Positions 1-43,624 of a DNA stretch of 43,624 nucleotides are shown here, piece after piece (within the stretch, counting starts at the first letter, position 1; each line of letters opens with the position of its first letter). Source of the DNA: Candidatus Firestoneibacteriota bacterium (GTDB lineage Bacteria; Oederibacteriota; D2-FULL-39-29; CAIOVX01); the NCBI GenBank assembly GCA_903894145.1, contig CAITPB010000255.1:1-43624 (forward strand), read 5' to 3'. The position numbers and the translations under genes were made by a program. The notes beneath the pieces were generated by a model. The model worked only from the letters and a program-made list of their open reading frames with translations. It ran no database searches and had not been told where the DNA came from.

Positions 1-495
1 AAAATAGGGAATAATCTTAAAACAATCATCCACATCAAGTTCCGGAACAAGCCCCAGTTCTTCGACATGAAGAAGAAGCCCGTGTTCCCGCCTCCACTTC
101 ATAACTCCGCGCGCCTTGGTTGCCGCGTCTTTTAGTCCAAGTTCCTCGAACATCCTGCGCATCAGAAATTCCGAAGCGGTATTTATATTTGCCTTGCTTT
201 TCTCGTCCTCTATAGTAGCGGTGTAGACTCCCTCCCCGAATTTGACCTCCTTTTTTCCGCTGTTAAGCGAATTTATGCCGAGGAGATTTGAATACCTGTT
301 CTGAGCGCGGTTGGTTTCAAATACCATTGTATTGGCGCCGGCCTTGGCAACATAGAAGGCTTTTACCCGAAGCTCATAGTTTTTAACCGCCCTCTGTTGG
401 AGCTTAACGTAAACTGTCAGCCCGGCCGAAACCACCATAAGTATTGCGGATATCCAGAGAGCGGCCATGGCTATGTAGCCTCTTTCGTTCTTCAA
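1..495 (-). CDS. gspK: Type II secretion minor pseudopilin GspK-like (partial, 3' end beyond window)
   Basis: 165 codons are visible and the frame is still open at base 1. I place the start at a TTG (495-493) preceded by AGGGGGC; the protein begins LKNERGYIAMAALW. A short basic leader, Gly-Tyr cleavage site and about 20 hydrophobic residues form a type IV pilin-like N-terminus. The Glu at position +5 found in the other pseudopilins is absent, which is the GspK hallmark. Further in, KANINTAS matches the conserved GspK NINTA segment, followed by the alpha-domain region ending near LVPELDVDD. In the family, GspK caps the pseudopilus tip with GspI and GspJ. It follows gspJ but is separated from it by a 270-bp repeat-bearing spacer. 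The start codon is the least certain part. Confidence 0.85.
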   Translation of the reverse strand, partial: MKNERGYIAMAALWISAILMVVSAGLTVYVKLQQRAVKNYELRVKAFYVAKAGANTMVFETNRAQNRYSNLLGINSLNSGKKEVKFGEGVYTATIEDEKSKANINTASEFLMRRMFEELGLKDAATKARGVMKWRREHGLLLHVEELGLVPELDVDDCFKIIPYF

Positions 496-509
496 AAAGC
501 CCCCTAGAC

Positions 510-769
510 CAAAATTCGAAAAAGCAAACTCGAAATTCGAATTACTCTGCGTCTTGTGATCAAGAACGCCAAGAATAAGCACCAGATCTCAAATCGCAAG
601 CACCAAATAAGCATCAAAAAAACAAAACAGCAAGAAGCAAAAAACAAAACTACCCCGAAACGAGCCAAAACTTTCTTCTTTTATGTTTATGTGTTTATTT
701 GTGATTTGGAGCTTGGGATTTGGTGCTTCCTCCCATTTCGAATTTCATGTTTCAGACTTCGGATTTGCT
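510..769. repeat. A-rich inverted-arm intergenic repeat, copy R1
   Basis: This spacer between gspJ and gspK is built from imperfect inverted arms. The left arm is purine/A-rich with AAATTCGAA, AAGCACCAGATCTC and AAGCACCAAATAAGC. The right arm carries the complementary text GATTTGGAGCTTGGGATTTG and TTTCGAATTTC. The transcript could fold into a long A/U-rich hairpin. The same AAGCACCAAAT words occur in a second copy near 29 kb. The spacer begins at the gspJ stop codon and ends just before the gspK ribosome site. Short ORFs across it read as low-complexity peptide and are not genes. Confidence 0.7.
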
Positions 770-1468
770 TTATCTCTCGTATGCCACCAGATTAACACAC
801 GATTCCAGGACCGCGTACACCGGCTTAACACCATAGCTTTTCGCCGTAACCTTAAAATTGACAATCTGAGGGAGCAAGTTATGATAATTATTGCCTCTCG
901 CTTTCATAAGAGAATAAGTGTCCCAGCTGTCAACCCAGGACTGCTTTTTTCCGTCGTAATAGGAAAACACTATCGCGGTAATATTCTCCAGAACTTCATT
1001 TTCCTCGTTTTTCCAGGGCGCGGTCGCGAAATCCCAGACTGAGCTTCTTTGAAAACAGGCCTCAACCCCTTCAGACGTCGAAGCCGGGCCATACGTAACT
1101 TTGGCCCTATACGACCTTCTGGGGAAATACTCCGGCCAGTAAAGAGTGACCGGTCTGGAATAGGTCATTACTTCCACAGAAACCGCCGTACCTTTAAATC
1201 CGAAATAATTCCGCTTAATCAGCGCCGATGTATAACCGGAGTTTTTGCTAAAAAAGACCGGTTCCGAAGCTCCGGTGGACCTTAAGTCCCTGGTTAAGTT
1301 TTTTACCATGTTGCGTGCCGAAAGATAGGCCTCACATTCTTTGCGATAATTGTCGTATGCACCCAGCCCCGCGGAAAAAGCGGCGTACACCCCGGACATT
1401 ATTATAACTATAATCCCCAGGCCTACCATCAGTTCAAGTAACGTATAGCCGCGCTCTCTCAGTTCCAA
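770..1468 (-). CDS. gspJ: Type II secretion minor pseudopilin GspJ-like
   Basis: 232 residues. The class III prepilin leader MELRERGYTLLELMVG is followed by a hydrophobic helix to about residue 30, with Glu at +5 of the mature form. The globular part, about 200 residues, fits GspJ in size, larger than GspH or GspI. The start is a TTG (1468) inside the last codons of gspI, giving a 10-base overlap that implies translational coupling. GspJ is known to join GspI and GspK in the pseudopilus tip complex. Assignment to GspJ rather than another minor pseudopilin rests on size and on the order G-H-I-J-K, because minor pseudopilin globular domains diverge strongly. Confidence 0.85.
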   Translation of the reverse strand: MELRERGYTLLELMVGLGIIVIIMSGVYAAFSAGLGAYDNYRKECEAYLSARNMVKNLTRDLRSTGASEPVFFSKNSGYTSALIKRNYFGFKGTAVSVEVMTYSRPVTLYWPEYFPRRSYRAKVTYGPASTSEGVEACFQRSSVWDFATAPWKNEENEVLENITAIVFSYYDGKKQSWVDSWDTYSLMKARGNNYHNLLPQIVNFKVTAKSYGVKPVYAVLESCVNLVAYER

Positions 1469-1851
1469 TTCTGCACCGCCGGCTGCCTCGTAACAAAGAG
1501 GCTTTCCAGGCTTAAGGAACGGTCAGCCCCCCGCGCCTTATAGGCAACCCTCAGTTTAATGTTTATAAGCGAATAAAAATTGGTCCTTTGAACAACTGCT
1601 GATTGCTGTGACCAGGAAAAGCCCGGCCAGTCAGCCCCGAAGTCTCCTGACTCTGAAGCCTTGAACGCGTCCCGCCCGCCAAGCTGCTCCATCTCTTTCT
1701 GCGCGAGCGTTACCGCTATGCTTTGCTTTTTTATCTCTTCGACCGCAGCAAGCCCTGCCGCGACAGATTGAAGAGCCGCGACTATCACAATGCTCAGTAT
1801 CGCCACTCCGACAAGAGCCTCCAGAAGTATGTAGCCATGATTATTTTTCAT
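1459..1851 (-). CDS. gspI: Type II secretion minor pseudopilin GspI-like
   Basis: 130 residues, typical of GspI. The N-terminus MKNNHGYILLEALVG has the prepilin cleavage site and Glu+5, then one hydrophobic segment. The segment with LAQKEMEQLGG resembles the conserved GspI patch after the helix, where alignments show A..KMEQL-type text. The ATG sits within the gspH end (CTGAACTATGAAAAATAA), overlapping 11 bases. It should start assembly of the tip with GspJ and GspK. The fold is inferred from order and motif only. Confidence 0.85.
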   Translation of the reverse strand: MKNNHGYILLEALVGVAILSIVIVAALQSVAAGLAAVEEIKKQSIAVTLAQKEMEQLGGRDAFKASESGDFGADWPGFSWSQQSAVVQRTNFYSLINIKLRVAYKARGADRSLSLESLFVTRQPAVQNWN

Positions 1852-2365
1852 AGTTCAGTAATTTTACCGTCCCGGTTGTTGCCGCGAAAACCAGTGTATA
1901 AACTTCCCCTTTTGCTCCTGAGAGCACCACGAAACCGCTTTCAGAACTTCCATCCGGGTAGAAAGTTATGTAATCCGGCGCACCTGATGCGGCTGCCCCG
2001 GATAAGGATCTCGGCGTATTCAAGCTCTTAATGGCTACTTCGCTGATTAGAACTATCTGCTTTACATCAGCCGTCACTTCGTACTGCATAGTAGCCGGGT
2101 TCATTCCGGATAGCGTTACGGTGTTTGCTCCCGGGTCAAAAGTCACGCGGTAATTTACCCCTTTTGCTTCTGCCAAGTTTCTAGCCAGGTCAGACATCCC
2201 TGCAGATTTCACAGCCTCTAAATAGGCCTTTTTCGAGGCATAGAAATTCCCGAACCAGATTGCGAGCACGGCCGTCATCGATATTATTATCGATACGACG
2301 ATGAGCATTTCAACAAGCGTGAATCCGGGGTTATTTGTTCTCTGACCAGTTCGTAATATCCGCAT
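1841..2365 (-). CDS. gspH: Type II secretion minor pseudopilin GspH-like
   Basis: 174 residues. A 13-residue leader ends in Gly, then FTLVEMLIVVSIIISM with Glu+5 and a single transmembrane helix. The Ser/Gly/Thr-rich globular part has many predicted beta strands, as in GspH/FimT proteins; the segment ITFYPDGSSESG matches the conserved C-terminal F.pdG.s..G pattern of that family. The ATG lies 35 bases inside gspG, and no better start precedes the prepilin site. GspH links the main pilin rod to the tip. Confidence 0.85.
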   Translation of the reverse strand: MRILRTGQRTNNPGFTLVEMLIVVSIIISMTAVLAIWFGNFYASKKAYLEAVKSAGMSDLARNLAEAKGVNYRVTFDPGANTVTLSGMNPATMQYEVTADVKQIVLISEVAIKSLNTPRSLSGAAASGAPDYITFYPDGSSESGFVVLSGAKGEVYTLVFAATTGTVKLLNYEK

Positions 2366-2768
2366 CAGGCCCCTGCCCGCCTTCCTTTCCGTCTCTGCCG
2401 TAAGAGCAGAGATCGTATCCGTTGGGATTATTCAGGCCGGGACACATATAAATGTATGTACCGTTCCAGGGATCGTTTCCGACCCGTTTCTTTATATATG
2501 GACCTTTCCAGCTGGTTGGAACCGGCTGGCTGGTCGGGGCGTTATAGAGCGCGTCCAGTCCTTGCTCGGTCGTCGGGTAAAAACCGTTATCCGCCTCATA
2601 GGCGTCGAGGGCCAGCTCCATCGTGGCAATATCAGACTTTGCCGCCGCTATCCTCGCGTCTTCGGTCCTGCCGAAGAACCGAGGGGCAAGGGTTGAGGCG
2701 AGGATGACGATAATTACGACGACTGTAAGGATTTCGATTAAGGTAAATCCTTTTTCCTTCTTAAACAT
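2331..2768 (-). CDS. gspG: Type II secretion major pseudopilin GspG
   Basis: 145 residues, the usual GspG length. MFKKEKGFTLIEILTVVV gives leader, cleavage site and Glu+5. The GspG signatures are all present: LAPRFFGRTEDARIAAAKSD, the YPTTEQGLDAL block, the WKGPYIKK block, the DPWNGTYIY block and the C-terminal YGRDGKEGG calcium-site segment. GspG polymerises into the periplasmic pseudopilus that drives substrates through the secretin. It follows repeat element A, so in the message a hairpin-forming array separates it from gspF. As the major subunit it should need far more protein than GspE or GspF. Confidence 0.97.
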   Translation of the reverse strand: MFKKEKGFTLIEILTVVVIIVILASTLAPRFFGRTEDARIAAAKSDIATMELALDAYEADNGFYPTTEQGLDALYNAPTSQPVPTSWKGPYIKKRVGNDPWNGTYIYMCPGLNNPNGYDLCSYGRDGKEGGQGPDADITNWSENK

Positions 2769-2783
2769 ATGGCCTCCAAATTT

Positions 2784-2879
2784 ACGTTTATAACGTTTGT
2801 AACGTTCTTAACGTTTATAACGAATAGCACAAATGCTTTACGTTACAAACCTTACAAACGTTATGAACGTTATAAACCG
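2784..2879. repeat. 9-bp-periodic palindromic repeat, element A
   Basis: Two arrays with a 9-base period face each other. The left array (2784-2822) reads ACGTTTATA, ACGTTTGTA, ACGTTCTTA, ACGTTTATA. The right array (2839-2878) is the inverted form, with ACGTTACAA and ACGTTATAA type units. Sixteen bases separate them, so the RNA can form a long imperfect hairpin. It fills the spacer between gspF and gspG and meets the gspF stop codon at 2880-2882. Read in reverse, its end GCGGTTTATAACGTT equals the start of element B near 5.64 kb. Confidence 0.85.
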
Positions 2880-3989
2880 CTATTTAACAATCGAACTCAA
2901 TCCCAATATCGGAAGCAGCACCGCGATTACTACAAAACCCACGCCCACCGCCATGACCAGTATCATGATAGGCTCCAGAAGAATTACAATCCTTCGCGTG
3001 GTCATCTCCATCTCTTTCTCGTAGTAAGCGGCTACCCTGCTCATAACATCCTCAAGTTTACCGGTTTCTTCCCCGACCTGAATCATCTGGATGATAGTTT
3101 TGGGAAAGAACGGTACATCTTTCAAGGCCAGGGAGAGACTGGACCCCCTCTCCACGCTTTTTGCCGCCGCCTTTATGTGCTTGGAAAGGACCGCGTTGCC
3201 GATAGTCTCGCCGGTAATTGAGAGCGCCTGCAGCATAGGGACCCCGCTTCCGGCCATTATGCTCAGAGAAAAGGAAAACCTCGTCAACAGGGCCTTCCGC
3301 ATTGCCGTGCCGAAAAGCGGAACATAGAGTACTGCCGTGTCAATTACCTCTCTTCCATTTTCCGTGCGTGAGTAGCGCGAATAAAATATTGCTCCGGCCG
3401 CAACTGCCGCAAGAATCACCCACCAGTAACCCGTAAAGAATGAACTGATGCCCATAAGTATCACGGTCGGAAGAGGGAGCGCCTGTTTGAATTCCGCGAA
3501 GAGCGTAACAAAAGTTGGAAGTATAACGGCCAGAATGAAGACCAGCACGGAAATTCCGACAAATAGCATTATCATCGGGTAGATCATCATCGTGGATATC
3601 TTAGACTGAAAATCCTCTTCCCATTCAAGCTGGTCGGCATACTTGGCCAGCGCCTTCTCGAACATACCGGTGACTTCTCCAACTTTGATGAGCCCTACCA
3701 TAAGCGGCGGAAAGGTTTGCGGATATTCGGACAAACATTCCGAGAAAGGAGTCCCGCCCTTTATCTTGTCTTTTATCTTTCCAACTATGCCTTTAAGCCT
3801 GGACTCTTCCATGCTATCCCAGAGTGTATTCATCGCCTGGTATAGCGGAACCCCTGCTCCGGACATAGTTGCCAGCTGCCGCGTGAAGGCGCTCAATTGC
3901 CCCACGCTCACCTTAGGAACATACAGGGAATTAAGCCGTTTGACGGCGTCTTTTATGGTAGCAAGCGCGCTCTCAGCCAACGTCTTCAT
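2880..3989 (-). CDS. gspF: Type II secretion inner-membrane platform protein GspF
   Basis: 369 residues with the duplicated GspF architecture: cytoplasmic T2SF domains at about 28-150 and 225-350. The paired motifs are TRQLATMSGAGVPLYQA and TRFSFSLSIMAGSGVPMLQA, then VGEVTGMFEKALAKYA and VGEETGKLEDVMSRVA. Membrane helices are visible near 136-160, 176-202 and 343-365. GspF is the polytopic platform that couples the GspE ATPase to pseudopilus assembly. Its ATG lies 17 bases inside gspE, so the two are probably co-translated. The stop abuts repeat element A. Confidence 0.97.
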   Translation of the reverse strand: MKTLAESALATIKDAVKRLNSLYVPKVSVGQLSAFTRQLATMSGAGVPLYQAMNTLWDSMEESRLKGIVGKIKDKIKGGTPFSECLSEYPQTFPPLMVGLIKVGEVTGMFEKALAKYADQLEWEEDFQSKISTMMIYPMIMLFVGISVLVFILAVILPTFVTLFAEFKQALPLPTVILMGISSFFTGYWWVILAAVAAGAIFYSRYSRTENGREVIDTAVLYVPLFGTAMRKALLTRFSFSLSIMAGSGVPMLQALSITGETIGNAVLSKHIKAAAKSVERGSSLSLALKDVPFFPKTIIQMIQVGEETGKLEDVMSRVAAYYEKEMEMTTRRIVILLEPIMILVMAVGVGFVVIAVLLPILGLSSIVK

Positions 3990-5487
3990 CCTCCTGCGTG
4001 ACCTTTATAACTTCGTCAATGGTAGTAATGCCTTTTCTCACGCGCTCAAAACCATCGTCGCGCAGGGATCTCATACCGAACTCTCTCGCCTTATTCTTTA
4101 TATCACCTGTCATTGAGTGTTCCATCACCATTTTTTTCAGCTGCTCGTTCATCGTAAGCAGTTCGTAAATCCCGCTCCTTCCGTAATAGCCGGTGTTAAG
4201 GCATTTCTCGCAGCCCGTTCCTTTCATAAACTTGTCGCCGGGTTTTCTCTCAAATCTAAAATCCGCCAGATGGTCGTTGCCGGGATCATAGGGCTTGCCG
4301 CAGCTGTCGCACACAACGCGTACCAGCCTTTGCGCCATTATCCCTATGACTGAAGAAGCGACAAGATAGGGTTCTATCCCCATGTCAATAAGCCTTGTTA
4401 TTGAGCCCGCCGCGTCATTGGTGTGGAGTGTGGCAAAAACCAGATGGCCTGTAAGCGAAGCCCTTATAGCTATCTCCGCAGTCTCAAGATCCCTGATTTC
4501 TCCAATCATTATGATATCCGGATCGTGCCTCAGAATGTGGCGGAGTCCCTTTGCAAAGGTCAACCCGATTTTTGAATTTACTTGTATTTGGTTTATGCCT
4601 GAGAGGTGATACTCAACCGGCTCCTCAACAGTTATTATCTTCACGCTTGCCGAGTTAATCCTTGAAAGAGCCGTATAGAGGGTGGTGGTCTTGCCGCTGC
4701 CTGTCGGGCCTGTCACAAGGAAGATTCCGTGAGGCCTTGCTATAATGTTCTCAAAAGCTTTGTGCGTGTCGGGAAGCATGCCGAGCTGCTCCATACCGAA
4801 CAAGATACCTGCCTTGTCAAGTATCCTCATTACAACTCCCTCTCCGTAAAGGGTCGGGATAACAGAAACACGGCAATCAATCTGTTTGCCGCCTGCTTTA
4901 AGCTCTATCCTTCCGTCCTGCGGCAGCCTGCGCTCCGCAATATTCATCTCTGACATAATCTTGATTCTGGAGACTATCGCCCCGCGAAAATACTTTAGTT
5001 CCGCCGGCATCGGGACATCGCGCAACACGCCGTCAACGCGGAATCTGACCTGAAGCTCCCTCTCGAAGGGTTCCAGGTGAATATCGGTAGCCCTTTCTTT
5101 CAGGGCTTCCAGGAAAAGCTGGTTAACAAACTGGATGACTGAGGCGTCCTGAGCCATAGCGGTCTCGTCTATCTGCTCCGCTTCAGGGCCGGATCTGTCA
5201 AGAGACGCCCCGCTTTCAGCTATCATTCTCGCGACAGTATCGGCCCCGACCCCGTAATGTTTCTTTATGGCAAGCGTAATTTCTTCTTCCGGTGTTTCAA
5301 GAGGGGTTACCGGCTTATTAAAGATGAGTCGAATTTCATCAAGGACCTGAAGATTGTGACGGTCTGTTACGGCTACAACTACCGCGCCGTTTTCTTCTTT
5401 GACAGGAATTGCCTTGAATTTATTCGCGAACTTCAGGGGAAGCTTGGCGATAAGCCTTGTGTCAATCTCGATGTTGGAGAGCTTCAT
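3973..5487 (-). CDS. gspE: Type II secretion assembly ATPase GspE
   Basis: 504 residues, first gene of the T2SS operon. An N-terminal MshEN/N1E-like domain covers about 1-90. The ATPase core has Walker A GPTGSGKTT (260-268), the Asp box TDIHLEP near 134-140, Walker B IIMIGEIRD (about 315-323) and the His box TGHLVFATLHTNDA. The tetracysteine zinc site of GspE/PilB proteins is intact (C393, C396, C426, C429). The enzyme hydrolyses ATP at the cytoplasmic face to drive pseudopilus extension. PilB of type IV pili is similar, but the gene order E-F-G-H-I-J-K supports T2SS. No strong Shine-Dalgarno is seen before the ATG, and I could not identify a convincing promoter in 5488-5635. Confidence 0.96.
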   Translation of the reverse strand: MKLSNIEIDTRLIAKLPLKFANKFKAIPVKEENGAVVVAVTDRHNLQVLDEIRLIFNKPVTPLETPEEEITLAIKKHYGVGADTVARMIAESGASLDRSGPEAEQIDETAMAQDASVIQFVNQLFLEALKERATDIHLEPFERELQVRFRVDGVLRDVPMPAELKYFRGAIVSRIKIMSEMNIAERRLPQDGRIELKAGGKQIDCRVSVIPTLYGEGVVMRILDKAGILFGMEQLGMLPDTHKAFENIIARPHGIFLVTGPTGSGKTTTLYTALSRINSASVKIITVEEPVEYHLSGINQIQVNSKIGLTFAKGLRHILRHDPDIIMIGEIRDLETAEIAIRASLTGHLVFATLHTNDAAGSITRLIDMGIEPYLVASSVIGIMAQRLVRVVCDSCGKPYDPGNDHLADFRFERKPGDKFMKGTGCEKCLNTGYYGRSGIYELLTMNEQLKKMVMEHSMTGDIKNKAREFGMRSLRDDGFERVRKGITTIDEVIKVTQEDEDVG

Positions 5488-5635
5488 ACTTCTTTATACC
5501 ACATAAGAGGACGCTCCTTTTGACACAAAACAGGAAGTCTTTGTCATTAGACCATTTCTAAGCTGCAAAGTTTCAAAAGACCTTACAGGACCTAAACATT
5601 AAACAATTGGAGGGGAACTTCCTTCAAGCTATGCG

Positions 5636-5760
5636 GTTTATAACGTTACTAACGTTTGTAACGTTAATAACGAAAACAAAAGGCACCACTACCCCACAAC
5701 ATCTGAATACCAAACACTGCTTTACGTTATAAACGTTAAGAACGTTAAAAACGTTATTTT
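5636..5760. repeat. 9-bp-periodic palindromic repeat, element B
   Basis: The left array (5636-5672) reads GTTTATAAC, GTTACTAAC, GTTTGTAAC, GTTAATAAC. The right array (5723-5760) reads GTTATAAAC, GTTAAGAAC, GTTAAAAAC. The two are mutually complementary in pattern and separated by about 50 bases of ordinary sequence. It shares with element A the outer end GCGGTTTATAACG and the inner word GCTTTACGTTA, in opposite orientation, so the two are copies of one element. It lies between the Asp-box lipoprotein gene and gspE. The flanking 5488-5635 shows no gene or clear signal. Confidence 0.85.
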
Positions 5761-5765
5761 GCTAT

Positions 5766-5828
5766 GCCGGACGAAGTACGGCATTATCAATATCCTACCT
5801 CACAAAACAGGACACACGAAGTGTGGCC
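5766..5828 (-). other. Two short TTC-loop hairpins downstream of the Asp-box lipoprotein gene
   Basis: On the minus strand, bases 5828-5810 read GGCCACACTTCGTGTGTCC, a stem with one mismatch and a TTC loop, followed by TGTTTTG. Bases 5782-5766 form a second small hairpin (GCCG/CGGC outer pairs, same TTC loop). The first could be a weak terminator for the lipoprotein gene, but the T-run is short. They might equally be 3'-end stabilising or decayed repeat sequences. Confidence 0.4.
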
Positions 5829-5853
5829 TATAAACCTTAAGAACTTTTGTCTT

Positions 5854-8055
5854 TTACTTTATCCCTTTCTTCCACACCCCTCCGCCAAAAGTCGCCACAT
5901 ACATATCTCCGCCTTCGTAATCAAAAAATATCCGCTGAGGGGAAGCAAACGGGAAGTCAGTTTCGGACCACGAGGCTCCGCCGTCAACACTTTCCAGCAT
6001 ACCTCTTCCCTCTGTGGTCAGCAGGATGTGTTTTGTATTCCGCGGGTCTATGCAGGGCTTGAACGGATATATTACTTTTGGGGAAATATCCTTGGTCAAA
6101 TTCTTCCAGGTCTTCCCGCCGTCAACAGTCTTAAAGACGCCTCCATAATTCACACCTTTCAGACTGCCCATTGCGGTTAAATAAATAGTATCAGGATCAT
6201 TCGGGTCTATGTCAAATTCTACTGGCCAGAGAAGCAAAGTTCCGTCGCACTCGCTGGCTACCAGTTCCCAGTTTTCGCCGCGGTCTTTTGATCGGAAGAG
6301 CCCCCCGGGCACCGGATAATCGTTCGTGCCCTTGATCCTGTGCGCAGTTATGAGGCAATAGAGAGTTCCTTTCCTGTCTTTCGCTATCGTGTATACATCC
6401 GTATTGTCTGAAGCCATTTTGTGGTCAGACCTATTTTTCACAACCAGACCGTTGGACTTCTTAACCCAGGTCTTTCCTCTATCCAAGGACTTATAAACTC
6501 CGTCGGAATACATCACCGCGTAGAGCGCGTTATCCGTCCGGTCAAACAGCAGTTTGGTACAGGCCACCTTGGGAAGACCGTCCGAGACTACTTTCCAGGT
6601 CTTCGCGTAGTCGTCGCTTCTTAATACGCCGCCTGGATATTTTGCGCCTTCGCAGTTTGACCAATGGGGAATATCGTGCTCGTTGGAAGCCGCACCGTAG
6701 ACAACACCGGGGGTGTCAGGGTCAAAAGCCAGGTCATAGACCGTGTTCAGCCAGGCGCTCCCGGTTATCGCGATAGACCAGCTCTTACCAGAATCTTCGC
6801 TCCTCGCAAAACCTATATCGGTATAGCAGATGTAATGAATATTCTTTTTATTAGGATCAATATAATAATTCCAACTGGAGGATTCTTCCAGACCGCGCGT
6901 CTGCCATGCGGCCCCTTTTATCGGGGTTCCTTCCTGCATCAGTTTCGTGTAGGAGTAGTTCCAGCTCTTTCCCCCGTCAAGCGTAACCATAAGTTCGCCC
7001 ATCCCGCAGCCCGCAAGAATGTCAGGATTAGAGGGGCAAATGTTTGTACCCTGTGTAAGCGGCCCTGAATAGCCCTTGCCGAATTCGTAGGTTATCCAGC
7101 CAAGTTTGACATTCTTGTAATTGTCAGGTTTGAAGACGTTCTTCCAGGTATTCCCGGAATCTGTTGACTTGTAAATATCGAAAATATCCCTGTTTGTGAC
7201 ATAGACGGTATCAGGGTCGGATTCCGCCGTGTATAACGCGAAAGGGTTTGGCGCGGTTCTTGCCCCGGCAGGAGCAATATCCCAGTTTTCACCCCTGTCT
7301 AAGGAACGCCAGAGGTCAGTTCCCGCAAGACAATAGAGCGCGCATTTTCCCGCAATACTGCCTCCCGAGAAACTTTTCATCTCAGGTTTTTTGAGCTTTG
7401 AAATCCAGGTCTTTCCTCCGTCATCCGAACGGAAGATGCCATTCCTGGTGGCGGCAAATATCGCTTTGCCGAATTTGCTCCCGCTCTGATCAATAAGGAA
7501 ATTCAGCGTGCTGCCGGAAACGCCTTCGCAGGCTGCCCAGGTCGTACCTCCGTCCGCGCTTATAAAAGATCCCTTATCTGTTCCAAAAAGCATGGTATCC
7601 GGAGTTTCCCTGTCCAAGTAGATCTTAAGCACCCGGTCGACTGAGGGCATTTTTTCCGCAAGGATGCTCCAGGAGGAGCCGCCGTCTCTGCTGACTCTGA
7701 TACCGTAGGCGTCTTTAAAACTTCTTCCGGCGCAGTAAATTGTTCCGGCTTCCTTAGGGTGAAACACGGGAGTTCCCGGCAGTATGCCGTTCAACTCTTT
7801 CCAATCCACAGTTTTCCAGGACTTCCCATAATCAGCGCTGACATAGAACCCTGACATATCCCCGCCAAGAACCATTCGTGAAGGATCAACCGGAGAAATT
7901 GCCAGGGTTTGCATTCCTGCGGACTGTCCTATCCCTGTCTCGACCCACGCCGGCCCGGATTGCGCGGACGGCGAAATGCAGCACTTATTGCCGGCGCAGC
8001 CTGAGAGGAAGAGAAGTACAATAACCGGGAAGAGCAGGGACATTTTCGTAAACAT
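5854..8055 (-). CDS. Asp-box (BNR) beta-propeller lipoprotein, GH74/Ycf48-like fold
   Basis: 733 residues from the preferred ATG at 8055, which has GGAGG four bases upstream. An in-frame ATG at 8073 lies only about 7 bases from the expected transcription start. The N-terminus is a lipoprotein signal with lipobox LSGC (Cys at residue 20). I count 13 Asp-box motifs of the type S-x-D-x-G-x-x-W (for example SDDGGKTW, STDSGNTW, SEDSGKSW, TVDGGKTW), spread over the whole mature protein. Length and repeat number suit a double seven-bladed propeller as in GH74 xyloglucanases, or a Ycf48/sortilin-like binding propeller. Substrate and catalysis cannot be read from the sequence. It is encoded just upstream of the T2SS operon and could be displayed on the surface; that is inference. 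Confidence 0.85.
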   Translation of the reverse strand: MFTKMSLLFPVIVLLFLSGCAGNKCCISPSAQSGPAWVETGIGQSAGMQTLAISPVDPSRMVLGGDMSGFYVSADYGKSWKTVDWKELNGILPGTPVFHPKEAGTIYCAGRSFKDAYGIRVSRDGGSSWSILAEKMPSVDRVLKIYLDRETPDTMLFGTDKGSFISADGGTTWAACEGVSGSTLNFLIDQSGSKFGKAIFAATRNGIFRSDDGGKTWISKLKKPEMKSFSGGSIAGKCALYCLAGTDLWRSLDRGENWDIAPAGARTAPNPFALYTAESDPDTVYVTNRDIFDIYKSTDSGNTWKNVFKPDNYKNVKLGWITYEFGKGYSGPLTQGTNICPSNPDILAGCGMGELMVTLDGGKSWNYSYTKLMQEGTPIKGAAWQTRGLEESSSWNYYIDPNKKNIHYICYTDIGFARSEDSGKSWSIAITGSAWLNTVYDLAFDPDTPGVVYGAASNEHDIPHWSNCEGAKYPGGVLRSDDYAKTWKVVSDGLPKVACTKLLFDRTDNALYAVMYSDGVYKSLDRGKTWVKKSNGLVVKNRSDHKMASDNTDVYTIAKDRKGTLYCLITAHRIKGTNDYPVPGGLFRSKDRGENWELVASECDGTLLLWPVEFDIDPNDPDTIYLTAMGSLKGVNYGGVFKTVDGGKTWKNLTKDISPKVIYPFKPCIDPRNTKHILLTTEGRGMLESVDGGASWSETDFPFASPQRIFFDYEGGDMYVATFGGGVWKKGIK

Positions 8056-8087
8056 CGTACCTCCGCAAAACATGACACCTTGTTTAT

Positions 8088-8116
8088 ATTATACAACCGG
8101 GAAGGGCCCATTAAAA
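8088..8116 (-). promoter_or_regulatory. Probable promoter of the Asp-box lipoprotein gene
   Basis: The minus strand has a perfect TATAAT at 8093-8088; a weak -35 candidate (TTTTAA, 8116-8111) lies 17 bases upstream. It directly follows the htrA terminator. Initiation near 8080 leaves a 25-base leader before the ATG at 8055 and makes the upstream ATG at 8073 unlikely. Confidence 0.5.
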
Positions 8117-8145
8117 GAAAAAAGGGGGCGGATTTCTCCGCCCCC
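8111..8145 (-). terminator. Rho-independent terminator after htrA
   Basis: On the minus strand a perfect 9-bp stem GGGGGCGGA / TCCGCCCCC with a GAAA loop (8145-8124) is followed by TTTTTTCTTTT. It lies 20 bases after the htrA stop codon and closes the sigma/anti-sigma/htrA transcript. On the plus strand only TTTTA follows, so it acts mainly on minus-strand transcripts. Confidence 0.92.
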
Positions 8146-8164
8146 TTTTAGGGATATCGACGAA

Positions 8165-9673
8165 TTATTCTTTGACAAGCACAACATACCTGCTGGTCTC
8201 TTCCCGCTCAACAAGCATAAGAATTCCTGCTTTAAGGTCGGCATCTTCAATTGCTTTGTCGAACTCCGCCGCGCTCTTTACGCCTTTCCTGTCTACTTCC
8301 TTTATAATATCTCCTTCCGCTATCTCAGCGTTATCCGCTATGCTGCCGTCTTCCACGCCGGTAACCACGACGCCGTCGCCGCTCTTTAGGCCATACAGCT
8401 TTGCTGTTTTATCCGTAAGCGTCTTTACGGTCACGCCTATGCTCGAGGATTTCTTCGTGCCTTCTTCTTTTTTCACAACTCCGTTCTCACCGGCTGATTT
8501 CTCGCCCCAGGGCGCAAGAACTATTTTAATATCTTTTTCCTTGCCGCCGCGGTTGACGGTCATGACAACAGGGTCTCCGACTTCCTTCGAAGCCACAGCC
8601 CCCGCCAGCTGCTTGCCGTTGCTTATCTCTTTGCCGTCCAGCTTTACGACAACATCCCCGGAGAGCAGTCCCGCCGCCTTGCCAGGCCCTTTTTCATCAA
8701 CTTCCGGAATAAGAACGCCGCTCTGTATCCCCAGCTTCTTAGCGAGCTTCGTGTCAATGTCTTGAAGCCGTATGCCGACCCAGGGTGTCTCTGCCACGCT
8801 CTTTTTCCCTTTTATCAGGCTTTCAAGTATCTTCTTGATATCCTTTATGGGAATAGCAAATCCAAGCCCCATGTTTCCTACATTTCCGGTGCTAAAATCT
8901 CCGGCGATCGCCATATTTACCCCGATTACCTCGCCGCTTATATTGAGGAGCGGCCCGCCGGAATTTCCCGGATTAATAGCGGCGTCTGTCTGTATTATGT
9001 TAGGTATCCTCTTTATAGCCCCATTAAGCTCGGGATTATCAAAGAGCCTGCCCTTCGCGCTCACAATTCCCATCGTAACGGTATTTGAATAGCCGAAGGG
9101 GTTGCCGATAGCGATGACAATGTCGCCGACCAGCGTCTGATCGGAATCACCAAGCTCAGCCGCGCGGAATTTCTTGTCTGATTTTATCTTTACAACCGCG
9201 ACATCATGCCGCTTGTCGTACCCCTTGACCTCCGCGTCGTAGGTGGTTTCGTCAAACATAGTTACCTTCACGCTGTTCGCGTCCTCAATTACATGATAGT
9301 TGGTAATAACATACCCGTCAGCGGTTACCACGAACCCGCTTCCCATTCCCGAAGATTTATACTGCGGCATTTTTTGTCTCTTTTTCGGAGTGTCTTCGTC
9401 ATCACCGCCGTTATCGCCTTTGAAGAACTTTCTCAAGTCATTCGGGAAATCAAAATTGAAACCGTATTTCCCTCCGGAAGTCTTCTCTGAAGTTTTTTTC
9501 TCGACAACAATAAGCACAACCGACGGATTGACCTGTTTAGCTATCTCTCTCAGGTTGTCCTGCATTGCCTTGAGCTCGCCCGCTGCCTCAACCTTCGCCG
9601 AGACGGGAAGTGCCAGCCCGGCTGCCAGAACCGCGCCCGCAAGGCAAATCAACATTCTTTTTACGGCATTCAT
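8165..9673 (-). CDS. htrA: HtrA/DegP-family periplasmic serine protease-chaperone
   Basis: 502 residues from the ATG at 9673, chosen because GGGAGG lies 8 bases upstream and it gives a clean signal peptide (MNAVKRMLICLAGAVLAAG..VSA). The open frame extends 23 codons further, into the anti-sigma gene. The trypsin-like domain has a complete triad: His127 in TNYHVIEDA, Asp157 in YDKRHDVAVVKI, Ser228 in INPGNSGGPLLN. Two PDZ domains follow, at about 295-395 and 415-500. HtrA degrades or refolds misfolded envelope proteins. It follows the anti-sigma stop by one base, so a sigma-anti-sigma-protease unit like the RpoE-RseA-DegP stress circuit is likely. A charged Gly/Asp/Lys-rich insert precedes the triad (about 80-95). 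Confidence 0.96.
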   Translation of the reverse strand: MNAVKRMLICLAGAVLAAGLALPVSAKVEAAGELKAMQDNLREIAKQVNPSVVLIVVEKKTSEKTSGGKYGFNFDFPNDLRKFFKGDNGGDDEDTPKKRQKMPQYKSSGMGSGFVVTADGYVITNYHVIEDANSVKVTMFDETTYDAEVKGYDKRHDVAVVKIKSDKKFRAAELGDSDQTLVGDIVIAIGNPFGYSNTVTMGIVSAKGRLFDNPELNGAIKRIPNIIQTDAAINPGNSGGPLLNISGEVIGVNMAIAGDFSTGNVGNMGLGFAIPIKDIKKILESLIKGKKSVAETPWVGIRLQDIDTKLAKKLGIQSGVLIPEVDEKGPGKAAGLLSGDVVVKLDGKEISNGKQLAGAVASKEVGDPVVMTVNRGGKEKDIKIVLAPWGEKSAGENGVVKKEEGTKKSSSIGVTVKTLTDKTAKLYGLKSGDGVVVTGVEDGSIADNAEIAEGDIIKEVDRKGVKSAAEFDKAIEDADLKAGILMLVEREETSRYVVLVKE

Positions 9674-9674
9674 G

Positions 9675-10379
9675 TCATTTCCCTCCCTGAATTGCGCCAT
9701 AAGCGGCATTGCCTGCCGTAAGAGTGTCCTCTTCAAGCTCAAATTCCAACCTTGCGCTTTTTGCGCCGCTGACGTAGCCGGCCTTCATTCCGTAGGGAGA
9801 ACCGTTCCTGACAGCCCCTACACTCTTCAAGTCGTCCATAAACATATCCATGCGGTTCGGGTTGAGAACGACCACATATCTTTTCGGCGTTATACCCGGG
9901 ATGTTGGACTGCGCGTTGTTGTCTGTCACGGCGGCCGACGCGGTATCATATTTTTTCCTGATCTGTTCTATTTTCAGACCGGCCTTTGCCATCTCTCCGG
10001 CGGGGATGACAACCTTTGTGACTGAGAGTTTTTCGCTGCCGGGCGTACCCGCGCGGAAGATCACGCCTCCTGCAATAAGGCCTATCAAAACCCCGGAAAC
10101 CAGCGCAGCTCCGTTGCGGAAAGTGAGAAACTGGCCAAACCACTTAACCGCAGACCGAGACGCGCCGTCAAGTTTTTCGTCCAGCCCCCGGTAAAATTCC
10201 TCCGGAACTTCCTCCTCAGCCAGGTTTGAGAGTACCGCGGAATTTTCCTCCATCTGCTTTAGCGCCAAGGAGCAATTCGAACACTTTAAAAGGTGCAGGC
10301 GCACGCTCTCTGCCGAGCCGCGGGAGAGCTCTTTGTCCATATATTCGCTCAACAACTTCCTGGTCTCGTTACAGTTCAT
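9675..10379 (-). CDS. Membrane anti-sigma factor with zinc-finger (zf-HC2) domain
   Basis: 234 residues. The N-terminus has the zinc-binding anti-sigma pattern Cys3, His29-x3-Cys33-x2-Cys36. One transmembrane helix is at about 91-108, and an extra-cytoplasmic domain of about 125 residues follows that I do not recognise. It should bind and silence the ECF sigma factor encoded immediately upstream, with release by envelope signals. The ATG lies in the last codons of the sigma gene (TATGAACTGTAA), so synthesis of the pair is coupled. The segment RYVVVLNPNRMDMFMDDLK in the outer domain may be a sensor fold; this is a guess from position. Confidence 0.88.
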   Translation of the reverse strand: MNCNETRKLLSEYMDKELSRGSAESVRLHLLKCSNCSLALKQMEENSAVLSNLAEEEVPEEFYRGLDEKLDGASRSAVKWFGQFLTFRNGAALVSGVLIGLIAGGVIFRAGTPGSEKLSVTKVVIPAGEMAKAGLKIEQIRKKYDTASAAVTDNNAQSNIPGITPKRYVVVLNPNRMDMFMDDLKSVGAVRNGSPYGMKAGYVSGAKSARLEFELEEDTLTAGNAAYGAIQGGK

Positions 10380-10992
10380 ATTCTCTCACCCCCGGTTGTT
10401 TTCCGGTAAGCATCAGCCTGAGTTCTTGCCTTCCACGGGATAATCTTGATTTCACAGTGCCTATTGATACGCCTGTCATCCTTGCTATCTCCTCGTATTT
10501 GTAGCCTTCAATGTCGCGGAGAACCATCACTGCCCTGAAGGGATCATCGAGCCGCATAAGGGCGCTCCTGACCTGCCTGTCGCGCTCGGCAGACTCCACA
10601 ATCTCCTCCGGACCGCAGGTCAGCTTGCGCTTGTCCTGCGAGACATCATCCAAAATCTCTCCGGCATTCGAGAGGCAGTCGCTTTTCCTTGAACGCAGCC
10701 GGTTCAAGCTGGTATTCACCGTTATCTTTCTGAGCCAGTATTTAAACGGAACCTCTCCGCGATACTGCCGTATTTTGGTAAAGGACTTTACAAAAGCGTC
10801 CTGCGCTGCTTCGAGCGCGTCCTCGCGGTTTCCCAGAATACGGAACGCGGCGGAGAACGCCAGGCCGCTGTAGAGCTTCACAAGAGCGTGAAAGGCCTCG
10901 CGGTCCTTTGAACGCTTTACCTTTTGGACAAGCCCCTTTTCGTAATTTGCCGAGGCTTCCTCAAGTATGTCCTGCTTTTTTTCTGCCGTCAA
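10369..10992 (-). CDS. ECF (sigma-70 family, RpoE-like) sigma factor
   Basis: 207 residues. Region 2 is visible as YSGLAFSAAFRILGNREDAL and FVKSFTKIRQYRGEVPFKYW. Region 4 is the helix-turn-helix YKYEEIARMTGVSIGTVKSR. The start is a TTG overlapping the lepB stop (TTGA), with GAGGT about 12 bases before. The protein ends in Tyr-Glu-Leu, encoded by the same 12 bases that begin the anti-sigma gene. It should direct RNA polymerase to an envelope-stress regulon under control of the membrane anti-sigma. The htrA gene two places downstream suggests an RpoE-type role. No autoregulatory promoter is discernible because the gene is fused to the lepB end. Confidence 0.93.
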   Translation of the reverse strand: MTAEKKQDILEEASANYEKGLVQKVKRSKDREAFHALVKLYSGLAFSAAFRILGNREDALEAAQDAFVKSFTKIRQYRGEVPFKYWLRKITVNTSLNRLRSRKSDCLSNAGEILDDVSQDKRKLTCGPEEIVESAERDRQVRSALMRLDDPFRAVMVLRDIEGYKYEEIARMTGVSIGTVKSRLSRGRQELRLMLTGKQPGVREYEL

Positions 10993-11918
10993 AATATCTT
11001 AAACCTCGGGAGGGGCCAGAGCCGGATCAGCGGCGTTCCTACTATATCCTTTGAAGAGACAAATCCCCAAAACCTTGAATCATCGCTCTCATCCCTGTTG
11101 TCGCCCATCATAAAATAGGCGTTGTATTTGACTTTGACCGGGCCGAAATTCTTAGGAAGGAGGGGCTGATGCCCGCCGTATTCAGTCTCCCTGATTTTCT
11201 TCAATTCCTCGGGCAGTATGTTCCCGTACACCCGCTGTATGAACCATTTCTGCTCGTCAGTCTTTCCGGGCGCAACGTTTGCGCCGTTTAAAAAGACTTC
11301 CCCGTTCTTTATCTCAAAAACGTCGTCCTTCTTCGGCACGATGACCGGCCCGAAAACATCCCTGTTGCCGTAGTAAGAATAATAGGGGGAACCTTTTTTT
11401 ATGATATTCTTGCCGTCAAAATACTGAACATACTCCTCTTCCTGCTTTACGCCGTTAACAAAGAGGGCCTTATCCTTGAGTTCAATCGTGTCTCCGGGCA
11501 GCCCGACACACCTTTTCACAAAATCCCTCTTTGCCCTTGTGGCCTTAATTTCTCCGGTTGACCGGTCATTCAAAACATAATGCTCCTGCCCGTTTTCATC
11601 TTTCTGCTTAACGGGGTTCAGTTCATGGTGAAAGAAAATAATAATATCGCCGTGTTTAAGCTCCCTTACCGGCAAAACCTTGGTGTCCGTGAAAGGCAGG
11701 CGAGTTCCCAGCACAAACTTGTTTGCAAACAGGTAATCCCCTACCAGAAGCGTTGACTCCATTGACCCGGAAGGTATGCTGTAAGCGGAAACCACAAAAT
11801 ACCTGATCAGGAGTGCTACTACCACCGCCCAAACAATGTCTTTTGTGTGCTGTTTAAGCACTCCTTTAACAGTATCCGGCGTCTGAGCCTTATCTTTAGT
11901 TTTTATTTCTTCGGACAT
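10989..11918 (-). CDS. lepB: Signal peptidase I
   Basis: 309 residues from the ATG at 11918, preceded by AAGGAAGGTCAA; an upstream in-frame ATG at 11966 has no comparable ribosome site. A membrane anchor covers about 27-45. Catalytic Ser52 lies in SIPSGSMESTLLVGD and the general-base Lys135 in FVKRCVGLPGDTIE. The C-terminal MMGDNRDESDDSRFWGF box is intact. The enzyme removes signal peptides from exported proteins at the periplasmic face. An insert between the Ser and Lys boxes makes it somewhat longer than minimal SPase I. It sits between two ECF sigma modules and is probably co-transcribed with the second one. Confidence 0.96.
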   Translation of the reverse strand: MSEEIKTKDKAQTPDTVKGVLKQHTKDIVWAVVVALLIRYFVVSAYSIPSGSMESTLLVGDYLFANKFVLGTRLPFTDTKVLPVRELKHGDIIIFFHHELNPVKQKDENGQEHYVLNDRSTGEIKATRAKRDFVKRCVGLPGDTIELKDKALFVNGVKQEEEYVQYFDGKNIIKKGSPYYSYYGNRDVFGPVIVPKKDDVFEIKNGEVFLNGANVAPGKTDEQKWFIQRVYGNILPEELKKIRETEYGGHQPLLPKNFGPVKVKYNAYFMMGDNRDESDDSRFWGFVSSKDIVGTPLIRLWPLPRFKIF

Positions 11919-12042
11919 TTGACCTTCCTTTCCGTATTGACACGGATAGCCGCGAGTTTGTTCCATACGTCCCTATCAAACCAGAAATAGCCTTAATATT
12001 CAAGTATTCATTGGGAAACAAGCCTATCGGGGAAAACCGCTT

Positions 12043-12450
12043 TCAACGGTGCGGAGCAAACAAATTGAAAGGAAAATACGGAATATTCCGGAGAATCATA
12101 AAGACCAGAGCCAAAGCCGGGAGGATAATAAAGAACCTCGGGCTAAACCTTACTTCCGGAAGAATTTTCCTGCCTGAATAACCGTTAATCAGCAATGCCG
12201 CGGAGGCGTAGAAAAGCAAAATTATCCCGGGCAGAACGAACAGGTTCATCGAAAGAGATTCAACCGGCTTTCCGCGGGAAATAAGCCAGACAGCCCTCGT
12301 TCCTCCGCAACTGAAGCAGAAAAAACCGGTAAACCTGTGAAACAAACATGGCGGGAGAGAATCAAAATAAACCCTTGGGGTAATTACGGACAAAAGAAGC
12401 GCTGCAGCCGGCGCAGCAAAAAGAGTCCACCCTAGCGCCCGTTTGTTCAT
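12043..12450 (-). CDS. DUF2752 small membrane protein
   Basis: 135 residues with about three hydrophobic helices. The defining DUF2752 patch is present: a Cys-containing FFCFSCGGTRAVW motif after the first helix, with the conserved CGGTRA core. Function is unknown across the family. It begins 3 bases after the anti-sigma gene ends, making it third in a sigma/anti-sigma/DUF2752 unit, so it may be regulated by or act with that sensor. The C-terminus is rich in Phe/Pro/Arg (FFIILP, FPFNLFAPHR). Confidence 0.85.
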   Translation of the reverse strand: MNKRALGWTLFAAPAAALLLSVITPRVYFDSLPPCLFHRFTGFFCFSCGGTRAVWLISRGKPVESLSMNLFVLPGIILLFYASAALLINGYSGRKILPEVRFSPRFFIILPALALVFMILRNIPYFPFNLFAPHR

Positions 12451-12453
12451 CTC

Positions 12454-12984
12454 TTAGTCCATCAGCTCGGAAGTCATCTCGGCTAATAGCCGGTCTTTCT
12501 CTTCCGCGGACAGAATTTCAGACATGTTAGAAGCGTCAGAGCCGATTTGGTATTCTTCTATGGCTGTTGCAAACCACTCCGGGTTAGAACTCATCTTCCC
12601 TATAATCGCTTCGAGGCTGGCAGTGCTTGCCTTCCTGACTCTCACAGCGCGGCTAATTCTGCCGGCAGCCAGCGGAGCAAGAATCATCAAAAGAAGCAGG
12701 ATAACGGAAACAGACGCGGTAAGCGGCTTCCGCAGGAAGTCATACCAGGGTGAAGGTACAGACATTTTTTCGCGGAGTCTCGGCAGATAACCAGCCCAGA
12801 ACTCTTTTCCCGGATCTGAAACTCCGATAGTTCCCGCCGTATCTATCAATTCGCGGTAGAATTTTAATTCAGCCGCGCACTCCGCGCAGGAAGCCAGATG
12901 AGACTTCACTTTTGCGGCGGTTTTTTCTTCGAGGCACCCTTCGGCGTACTCCTCGATGTATTTGCCTGCCATTTTACAGTTCAT
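12454..12984 (-). CDS. Membrane anti-sigma factor with zinc-finger (zf-HC2) domain, second copy
   Basis: 176 residues. The zinc pattern Cys3, His29, Cys33, Cys36 is at exactly the same positions as in the anti-sigma gene near 10 kb. One transmembrane helix is at about 89-107, and a C-terminal region of about 65 residues is acidic (SEILSAEEKDRLLAEMTSE). It should hold the sigma factor encoded upstream at the membrane. The start ATG overlaps the sigma stop within the 12 bases TATGAACTGTAA, identical to the other pair. The outer domain is shorter than that of the first anti-sigma and shows no similarity I can see, so the input signal probably differs. Confidence 0.87.
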   Translation of the reverse strand: MNCKMAGKYIEEYAEGCLEEKTAAKVKSHLASCAECAAELKFYRELIDTAGTIGVSDPGKEFWAGYLPRLREKMSVPSPWYDFLRKPLTASVSVILLLLMILAPLAAGRISRAVRVRKASTASLEAIIGKMSSNPEWFATAIEEYQIGSDASNMSEILSAEEKDRLLAEMTSELMD

Positions 12985-13546
12985 ATTTTGTCCTCATGCC
13001 CTTTTTTATCTTCTGCACCGCGTTGAAGAAGTTGGCTTTGGCGCCGCCGGTGGTGAGGCCGGTGGCCTGGGCGATTTCTTCGAATTTCATTTCATCGTAT
13101 ATCCTCATTACAAAGACGGCTCTCTGCTGGCGCGGAAGCGCGCACATCATTTCTTTCACGGCTTTTTTTAGCTGGTCCTTCTCTACGGACTCCTCACCCT
13201 GGCCTGCAGAGGAATCGCGAAGTTCAGCGGCCGAATCCAGCGGCTCCGTAAACCTGGCTGCTTTCTTCCTGGTCATACACACATTAAAAGTAATCCTGTA
13301 AAGCCAGGTAAAAAAATACTTTCTCTCTTTTAATTTCCTGAGCGCCTTGTAAGCTTTTATAAAAGCTTCCTGAGAAGCTTCCTCTGCATCGTGATGGTTT
13401 CCGAGAACGCGCAGGGCCAGGAAATATATTTTTTCTTTGTGCTTAAATACCAATCTGTTAAAAGCCTCTTCTTTACCCTGCAGGAAAAGCCCAATTAATT
13501 CAGCGTCTTCCTGCCCGCTATTTCCCTTCACTACTTCATTAGACAT
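12974..13546 (-). CDS. ECF (sigma-70 family) sigma factor, second copy
   Basis: 190 residues. Region 2 shows LALRVLGNHHDAEEASQEAF and KERKYFFTWLYRITFNVC. Region 4 is the helix-turn-helix around FEEIAQATGLTTGGAKANFF. The ATG at 13546 has GGAG four bases upstream and a good vegetative-type promoter about 35 bases before the start. The final residues YEL overlap the start of its anti-sigma gene. The regulon is unknown; by position it controls at least its own anti-sigma and a DUF2752 protein, and possibly lepB 124 bases further on. The recognition helix (TTGGAKANFF) differs from the usual TVKSRL text of the other copy, so target promoters probably differ. Confidence 0.93.
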   Translation of the reverse strand: MSNEVVKGNSGQEDAELIGLFLQGKEEAFNRLVFKHKEKIYFLALRVLGNHHDAEEASQEAFIKAYKALRKLKERKYFFTWLYRITFNVCMTRKKAARFTEPLDSAAELRDSSAGQGEESVEKDQLKKAVKEMMCALPRQQRAVFVMRIYDEMKFEEIAQATGLTTGGAKANFFNAVQKIKKGMRTKYEL

Positions 13547-13586
13547 CTTGCTCCGCCAAATGGTTCAAATGACGCTCACACGCCCA

Positions 13587-13615
13587 ATTATAGCCATAGA
13601 ACATGGAAATAACAA
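13587..13615 (-). promoter_or_regulatory. Sigma-70-type promoter of the second sigma/anti-sigma operon
   Basis: On the minus strand TTGTTA (13615-13610) and a perfect TATAAT (13592-13587) are separated by exactly 17 bases. Expected initiation near 13580 gives a leader of about 34 bases to the ATG at 13546. The elements look like a housekeeping promoter, not an ECF promoter with an AAC-type -35, so this sigma gene may be expressed constitutively and controlled by its anti-sigma protein. Confidence 0.75.
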
Positions 13616-13633
13616 GGAATGATGAGCCTTCCT

Positions 13634-14500
13634 TCAATTGAGCTTTGCGAAAAGCGAAACGTAATGAGTATTCCCGAGCATGTCATTGAGTTTCGCGCCG
13701 TAGGTTAACGAGAAAGCGGAGACATTCAACTCAAGGCCGAAAGAGACGCAGTTTAGCAATCCATACTGGGCAGCAGTGTCGTATCTGTATCCAAACATCA
13801 GGGCAAGGAATTCTTCAGGTTTTACTGAAATGCCCGCGGAATAAACCGGTGAATATTCATTACTGAGTTCGGCGTCAATATCTGCCTTAAAACCGGAGGC
13901 AGAAACACCCAGCCCCGCGCGCAGCATTTCAGGCAGCCCCGGATAAGTGCCGGCATTTACAAGACAGGCGCCGAAAGAAATATTGTCCGAGAGCTGCACA
14001 AACCCCGAAACATCATAGAGGACGTGAAAAGAACAACTTTCGTCCAGATTTTCATAAGGGAATTTGATATTCAGCCCGGCCGCGGCTGTTTTGGAGAGGC
14101 CCTGCGCTATCGACAGCACCGGTACAGCTTGAAACGGAGAAAAGCCCCCCTCGGAAACCCCGAATCCGTCCCTCCTTTCCTGCGTGCCGGTCCAGAGATA
14201 CATAGCTGAGATGCCGAGCGCGGATGAGTTCCCCATTTGTCTCATTGCCGTGACAGTCTCATACCTTGCCCCTGCGAAGTATTCGGTGTGTGAAAAATTA
14301 AGAAATGTTCCGCTGGACCAACATAGACTTGAAGGCGAGAAGAATACCGTATCCGGCTCTCCCGGCAGTCCTGTCAAAGCGCCTCCCATGGCCGCGTATC
14401 TCGAGCCGGGAAAGACTTCCATGAACGCCAGTTCAGTCGTTCCGGCAGCACTGGATGCAAACCGGAGAAGAAGCACAAAAAATATAATTGCCTGCCTCAT
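13634..14500 (-). CDS. PorV/PorQ (UPF0164)-type outer-membrane beta-barrel protein
   Basis: 288 residues. A signal peptide covers about 1-20. Then comes the typical family opening: EVFPGSRYAAMGGALTGLPG followed by DTVFFSPSSL (a G-x-R-x-x-x-M-G-x-A pattern, then an asparagine/serine-proline segment). The rest is alternating amphipathic beta strands ending in THYVSLFAKLN. The fold is a FadL-like outer-membrane barrel. In Bacteroidota PorV is a shuttle of the type IX system, but no other T9SS component is in this window, so only the structural family should be assigned. It lies 75 bases after ligA, with a terminator-like hairpin between. Confidence 0.78.
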   Translation of the reverse strand: MRQAIIFFVLLLRFASSAAGTTELAFMEVFPGSRYAAMGGALTGLPGEPDTVFFSPSSLCWSSGTFLNFSHTEYFAGARYETVTAMRQMGNSSALGISAMYLWTGTQERRDGFGVSEGGFSPFQAVPVLSIAQGLSKTAAAGLNIKFPYENLDESCSFHVLYDVSGFVQLSDNISFGACLVNAGTYPGLPEMLRAGLGVSASGFKADIDAELSNEYSPVYSAGISVKPEEFLALMFGYRYDTAAQYGLLNCVSFGLELNVSAFSLTYGAKLNDMLGNTHYVSLFAKLN

Positions 14501-14512
14501 ATATGAAACCCC

Positions 14513-14544
14513 CTAAAATAAACGCGGGCGCCTTAAGGCACCCG
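14513..14544 (-). terminator. Terminator-like hairpin after ligA, joined to next gene's ribosome site
   Basis: On the minus strand CGGGTGCC / GGCGCCCG (one G-T pair) closes a TTAA loop at 14544-14525, followed by CGTTTATTTTAGGGGG. The T-rich tract runs straight into the AGGGGG that serves the PorV-like gene at 14500, leaving no room for a promoter. It may be a leaky terminator or attenuator. Confidence 0.55.
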
Positions 14545-14574
14545 TTAGATTTCCTCTATGACTCGGAGCGTGCA

Positions 14575-16599
<2,025 letters not shown>

Positions 16600-16740
16600 C
16601 TACTGAAAAATGATCAAAGGATTAGAAGAAAATATTACGCGGATTAATAGCGTGCAGATGTGAAAGACTGTAAAGTATCAGACAATAACAAGAAAATATT
16701 TCCACCGGAGTAATTAGCCATTAGTTATCAGCACGTGCTC

Positions 16741-18312
16741 TTAGCCGTATACTTTATAATCTATCTCCGGAAAGATATTATCCTTATATTCTATCTCCGA
16801 CAGATAGGTTTGGTCTATCTTTCCGCTGCTTAAACTGTCATAGAGCCGCGTGAACCTGACGATATGCTCCTTCGTGCGGCGCACGGCGTAATTGACATTT
16901 GTGCCGGTTTTCATTATAAAGGCCCAGTCCGAAGACTGCGCGAGCAGAAGTTCCCTCGCCGCCTGGTTGAGCGCGCGCCTTTCAAGGTCGCCCGGAGAAT
17001 TAAATTTCTCCGCTAGCTCGCACATCCTGTCAGCCGCTTTGTGAAGGTGCCTGTAAACCCAGTCGTTCCCGCCTTCCAGCCAGACCTCGTGATAGCCCTT
17101 GTAGCCCCAGCTGGATTCGCAGGGAGCAGAGACCTGGTTTACGGGATACTCCGCGAGATATTCCGACGGGGTTATCATTTTGATTATATCCTGGTCATAA
17201 TGCATCTTTCTGAAGAGGAAGTTCAGGAAATCAGGCCCCTCATACCACCAGTGACCGTAAAGCTCGGCGTCGTAAGGTGAAATTATTATAGGTTTTCTGT
17301 CCATGCCCGAAGCAAGCCATTCAATCTGCTTCCCGCGGTTAAACAGGAAGTTGCCCGCGTGCTCGGCGCTTCTCTCAAGGGCGAACTGCGGATCGTAAGG
17401 CTCCTTGTGCGCGGTCTCACCGGTTATCTTGTAATATTTAACCCCGGTAAAGGTCCTGGTCCCGTTTGAATTGATGTAGGGTTTTATGTACTCATACTCA
17501 AGGTCAAAGCCGACATCGCGGTAGAAGTCCCGGTAGTTGGTGTCTCCGGGATAACCTTCCTTCGCGCTCCAGACCTGCTTGCTCGATTCCACGTCCCTCC
17601 CGAAGGCCGCAACTCCCGACGGGCAAAAGACCGGCGCGAAGATGCCGTACTTCGGGCGCGGCACTCCATACATTATGCCGTGCGTATCAACAAAGAAGAA
17701 TTTAATCCCGTGGTCTTTTAGCGTGTAGTCAACTCCCGGAAAATACGCGCACTCGGCAAGCCAGATGCCGTTAGGTTTCCTTCCCAGGTGTTTTTCGTGC
17801 GTGTCCACGGCAACCTTTATCTGGGCGTTGATGGCCTTCTGGTTTATCATCAGCGGCAGGTACCCGTGCGTGGCGCAGCAGGTGATAATTTCAAGTTTTC
17901 CGGCGTCCTGAACCTTTCTGAACGCGTTGACAAGGTTCTTGCCGTAACGAAGGAAATAATCACGCGCCTCAACGAACTTCCAGTTATACATATCGGCGGA
18001 TTTTTTAAACTCCTCCTGATACTCAGTCCTCTTCTTCTCTTTTGACGTAAGATCTATCAGTTTTTCTATATAGTTCAGGGCCCGGTCCTGAAGCAGCGGG
18101 TCTGAAAGCATCGACAGCAATGGAGGGGTAAGCGACATCGTAACCCTGAAATCTACTCCGTCCTTGAGCAATCTTTCATAAACAAGTAGGAGCGGGATAT
18201 AGGTCTCAAAGATTGCTTCGTACAGCCAGTCTTCTTCAAGGAAATCCGCGTGTTCAGGATGCCTGACATACGGCAGGTGGGCGTGGAGGACAACTGACAG
18301 GTAGCCTTTCAT
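16741..18312 (-). CDS. GH57 1,4-alpha-glucan branching enzyme (DUF1957 C-terminal domain)
   Basis: 523 residues, the usual size of GH57 branching enzymes. The family motifs appear in order: HAHLPYVRHPE at the N-terminus, CCATHGYLPL, the nucleophile Glu187 in IWLAECAYFPG, the acid/base Asp358 in SPYDAELYGHWW, then SSWGYKGYHEVWLEGGNDW and SSDWAFIMKTG of the DUF1957 helical domain. The Glu and Asp positions are close to those known for the Thermus enzyme. It introduces alpha-1,6 branches into alpha-glucan (glycogen). The ATG directly follows the stop of the DUF4912 gene. The product is cytoplasmic, with no signal peptide. Confidence 0.95.
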   Translation of the reverse strand: MKGYLSVVLHAHLPYVRHPEHADFLEEDWLYEAIFETYIPLLLVYERLLKDGVDFRVTMSLTPPLLSMLSDPLLQDRALNYIEKLIDLTSKEKKRTEYQEEFKKSADMYNWKFVEARDYFLRYGKNLVNAFRKVQDAGKLEIITCCATHGYLPLMINQKAINAQIKVAVDTHEKHLGRKPNGIWLAECAYFPGVDYTLKDHGIKFFFVDTHGIMYGVPRPKYGIFAPVFCPSGVAAFGRDVESSKQVWSAKEGYPGDTNYRDFYRDVGFDLEYEYIKPYINSNGTRTFTGVKYYKITGETAHKEPYDPQFALERSAEHAGNFLFNRGKQIEWLASGMDRKPIIISPYDAELYGHWWYEGPDFLNFLFRKMHYDQDIIKMITPSEYLAEYPVNQVSAPCESSWGYKGYHEVWLEGGNDWVYRHLHKAADRMCELAEKFNSPGDLERRALNQAARELLLAQSSDWAFIMKTGTNVNYAVRRTKEHIVRFTRLYDSLSSGKIDQTYLSEIEYKDNIFPEIDYKVYG

Positions 18313-19449
18313 TTATTTGCCCTCCTTTGTACATTTTGAAACATCAATTGTGAAGGCTTTCGTGAATTTTCCATCCGCGGACCTGGCCTCTATGGCAACA
18401 AGATGTTCGCCTTCATTTAAGTTGAACCTTGTACCGAAAGTTCCGTCGCCCGCGAGTTTAACGGGCTTGCCGTTCATAGTCACGGAAGCGTCGGGCTCGG
18501 TAGCCCCGTAAATAATTATCTCGGTTCCTACGCGAAACCAGAAAATAGGAGTTTTCTCCTTGCCGCTTCCCGGGCTGGACCAGCTCGAAAGCCAGCCTGA
18601 TGAACCGCCGTGAACTCTCTCGGAACCGCCCATAGTGTTTAGAGTTCCTGCCGCGGCGGCTGTCCCGGATTCCGCCGCGTTTTCGTTCCAGTCACCCTGC
18701 ATATGCCATTCTTTGGGATAGGCCCTTTTCATCAATTCTTCCGAGATAACCCATTCTTCATCCATAACCGAAGCGATGCAGTCGGCGGGAGTTTTTATGG
18801 TATTTGACCTCGCGTACGGAATAAATCTTCCGTCATGAAGAAACATTCCTATCTCCGCCAGCCAGCGCCTGTTTGGGTCTCCCGCGTGCAGGTACCAGGA
18901 CGACGCGCCTTCCGAGATCCTTACATCAAAATATCTGTTGGCGTTCCTGCCGTCAAAAATAACATTTGTAACATCATAGACGCGCAGCATAACGGTTCCG
19001 GAATTAAAACTTTCGCCGAGCCTTTCTTTCATTGAGGCGACGGAATCCCGGGTTACCTCCCAGTAAGTGAAGAGCCAGTGGGAATCCCTGGCCAGAAGAA
19101 CAATACAGGTTTCGTTGTAAAAAGACGGAAAAAGCGCGTTATAGTCTTCATCAGGTATGAAAACAGAGAAAGGCTTTTCTGTTAATATTTTGGAAGGCAA
19201 ATCCTGCTTTTCTTCCTGCTTTTGCTTTGACTCCGCAGGCTTCGCCGGCTGCGAGGGAACAGCCGTTTCGGGGTCTTTCTTAACAACCGGTTTCACGGGC
19301 AGCAACGGTTTATTCTTTGAGAGCTTCGCCCTTGCTTTCGCAAGCGGGCCCGCTGCCGGCTTCTTCACCTTCTTTCCGGAAGAAAGTTTTATTGTGTCGT
19401 CGCCCGAGGCGCCGGGAGGTCTTTTAGGATTTTTACTGATTGGCCCCAT
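18313..19449 (-). CDS. DUF4912 protein with Lys/Pro-rich N-terminus and Ig-like C-terminus
   Basis: 378 residues in three parts. About 1-90 is a low-complexity basic Lys/Pro/Ala stretch with no signal peptide. About 100-245 is the DUF4912 domain, recognised from CIVLLARDSHWLFTYWEV, the VMLRVYDVTNV strand and a closing YIPYARSN-like region. About 300-375 is an Ig/bacterial-big-like strand set (TEPDASVTMNGKPVKL, GTFGTRFNLNEGEHLVAI) like linker modules of glucan-active enzymes. Function is unknown. Being fused in an operon to the GH57 branching enzyme suggests glucan binding or a scaffold for glycogen enzymes; this is inference. Confidence 0.85.
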   Translation of the reverse strand: MGPISKNPKRPPGASGDDTIKLSSGKKVKKPAAGPLAKARAKLSKNKPLLPVKPVVKKDPETAVPSQPAKPAESKQKQEEKQDLPSKILTEKPFSVFIPDEDYNALFPSFYNETCIVLLARDSHWLFTYWEVTRDSVASMKERLGESFNSGTVMLRVYDVTNVIFDGRNANRYFDVRISEGASSWYLHAGDPNRRWLAEIGMFLHDGRFIPYARSNTIKTPADCIASVMDEEWVISEELMKRAYPKEWHMQGDWNENAAESGTAAAAGTLNTMGGSERVHGGSSGWLSSWSSPGSGKEKTPIFWFRVGTEIIIYGATEPDASVTMNGKPVKLAGDGTFGTRFNLNEGEHLVAIEARSADGKFTKAFTIDVSKCTKEGK

Positions 19450-19458
19450 AATTTCTCC

Positions 19459-20688
19459 TTAAAACAACTCAAGTTGAGAGTATCTGGCGAGCTCGCCTTC
19501 GTCAAAAAGCACTACTTTTCCCGGAACTCCGTCATAGCCGGGAAATACCCTGACATCAGACTTTCTGGACTTCAGTATTCCTTCGGCGACGGGTACCGGA
19601 GCAAGCCTTCTGACTTCTTCTTCAGGCAGGTCCAGGAGAAGAGAAAACTCGCTCCCGGCCTTTTCAACAAGTTTCAGGTACGCTTCCCTTACCTTCTGCG
19701 ACTCCGTGCCGGCGTTCATGCAGAAAGCCAGTATCTCATCCAGCGGCATAATGTTCCTGAACGGCAGATATTTTCCTTTGGCCTCATTCTCCGTCCTGTC
19801 CGAGAGATCCTCTACGCGCTGTAGAACGCCGCGTCTTACGGGTCTCCCGCAGGCAGTGCAAATATGCCCGAGATTAGCGCTTTCGAGCGGAGAAAAGCAG
19901 AGCCCGCACTCCTTATGCCCGCTCAGATAATTTCTTCCCTCTTCGGGGTAGAATTCTATCGTGTAGAGAAGTTCATCCCTGCGCTTATATTGCAGGGCGT
20001 TTTTAATCTCATAATAGTGGAGCGCGGCGCTAAAAACGCAAGCCTCTCTGCCGATGGTCCCGGGCATGTGGGCGTTCGAACCCGAAATCATCGTGATGCG
20101 GTCGAGGCATGACAGCCTCGCGCACATCTTCGGATCCGCTGAAAGCCCGGTCTCCGCCGCAAAGACATATTTCGCGTACTGCCCGAAACATTCCTCGAGC
20201 GTGCCATAGCCGCCGGTCCCCAGCACAGAAAACCCAGGAGCAAAAATGTGCGACGGCACCACAAAACAATCCATGGAAATATCACAAACAATCCGCACCA
20301 GCTCGGACGCTTCCAGATTAAGGAGCGGCCTCCCGCCGGCGGTCAGATCACCGTACTTTGAAAGAGCTTTGTTTATTCTCTCTATATGCTCAAACCCGGG
20401 AGAAAATATCTGAAGCTGTACCTTCCGGCTACCGTTCATCCCGATGTAAACGCAATTAACTTCTCCTGAAAGAATAAAATGAGTGTCATTAAATTTAAAT
20501 AGCCCGTTGCCCTGCGGTTTCAGCTTCCTGCGAAGCTCCGAAAGCCAGAGAGGATGCGTGATATCTCCGGCGGAAAGAAGATCAAGCCCTTTATATTTCG
20601 CCCACCGGGAGAGCGTCTCAAGGTCCATATCGCGGGTAGCTCCCAGGCTGAATTTACTGTGAATGTGAAAGTCCGCTCTAAAGTTCAT
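19459..20688 (-). CDS. PHP-domain nuclease of the endonuclease Q (TIGR00375) family
   Basis: 409 residues from the ATG at 20688. The open frame reaches 20733, but that ATG lies inside a TATAAT promoter box. The PHP metal site begins DFHIHSKFS (Asp6, His8, His10) with SAGDITHP next and SGSNAHMPG later. A four-cysteine zinc module, CGLCFSP then CTACGRP, follows the PHP domain as in characterised EndoQ. EndoQ nicks DNA 5' of deaminated bases such as uracil and hypoxanthine; it is known from Thermococcales archaea and some bacteria. A metallo-phosphoesterase of unknown substrate is the alternative. It heads the unit with DUF4912 and the branching enzyme. Confidence 0.85.
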   Translation of the reverse strand: MNFRADFHIHSKFSLGATRDMDLETLSRWAKYKGLDLLSAGDITHPLWLSELRRKLKPQGNGLFKFNDTHFILSGEVNCVYIGMNGSRKVQLQIFSPGFEHIERINKALSKYGDLTAGGRPLLNLEASELVRIVCDISMDCFVVPSHIFAPGFSVLGTGGYGTLEECFGQYAKYVFAAETGLSADPKMCARLSCLDRITMISGSNAHMPGTIGREACVFSAALHYYEIKNALQYKRRDELLYTIEFYPEEGRNYLSGHKECGLCFSPLESANLGHICTACGRPVRRGVLQRVEDLSDRTENEAKGKYLPFRNIMPLDEILAFCMNAGTESQKVREAYLKLVEKAGSEFSLLLDLPEEEVRRLAPVPVAEGILKSRKSDVRVFPGYDGVPGKVVLFDEGELARYSQLELF

Positions 20689-20721
20689 ATGGAATCCCAG
20701 CTTGAGTGATTCATCCGCTTG

Positions 20722-20750
20722 ATTATATAACATTTAGATAGAAAGAAAAA
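20722..20750 (-). promoter_or_regulatory. Probable promoter of the EndoQ/DUF4912/GH57 unit
   Basis: A perfect TATAAT at 20727-20722 on the minus strand lies 34 bases before the chosen ATG. The -35 region is only a T-rich hexamer (TTTTTC, 20750-20745) at 17-base spacing. The -10 box overlaps the alternative upstream start, arguing against that start. Confidence 0.45.
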
Positions 20751-20798
20751 ATGATTTTTTAAAAAAGGGGGCCATTTGAAGAATATTGCGGCGTCCGG

Positions 20799-22013
20799 CT
20801 AGAACTTATTTATCACAACTCCGGCAGGAAGTTTCGGGAAGAAATATGTCGATTTGTGGGGCATCCTTTCAAGTTTTACCGCTGTCTTTCTTATGTCAGA
20901 AGGTGAAATTGCCGGAACGAGAAAAACGGAGTCAAAACTGCCGGAATCCGCGGCCAAAAGAGCTTCTTCCGGATTCCTGATATAAGCGATGTTTTTAACC
21001 GGCGGGAGAGCTTTTAAAATGATATGGTGCAGAACGCTGGTTGATAATCTTTTCCAGGCAGCGGATCTTTTAAGAGGTATAGAGAGCGCAACACCCGCGC
21101 TCTTTGGAACAAGCGCATAAAACTTATGCCCGGAGTAAAATATTATATTTTCCGCGGAAGCCTCTTTTTTGCATGGGATTACGTTGAATTTACCCTCAAG
21201 CCTGTCTGCCAGCATTTTGGCCGAGACAGGGCTCGAGAACTTCACGGCCCTGTGCGTAGGGTAAACGATCAGCCCGCTGTCCTGCATTGAAACCAGAGCA
21301 AAAAGCGTGAAATTCCAGAGCGCTTTCGGGTCTCTCCCGTACTTTTTTTCGTTCTCTTTTTTGTAGGCCAGCGCTGTCTCGTATCTGTGATGCCCGTCGG
21401 CGATAAAGATCCGGCGCCTTTTAGTAAACGAGACAATCCGGTTAACCGCCGCCTCATCCGCAATCTTCCAAAGCTTTCCTTTCACGTTCTGTCCGCCGTC
21501 GCGCAGAGCGAATTCCAGGTCAGGTTTCATCTTTTTAAACTCTGACCAGTCAAATTTGCCGTCGTACACTCCGAATATAGGGCTGGTGTGCGCCCTGCAT
21601 GCCCTGAGCAGGTTCAACCGGTCCTGCTTGTGTTTTGGAAAAGTCTCTTCGTGAGGCAGCACCGATTTTTCCGAGAATTCTTCCGCCTTTACAAGAGCAT
21701 AAAACCCGGTCCGCTTAAGCAGGCGGCCGTTCATTTTGAAAGACTGTTCCAGAAGATAAAAAGAAGGGAGGGAATCCCGCGTCAGCGCGCCTTTCGCAAT
21801 CCATTTTAAAAGTTCTGTCCCTGAAGCGGAATACCTTCGCGCATCTTTTCCTTTTCTGAAATCCACCCGCACAATGTTATACGGGGAGGACTTGTAATAA
21901 TCCTCCCTCATCTCAGGGGAAATGACATCGTAAGGAAGCGTTAACTGACTGCTCAGGCTTCCTGTTTTTTCCGTGTTGTATGTTAGCCCTTTGAAAGGGA
22001 TTACTTCCGCCAC
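20799..22013 (-). CDS. DUF1015 family protein
   Basis: 404 residues, standard for DUF1015. Signatures are LPYDVISPEMREDYYK near the N-terminus, NIVRVDF, the central FIADGHHRYETALAYKKE and the C-terminal MPHKSTYFFPKLPAGVVI. The family is widespread in anaerobes and its biochemical role is not securely known, so I assign none. The start is a GTG with GGAG five bases upstream. That Shine-Dalgarno directly follows the T-tract of the hairpin after trxA, so expression probably depends on read-through or on a promoter I cannot see. The next gene downstream has its own promoter. Confidence 0.9.
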   Translation of the reverse strand: MAEVIPFKGLTYNTEKTGSLSSQLTLPYDVISPEMREDYYKSSPYNIVRVDFRKGKDARRYSASGTELLKWIAKGALTRDSLPSFYLLEQSFKMNGRLLKRTGFYALVKAEEFSEKSVLPHEETFPKHKQDRLNLLRACRAHTSPIFGVYDGKFDWSEFKKMKPDLEFALRDGGQNVKGKLWKIADEAAVNRIVSFTKRRRIFIADGHHRYETALAYKKENEKKYGRDPKALWNFTLFALVSMQDSGLIVYPTHRAVKFSSPVSAKMLADRLEGKFNVIPCKKEASAENIIFYSGHKFYALVPKSAGVALSIPLKRSAAWKRLSTSVLHHIILKALPPVKNIAYIRNPEEALLAADSGSFDSVFLVPAISPSDIRKTAVKLERMPHKSTYFFPKLPAGVVINKF

Positions 22014-22024
22014 TCTTACTCCTT

Positions 22025-22052
22025 AAAAAAACTCCCTTGGTTAGCAAGGGAG
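22025..22052 (-). terminator. Terminator hairpin after trxA, joined to DUF1015 ribosome site
   Basis: On the minus strand a perfect 8-bp stem CTCCCTTG / CAAGGGAG with a 5-base loop (22052-22032) is followed by seven T. The next bases are AAGGAG, the Shine-Dalgarno of the DUF1015 gene. It ends the long pfpI-to-trxA transcript, or attenuates expression into DUF1015. Confidence 0.85.
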
Positions 22053-22078
22053 CAGTTTTTACTTTCTATTACCCGTTC

Positions 22079-22399
22079 TTATACAACCGCGGCGTCTATT
22101 CTTTTCTTTAGAGATTCCTTGGGCTGAACGCCGACCAATTGCTCCACCACCTGCCCGCCTTTGAAGATCATAACCGTCGGAATGCTCCTTATGCCGTACT
22201 TAGCCGCTATCCCGGGATTGTCATCTACATTGACTTTTCCAACCTTTACCTTGCCCGCGTATTCCTTGGCGAGTTCTTCGATAGTAGGACCTAGCATTCT
22301 GCAGGGCCCGCACCACTCTGCCCAGAAATCAACCAGCACCGGAGCCGCTGATTTCAGCACATCCGCTTCAAAATTCGCATCCGTAAAAGTTAACGCCAT
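22079..22399 (-). CDS. trxA: Thioredoxin
   Basis: 106 residues, typical thioredoxin length. I take the ATG at 22399, which has GGAGGG eight bases upstream; an in-frame ATG at 22432 lacks one. The redox motif WCGPC is at residues 29-33, the buried acid region DFWAEW precedes it, and the cis-proline loop [10 protein letters not shown] follows. It is a cytoplasmic dithiol reductant for ribonucleotide reductase, peroxidases and others. It is the last gene before a strong terminator, after the slipin and the helical lipoprotein. Confidence 0.97.
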
Positions 22400-22459
22400 T
22401 TTTATACCCTCCAGTTTATTATATCCGGCCACTCAGGCCGTCAGTATGACACTAATCAG

Positions 22460-23221
22460 TTACTTCTGTTTTACGGCTTTTGCTTTCTCTAGAGCGTCTT
22501 TCGCAAGCTGGCACGCCTTATCAGCCCCTTCCCTGGCTTTCTGAAAGTTAGCGTTATCCATATCTAGCTTTGCCATGGCAAGCGCGTCTTCCGCGCTCTT
22601 TAAGATATCGGCAACCGTGGATTCGGCCCCGGCGTCTTTTGCGTCAATAACGGCAGTCTTCGCTTTTGCCATTGAATCATTAGCTTTCTCCACATCTTCT
22701 ATGGCCTTTCTGGTCTCGTTGTAAGCGTTCGCGGCCATGGATTTTGCGGCGGCAAACCTCCGGAGGCGCACGTTATTGTTGGCGTCCCAAAGGGTGTCCT
22801 TTATTTCCTTTATCTTCTTTCCGTAGGACCTGTCCAATCCTACTTCTGTCGCAAAGACAAGGCTCTTTTCTGTTTCGGCTATCAATTTCTGCACCTCGCC
22901 CGGAAGTTCTTTCACATCCCTGGCAAGCAGAGAAGCTTTCTCCGCCGAATCCTGCGCGCCGGCGTAATCATCCTTACTTAGGTATTCTTTCGCGCCGGCA
23001 AGTTTTGATCTTGCGTCGTTGTATGTTTCCTGCATATTGTCTTTATTGGGAGAAGCCTCAGCAGATTTCAGGTCTTTCTCAGCCTTGTCTACCGCCGCTG
23101 TCGCGGAACTGTAAGCCGCCTTGTCCGAAGGTTTTATGTATTTTGAGCAGCCGGCGCAGATAAAAACGACTGCGAGAGCCGCAACAATGAGCTTACGTGC
23201 CGCGTCTGTCTTATTAAACAT
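22460..23221 (-). CDS. Alpha-helical lipoprotein, DUF4398-like
   Basis: 253 residues from the ATG at 23221, which has GGAGG five bases upstream. A lipoprotein signal (KLIVAALAVVFICAGC) leads to a lipidated Cys. The rest is nearly all helix, Ala/Lys/Glu/Asp-rich, with repeating patterns such as DYAGAQDSAEKAS and NFQKAREGADKAC spaced like TPR-type or DUF4398 repeats. It is probably a periplasmic coiled-coil or helical-hairpin protein anchored in a membrane. No function can be read directly. It lies between the slipin gene and trxA, so a role beside the NfeD/slipin membrane complex is possible. Confidence 0.8.
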   Translation of the reverse strand: MFNKTDAARKLIVAALAVVFICAGCSKYIKPSDKAAYSSATAAVDKAEKDLKSAEASPNKDNMQETYNDARSKLAGAKEYLSKDDYAGAQDSAEKASLLARDVKELPGEVQKLIAETEKSLVFATEVGLDRSYGKKIKEIKDTLWDANNNVRLRRFAAAKSMAANAYNETRKAIEDVEKANDSMAKAKTAVIDAKDAGAESTVADILKSAEDALAMAKLDMDNANFQKAREGADKACQLAKDALEKAKAVKQK

Positions 23222-23245
23222 CAATTCCTCCATCATGAAAACAGG

Positions 23246-24121
23246 CTATTCTTTTGTCTTCCTTAAACCCTGCTCAAGGTTTGAGACCAGAGGCCGAAGC
23301 ATTGTCGTAAATTCCATCGGAAAAATATACTTCGTGGAAGGCGAGTTGCCCAGCGCCTTGAGCGTTTCAAGGTACTGCAGGCTCATGGTTTTTTCGTCTA
23401 TACTCTTCGCGGCGCCGAAAATGTTCGCGAGAGCCTGCGCGTAGCCTTCTGCTTCCAGCATCTGAGCCTGTTTCTTGCCTTCCGCTTTTAAAATGGCGGA
23501 TTGTTTCTCGCCTTCGGCGATTGTTATCGCGGCCTGCTTGGTGCCGTCGGATTCCGTCACAACCGCTCTTCTGTGCCTTTCCGCCGCCATCTGCTTGGTC
23601 ATCGCTGTCTGGACTTCTACGGGCGGCTGGATTTCCCTTATTTCCACGGAAGTCACCTTAACGCCCCACCTTCCGGTAACTTCGTCAAGTTTTGTCCGCA
23701 GTATATCGTTTATCTGTTCCCTCTTTGCGAGCACATCGTCAAGCGCGATATCGCCGACAACAGCGCGAAGAGTCGTGGTAGCGATGCCTTGCGCAGCTCC
23801 GGCGAAGTTCCTTACCTGAATGACCGAGGCGGAAGGATCTATTACCTTCCAGTATATAAGAAAGTCAACCGAGATCGGAGCGTTGTCTTTGGTAATGCAG
23901 GTTTGTTCCGGTATCTCGAGATAGGATTCCCTAAGATCCACTTCAACCACTTTGTCTATGATCGGAACAACTATTACAATTCCGGGTCCTTTCTCGCCCT
24001 GGGTCCTTCCCAGACGGAAAAGCACGAGCCTCTTATACTCCGGGACTATCCTTATTATATTTACAACCATTACGAAAACAGCGACCACAAGCACAATTAT
24101 CATGAAGATTCCCGGCGTCAT
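23246..24121 (-). CDS. Slipin / stomatin-like SPFH-domain membrane protein
   Basis: 291 residues. An N-terminal membrane hairpin (about 5-25) precedes the SPFH/PHB domain: VPEYKRLVLFRLGR, GPGIVIVVPIIDKVVEVDLR, and the slipin segment ATTTLRAVVGDIALDDVL. A charged coiled-coil with EGEKQSAILKAEGKKQAQ follows, and then the C-terminal YLETLKALGN. Slipins form membrane microdomain oligomers and are substrates or partners of the adjacent NfeD protease in archaea and bacteria. Here nfeD ends 12 bases upstream, the usual pairing. It belongs to the operon running to trxA. Confidence 0.95.
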   Translation of the reverse strand: MTPGIFMIIVLVVAVFVMVVNIIRIVPEYKRLVLFRLGRTQGEKGPGIVIVVPIIDKVVEVDLRESYLEIPEQTCITKDNAPISVDFLIYWKVIDPSASVIQVRNFAGAAQGIATTTLRAVVGDIALDDVLAKREQINDILRTKLDEVTGRWGVKVTSVEIREIQPPVEVQTAMTKQMAAERHRRAVVTESDGTKQAAITIAEGEKQSAILKAEGKKQAQMLEAEGYAQALANIFGAAKSIDEKTMSLQYLETLKALGNSPSTKYIFPMEFTTMLRPLVSNLEQGLRKTKE

Positions 24122-24133
24122 AACCCCTCCTGC

Positions 24134-25420
24134 TTACTTAACTTTAGCGGACTCTCCGGTTCGTTCCACTATAAGTTTTATGCCTTCCAAACGCAGAACC
24201 TTTACTTTTTCCCCTTTCAATACCGGTTTCCCGTCGGCAGAACCGGCAGACCAGTCTTCTTTGTTTACAGAGACAATTCCGACAGGGTCTATTGCCACAC
24301 GCACATCTCCGGAAGCCCCCACAAGGCTTTTAATCCCTATCACAACTCTGTTCTTGAGCGCTTTTATTCCGATGGAAATGATTATAGCAAAAAACGCCGA
24401 GCTAATCACTACCATTGTAATTACCACGGCAAGGGACATTTTAAAATAGGGAATCATCGGGGAAAAGAGCAGAAGAGAACCTAGGAAGAGCGAAACCACT
24501 CCACCCGCGGCAAGAGCCCCGTGCGTTGTCGCCTTTATTTCCAAAATAAACAGCGCGACCGCAAGAACAAGCAGGGCGACTCCCGCGAAACTTATGGAAA
24601 GGCTGTTGAAAGAAATCAGCGCCAGTATCATGCAGATAACGCCTGCTGTCCCGGGAAACACAGCGCCGGGCGAAGCCAGCTCGTAGATAAGACCGTAGAT
24701 GCCGATCAAAAAGAGCACATAGGCGATTGTAGGGTCGTTAAGAGTGTTAAGCAAACTCTCCCGCCAGGTCATCTTCAGCCTGAGGATAGAAGCCTTGTTC
24801 GTGTTAATAACCGCCTCGGAACCGCTTAAAAGCCTGAATTTTTTGCCGTTCAGTTTTTCAAGCAATACCGCGGTGTCATCGGCGATGGCATCCGATATGC
24901 CGAGCTTTGCCGCCTCTGTCTCGGTTATTGACACGCTCTTCCTTACCGCGTCGTCCACCCAGGAAATATTCCTGCCGCGTTTTTCCGCCAGAGTTCTTAT
25001 ATAGGCCGCCGCGTCGTTGGTAATTTTTTCGGATGCCAGCTTGCCGTCCATATATACCGGATGGGCCGCGCCCATGTTTGTGCCTGAGGCCATCGCCACA
25101 TAATCAGCAGCCATCGCGATGAAGAGGCCTGCCGAAGCCGACCTCGCGCCCTTGGGAGCCACATGGACAACAACCGGAATTTTTGAAGCCAGAATTTTCT
25201 GCACGATATCGCGCATTGAATCGTTCATGCCGCCCGGCGTGTCGAGTTCAAGCACCACGCACTCCGCTTTCATCTTCTCGGCGTCAGAAATGCATCTTGT
25301 CAGGTAGGCAGCGGAGGACTGATTTATCGCTCCCCTAAACTCCACTATTGCAACGCTGCCCGCAAATACCCGGGACGCCGCGGCCAGCAGGAGCAGAAGG
25401 ACTGTAGTTCTTATTCTCAT
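24134..25420 (-). CDS. NfeD-type membrane-bound serine protease (ClpP-class domain plus NfeD domain)
   Basis: 428 residues, the long form. A signal peptide covers about 1-20. The ClpP-like domain is at about 21-215, with LELDTPGGMNDSMRDIV and the catalytic Ser96 in GARSASAGLFIAM; the likely catalytic Lys132 is in SEKITNDAAAY, giving a Ser-Lys dyad as known for PH1510. Four to five transmembrane helices lie between about 225 and 345, then the C-terminal NfeD OB fold (VGASGDVRVAIDPVGIVSV). It is thought to cleave the C-terminus of its partner slipin, encoded next. The start ATG overlaps the coaX stop by four bases. Confidence 0.94.
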   Translation of the reverse strand: MRIRTTVLLLLLAAASRVFAGSVAIVEFRGAINQSSAAYLTRCISDAEKMKAECVVLELDTPGGMNDSMRDIVQKILASKIPVVVHVAPKGARSASAGLFIAMAADYVAMASGTNMGAAHPVYMDGKLASEKITNDAAAYIRTLAEKRGRNISWVDDAVRKSVSITETEAAKLGISDAIADDTAVLLEKLNGKKFRLLSGSEAVINTNKASILRLKMTWRESLLNTLNDPTIAYVLFLIGIYGLIYELASPGAVFPGTAGVICMILALISFNSLSISFAGVALLVLAVALFILEIKATTHGALAAGGVVSLFLGSLLLFSPMIPYFKMSLAVVITMVVISSAFFAIIISIGIKALKNRVVIGIKSLVGASGDVRVAIDPVGIVSVNKEDWSAGSADGKPVLKGEKVKVLRLEGIKLIVERTGESAKVK

Positions 25421-26139
25421 GCTGTTATCCTCTTGACGGCGGCAAGATAGGCCCCGTAAACTGCCAGCGAAGGATCGAATATGTCCGCTGCAGGTATATC
25501 ACCTGCCAAAAGAGGGGCAAATCCTCCGGTCAGAACAGCCTTAGCTTTAAACTTTTTCTTGGCGCGCGACAACACCCCGTCTGCCATCGAACTCAACCCC
25601 CAGTAGGCCCCGTTTCTGATGGCCGCTTCGGTCTCAAGCGCCGCGAAACCGGCGGGTTTGCCATATTCCACGAGGGGAAGAAGCGCGGTCTTTTTCTCAA
25701 GATACTCCGTGAATAAAGGCGCTCCCGGCATTATGAGACCGCCGGCATATTCGCCTTTTCTGTTAATAATATTTAAAGTAGTTGCAGTGCCAAGGTCCAG
25801 AACTACCGCGGGAGAACCGTATTTTTCCCGGGCCGCGTAAGCCGCGAGAATACGGTCCACTCCGAGCGTTTCCTTTTTCTTGTAAAGGTTTTCCATGGGA
25901 ACATCGCGGGTGGTAAGCTCCAGAGCCAGCGGTACAGCCTTTCTCACAACAGCGGAAAGAGCCGGGACCACGGAGAAATAAACAACCGGGAGTTTTTGTG
26001 CCTTCGCGAATTTAGCGGAAAGAACCGCCCCTTTTTGCGTTGCGGGGAAAACTTTGAGCGACTTCTCTTTTCCGTTGCCGGCAAGCCAGACCTTCACTGA
26101 AGTGTTTCCAATATTGATTATAATGAGCCTAAGAGACAT
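25417..26139 (-). CDS. coaX: Type III pantothenate kinase
   Basis: 240 residues. ASKHA-fold motifs are visible: the phosphate-1 loop IINIGNTSVKVWL, GVDRILAAYAA with the conserved Asp, VVLDLGTATTLNII, GGLIMPG and the adenosine region VLTGGFAPLL. The first motif is usually D-x-G-N-T; here the Asp is Asn, read directly from the codon AAT. The enzyme phosphorylates pantothenate, the first step of CoA synthesis. It overlaps birA by 11 bases, a common pairing of cofactor genes, and nfeD by 4. The Asn may slow or alter catalysis, or be a natural variant of this group. Confidence 0.93.
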   Translation of the reverse strand: MSLRLIIINIGNTSVKVWLAGNGKEKSLKVFPATQKGAVLSAKFAKAQKLPVVYFSVVPALSAVVRKAVPLALELTTRDVPMENLYKKKETLGVDRILAAYAAREKYGSPAVVLDLGTATTLNIINRKGEYAGGLIMPGAPLFTEYLEKKTALLPLVEYGKPAGFAALETEAAIRNGAYWGLSSMADGVLSRAKKKFKAKAVLTGGFAPLLAGDIPAADIFDPSLAVYGAYLAAVKRITA

Positions 26140-27106
26140 CGCCCGTCACCGCCCTCTTCACCGTGCCGTCCGCAAGCCGCACAAGGAGTGCGCAATCTCC
26201 GTCAATATCTTCGGCGATTCCTTCAACAAACTCGCCCCCGGACTGTATTTTAACCTTCCTTCCGAGGGTCGCGCATTTTCGTTTCCATTTCCGAATTATC
26301 GGTTCCGGCCCTTCCTGCTTGAAAAGCTCGTAATACTCCTCCAGGCTCTTCAGGGTTTCCGCAAGCAGCTTCACCCTTTGCACGTCTCTCTTCAATTCTA
26401 TTTTCAGCGAGGTGGCCCTACCGCGGACAGAATCCGGAAGGTCGTTCTTTGAAAGATTAACATTAATACCTATTCCGATTATGAGGTAATTTACAATATC
26501 CATCTCCGCCTTCATCTCGGTCAATATTCCGCAGAGCTTTTTTCCGTGAAACATTACGTCGTTTGGCCATTTGAGCTCCGCGTCCTCTCCGGTGACCTTC
26601 TTTATAGCGTCATGCACGGACAGTCCTGCGATAAAAGTGAGTTTGGGAGAATGGTAAGGGCTTATTTTCGGCCGGAGTATCACCGAGAACCAAAGACCTG
26701 ACCTCTCCGGCGAAAACCAGGTCCTTCCGAGCCGTCCTTTGCCCGCGGTCTGTTTTTCCGCGGTAACCACCGTGCCTTCAGGAACTTCTTTTTCGGTAAG
26801 CCGGGCCGCCATATCATTTGTGGAACCAATCTCATTAAAACAGTAGAGTTCCCTGCCGACATATTTTGTGCCCAGGGCGTTCTCTATCTCCGCCGGAAGA
26901 AGCAGGTCAGGCACCGACTGCAGGCGGTAACCGAGGTTAGTGTGACTCTCGAACTCGTAGCCCTGATCCATCAGCGAATGAATATGCTTCCAGATAGCGG
27001 TCCTGCTGACCTTAAACTTTTTACTGAGAGCTTCGCCGGAGAGGTACTTTTCCCCGGAAGTTCTTAGCAGCGAGAGTATTTCTTCTTCCGCCCCGCCTTT
27101 TCTCAC
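26129..27106 (-). CDS. birA: Bifunctional biotin ligase / biotin operon repressor
   Basis: 325 residues. An N-terminal winged helix-turn-helix covers about 1-65 (GEALSKKFKVSRTAIWKHI). The catalytic domain has STNDMAARL, the biotinyl-AMP loop AGKGRLGRTWFSPERSG, LKWPNDVMFHGKKLCGILTE and a C-terminal SH3-like domain (GRKVKIQSGGEFVEGIAEDI). It attaches biotin to acyl carboxylase carriers and, because of the DNA-binding domain, probably represses biotin genes. The start is a GTG overlapping the DUF3467 stop (GTGA). Confidence 0.96.
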   Translation of the reverse strand: MRKGGAEEEILSLLRTSGEKYLSGEALSKKFKVSRTAIWKHIHSLMDQGYEFESHTNLGYRLQSVPDLLLPAEIENALGTKYVGRELYCFNEIGSTNDMAARLTEKEVPEGTVVTAEKQTAGKGRLGRTWFSPERSGLWFSVILRPKISPYHSPKLTFIAGLSVHDAIKKVTGEDAELKWPNDVMFHGKKLCGILTEMKAEMDIVNYLIIGIGINVNLSKNDLPDSVRGRATSLKIELKRDVQRVKLLAETLKSLEEYYELFKQEGPEPIIRKWKRKCATLGRKVKIQSGGEFVEGIAEDIDGDCALLVRLADGTVKRAVTGDVS

Positions 27107-27363
27107 GCCTTGATCTCCCCGAATTGCTCTTCGTATTTCCTGATGTTGTCCGCGAGCGCGGCGGCAAAATTCTTCATATGGGAAGGCGAGGTTATTATCC
27201 TGGCGCTGACCTTGTTTTTGCTCTGTTGCGGCAGGACAAAGGCGAAATCTATCATGAACTCCGCGGGAGTATGAGCGATTGCCGCAAAATTTGCGTACAT
27301 GCCCCTGGCTGTTGCTTCATCTATGTCCAGGTTTATAGGTGAATTTCCGTTGCCTCCTGCCAT
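27103..27363 (-). CDS. DUF3467 small protein
   Basis: 86 residues. The DUF3467 pattern is complete: an early INLDIDEATARGMYANFA stretch, HTPAEFMIDFAFVLP, then ARIITSPSHMKNFAAALADN and a C-terminal helix YEEQFGEIK. The family is small, soluble and of unknown function; it is often found beside housekeeping genes in anaerobic bacteria. It overlaps birA by four bases, so the two are translationally coupled. Confidence 0.9.
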   Translation of the reverse strand: MAGGNGNSPINLDIDEATARGMYANFAAIAHTPAEFMIDFAFVLPQQSKNKVSARIITSPSHMKNFAAALADNIRKYEEQFGEIKA

Positions 27364-27395
27364 AATGCCTCCTGAATAGTTTTTGGGCCTTAAAC

Positions 27396-28454
27396 TTAGA
27401 CCGCCCTTTGTCTGTTAATTTTCCAGATTTCCCTAACCTGTTCCCCGCCGGACACATAGACATTATCATATAAATTGACGGTAGTGCAACAATGGCTTGG
27501 CAATATCTTTATCCTGTCTCCAGGCATAAGAGAGCCCTGCGCCAACTTAAGTCTTGTGTGCTCTTCGTTCAGGTTCTCAATGCTTCCTGTTTTATCAAGC
27601 AACAGAGGCATGCCGTTCTCCGTCGTCAAGGCCTTGCGCCCCGCGTCAGCTGTGTACTCCCCTTTTCCTCTGGAGGCAAGGATTGTCGCGTGCACGCACA
27701 ATGAGGGAATAAATTCTTTCTTTATTGCCAGGTATTTAGTATCCATAAAAACATATGACCCGGGCTGAATATCCGTTATGTCTGAATTCCTGCCGGTAAG
27801 GTCATAAGTACCGGTGCCGCCGCCGGAGACAATTCCGCATTTAATATTAATCCCGGAAAGCAGTCTTTTCGTTCCGACAAGCAGTTCCATAGCGGCTGCC
27901 GCCGTTTTTTTCCTTTCTTCCGGATCGGAAAGCAGCACGGCATGCCCCTCATAGCCCTGCAGTCCTTTGAATTCAATATTTGGACAGGCCAGGACCTTTT
28001 TTACAAAATGAACGGCATCCTCTCCGGGTTTTCTCCCGGCCCGGTTCAGGCCTATGTCAACCTCGACCAACACTTTTAATTTAACTCCTGCCGCTCCGGC
28101 GAGCTTGTCAAGCAGCCTGAGGTTATTTTCCGAATCGACACAGAGCAGGACTTCGGAAGCAATGTCGCAAAGATTTAGAAATCTTTTTATCTTAGCCTGC
28201 TCAATCAGTTGGTTCGCGAGCAGCACGCTTTTGATTCCGCCTTTGACCAGAGCTTCCGCTTCATCTATAGTCTGCGCGGTAATTCCCACGGCTCCGGCTT
28301 TCATCTGCAGGCTGGCAATCTCAAGACATTTGTGGGTTTTAAAATGCGGCCTGATGCCGACATGGTTCTTCCTGCCGAAATCAGCCATCAGTTTAATGTT
28401 TTGCTTTAGCAGTTCAAGGTCCAGTACCAGAGCAGGCGTTACGATTTCGTTCAT
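27396..28454 (-). CDS. DSD1-family PLP enzyme (D-threonine aldolase / D-serine dehydratase-like)
   Basis: 352 residues with an alanine racemase-like barrel. The PLP lysine lies in the N-terminal RPHFKTHK motif. EVDIGLNRAGRKPGE, FKGLQGYEGHA and IVSGGGTGTYDLTG are the phosphate and pocket motifs. The C-terminal PSHCCTTVNLYD supplies the His-x-Cys metal ligands characteristic of D-threonine aldolase and D-serine dehydratase. Substrate (D-threonine, D-serine or another beta-hydroxy D-amino acid) cannot be decided. It overlaps pfpI by four bases, so the two are coupled. Confidence 0.88.
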   Translation of the reverse strand: MNEIVTPALVLDLELLKQNIKLMADFGRKNHVGIRPHFKTHKCLEIASLQMKAGAVGITAQTIDEAEALVKGGIKSVLLANQLIEQAKIKRFLNLCDIASEVLLCVDSENNLRLLDKLAGAAGVKLKVLVEVDIGLNRAGRKPGEDAVHFVKKVLACPNIEFKGLQGYEGHAVLLSDPEERKKTAAAAMELLVGTKRLLSGINIKCGIVSGGGTGTYDLTGRNSDITDIQPGSYVFMDTKYLAIKKEFIPSLCVHATILASRGKGEYTADAGRKALTTENGMPLLLDKTGSIENLNEEHTRLKLAQGSLMPGDRIKILPSHCCTTVNLYDNVYVSGGEQVREIWKINRQRAV

Positions 28455-28975
28455 TTTTGCTCCAGGGCGGCTATAACAGCCCTGCAGAAGGCCGGCAGGT
28501 CATCCGGATTTCTTGAGGTTATGAGGTTGCCGTCAATTGCAACTTCTTTGTCCACAAAATTCGCGCCTGCGGCGGCCATATCATCTTTTATGGCCATGAA
28601 AGCCGTCGCGGTTTTCCCTTTTAGGATACCGGCGGAAACCAGCACCGAGCCCGCGTGGCAGATTGCGGCGATTACTTTACCCGCTTTAAAAGCGTCTGAC
28701 ACGAGCTTGACCGGCGCTTTGAAGCGCCTGATGAAATCGGGGGCCCAGCCGCCGGGAATTATTACGGCGTCAACGTTCTTGAAATCAACTTTATCAGCCG
28801 TGGTTGTCGTCTTTACCGGATAGCCGAACTTTCCGTGATAGAGTTCCGCGCTTCCGGTTCCCGCGACTATCACTTCGGCGCCTTCTTCCTTGAACCTATA
28901 GTACGGATACATTACTTCCATGTCCTGGAACTGCTCGGCGACAAGAATTACAACCCGTTTTCCTGTTAGAGACAT
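28451..28975 (-). CDS. DJ-1/PfpI family protein
   Basis: 174 residues, the length of PfpI-like proteins. The nucleophile elbow AAICHAGSVLVSAG carries the conserved Cys-His, preceded by VDAVIIPGGWAPDF with the Gly-Gly-x-x-P loop. The end, LITSRNPDDLPAF, fits the subgroup of PfpI/YhbO proteins. Members include intracellular peptidases, deglycases and chaperones; the exact activity here is unknown. GAGGAGGC before the ATG is a strong ribosome site. The upstream spacer is filled by repeat copy R2. It heads the operon to trxA. Confidence 0.93.
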   Translation of the reverse strand: MSLTGKRVVILVAEQFQDMEVMYPYYRFKEEGAEVIVAGTGSAELYHGKFGYPVKTTTTADKVDFKNVDAVIIPGGWAPDFIRRFKAPVKLVSDAFKAGKVIAAICHAGSVLVSAGILKGKTATAFMAIKDDMAAAGANFVDKEVAIDGNLITSRNPDDLPAFCRAVIAALEQK

Positions 28976-28989
28976 AAAGCCTCCTCATT

Positions 28990-29135
28990 AATCAAATCTC
29001 AAATCACAAGCACCAAACCCCAAATAAAAACAAAAAAAACAAACCACAAACTGACCCTATAATTACTTGTATTTTATCCTTTTTTGTTCTTTGGTGCTTA
29101 TCTGGCGCTTGGTGCTTGTTATTTGGTGCTTGTTT
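28990..29135. repeat. A-rich inverted-arm intergenic repeat, copy R2
   Basis: The left arm has AAATCTCAAATCACAAGC and CACCAAACCCCAAATAAA. The right arm is its complement in kind, with TTTGGTGCTTATCTGGCGC and TTGGTGCTTGTTATTTGG. The AAGCACCAA word occurs once on the left and three times inverted on the right. The region can fold into a long hairpin with a T-rich right side. It starts at the UroD-like stop codon and ends before the pfpI ribosome site. It shares its words with copy R1 near 0.6 kb. Confidence 0.75.
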
Positions 29136-29137
29136 TA

Positions 29138-30208
29138 TTAATACTTACCCAATTCCTTCGCCAGCCTCATAAACTCCTGAAACTGCGTCAGGGACACGCT
29201 GTCAGGAATAGAATGATCGGTTGCGACAATATAGCCGCCGTTCTTTTTCATCATCGGAATTAAGTGCCGCATTTCGTCCCACATCACCTGCGGTATTTTG
29301 TAGGACATCGCGTTTAGCCCGCCCATAAAGGTCAGCTTATCGCCAAACTCTTTCTTGAGCTTCTCCGGATCCATGCCGGCCTTGACTTCAAGCGGATTGA
29401 GAATATCAAGACCCATTCCGACAAGATCCGGAACAAACGGCATTATATCTCCGCAAGAATGCAGGTGCGCTTTCATTCCGTTGGCATGCGCGAAATCGAT
29501 GCATTGCTTGTGGAAAGGTTTGAGCAGTTCGCGGTACATGTCCAATGAGAAAAACTGATTGTACTTGTAGCCCATATCATCATACCAGAATACTTCGTCA
29601 AACTTATAGCCTTCGTCCAGAATGAGCTTTATCTGGCTCAGGTTCAGTTCAAGGTGTGTCTTAAACATATCCTGCATCCATTCAGGGTCCTCAACGAGCG
29701 CCATAAGAACCCGCTCCGTGCCTACCATCCATGAATGCGTCACATCAAATCCAAACCAGTTTACAAGCCCCATCCAGGCCCCTGCTTCCCGGTTCTTCTT
29801 ATAATTGGTCTTCAAATAACCCCATTCTATACGGTCCCTTGACGGCGTCATCCGCGCCTTTGCTTTTTCCCACGCATCGCGCGAGGTTATTGTAAAGTCA
29901 ATAAACTCGGGGGTGCTGCCGGCGTGCTTCCAGTTTTTCATAGTAACGCCCCATTTTGATTTCTTTATTATGTATTCCTCAGTTTCTTCAACCACTTCCT
30001 GCGGGTAACTCGGTGAATTGTCACAGATATGCCAGCGGCAGTATTTGTCCATACCAAAGAAGTCCTGAAAATCAGCGCCTTTCGGCATGCCTTCCCTTTC
30101 CCATCTCTCTACGGCTGTCGGCCAGGGATTGTCGATTATCGGGCAACGGTCAGCTTCCTTATGTTCAACTATCAATTTCACTCTCTCTCTTGTTGTCAGT
30201 TCTTTCAT
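29138..30208 (-). CDS. Uroporphyrinogen decarboxylase-like (UroD/MtaA superfamily) protein
   Basis: 356 residues. The family shape is clear: TTRERVKLIVEHKEADRCPI at the N-terminus, the central WYDDMGYKYNQFFSLDMYRE segment, and HLHSCGDIMPFVPDLVGMG with the His-x-Cys zinc motif of the MtaA/CmuA corrinoid methyltransferase branch. At the C-terminal end the usual distal Cys is missing and the text reads VATDHSIPDSVSL. It is therefore neither a housekeeping HemE nor a textbook MtaA. Such paralogues are numerous in uncultivated diderms and of unknown substrate. It follows a DUF401 permease by 9 bases, so transport and a methyl-transfer-like or lyase step may be linked. Confidence 0.85.
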   Translation of the reverse strand: MKELTTRERVKLIVEHKEADRCPIIDNPWPTAVERWEREGMPKGADFQDFFGMDKYCRWHICDNSPSYPQEVVEETEEYIIKKSKWGVTMKNWKHAGSTPEFIDFTITSRDAWEKAKARMTPSRDRIEWGYLKTNYKKNREAGAWMGLVNWFGFDVTHSWMVGTERVLMALVEDPEWMQDMFKTHLELNLSQIKLILDEGYKFDEVFWYDDMGYKYNQFFSLDMYRELLKPFHKQCIDFAHANGMKAHLHSCGDIMPFVPDLVGMGLDILNPLEVKAGMDPEKLKKEFGDKLTFMGGLNAMSYKIPQVMWDEMRHLIPMMKKNGGYIVATDHSIPDSVSLTQFQEFMRLAKELGKY

Positions 30209-30217
30209 GGGAAACTC

Positions 30218-31486
30218 CTATAATGCCGAATGTTTTAGTAATGCCAGGCAGAATGCTATTGCCGGCAGGAACGGAACTAGCATAAAAAGGTAAGGATAGC
30301 TTTCAGTAATCTCAACCTCAAAATACCCGCAAGATAGAACATAACACAGGTGCACGGGTGAAAGCAACACTCCGGCATAACCGCTGATAAAAGCGAAGGA
30401 AAGCATCGGGATGTTTATGGAAGCCCCCTGCGCGAGGAACGGCAGTATGAGCGGGAAGGTAATGCCCACATAGGCCTGTACCACGCCGGTTAGAAGTCCC
30501 GCGGTAAAAGGCAGAGCGAAGACCACCAATAGCGGGCTTATCCCGGCGAAAATGAAATATTGATTCAGTTCGGTTATGGCGCCGGAGATATCCAGCATAT
30601 TCTTAAAATACATTACCCCGAATATCAGCAGGAGTATTTCCGGGGAAAGCGCTCTTTTCAGCAGTCCGGGCAGCAGTTTAAGCTCCATCCTGTAACTTAA
30701 CTGCATTGTGATTATCACGGCAAGCAGCGCCGGAATAAAAAGCCTGTTGTTTAACAGGACCGCGGCGGCAATGAAGAGCACAGGCAGAGTTCCTTCCAGC
30801 AGGTTAAGAATATGAGCCTTAAGGCTGTTGCCGTCTTTTGGCATGTCAGCGGGTTTTGGCACCTTATGGAAGGAAACAAACCAGCCCGCGGCCAGCATAA
30901 AGACCACGAGCGGCCACTGGCAGGAAACAAGAGATACAATGGCCACTCCAGTAATTGCCGAGGCCAAAAGCAATCCCGGGTAAAGCGGAAGTATCGGTTC
31001 CCAGATATGCCTGAACCAGTAATTTGCGAAGGCTTTTTTTGAGGCCTTCATATAGGAGCCCTTTAGAGCTTCTCCGACCATCGGAGCCGAAAATCTCGCG
31101 CCTCCGGCGGAGGGCAAGACCCCAAGAAGCACGGGAAAGAAGACCGCCACTTTTCTTGGGTCGCGGAGAAGGTGCCCTGCTGAAGCTATCATCCTGTCGA
31201 AAACTCCCGCCTTTCTCATAACAGATTCAAGCAGGCCGATGAGGTAAAGAATCAGCATAAGTTCCACGGTTATGAAAGAGCCGGTCTTAGGGTCCGGCTC
31301 AAAGACGGTGCGCAGAATATTGCGGAAGATTTCGACCGGGTCAATACGGAACATCAAAACAAGGAAGAACGCGGAGATAACGAGCGAAAGTCCAAGAGAG
31401 AGTTTTAAGCGCAACGCAAGGATTATCAGGACAAAGATGAAACCTACCTTGAAGATTATCCAGAAGTCGGGAGCGGCAACCGGCAT
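30218..31486 (-). CDS. DUF401 family multi-spanning membrane protein (putative permease)
   Basis: 422 residues with roughly ten hydrophobic helices. The N-terminal half contains the DUF401 block: SGLLESVMRKAG-like helix end, LLGVLPSAGGARFSAPMVGE, NYWFRHIWEPILPLYPG. The second half repeats the pattern with GLLTGVVQAYVGITFPLI and SGYAGVLLSPVHLCYVLS, implying an inverted duplication like anion/carboxylate (CitMHS/GntP-like) carriers. Substrate is not known for the family. It starts three bases after argS and precedes the UroD-like gene by 9 bases. Confidence 0.88.
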   Translation of the reverse strand: MPVAAPDFWIIFKVGFIFVLIILALRLKLSLGLSLVISAFFLVLMFRIDPVEIFRNILRTVFEPDPKTGSFITVELMLILYLIGLLESVMRKAGVFDRMIASAGHLLRDPRKVAVFFPVLLGVLPSAGGARFSAPMVGEALKGSYMKASKKAFANYWFRHIWEPILPLYPGLLLASAITGVAIVSLVSCQWPLVVFMLAAGWFVSFHKVPKPADMPKDGNSLKAHILNLLEGTLPVLFIAAAVLLNNRLFIPALLAVIITMQLSYRMELKLLPGLLKRALSPEILLLIFGVMYFKNMLDISGAITELNQYFIFAGISPLLVVFALPFTAGLLTGVVQAYVGITFPLILPFLAQGASINIPMLSFAFISGYAGVLLSPVHLCYVLSCGYFEVEITESYPYLFMLVPFLPAIAFCLALLKHSAL

Positions 31487-31489
31487 GGA

Positions 31490-33202
31490 CTACATCCTTG
31501 ACGGGGCTGATACACCAAGCAGGTCCAAACCCCTCTTGATAACTTTGCGCACGGCGTTGATTAGAACAAGCCTTGCAAGCGAAAGTTCCCTGTCTTCGGT
31601 GACAACCCTGTGCTTATTATAGAAAGAATGGAACAGCCCTGCAAGCTCCTCAAGGTACTTTGGCACCAGGTGCGGGGAGCTTTCCAGCGCGGCGTGAAGC
31701 AGCGTATCCGGGAGATTGTTTATCTTTTTCAGCAGTTCCAGCTCTTCCGGTTCCTTTAGCAGCGAAAGATTCACTTCGGACGCCTTCTTGGGTTCTATTC
31801 CCGAGACTTTCGCGTGCTCAACGACATTGAAGATTCTCGCGTGAGCGTACTGCACATAATACACAGGATTCTCATCAGTGTGTTTTTTTGCCAGGTCCAT
31901 GTCAAAATCCAGGTGACTTTCCAGGCTGCGCCGCAGAAAGAAATACTTTGCCGCGTCCGGCCCGACATCCTCAACGAGTTCGTCCATAGTAATAAAACTG
32001 CCTTTGCGCTTGCTCATCTTGAACGGCTGTCCGTCCTTAATGAGATTTACCTGCTGGGCAATAAGCACCTGAAAGTCCTCGGCTTTATGGCCGAGAGCCA
32101 TAACAGCGGCTCTCATCCTCGGTATGTACCCGTGGTGGTCAGGACCCCAGATATTTATCAGTTTGTCGGCCCTGTCGAATTTCTCCTTATGATAGGCAAT
32201 GTCGGCCGACAGGTAGGTAAGCTCGCCGTCTTTCTTGATAAGCACCCTGTCCTTGTCATCCCCGGCGTTTACCGCGGTCGACATAAACCAGACAGCGCCG
32301 TCCTCTTCCTTGAGCAATCCTTTCCCGGCGAGTATTGCCGCGGTCTCTTTGACTTTGTTGTTTGCCGGATAGCGCTTCAAGACTTCCAAATCAGGGAGCT
32401 TTTTTTCTTCCGGCGCGTGAAGCAGGAGTTCGGAGTACCACAAATCGAATTCCACGCCGTAGGAAGAAAGGCTTTTTGCCTGATCCATAACCATCCAGGC
32501 AAGACCTTTGTGCTTGAATATTTTAATCCTTTCCTCTTCCGGGAAAACAAAATATTTATCCCCGTCTTCGTTCTTAATTCTTCCGGCAAGCTCTTTCACG
32601 TATTCCCCGGCGTAACAATCTTCAGGGAAAACAATCTTTTTGCCGAATAGTTCTTCATAGCGAAGGCTTATTGATTTTCCAAATATATTGGTCTGATTCC
32701 CGACATCGTTGATGTAAAACTCTTTTGTGACAGAAAACCCCGCATTCTTCAGTAAATTGGCCAGGCAATTCCCTACGGCGGCTGCCCGCGCGTTCACAAC
32801 ATTTAGAGGCCCTACCGGATTTGCGCTGACAAATTCAATGTTTATCCTGACACCCTTGCCGGCTGCTGAAGAGGCAAAATTCTCGCTTTCATCGACCTTG
32901 AGGAGCAGGTCAAAGAGATGTCCTTCGCTCAGGAAAAAATTTATAAAACCGGCGCCTGCTATCTCGGCTTTTGAAACCATTGTTTTATCAATTTCAAGGC
33001 GCGCGAGTATCTTCTCCGCGGCTTCGCGGGGATTCAGTTTGGCTCGCTTCGCAATCTGCATAACGAAATTGGTCGACAGGTCCCCGAACTTCCCGTGCCT
33101 GGGGACATCGAAGCCGATCTCTACGCCTTCCGGGTCAAACCCCGCTTCACTTGCGGCTTTTTTTAGCGCGTTTTTTAGGTTTTGCCTTACTTTTTCCAGC
33201 AT
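31490..33202 (-). CDS. argS: Arginyl-tRNA synthetase with altered HIGH signature
   Basis: 570 residues. The Add-1 tRNA-binding domain is at about 1-90, then the class I Rossmann core, and a C-terminal DALR anticodon domain with YYVQYAHARIFNV. The KMSKS motif reads FKMSKRKGSFITMDELVEDVG and WGPDHHGYIPRM is intact. In the HIGH signature the usual P-T-G-P-L-H-V-G-H reads PVGPLNVVNARAA (bases 32792-32803 encode NVVN). The class I histidines are thus both Asn. The reading is clear and in frame, and the gene is otherwise complete. The product charges tRNA-Arg. It overlaps rsfS by 56 bases, and AAAGGAG lies 13 bases before the ATG. Confidence 0.95.
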   Translation of the reverse strand: MLEKVRQNLKNALKKAASEAGFDPEGVEIGFDVPRHGKFGDLSTNFVMQIAKRAKLNPREAAEKILARLEIDKTMVSKAEIAGAGFINFFLSEGHLFDLLLKVDESENFASSAAGKGVRINIEFVSANPVGPLNVVNARAAAVGNCLANLLKNAGFSVTKEFYINDVGNQTNIFGKSISLRYEELFGKKIVFPEDCYAGEYVKELAGRIKNEDGDKYFVFPEEERIKIFKHKGLAWMVMDQAKSLSSYGVEFDLWYSELLLHAPEEKKLPDLEVLKRYPANNKVKETAAILAGKGLLKEEDGAVWFMSTAVNAGDDKDRVLIKKDGELTYLSADIAYHKEKFDRADKLINIWGPDHHGYIPRMRAAVMALGHKAEDFQVLIAQQVNLIKDGQPFKMSKRKGSFITMDELVEDVGPDAAKYFFLRRSLESHLDFDMDLAKKHTDENPVYYVQYAHARIFNVVEHAKVSGIEPKKASEVNLSLLKEPEELELLKKINNLPDTLLHAALESSPHLVPKYLEELAGLFHSFYNKHRVVTEDRELSLARLVLINAVRKVIKRGLDLLGVSAPSRM

Positions 33203-33551
33203 CTTTTTTCTTTGTCTCCTTTAGAAATAATGCGTCGCCCCAGAGCCGCTCGAGCGCGTAAAACTCCCTCGTAGTCTGTTCAAAAACATGCACGACGACA
33301 TCGCTGTAATCAAGCAGAGACCAGTTGCTGCCGCGGTCCTGCTCGCGATGCGTAGCCCAAACACCTTCGCGCCTAAGTTCCTTTTCTATATTATCAGCGA
33401 TAGCTTCACAATGCGGAGACGAGTCCCCGCTAATTATCACAAAATAATCCGCGATGTAATTGAGGCCTTTCAGGTCCAGTATGGAAATATTTTCGCCTTT
33501 CTTGTCGTCCGCGAGTTCGACGATCCTGTCAACAAGCTTTTTGCCTTCCAT
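33147..33551 (-). CDS. rsfS: Ribosomal silencing factor RsfS
   Basis: 134 residues. The RsfS core is at about 1-110: DKKGENISILDLKGLNYIAD, FVIISGDSSPHCEAIADNIE, SNWSLLDYSDVVVHVFEQTT and FYALERLWGDA. RsfS binds uL14 and blocks subunit joining in starvation. A Lys-rich tail of about 22 residues (KKKDAGKSKAKPKKR and more) follows the conserved core and is encoded in the 56 bases shared with argS. The ATG shares one base with the LCP stop (TAATG). It belongs to the nadD-yqeK-LCP-rsfS operon. Confidence 0.95.
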   Translation of the reverse strand: MEGKKLVDRIVELADDKKGENISILDLKGLNYIADYFVIISGDSSPHCEAIADNIEKELRREGVWATHREQDRGSNWSLLDYSDVVVHVFEQTTREFYALERLWGDALFLKETKKKDAGKSKAKPKKRAKKSRK

Positions 33552-34402
33552 TATTCCTCCTTGAATTGCTGCTGTTTTCTAAGCGCGGTTCTTGTTTCCC
33601 GCGTGTCGGTTTTCCAGTAACTTTTCCCGCTGACACTAACCGGCTCCCCGGGGAGGGTCAGCATCCTTGCGTCGCTCAGGCTGTAGTTTTTGAAAACACC
33701 GTAGAGCCTCAGAATTGTTTCCACGGGGACATTTGTTTTCAAATTCCTTTTAACTATTGAATACACCCTGGGAATTTTCTCGAGAGTCAGGTGCGTCTTT
33801 GCCTTGTCCAGAAACGCCGCCATAAACTTTTGCTGGCGCTCTATCCGCCCGATATCCGCTAACGGGTCGCTCCTGAACCGCAGGTATTTAACGGCCGCCT
33901 TTCCGTCAAGTTTTTGAAGCCCGGGCTTAAAATCAATATAGAGTCCGCCGGCAACATCGGTATAATGCATATTTTTCTTTATCTCAATTTTGATTCCGCC
34001 GAAAAGATCGACCAGCTCTTCTACAGCGCCGTAATCAACAAGAAAATAGTATGGAATAGAAAGCCCGGTGAGGCGCTCAACTTCTTTCCTGACTTCGTCC
34101 GCAGCGGCCGCGTGCCCGCTCTTAATGAAAACGGAAGCGTAGATGGTGTTTATCTTCATGTCGCGCCCACCGTATTTCACCAGGGTGTCCCTGGGGACAG
34201 AGAAGAGGGTTATCTTCACCGCCTTCACATCAATTATCGCCGCCATAATCGTATCGGAGTGCCGGCTGTTCTTCTCAACCTCATCGACGCCCAGCAGCAG
34301 AATATTCGAAAAGCTCTCTTTGGCCGTGAAATAATACCGGCTGACAACCGCCGTTCCGGCCAGAAGCGCGACTATGACCAACCATTTTATCAACTTGAGC
34401 AT
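33551..34402 (-). CDS. LCP (LytR-CpsA-Psr) family envelope protein
   Basis: 283 residues. A short cytoplasmic start and one membrane helix (about 5-25) are followed by the LCP domain: ILLLGVDEVEKNSRHSDTI, LFSVPRDTLVKYGGRDMKI with the key Arg and Asp, LVDLFGGIKIEI, DGKAAVKYLRFRSD and GRIERQQKFM with the second Arg. LCP proteins transfer glycopolymers to cell-wall peptidoglycan; in diderms the acceptor is less clear. The ATG overlaps yqeK by 13 bases. It lies between yqeK and rsfS, an order seen in several phyla. No C-terminal LytR domain is present. Confidence 0.93.
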   Translation of the reverse strand: MLKLIKWLVIVALLAGTAVVSRYYFTAKESFSNILLLGVDEVEKNSRHSDTIMAAIIDVKAVKITLFSVPRDTLVKYGGRDMKINTIYASVFIKSGHAAAADEVRKEVERLTGLSIPYYFLVDYGAVEELVDLFGGIKIEIKKNMHYTDVAGGLYIDFKPGLQKLDGKAAVKYLRFRSDPLADIGRIERQQKFMAAFLDKAKTHLTLEKIPRVYSIVKRNLKTNVPVETILRLYGVFKNYSLSDARMLTLPGEPVSVSGKSYWKTDTRETRTALRKQQQFKEE

Positions 34403-34968
34403 TTTTTTACAAATGATTCCAACACTTTCACCGACAGGGGATGAAGTTTCTTGCCTTTGCGGGCTATATAGGTGAAATTGTTCGCCAGGGCCAGGACCAT
34501 TGCGGCATCAAGGTCTTCGCGTGAGATGGCGCGCAACTCAGCTACACCCTTATACGAGCGGCCCGGCTCTATCTTATCGGCCAGGAAGACAGCCTTGCTT
34601 AAACCGTCCATTTGAGGGCTTCCTGTCACATGATTCCTTATTGCCTTGAGTACCGAGGGATCCTTAACTTTAAAAACGCGCCTCGCGACCTCTTCCCCCG
34701 CTTTCGCGTGCCAGAGCGCCGGGATATTTTTCTCTTCGTCGCTATAACTTATATAGCGGAGCAGCGGGGCCACCTCCGCCGCTTTCATGTTCTTCCCCGC
34801 ATCGTGAAGCAGCCCTGCCAGTTTGGCCTTCTTTTCCGGCAGGCGGTGCCGCCTGGCAAGCCCGGCAGCAGTTTTTGAAACGCGCAGGACATGCAGGTAT
34901 TTTTCCCGCGGCAGAGACCTCTTCAGGAAAGCCTTTATCTCAGTGTTTATAGAGTTTTTCGTCGGCAA
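34390..34968 (-). CDS. yqeK: YqeK-type HD-domain hydrolase (symmetrical Ap4A hydrolase)
   Basis: 192 residues. The HD motif is complete: YLHVLRVSKTAAGLARRH with the first His, AGLLHDAGKN with the HD pair, then LWHAKAGEEVARRVF and FLADKIEPGRSY with the further metal ligands. YqeK proteins cleave diadenosine tetraphosphate to two ADP. The start is a TTG at 34968 with GGAG seven bases upstream, 29 bases inside nadD. This nadD-yqeK fusion-like overlap is the standard arrangement in many bacteria. Confidence 0.93.
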   Translation of the reverse strand: MPTKNSINTEIKAFLKRSLPREKYLHVLRVSKTAAGLARRHRLPEKKAKLAGLLHDAGKNMKAAEVAPLLRYISYSDEEKNIPALWHAKAGEEVARRVFKVKDPSVLKAIRNHVTGSPQMDGLSKAVFLADKIEPGRSYKGVAELRAISREDLDAAMVLALANNFTYIARKGKKLHPLSVKVLESFVKKCSS

Positions 34969-35521
34969 TGTATTTCTCCACTTCTCTCGGGACCATATAA
35001 TGAATGCTCTTGCCTGCCCGTATCAGATTCCTTATCTCCGTTGAAGAAACTTCAACATCCCGCACGTTCAGGAAATGCCCGACATTTCGGACCGCCTTCT
35101 CGATGGTATCATGTTCCGGACGCGTCATGACCACAAACTCACATTCGTTTATTAGAATATTTATGTCCTTCCAGGTGTGAAGCGCCGGCAAGATGTCGGC
35201 GCCAATGATAAAGAATATCCGCGCGTCCGGGTATTTCCCTTTAAAATGGCGCACGGTGTCTATGGAATAGGATTTACCCTTTCTCTTAAGTTCAACATCC
35301 GAGAGCGTGAACCCCGGGTTATCGCGTATTGCCAGCTTGACCATCGCCTGCCTGTGCCTCGCTTCAAGCATATCGCTCCCGACTTTGTGGGGAGGAGTGC
35401 CGCAGGGGATGAAGTACATTTTCTCAAGCTTGAGCTTGTTCAGTATGTCCTGGGCCACAACCAGGTGCCCAATGTGCACCGGATTAAAGGTTCCGCCAAA
35501 CAATCCTATCCTTCCGCTCAA
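34940..35521 (-). CDS. nadD: Nicotinate-nucleotide adenylyltransferase
   Basis: 193 residues. The nucleotidyltransferase motif GGTFNPVHIGHLVVAQD is at the N-terminus; IIGADILPALHTWKDI and the C-terminal SSTEIRNLIRAGKSI are the other NadD marks. It makes deamido-NAD from nicotinate mononucleotide and ATP. The start is a TTG at 35521, preceded by GGGGG four bases away. It is the first gene of the nadD-yqeK-LCP-rsfS-argS set, and the protease/barrel gene ends 40 bases upstream. Confidence 0.96.
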   Translation of the reverse strand: MSGRIGLFGGTFNPVHIGHLVVAQDILNKLKLEKMYFIPCGTPPHKVGSDMLEARHRQAMVKLAIRDNPGFTLSDVELKRKGKSYSIDTVRHFKGKYPDARIFFIIGADILPALHTWKDINILINECEFVVMTRPEHDTIEKAVRNVGHFLNVRDVEVSSTEIRNLIRAGKSIHYMVPREVEKYIADEKLYKH

Positions 35522-35560
35522 TTTGCCCCCTATGTTTCAAGCATCAGGCTTTTAGTTAAT

Positions 35561-38341
35561 CTAGAACAGATGCCCGACACCAATATAGAATATTCCCTGC
35601 GAAGCCGTATCCGTCCTTCTGCCGAGGTCCAGCCGGAGCACCACAGGCGCGCTCATGAGAGGGAAAACGTGGACACGCAACCCGAATCCGACGCTGTTTT
35701 TTAAACTGCCCAGAGGAAAACTGCCATAGCCGTCCCAGACGGCGCCGGTGTCAGAAAACAGCCCGAGCGCGATCTTTTTCAGCAGCAGCCAATTTAACGG
35801 GGCAAAACCGTAATCAATATTATCTATCAGCGTTATCCTTGCTTCAATGTTCCAGAGGAAAATATTGTTTCCGAGCATATCATTTTTCGGATAACCTCTG
35901 AGGGTCAGAATACCTCCCAATCCATAATCTCCCCTTTCCGTGTCTGCCGAAACACCCGCAAAAAGCCTGTTGGCGAGCACAGTCTCCCTATTAACGCAAA
36001 TATAGTCCCTTCTTTCAAGGTCAAGTTCTGTGTATCTTTTCGCGCCGCCAAAAACATAGTCCCCGTGAATAAGCTGGGCGGCAAATGCGCTTCCTGCGCA
36101 GGGCTCAGTGACATTGTAAGAAATACGGTCCTCGGTCCAGGCAACCCCAACAGAGTTGACCGGCCGTTCATACTGGTCTCCGGGAACGCCGTCAAAATAA
36201 CTTCTTGTCTCAATGCCGGCGCTTATGAAGAATTCCAGCCGCCTAAATCTGTCCACCGGAAAATATAGCGGCAAAGTCAGCGCTGTATCCTCTATCCAGT
36301 AGCTCGCCGGATTTCCGTCTGAACCTGTCTCCCCGTAAAAATTACGCCAGGAAGAAAATATAAGCCCAAATCCTGGAATCCCGGAAGTATTCTGGTAGGC
36401 TGCTGTTATGCCTGTCTGCAGGCCGCTGACATCCAAGCCGTAAAGACTAATACTGTTCTCCCCGAGCAGGTCGCTCGCCTGGGTGATACCGCCGCCCATG
36501 AGCCCCGCCGAAGAGTCATAGCCCAGAAGGAAGAAGAGCACGTCCGGGGTGAGCGCGGGTTCATATTTCCGGGATATTAGATTGCCAAACTTCACTTCCG
36601 GAAGCTCTTCCGCAGGCGCCTTTGAATCCGGCGGAGCAACACTCTTTAGAAGGTTCTCTTCCGGGTATTTCATCTGATAAAGGTTGTAACAGCCCTGCTC
36701 ATAATATGAGAAAACCAGGTTCTTTGAAACAACAGAAAAATCAGGCGAGAAACACCCGCCTGAAACCGAGGTAACCTGCAAGAACGATCCCGCTTCCGGG
36801 TTAAAGATATAAAGATCAAAGATGCCGTTCATGTCGCTTGAACAGAGAAACTTCCCTCCCGGCACAACACAAGGATTTATAGTGTCAAAAGATGCCGGTG
36901 TCAGAACCTTCTCAGACTTCTTCCCTGTCAGCAGCCCGGAGAGCCTGACAAGCACCCTTTTGCCGCCCCGTCTTGACACATAAACGACGGAATCTCCGCC
37001 GTCCAGCGGGGCCGGATCTGCGTCATCGTAGCGGTCATCAGTCAGCTGCTCCAACCCGCTCCCGTCTATCCGGGATGAATAAAGGTCTGATGTTCCCCTT
37101 GCTTCCCCTGCGAAGATGATTCTGTCCCCGGAAAAGGCAGGTGAATATACCGCGTCAAGCCCGCAGTCAAAAGAGGCTATTGGGCTTCCGCCGGCAGTTG
37201 AAAATATGCGAAGCATCTGCTTGCCGGCTATTTTCCCTGCAAACGCCAGGTGCTTCCCGTCCGGCGACACGGCAAGGCCCCCACCCGCGCCCGCGATGCT
37301 GTCGAAATCATACCCAATTAGCTCATAATCACTTCTGGTCTTAAGCTCTCTGCACCTTATGCTTTGATAATTGTTCCTGTCTGAAATATAAAAAAGCTTC
37401 CCGCCGTCAGGGGAGAACACCGCGCCTGTATTATGCACCTGCATCTGCTTTGTATCAGCGGTCACGGGAGAAGCAAAATCACCGGCGCGTTTCCTTCCAA
37501 CCGCCTGAGCCCAGTACTTGTCCTTGAGCCAATACTGCCATTTGGTATTCAACTCGTCTTGGGTAACGCCTGTCGCGTTAAAAAGCGCCTGGTCGCACGT
37601 CATGGATAAAATGTAAAACTCGCGCATTATTGCGCCTATCTTATCTTCTCCGTACTTTTCTGCGATAAAGTCAAAGAAAGACTTCGATTCCTTGTACATC
37701 TCCACTACATTCCTGCCGTCTGAATAAGAAAAACCTCCGAGCATATCCACCGGATGGGTCATATTGTTGGTTACCGCGTCGCGCAGAAGCATGTCGGTGA
37801 CAGATTTGTCCTCGTCAAAGGGCTCGTGGTCCGCCATTCCTTCCATGAACCACTGAGGCAGCAGCACAGACCTTACAAGTTTGTAGGATTTGCCGAAACC
37901 GCTGTAAAGGATCTCAAACTGAAACCTGTGAGTCAGCTCGTGCTCGATGACATGGGCAAAATAATCGCGGTTCGTAAAGACCGGAAGCACCACCCTGTCT
38001 TTGAGCGGCTCCGTAAAACCGCCGACTCCTTCGGTGATAATCTCGGAAGTAATGTTCGTCTGTTCAAAATCTATCCTGTTGCGGTAAATGAACAACTTTA
38101 TTTTTTCTTCGGGAATGACTTTGAATCTTTTGGAGAGCCTTGTATAGGCGCCTTCAGCTATAAGCGCCGCTTCCCTTGCCGGAGATTCGGAACCAATGGT
38201 GTAATAGACGAGAAAATTATTTGTTTCCAGCACCTGCCATTCCAGTTTCCTGTAGACAACTTTGTTTTTTCCAAAAGAGAAAGCAATAACCGGGAGCGCG
38301 AGCAGAAAAACCGCGAGGAAGAGCAGAATATTTTTTTTCAA
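35561..38341 (-). CDS. Protease (peptidase MA-like) / TolB-type propeller / Omp85-type barrel fusion
   Basis: 926 residues from a TTG at 38341 (GGGGG four bases before), which opens with a signal peptide KKNILLFLAVFLLALPVIAF; upstream codons overlap the FmdB-like gene and were rejected. Module 1 (about 30-290) is a peptidase MA-like metalloprotease: zinc motif HELTH (134-138) and WFMEGMADHE with Glu167. Module 2 (about 310-600) is a WD40-like/PD40 propeller: FSPDGGKLFYISDRN, VSPDGKHLAFAG, SRIDGSGLEQLTDDRYDD. Module 3 (about 640-926) is an outer-membrane barrel with the Omp85 loop motif LRGY at 814-817, a GLFSDTGAVWDG strand and a C-terminal Phe. A protein displayed on, or anchored in, the outer membrane is likely; the orientation of the protease is not known. 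Confidence 0.88.
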   Translation of the reverse strand: MKKNILLFLAVFLLALPVIAFSFGKNKVVYRKLEWQVLETNNFLVYYTIGSESPAREAALIAEGAYTRLSKRFKVIPEEKIKLFIYRNRIDFEQTNITSEIITEGVGGFTEPLKDRVVLPVFTNRDYFAHVIEHELTHRFQFEILYSGFGKSYKLVRSVLLPQWFMEGMADHEPFDEDKSVTDMLLRDAVTNNMTHPVDMLGGFSYSDGRNVVEMYKESKSFFDFIAEKYGEDKIGAIMREFYILSMTCDQALFNATGVTQDELNTKWQYWLKDKYWAQAVGRKRAGDFASPVTADTKQMQVHNTGAVFSPDGGKLFYISDRNNYQSIRCRELKTRSDYELIGYDFDSIAGAGGGLAVSPDGKHLAFAGKIAGKQMLRIFSTAGGSPIASFDCGLDAVYSPAFSGDRIIFAGEARGTSDLYSSRIDGSGLEQLTDDRYDDADPAPLDGGDSVVYVSRRGGKRVLVRLSGLLTGKKSEKVLTPASFDTINPCVVPGGKFLCSSDMNGIFDLYIFNPEAGSFLQVTSVSGGCFSPDFSVVSKNLVFSYYEQGCYNLYQMKYPEENLLKSVAPPDSKAPAEELPEVKFGNLISRKYEPALTPDVLFFLLGYDSSAGLMGGGITQASDLLGENSISLYGLDVSGLQTGITAAYQNTSGIPGFGLIFSSWRNFYGETGSDGNPASYWIEDTALTLPLYFPVDRFRRLEFFISAGIETRSYFDGVPGDQYERPVNSVGVAWTEDRISYNVTEPCAGSAFAAQLIHGDYVFGGAKRYTELDLERRDYICVNRETVLANRLFAGVSADTERGDYGLGGILTLRGYPKNDMLGNNIFLWNIEARITLIDNIDYGFAPLNWLLLKKIALGLFSDTGAVWDGYGSFPLGSLKNSVGFGLRVHVFPLMSAPVVLRLDLGRRTDTASQGIFYIGVGHLF

Positions 38342-38351
38342 GCAACCCCCG

Positions 38352-38582
38352 TCAATGCCCGCATGCAGAGCAATGTTTTTTTTTGCAGGAGCCCCCGCAA
38401 TCGCAGGAGTGGCCGGAGGAACCGGAGAATACAGTTCCGGACTTGAAACCAAACACAGACATTTTTTTCTTCGCTTTGGAAGCGCCGCAGGCCGGACACC
38501 TCACCTTGGAAAGAGAATTCCCAAAGACCAGGTCCTCAAAATCAACGCCGCATTTTCCGCAATTGAATTCGAATAGCGGCAT
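38352..38582 (-). CDS. FmdB-type zinc-ribbon small protein
   Basis: 76 residues. The zinc ribbon has Cys8-x2-Cys11 (FNCGKCG) and Cys29-x2-Cys32 (RCPACG), as in FmdB/putative regulatory zinc-ribbon proteins. A second Cys/His-rich tail (SCDCGGSCKKKHCSACGH) could bind another metal. The function of FmdB proteins is not settled; some are linked to amidase regulation. The ATG begins two bases after the sppA stop codon, so it is coupled to that gene. The stop is 10 bases before the TTG of the fusion protein. Confidence 0.88.
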   Translation of the reverse strand: MPLFEFNCGKCGVDFEDLVFGNSLSKVRCPACGASKAKKKMSVFGFKSGTVFSGSSGHSCDCGGSCKKKHCSACGH

Positions 38583-38583
38583 G

Positions 38584-39567
38584 TCACTTACCGTACATGT
38601 AGCTCAAACCGTTCCCATGGAATATGCCGCGGAAACGTTCTTCGGCCGAATTATCGCCGAAGACCCTTTCCAGCAAGGACATTTCTTTCCGCGGTGTAAT
38701 AACTACCGGTTCCCCGCTGATGCCGCAGGCCTTTGCGGCCCAGTTAACGGCGTCTTCTTGGGTGCCCAGTTCGTCCACAAAACCGTACTGGAACGCCTGG
38801 CTGCCGGAGAAGATCCTGCCGTCGGCGTGCTTTTTAATCTCCGCGACTATCTGCTCCTTAGTTACGGCATCCTTGGAAACCGGAGTGCCCGTCTTTTTTA
38901 TCTTAGCCGCAAAAACCGCTCCCCTTCCTTCTGCTACGGCGTCCACGAACTGGGCGTAGACATCGTCTATCACGCCCTGCAGCAGCTGCCTTTCTTCTGT
39001 GGTCATCTTGCGCATAGAGGAACCGGTATCCTTGAACTTTCCGCTCTTTATAACTTCTTCTTTAACCCCAACCTTGTTCAGGAGTTCTTCGAGGTTCAGG
39101 TTCTCCATGATAACTCCTATGCTTCCCGTAAGCGTTCCCGGGTTTGAAAATATTCTGTCGCCGTAACAGCCTATATAATAGCCGCCTGACGCAGCCAGGG
39201 TCCCGAAAGAAACAACGACTTTTTTGTTATAGCCGTCTTTCTTTTTTACCTTCTTCAATTCCGCGACAATCTCCTGGCAGGCAGAAACCCCGCCTCCCGG
39301 AGAATCAATGCGCAGCACTATTCCCTTGATGCTCTGGTCCTTGCCGTATTTCTCGAGGATGTCAATTATCTTTGCCGAATAAAAGATAGGGCCTGATATT
39401 GTGACTAGAGCAAGTTTGTTGCCGGAGAAATTCCCGGTGAGTTTATGCGCGCTAATCGTCTGGCTGTCGCCGGCCGCGCCAATCAACGCCCTTAGAGAGA
39501 GAAAAACAACTAAAAGACAGGCAAAAACCAAAGCGGCCCTTATTATTGGTTTCCTGCTCTTTTCCAT
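38584..39567 (-). CDS. sppA: Signal peptide peptidase SppA (single-domain form)
   Basis: 327 residues, the short bacterial form. One membrane helix covers about 10-30. The serine protease core has IKGIVLRIDSPGGGVSACQE, the catalytic Ser127 in GTLAASGGYYIGC, GTLTGSIGVIMENL, and the Lys of the dyad at about 179 (SGKFKDTG). SppA digests signal peptides remaining in the membrane after LepB cleavage. The ATG has GGAGG five bases upstream. It follows the S1 gene by 19 bases and is in line with FmdB and the fusion protein. Confidence 0.95.
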   Translation of the reverse strand: MEKSRKPIIRAALVFACLLVVFLSLRALIGAAGDSQTISAHKLTGNFSGNKLALVTISGPIFYSAKIIDILEKYGKDQSIKGIVLRIDSPGGGVSACQEIVAELKKVKKKDGYNKKVVVSFGTLAASGGYYIGCYGDRIFSNPGTLTGSIGVIMENLNLEELLNKVGVKEEVIKSGKFKDTGSSMRKMTTEERQLLQGVIDDVYAQFVDAVAEGRGAVFAAKIKKTGTPVSKDAVTKEQIVAEIKKHADGRIFSGSQAFQYGFVDELGTQEDAVNWAAKACGISGEPVVITPRKEMSLLERVFGDNSAEERFRGIFHGNGLSYMYGK

Positions 39568-39586
39568 TTACGCCTCCGCTCCCGTC

Positions 39587-41266
39587 TTATGTTTTCTTTA
39601 GAATGTCGCCAAATGTTGACCTGCCGCCGGCTTCATCCTGATATTTTTTCATTTCGCTTTTATCCGCTTCATAGAGCGCCTCTTTGACGCTCAGGCTTAT
39701 CTTTCTACCTTCGAGGTCCAGCTTTATGACCTTTACTCGTTTATCCTCTCCCGGTTTCACGGCCGACTCGGCGGTCTCCACCGGCTCTGCGGCCAGTTCC
39801 GAGATATGAATAAAACCGTCCAGCCCCGCCTCAAGCTCCGCGAAAGCGCCGAAAGACACTACCCTGACAATCCTGCAATTAACTATAGTTCCTGCGGAGT
39901 ATTTTGACGGAATCTCTCCCAGCCAGGGATCGGCGGTGAGCTGTTTAATGCCGAGATGCACTTTTCTGTTTGCCTTATCAAGGTTCAAAACAACGGCCTC
40001 AAGCTTTTCCCCTTTACGGAAAAGCCCCTTGAGTTCATTTATGCGTTTTGTCCAGTAAATATCTTTCTTATGCAATACACCTTCTGCCCCGCCCTCCAGT
40101 TCCAGAAAAAAAGAGGAAACAGAGTATCCCGTCACTATTCCGGTTATTTTCGCTCCGGGAATAAATCGCTCCTCCGCGCCTGCAAAAGGGTCGGACTCAA
40201 GCTGTTTGAGCCCGAAGAGTATCTTTCTGTTGTTCTTATCAATGTTCAGGACTTTTACAGTGATGCTGTCGCCGATGGCTACAAGTTCCGAGGGATTCTT
40301 GACTTTCCTGGTCCAGGAAAGATCTGATACATGCAGGAGTCCTTCTATGCCTTCCTCTAGTTTGATAAAGGCTCCGTAATCAACGATGTTCACAATTCTG
40401 CCGTGTATCTCGGAACCGATAGGATATTTTTGTTCAATGGTTAACCAGGGATCCTCCTGCAGCTGCTTTAACCCGAAGGAGACCCTGTTCTTTTCACGGT
40501 CTATCCTCACCACCTTGACATCAACCTCGCTGTCAAGCGCGAGCAGTTCAGCCGGATGGTTAACTTTGCCCCAGGACATATCGGATATATGGAGCAGTCC
40601 GGTAACGCCGCCTATGTCGATAAAAGCGCCATAGGATGTAATGCTCTTAACAACGCCCTTCCTGATTTCGCCTTCGGCAAGCGAAGCCCAGATTTCCTGC
40701 TTTATACGGCGGCTTTTATCCTGCACCGCAAGTTTATGAGAAACTACTATCTCCCCGCGGTTTCTTCCGAACTTAATAATTTTGAAAAGGAGTTTCTTTT
40801 GGGAAGTCCCGGCGTTATCTTCCGGAAGATACTGGGACTGCGGAAGGAAAGCTTCGGCCCCTATGTCGGCCATGAAACCGCCTTTGACTTCCTGGACGAT
40901 TCTGCCTTCTACAAACTCGCGTTCCCTGAAAGCCTTTTCAATCACTGATAAGTAGTTGATCCTGTCTGCCCTGAGTTTTGAAAGTATTACGGTCCCGCTC
41001 CCGTCCCTGAACCTGTCAACAACCGCATCAACGACATCGCCGGGTTTAGCGGATAGGCTGCCGTCAGGCAGGAGGAATTCATTAACAGGGATAAGACCGT
41101 CAGATTTGTAACCGACATCTACTATTACGTGTTCTTTGCCTATCTGGAGGATTTTCGCTTTGACCTGCTTCCCTTCTTCAAGTTCCGCGAAGGATGAAGC
41201 CAGCATATCACCCATGGTTAAATTGTCTTCTGTCCCGCCGTTATTGATAATCTCTTCGTTTGACAT
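39587..41266 (-). CDS. rpsA: Six-domain S1 RNA-binding protein (ribosomal protein S1-like)
   Basis: 559 residues with six S1 repeats. The first two are divergent (VKAKILQIGKEHVIVDVGYK, FVEGRIVQEVKGGFMADIGA). Three, four and six match the typical motif (SYGAFIDIGGVTGLLHISDM, DYGAFIKLEEGIEGLLHVSD, SFGAFAELEAGLDGFIHISE); five is weaker (SVSSFFLELEGGAEG). This is the E. coli-type S1 order, with a short acidic N-terminus. It helps mRNA binding to the 30S subunit. The ATG is preceded by GGAGAG. The gene follows ispH by about 57 bases; IspH-S1 pairs are common in Firmicutes and related groups. Confidence 0.93.
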   Translation of the reverse strand: MSNEEIINNGGTEDNLTMGDMLASSFAELEEGKQVKAKILQIGKEHVIVDVGYKSDGLIPVNEFLLPDGSLSAKPGDVVDAVVDRFRDGSGTVILSKLRADRINYLSVIEKAFREREFVEGRIVQEVKGGFMADIGAEAFLPQSQYLPEDNAGTSQKKLLFKIIKFGRNRGEIVVSHKLAVQDKSRRIKQEIWASLAEGEIRKGVVKSITSYGAFIDIGGVTGLLHISDMSWGKVNHPAELLALDSEVDVKVVRIDREKNRVSFGLKQLQEDPWLTIEQKYPIGSEIHGRIVNIVDYGAFIKLEEGIEGLLHVSDLSWTRKVKNPSELVAIGDSITVKVLNIDKNNRKILFGLKQLESDPFAGAEERFIPGAKITGIVTGYSVSSFFLELEGGAEGVLHKKDIYWTKRINELKGLFRKGEKLEAVVLNLDKANRKVHLGIKQLTADPWLGEIPSKYSAGTIVNCRIVRVVSFGAFAELEAGLDGFIHISELAAEPVETAESAVKPGEDKRVKVIKLDLEGRKISLSVKEALYEADKSEMKKYQDEAGGRSTFGDILKKT

Positions 41267-41323
41267 GGAAACTCTCCGTTGAACGGTAGCATGGCGCTCG
41301 GTTTGCGGCAGGAACAGGAAGGG

Positions 41324-42157
41324 CTAGAGTTTTTTAATTCTTTCCGCGACTTCTTTGATAATCCAGTCCGGAGTGGAAGCTCCGGCCGTGACGCCGGCCG
41401 TCTTTTTACCCCGGAACCAGGCAGTTTGTAATTCAGACGCGGCCTCTATGTGCCTGGTCTCTACACCCGTTGTCTCGCAAACTTCTGCCAAATGCTTAGT
41501 ATTGGCGCTGTTTTTCCCGCCTACCACAATCATTATATCAACTTCGCCCGCCAACTTCAAGGCGGAATCCTGGCGCTCATGAGTTGCGTTGCATATGGTA
41601 TTTAGTATTCTGAATTCCCTGGCTTTTCCGCTTAGCACTTTCATAATTGCTGAAAAATTGCCGTTAGACTGAGTTGTCTGAACAACTATTCCCATTTTCT
41701 TTACCGGATGCACCTTTTCCGCCTCGGCAGGGGTTCCCACAACAATAGCGACCTTTCCCGCATAGCCCTTAATGCCGATCACCTCAGGGTGGTCTGCTTC
41801 CCCTATTATTATAGGTGTATAGCCGTCGCGGGACAACTGCCTGACATATTCCTGCGGTTTTTTGACGAAAGGGCAAGTAGCGTCTATAATTCTCAGTTTC
41901 TTTAACTTAAACTGCCGCTCAACTTCAGGAGGAACACCGTGAGTCCTGATTATGATAGTACTGCCTTCTTTAACATTTTTCAGATTTTCAACAGCCTTTA
42001 TCCCTTTCAGGTCAAAATCTTTCACCACCTGCGGATTATGAATAATAGGGCCATAGGTATATACGCTGCCGGATATGCTGTTTGCTTTCAGAGCTGTATT
42101 TATTGCCCTTTTTACTCCGAAACAGAACCCCGCGTCTTTAGAAAGTTTTACTCTCAC
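41324..42157 (-). CDS. ispH: 4-hydroxy-3-methylbut-2-enyl diphosphate reductase
   Basis: 277 residues. The 4Fe-4S cysteines are in DAGFCFGVKRA (Cys12), IIDATCPFVKK and ICNATHERQDSA; VQTTQS, VVGGKNSANTKHLAE and GVTAGASTPDW are the substrate motifs. The enzyme makes IPP and DMAPP in the last step of the MEP pathway, so the organism probably uses this route. The start ATG overlaps plsC by four bases (ATGA). Confidence 0.96.
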   Translation of the reverse strand: MRVKLSKDAGFCFGVKRAINTALKANSISGSVYTYGPIIHNPQVVKDFDLKGIKAVENLKNVKEGSTIIIRTHGVPPEVERQFKLKKLRIIDATCPFVKKPQEYVRQLSRDGYTPIIIGEADHPEVIGIKGYAGKVAIVVGTPAEAEKVHPVKKMGIVVQTTQSNGNFSAIMKVLSGKAREFRILNTICNATHERQDSALKLAGEVDIMIVVGGKNSANTKHLAEVCETTGVETRHIEAASELQTAWFRGKKTAGVTAGASTPDWIIKEVAERIKKL

Positions 42158-42786
42158 CGCGCCTCCACGAACTTCTTTATTCCCGCTATCCTATCCATAA
42201 CCCTGTCTACTGACAGCTGGTATGTCTGCTTTTCGTCCGGCAGCGCGTAGATATCGGAAAGATCTACAGCCGGCCCGAAGTTTACACTCATTTTCGTAAG
42301 AAGCTTGGGAATATTTTTTCCTTTGGGGAGTGCATCGGCGCTTCCTTGGATATAACAGGGGATAACGGCGGCGCGCGATTCATACATAAGCATGCCGACA
42401 CCGGCTTTTCCTCTCTGTAATGTCCCGTCCGGACTCCTTGTCCCCTCCGGGAAAGCAATTACGGCCCCGCCTTTGTTCAAGACCTGTTTCACCTTTTCAT
42501 AACCTCCGCGGAATCCTGTCCCGCGGTTTAAGGGTATCGCGTGGATGGACCGCAGCAGCGCGCCGGCAAGCGGATTCTTGAAAAGCGTATCCCTGGCCAT
42601 ATACCAGGTCGGCCTGGACCAGATAGAAAGACCAACGGCAGGAGGATCAAACATGCTCGCGTGATTGGAAAGTATCAACAGGCTGCCTTTCTTCGGAACG
42701 TTCTCCAACCCGGTCACGGAAAAACGGAAAAATGTCCTGTAAAACATTGCACTGACAAACCTTCCGATGTTGAACATGGTGTTCAT
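42154..42786 (-). CDS. plsC: 1-acyl-sn-glycerol-3-phosphate acyltransferase (PlsC)
   Basis: 210 residues from the ATG at 42786. The open frame begins with a TTG at 42801, but that lies inside a likely promoter box. The acyltransferase motifs are SNHASMFDPP (H-x4-D), RGTGFRGGYEKVKQ, FPEGTRSPDG and AAVIPCYIQG. It adds the second acyl chain to make phosphatidic acid. A hydrophobic N-terminus (FVSAMFYRTFFRF) suggests peripheral membrane binding. No Shine-Dalgarno is visible before 42786 or the in-frame ATG at 42777. It is coupled to ispH. Confidence 0.9.
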   Translation of the reverse strand: MNTMFNIGRFVSAMFYRTFFRFSVTGLENVPKKGSLLILSNHASMFDPPAVGLSIWSRPTWYMARDTLFKNPLAGALLRSIHAIPLNRGTGFRGGYEKVKQVLNKGGAVIAFPEGTRSPDGTLQRGKAGVGMLMYESRAAVIPCYIQGSADALPKGKNIPKLLTKMSVNFGPAVDLSDIYALPDEKQTYQLSVDRVMDRIAGIKKFVEAR

Positions 42787-42792
42787 ATGAAA

Positions 42793-42821
42793 ATAATACA
42801 ATAAGGCGGGGAGGAATACAA
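42793..42821 (-). promoter_or_regulatory. Probable promoter of the plsC-ispH-rpsA operon
   Basis: On the minus strand TTGTAT (42821-42816) and TATTAT (42798-42793) are 17 bases apart. Initiation would fall at about 42786, at or near the ATG chosen for plsC. That suggests a leaderless or very short-leader transcript. Confidence 0.5.
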
Positions 42822-42837
42822 TAACAATGCTGTCTTA

Positions 42838-42880
42838 AAAGTTTATAAGGTTCGTAAAGTTCATAAGGTTTGTAAGGTAA
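42838..42880. repeat. 9-bp-periodic repeat, variant C (single arm)
   Basis: GTTTATAAG, GTTCGTAAA, GTTCATAAG, GTTTGTAAG repeat at 9-base period, with AAGGTT in place of the AACGTT of elements A and B. No inverted arm follows; instead a terminator hairpin begins 12 bases later. It may be a degenerate or half copy of the same family. Confidence 0.6.
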
Positions 42881-42891
42881 GAGCAGAACAC

Positions 42892-42918
42892 AAAAAAGGG
42901 CCGCGGAAACCGCGGCCC
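42892..42918 (-). terminator. Rho-independent terminator after the 43-kb secreted-protein gene
   Basis: On the minus strand a perfect 9-bp stem GGGCCGCGG / CCGCGGCCC with a 3-base loop (42918-42898) is followed by TTTTTT. It lies about 20 bases after the stop codon at 42940 and separates this gene from plsC. Confidence 0.93.
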
Positions 42919-42939
42919 TCGTGTTTGAGAAATACTATT

Positions 42940-43542
42940 TTACTCTGCTTTCTTTTCTTTTTTCGCGTCCGGCTTTGCAGCCTTCTCATCTCCGCCGCCG
43001 TTGAGTTTCTCAAGATCATCCGCCCCAAGAAGCTGAACATTGCCTATGAAAAGAGGTCCTGTAAGTTTCCCGTTTATATTCCACTGTTTCAATTTCTTCT
43101 TCCAGTCTATCGCCGCGCCGTTATTGGCGCAGGCACCGGTAAGTTCAATCTCTATGGCATGCTTGCCGGGAGCAAACATAAGCGGCTGGTCAAACCTGCT
43201 CTGATAATCGCTTCCTTCAGGTTTTACAGTCAAAATAAGTCCCATCGGGGTTTTACCCGGGTTAACATACTCAAACCTTAAGAAATCAAAACCGTCCCAC
43301 ACGCCTTTTTTCGGCTGGTATTCTCCAAAGAACATATCTCCCGTAGGATAGGTTGCTGATTCGACTTTAAGGCTGACCCCGCCCTTGGTGAAAGCAGTCT
43401 CTTCGGAAAGATTTATGGTTATCGCGCCGCCCGTGTCATTCGGGAGTTCGCCTTTTTCAACATTCATTACATTCGCTTTTTTCGCAAAAGCCAAACCTGA
43501 AATCAGCAATATCGCCGCAAGAAAAACCATCATCTTTCTCAT
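42940..43542 (-). CDS. Secreted protein of unknown function with a beta-sandwich-like body
   Basis: 200 residues. A clear Sec signal peptide (MRKMMVFLAAILLISGLAFA) is followed by a strand-rich domain with features common to carbohydrate-binding jelly-roll modules: DGFDFLRFEYVNPGKTP, LILTVKPEG, FAPGKHAIEIELTG and GNVQLL. It ends in a charged Lys/Glu/Ala tail (about 25 residues). I do not recognise a named family. AGGAGG lies five bases before the ATG. It is flanked by its own promoter and terminator, so it forms a single-gene unit. It may bind a glycan or polymer at the periplasm or surface, but nothing in the sequence shows this. Confidence 0.8.
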   Translation of the reverse strand: MRKMMVFLAAILLISGLAFAKKANVMNVEKGELPNDTGGAITINLSEETAFTKGGVSLKVESATYPTGDMFFGEYQPKKGVWDGFDFLRFEYVNPGKTPMGLILTVKPEGSDYQSRFDQPLMFAPGKHAIEIELTGACANNGAAIDWKKKLKQWNINGKLTGPLFIGNVQLLGADDLEKLNGGGDEKAAKPDAKKEKKAE

Positions 43543-43590
43543 ACTGCCTCCTGTTTTAAATCATGACATTTAGGTAGAAACTATTAACAT

Positions 43591-43617
43591 GTTATACCAG
43601 TTCATTATACATTTCAA
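43591..43617 (-). promoter_or_regulatory. Possible extended -10 promoter of the 43-kb secreted-protein gene
   Basis: On the minus strand TGGTATAAC (an extended -10) ends at 43591, with TTGAAA (43617-43612) 15 bases upstream of the hexamer. A second TATAAT (43609-43604) is also present. The leader to the ATG at 43542 would be about 40 bases. Confidence 0.4.
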
Positions 43618-43624
43618 CACCTTT

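Follow-up and report, generated by a model that had tools for sequence, protein, structure and literature searches.

What would a protein do that carries, in one polypeptide, a zinc protease domain, a TolB-like propeller and an Omp85-type barrel? The question is raised by a gene of a Candidatus Firestoneibacteriota bacterium, which lies in a window (the whole stretch of DNA that was analysed) of 43,624 nucleotides and has the following features:

35561..38341, minus strand: whole gene, 926 aa, TTG start, one open frame
38273..38341, minus strand: signal peptide (residues ~1-23), hydrophobic, no lipobox cysteine, recognised from sequence
37502..38263, minus strand: gluzincin (Peptidase_MA_2) zinc metallopeptidase domain (residues 27-280; Pfam, PDB profile, AF2)
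37928..37942, minus strand: zinc-binding HELTH (residues 134-138), H134, E135 and H138 invariant in 28 sequences
37835..37852, minus strand: WFMEGM with the third zinc ligand Glu167, E167 and G168 invariant in 28 sequences
36638..37435, minus strand: TolB/PD40-like beta-propeller (residues 303-568), ~24 strands, read as six blades
35564..36553, minus strand: Omp85-type 16-strand beta-barrel (residues 597-926), C-terminal Phe926 (NCBIfam, AF2, Foldseek, profile)
35891..35902, minus strand: LRGY (residues 814-817) of L6, the long loop joining strands 11 and 12; conservation of R815 and G816 is 90% or higher
35744..35758, minus strand: FxDxG motif (FSDTG; residues 862-866), barrel strand 13, F862 and D864 invariant

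The initial annotation had described a single minus-strand gene at these coordinates, encoding a signal peptide, a protease marked by HELTH and WFMEGM, a TolB-like propeller and a barrel with LRGY and a terminal Phe; the reading frame bears out the former, and Pfam, NCBIfam and AlphaFold2 (AF2) the latter. The frame runs uninterrupted for 926 codons from the TTG at 38341 to its end at 35561 and remains open upstream as far as 38452; the start was placed at 38341 on three grounds: the signal sequence, a G-rich stretch resembling a ribosome-binding site, and the TTG itself, which two relatives keep together with the run of G before it. AF2 confidence is low over the signal peptide stretch. The modules follow from N to C terminus as signal peptide, gluzincin-type zinc peptidase, TolB-like propeller and Omp85 barrel, and the Pfam scan returns Peptidase_MA_2, PD40 and Omp85 in that order. 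A viral origin of the gene was rejected (the PHROGs search was empty).

The peptidase domain matches Peptidase_MA_2 (PF13485) with an E value of 1.9e-10 over residues 62-273 (41.3 bits against a cut-off of 32.4), and the 926-aa protein is the one PF13485 protein in the host genome; no M48 match was found in this protein. Its N-terminal domain was assigned to the gluzincins because its profile matches, in the PDB, the catalytic unit of a cold-active aminopeptidase (5.4e-5) and the catalytic units of bacterial collagenases (1.6e-4 and weaker). The HExxH and the downstream Glu ligand that mark gluzincins lie within a matching fold, HELTH and WFMEGM being placed by AF2 on helices of a mixed helix-strand domain. 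The retention of HExxH and Glu in 28/28 aligned members argues for a functional enzyme.

The second module matches PD40 in Pfam (E 2.8e-9) and the TolB propeller in NCBIfam (E 1.1e-18, under the whole-family cut-off), and TolB propellers are the best PDB sequence matches of the 926-aa protein. The propeller is closest to TolB by sequence and fold, but it is fused here to a protease and a barrel. Identity as TolB itself was rejected, since the score is 67 bits where the TolB cut-off is 343; the TolB model match spans positions 197-395 only, and the TolB N-terminal domain is unmatched.

The third module gives modest scores in family searches, with an Omp85 match in Pfam at E 1.3e-4 (residues 730-891, 22 bits against a cut-off of 24) and in NCBIfam at E 1.3e-16, below the whole-family cut-off, while a profile search with the barrel finds a POTRA-domain protein (1.1e-9) and TamA (1.8e-3). 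AF2 predicts 16 strands in the full protein (residues 597-923) and again 16 long strands when the barrel is modelled alone (pLDDT 80). In Foldseek the barrel model is led by BamA (E 3.3e-14), TamA and FhaC, and the TamA barrel 4n74 aligns to it with a TM score of 0.76 by target length and an rmsd of 3.9. The sequence carries the three marks of Omp85 proteins, namely (V/I/L)RG(Y/F) in L6, FxDxG in strand 13 and a terminal aromatic residue; the LRGY falls between strands 11 and 12, where L6 lies in BamA. The C-terminal region is thus strongly predicted to be an Omp85 barrel of BamA/TamA fold, the outcome that the initial annotation had anticipated for structure prediction; a soluble C-terminal fold was rejected, since the region models as a barrel and matches BamA and TamA. 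No POTRA domain was found in the 926-aa protein by the Pfam scan. The full-length model, built from 28 sequences (mean pLDDT 78, pTM 0.73), matches BamA barrels and TolB in Foldseek; at this moderate confidence (mean pLDDT 78-80 with 27-28 sequences) the packing of the three modules against each other is unreliable.

Additionally, the same three-module order proved to be common in other genomes. The alignment comprises the window protein and 27 relatives from Firestonebacteria, Acidobacteriota, Aminicenantes and Gemmatimonadota, with identity down to 21%; besides the zinc-site residues, the barrel positions F862, D864, G885, G887 and G923 are invariant in it, and single-sequence Pfam scans of the 28 members detect PD40 in 28/28, Peptidase_MA_2 in 25/28 and Omp85 in 17/28. 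In the host phylum (Candidatus Firestonebacteria) 39/45 genomes hold matches at E <= 0.001, a few of the weaker ones touching the propeller alone. At E <= 1e-60, matches occur in 59/119 genomes of the sampled Acidobacteriota and in 79/81 of the sampled Gemmatimonadota, the labels of these two samples being inferred from their central loci. The majority of matches start at residues 3-21 and extend through much or all of the barrel, in a single open frame of ~930-1370 aa, and some homologs diverge within the barrel. Fusion by sequencing error or assembly was rejected, because full-length open frames occur in many independent assemblies; neither outcome that was to refute the initial annotation (a soluble C terminus, or genes joined by error) was therefore observed. 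No complete propeller-Omp85 protein devoid of a peptidase was present among the high-scoring matches in Acidobacteriota and Gemmatimonadota, where partial matches are mostly short or split frames. One Acidobacteriota homolog (G114:C206:1659-4335) is split into two adjacent frames, one with protease and propeller and the other with the barrel, by either a frameshift or a natural split of the gene. The protease-propeller-barrel family is confirmed as real, conserved and widespread, and its single polypeptide, three modules, conserved zinc site and Omp85 barrel fold are either shown or strongly predicted.

How much of this plan was already known? The initial annotation held that Omp85 proteins carry either POTRA domains or a patatin-like passenger, which does not agree with the ten subfamilies of Omp85/TpsB proteins defined by Heinz & Lithgow 2014 (PMC4104836), among them WD40-Omp85, 'Metallo' and noNterm, which lack POTRA. 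In that work the WD40-Omp85 proteins have a TolB-like propeller preceding the barrel, and a BamA-BamB-like fusion was suggested for them. The 926-aa protein shares this arrangement, its propeller standing directly N-terminal to the Omp85 barrel with no POTRA, but it has a peptidase domain whereas the main text of PMC4104836 names the propeller only. It is likely that the published WD40-Omp85 proteins carry the protease domain too, since the propeller-Omp85 proteins examined here have it. The 'Metallo' subfamily likewise has an enzyme domain before an Omp85 barrel and is labelled metalloprotease; however, it rests on PF00149, which is Metallophos in Pfam, a phosphoesterase family, unlike the gluzincin peptidase PF13485 of the 926-aa protein. 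The label of 2014 is apparently a slip; the wording of a metalloprotease family persists in a review of 2024 (PMC11014939). The combination of Peptidase MA with Omp85 was not found described in the searchable literature, which covers few subscription papers. The claim of a different kind of self-anchored enzyme has therefore to be narrowed: the propeller and barrel plan is already published since 2014, whereas the protease domain is an addition unmentioned in the accessible literature.

The genes around the locus were also thought to speak for envelope proteolysis. Directly upstream lie:

38352..38582, minus strand: FmdB-family zinc ribbon, 76 aa (TIGR02605, E 3.4e-13)
38584..39567, minus strand: SppA (peptidase S49; TIGR00706, E 1e-65)

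The upstream order is S1 ribosomal protein gene, SppA, FmdB-type gene and then the 926-aa gene, which starts 10 bases past the FmdB-type gene's stop; downstream, the strand continues with NadD, YqeK, a LytR-family gene, RsfS and ArgS (neighbours that no family scan covered are named from sequence). The linkage itself is real, as the SppA-FmdB-926-aa gene-NadD order is retained in order-level relatives, and SppA is directly upstream in four genomes from another family of the host phylum; on the other hand, no SppA was found next to the homologs in Acidobacteriota and Gemmatimonadota. A conserved functional operon was rejected, because the SppA/FmdB neighbourhood is confined to the host phylum and the Acidobacteriota neighbours differ. 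Being restricted to one phylum and including S1, NadD, YqeK, RsfS and ArgS, the unit says little on function. Further upstream in the window, at 42940-43542 (minus strand), a protein of 200 aa is encoded that begins with a signal-like stretch and matches nothing in Pfam; two close relatives (L031, L032) retain it upstream of the S1 gene region. In ~20 Acidobacteriota loci the gene directly upstream of the homolog (for instance L036:5279-5980, L037:4944-5921 and L039:5209-5910), often preceded by a TPR lipoprotein gene, encodes a small exported protein whose domain resembles FlgT_M and, weakly, LpoB; this product is a possible partner of the protease-propeller-barrel protein.

These data are best accounted for, at a probability of roughly 45%, by an outer-membrane-anchored zinc metalloprotease of WD40-Omp85 type, with enzyme and propeller in the periplasm, that cleaves envelope proteins. 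The N- and C-termini of a 16-strand, even-stranded Omp85 barrel are both periplasmic, which makes the periplasm the default site of the protease and the propeller. The protein would be exported via Sec, and the host's separate BamA would insert the C-terminal barrel into the outer membrane, while the gluzincin domain and the propeller would remain in the periplasm just beneath it. The propeller would most likely dock or gate substrates or partners, and the protease would cleave envelope proteins at the outer membrane, either to clear faulty ones or to process those still maturing. The periplasmic side, the catalytic activity and the quality-control role are what we infer from the domain order, the invariant zinc site, the BamA/TamA-like barrel, the genome's own BamA and the presence in three phyla.

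Precedents for a periplasmic, outer-membrane-linked enzyme also favour this metalloprotease reading. PlpD (type Vd), the best-studied fusion of an enzyme with Omp85, is a homodimer whose patatin domain has been shown to remain periplasmic (PMC11116518); as in the 926-aa protein an enzyme is fused before an Omp85 barrel, but PlpD combines a patatin lipase with one POTRA, and here a peptidase stands with a propeller. No patatin-like domain was found in the 926-aa protein by the Pfam scan, which places it outside type Vd. A link to the biogenesis of outer-membrane proteins exists for the zinc proteases BepA, YcaL and LoiP (PMC13067283); these periplasmic E. coli enzymes are tied to quality control of such proteins, but they are separate M48 proteins, unfused to any barrel. 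By analogy, the 926-aa protein would be an own-anchored counterpart of BepA, a protease working at BAM. Counting against the metalloprotease reading, the conserved neighbours point to no single pathway, the moderate confidence of the models leaves the domain packing unreliable, and the Omp85 barrel might itself have transport or assembly activity.

The latter possibility is the substance of the strongest alternative, which we consider unlikely: a factor for assembly or translocation, akin to BamA, whose propeller and peptidase take the place of POTRA domains, with the peptidase trimming or chaperoning the inserting substrate. The Omp85 proteins tested prior to PlpD all assemble or translocate proteins (PMC11116518), the RG of L6 and the FxD of strand 13 are retained as in Omp85 machines, and the BamA + BamB fusion proposed for WD40-Omp85 (main text of PMC4104836) agrees with such a factor. 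However, Pfam finds no POTRA domain, no dedicated substrate gene recurs alongside, and the host genome already encodes a full BamA with five POTRA domains, so that the 926-aa protein is an addition to it.

It is improbable, in our estimate, that the protein is instead a structural or sensory component of the envelope, a TolB-like hub beneath the barrel that binds partners with proteolysis minor or absent. Such a hub would suit the TolB-like propeller and the FlgT_M-like neighbour in Acidobacteriota, and no TolB above the family cut-off was found in the host genome (87% complete); the zinc ligands and catalytic Glu are nevertheless invariant across phyla, which would be unusual in a dead enzyme. 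Two host frames (G000:C266:2393-2794 and G000:C150:502-894) match the N-terminal part of the TolB model only, and the host Tol system may be unusual, or absent from the assembly. Surface display, in which the barrel would pass protease and propeller to the cell surface, is the least likely placement, and very improbable. The initial annotation's analogy to type Vd secretion and the anchoring in the outer membrane by the barrel speak for it, but PlpD keeps its own domain periplasmic (PMC11116518), and a folded propeller and protease that precede an Omp85 barrel with an even number of strands should lie in the periplasm.

A broader proposal, possible but doubtful, is that these proteins form a widespread and undescribed group of outer-membrane-anchored periplasmic metalloproteases, in which the barrel has ceased to be an assembly machine and, as in PlpD, serves the enzyme; in Firestonebacteria, Gemmatimonadota and many Acidobacteriota they may be a main protease for quality control at the outer membrane. 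With PlpD there is a precedent for an Omp85 barrel holding an enzyme beneath the outer membrane; a second and widespread case, with a protease, would make the general use of the Omp85 scaffold as an enzyme anchor testable. It would also provide a candidate outer-membrane protease for poorly studied diderm phyla; its presence in Gemmatimonadota and Acidobacteriota opens it to experiments in cultured organisms.
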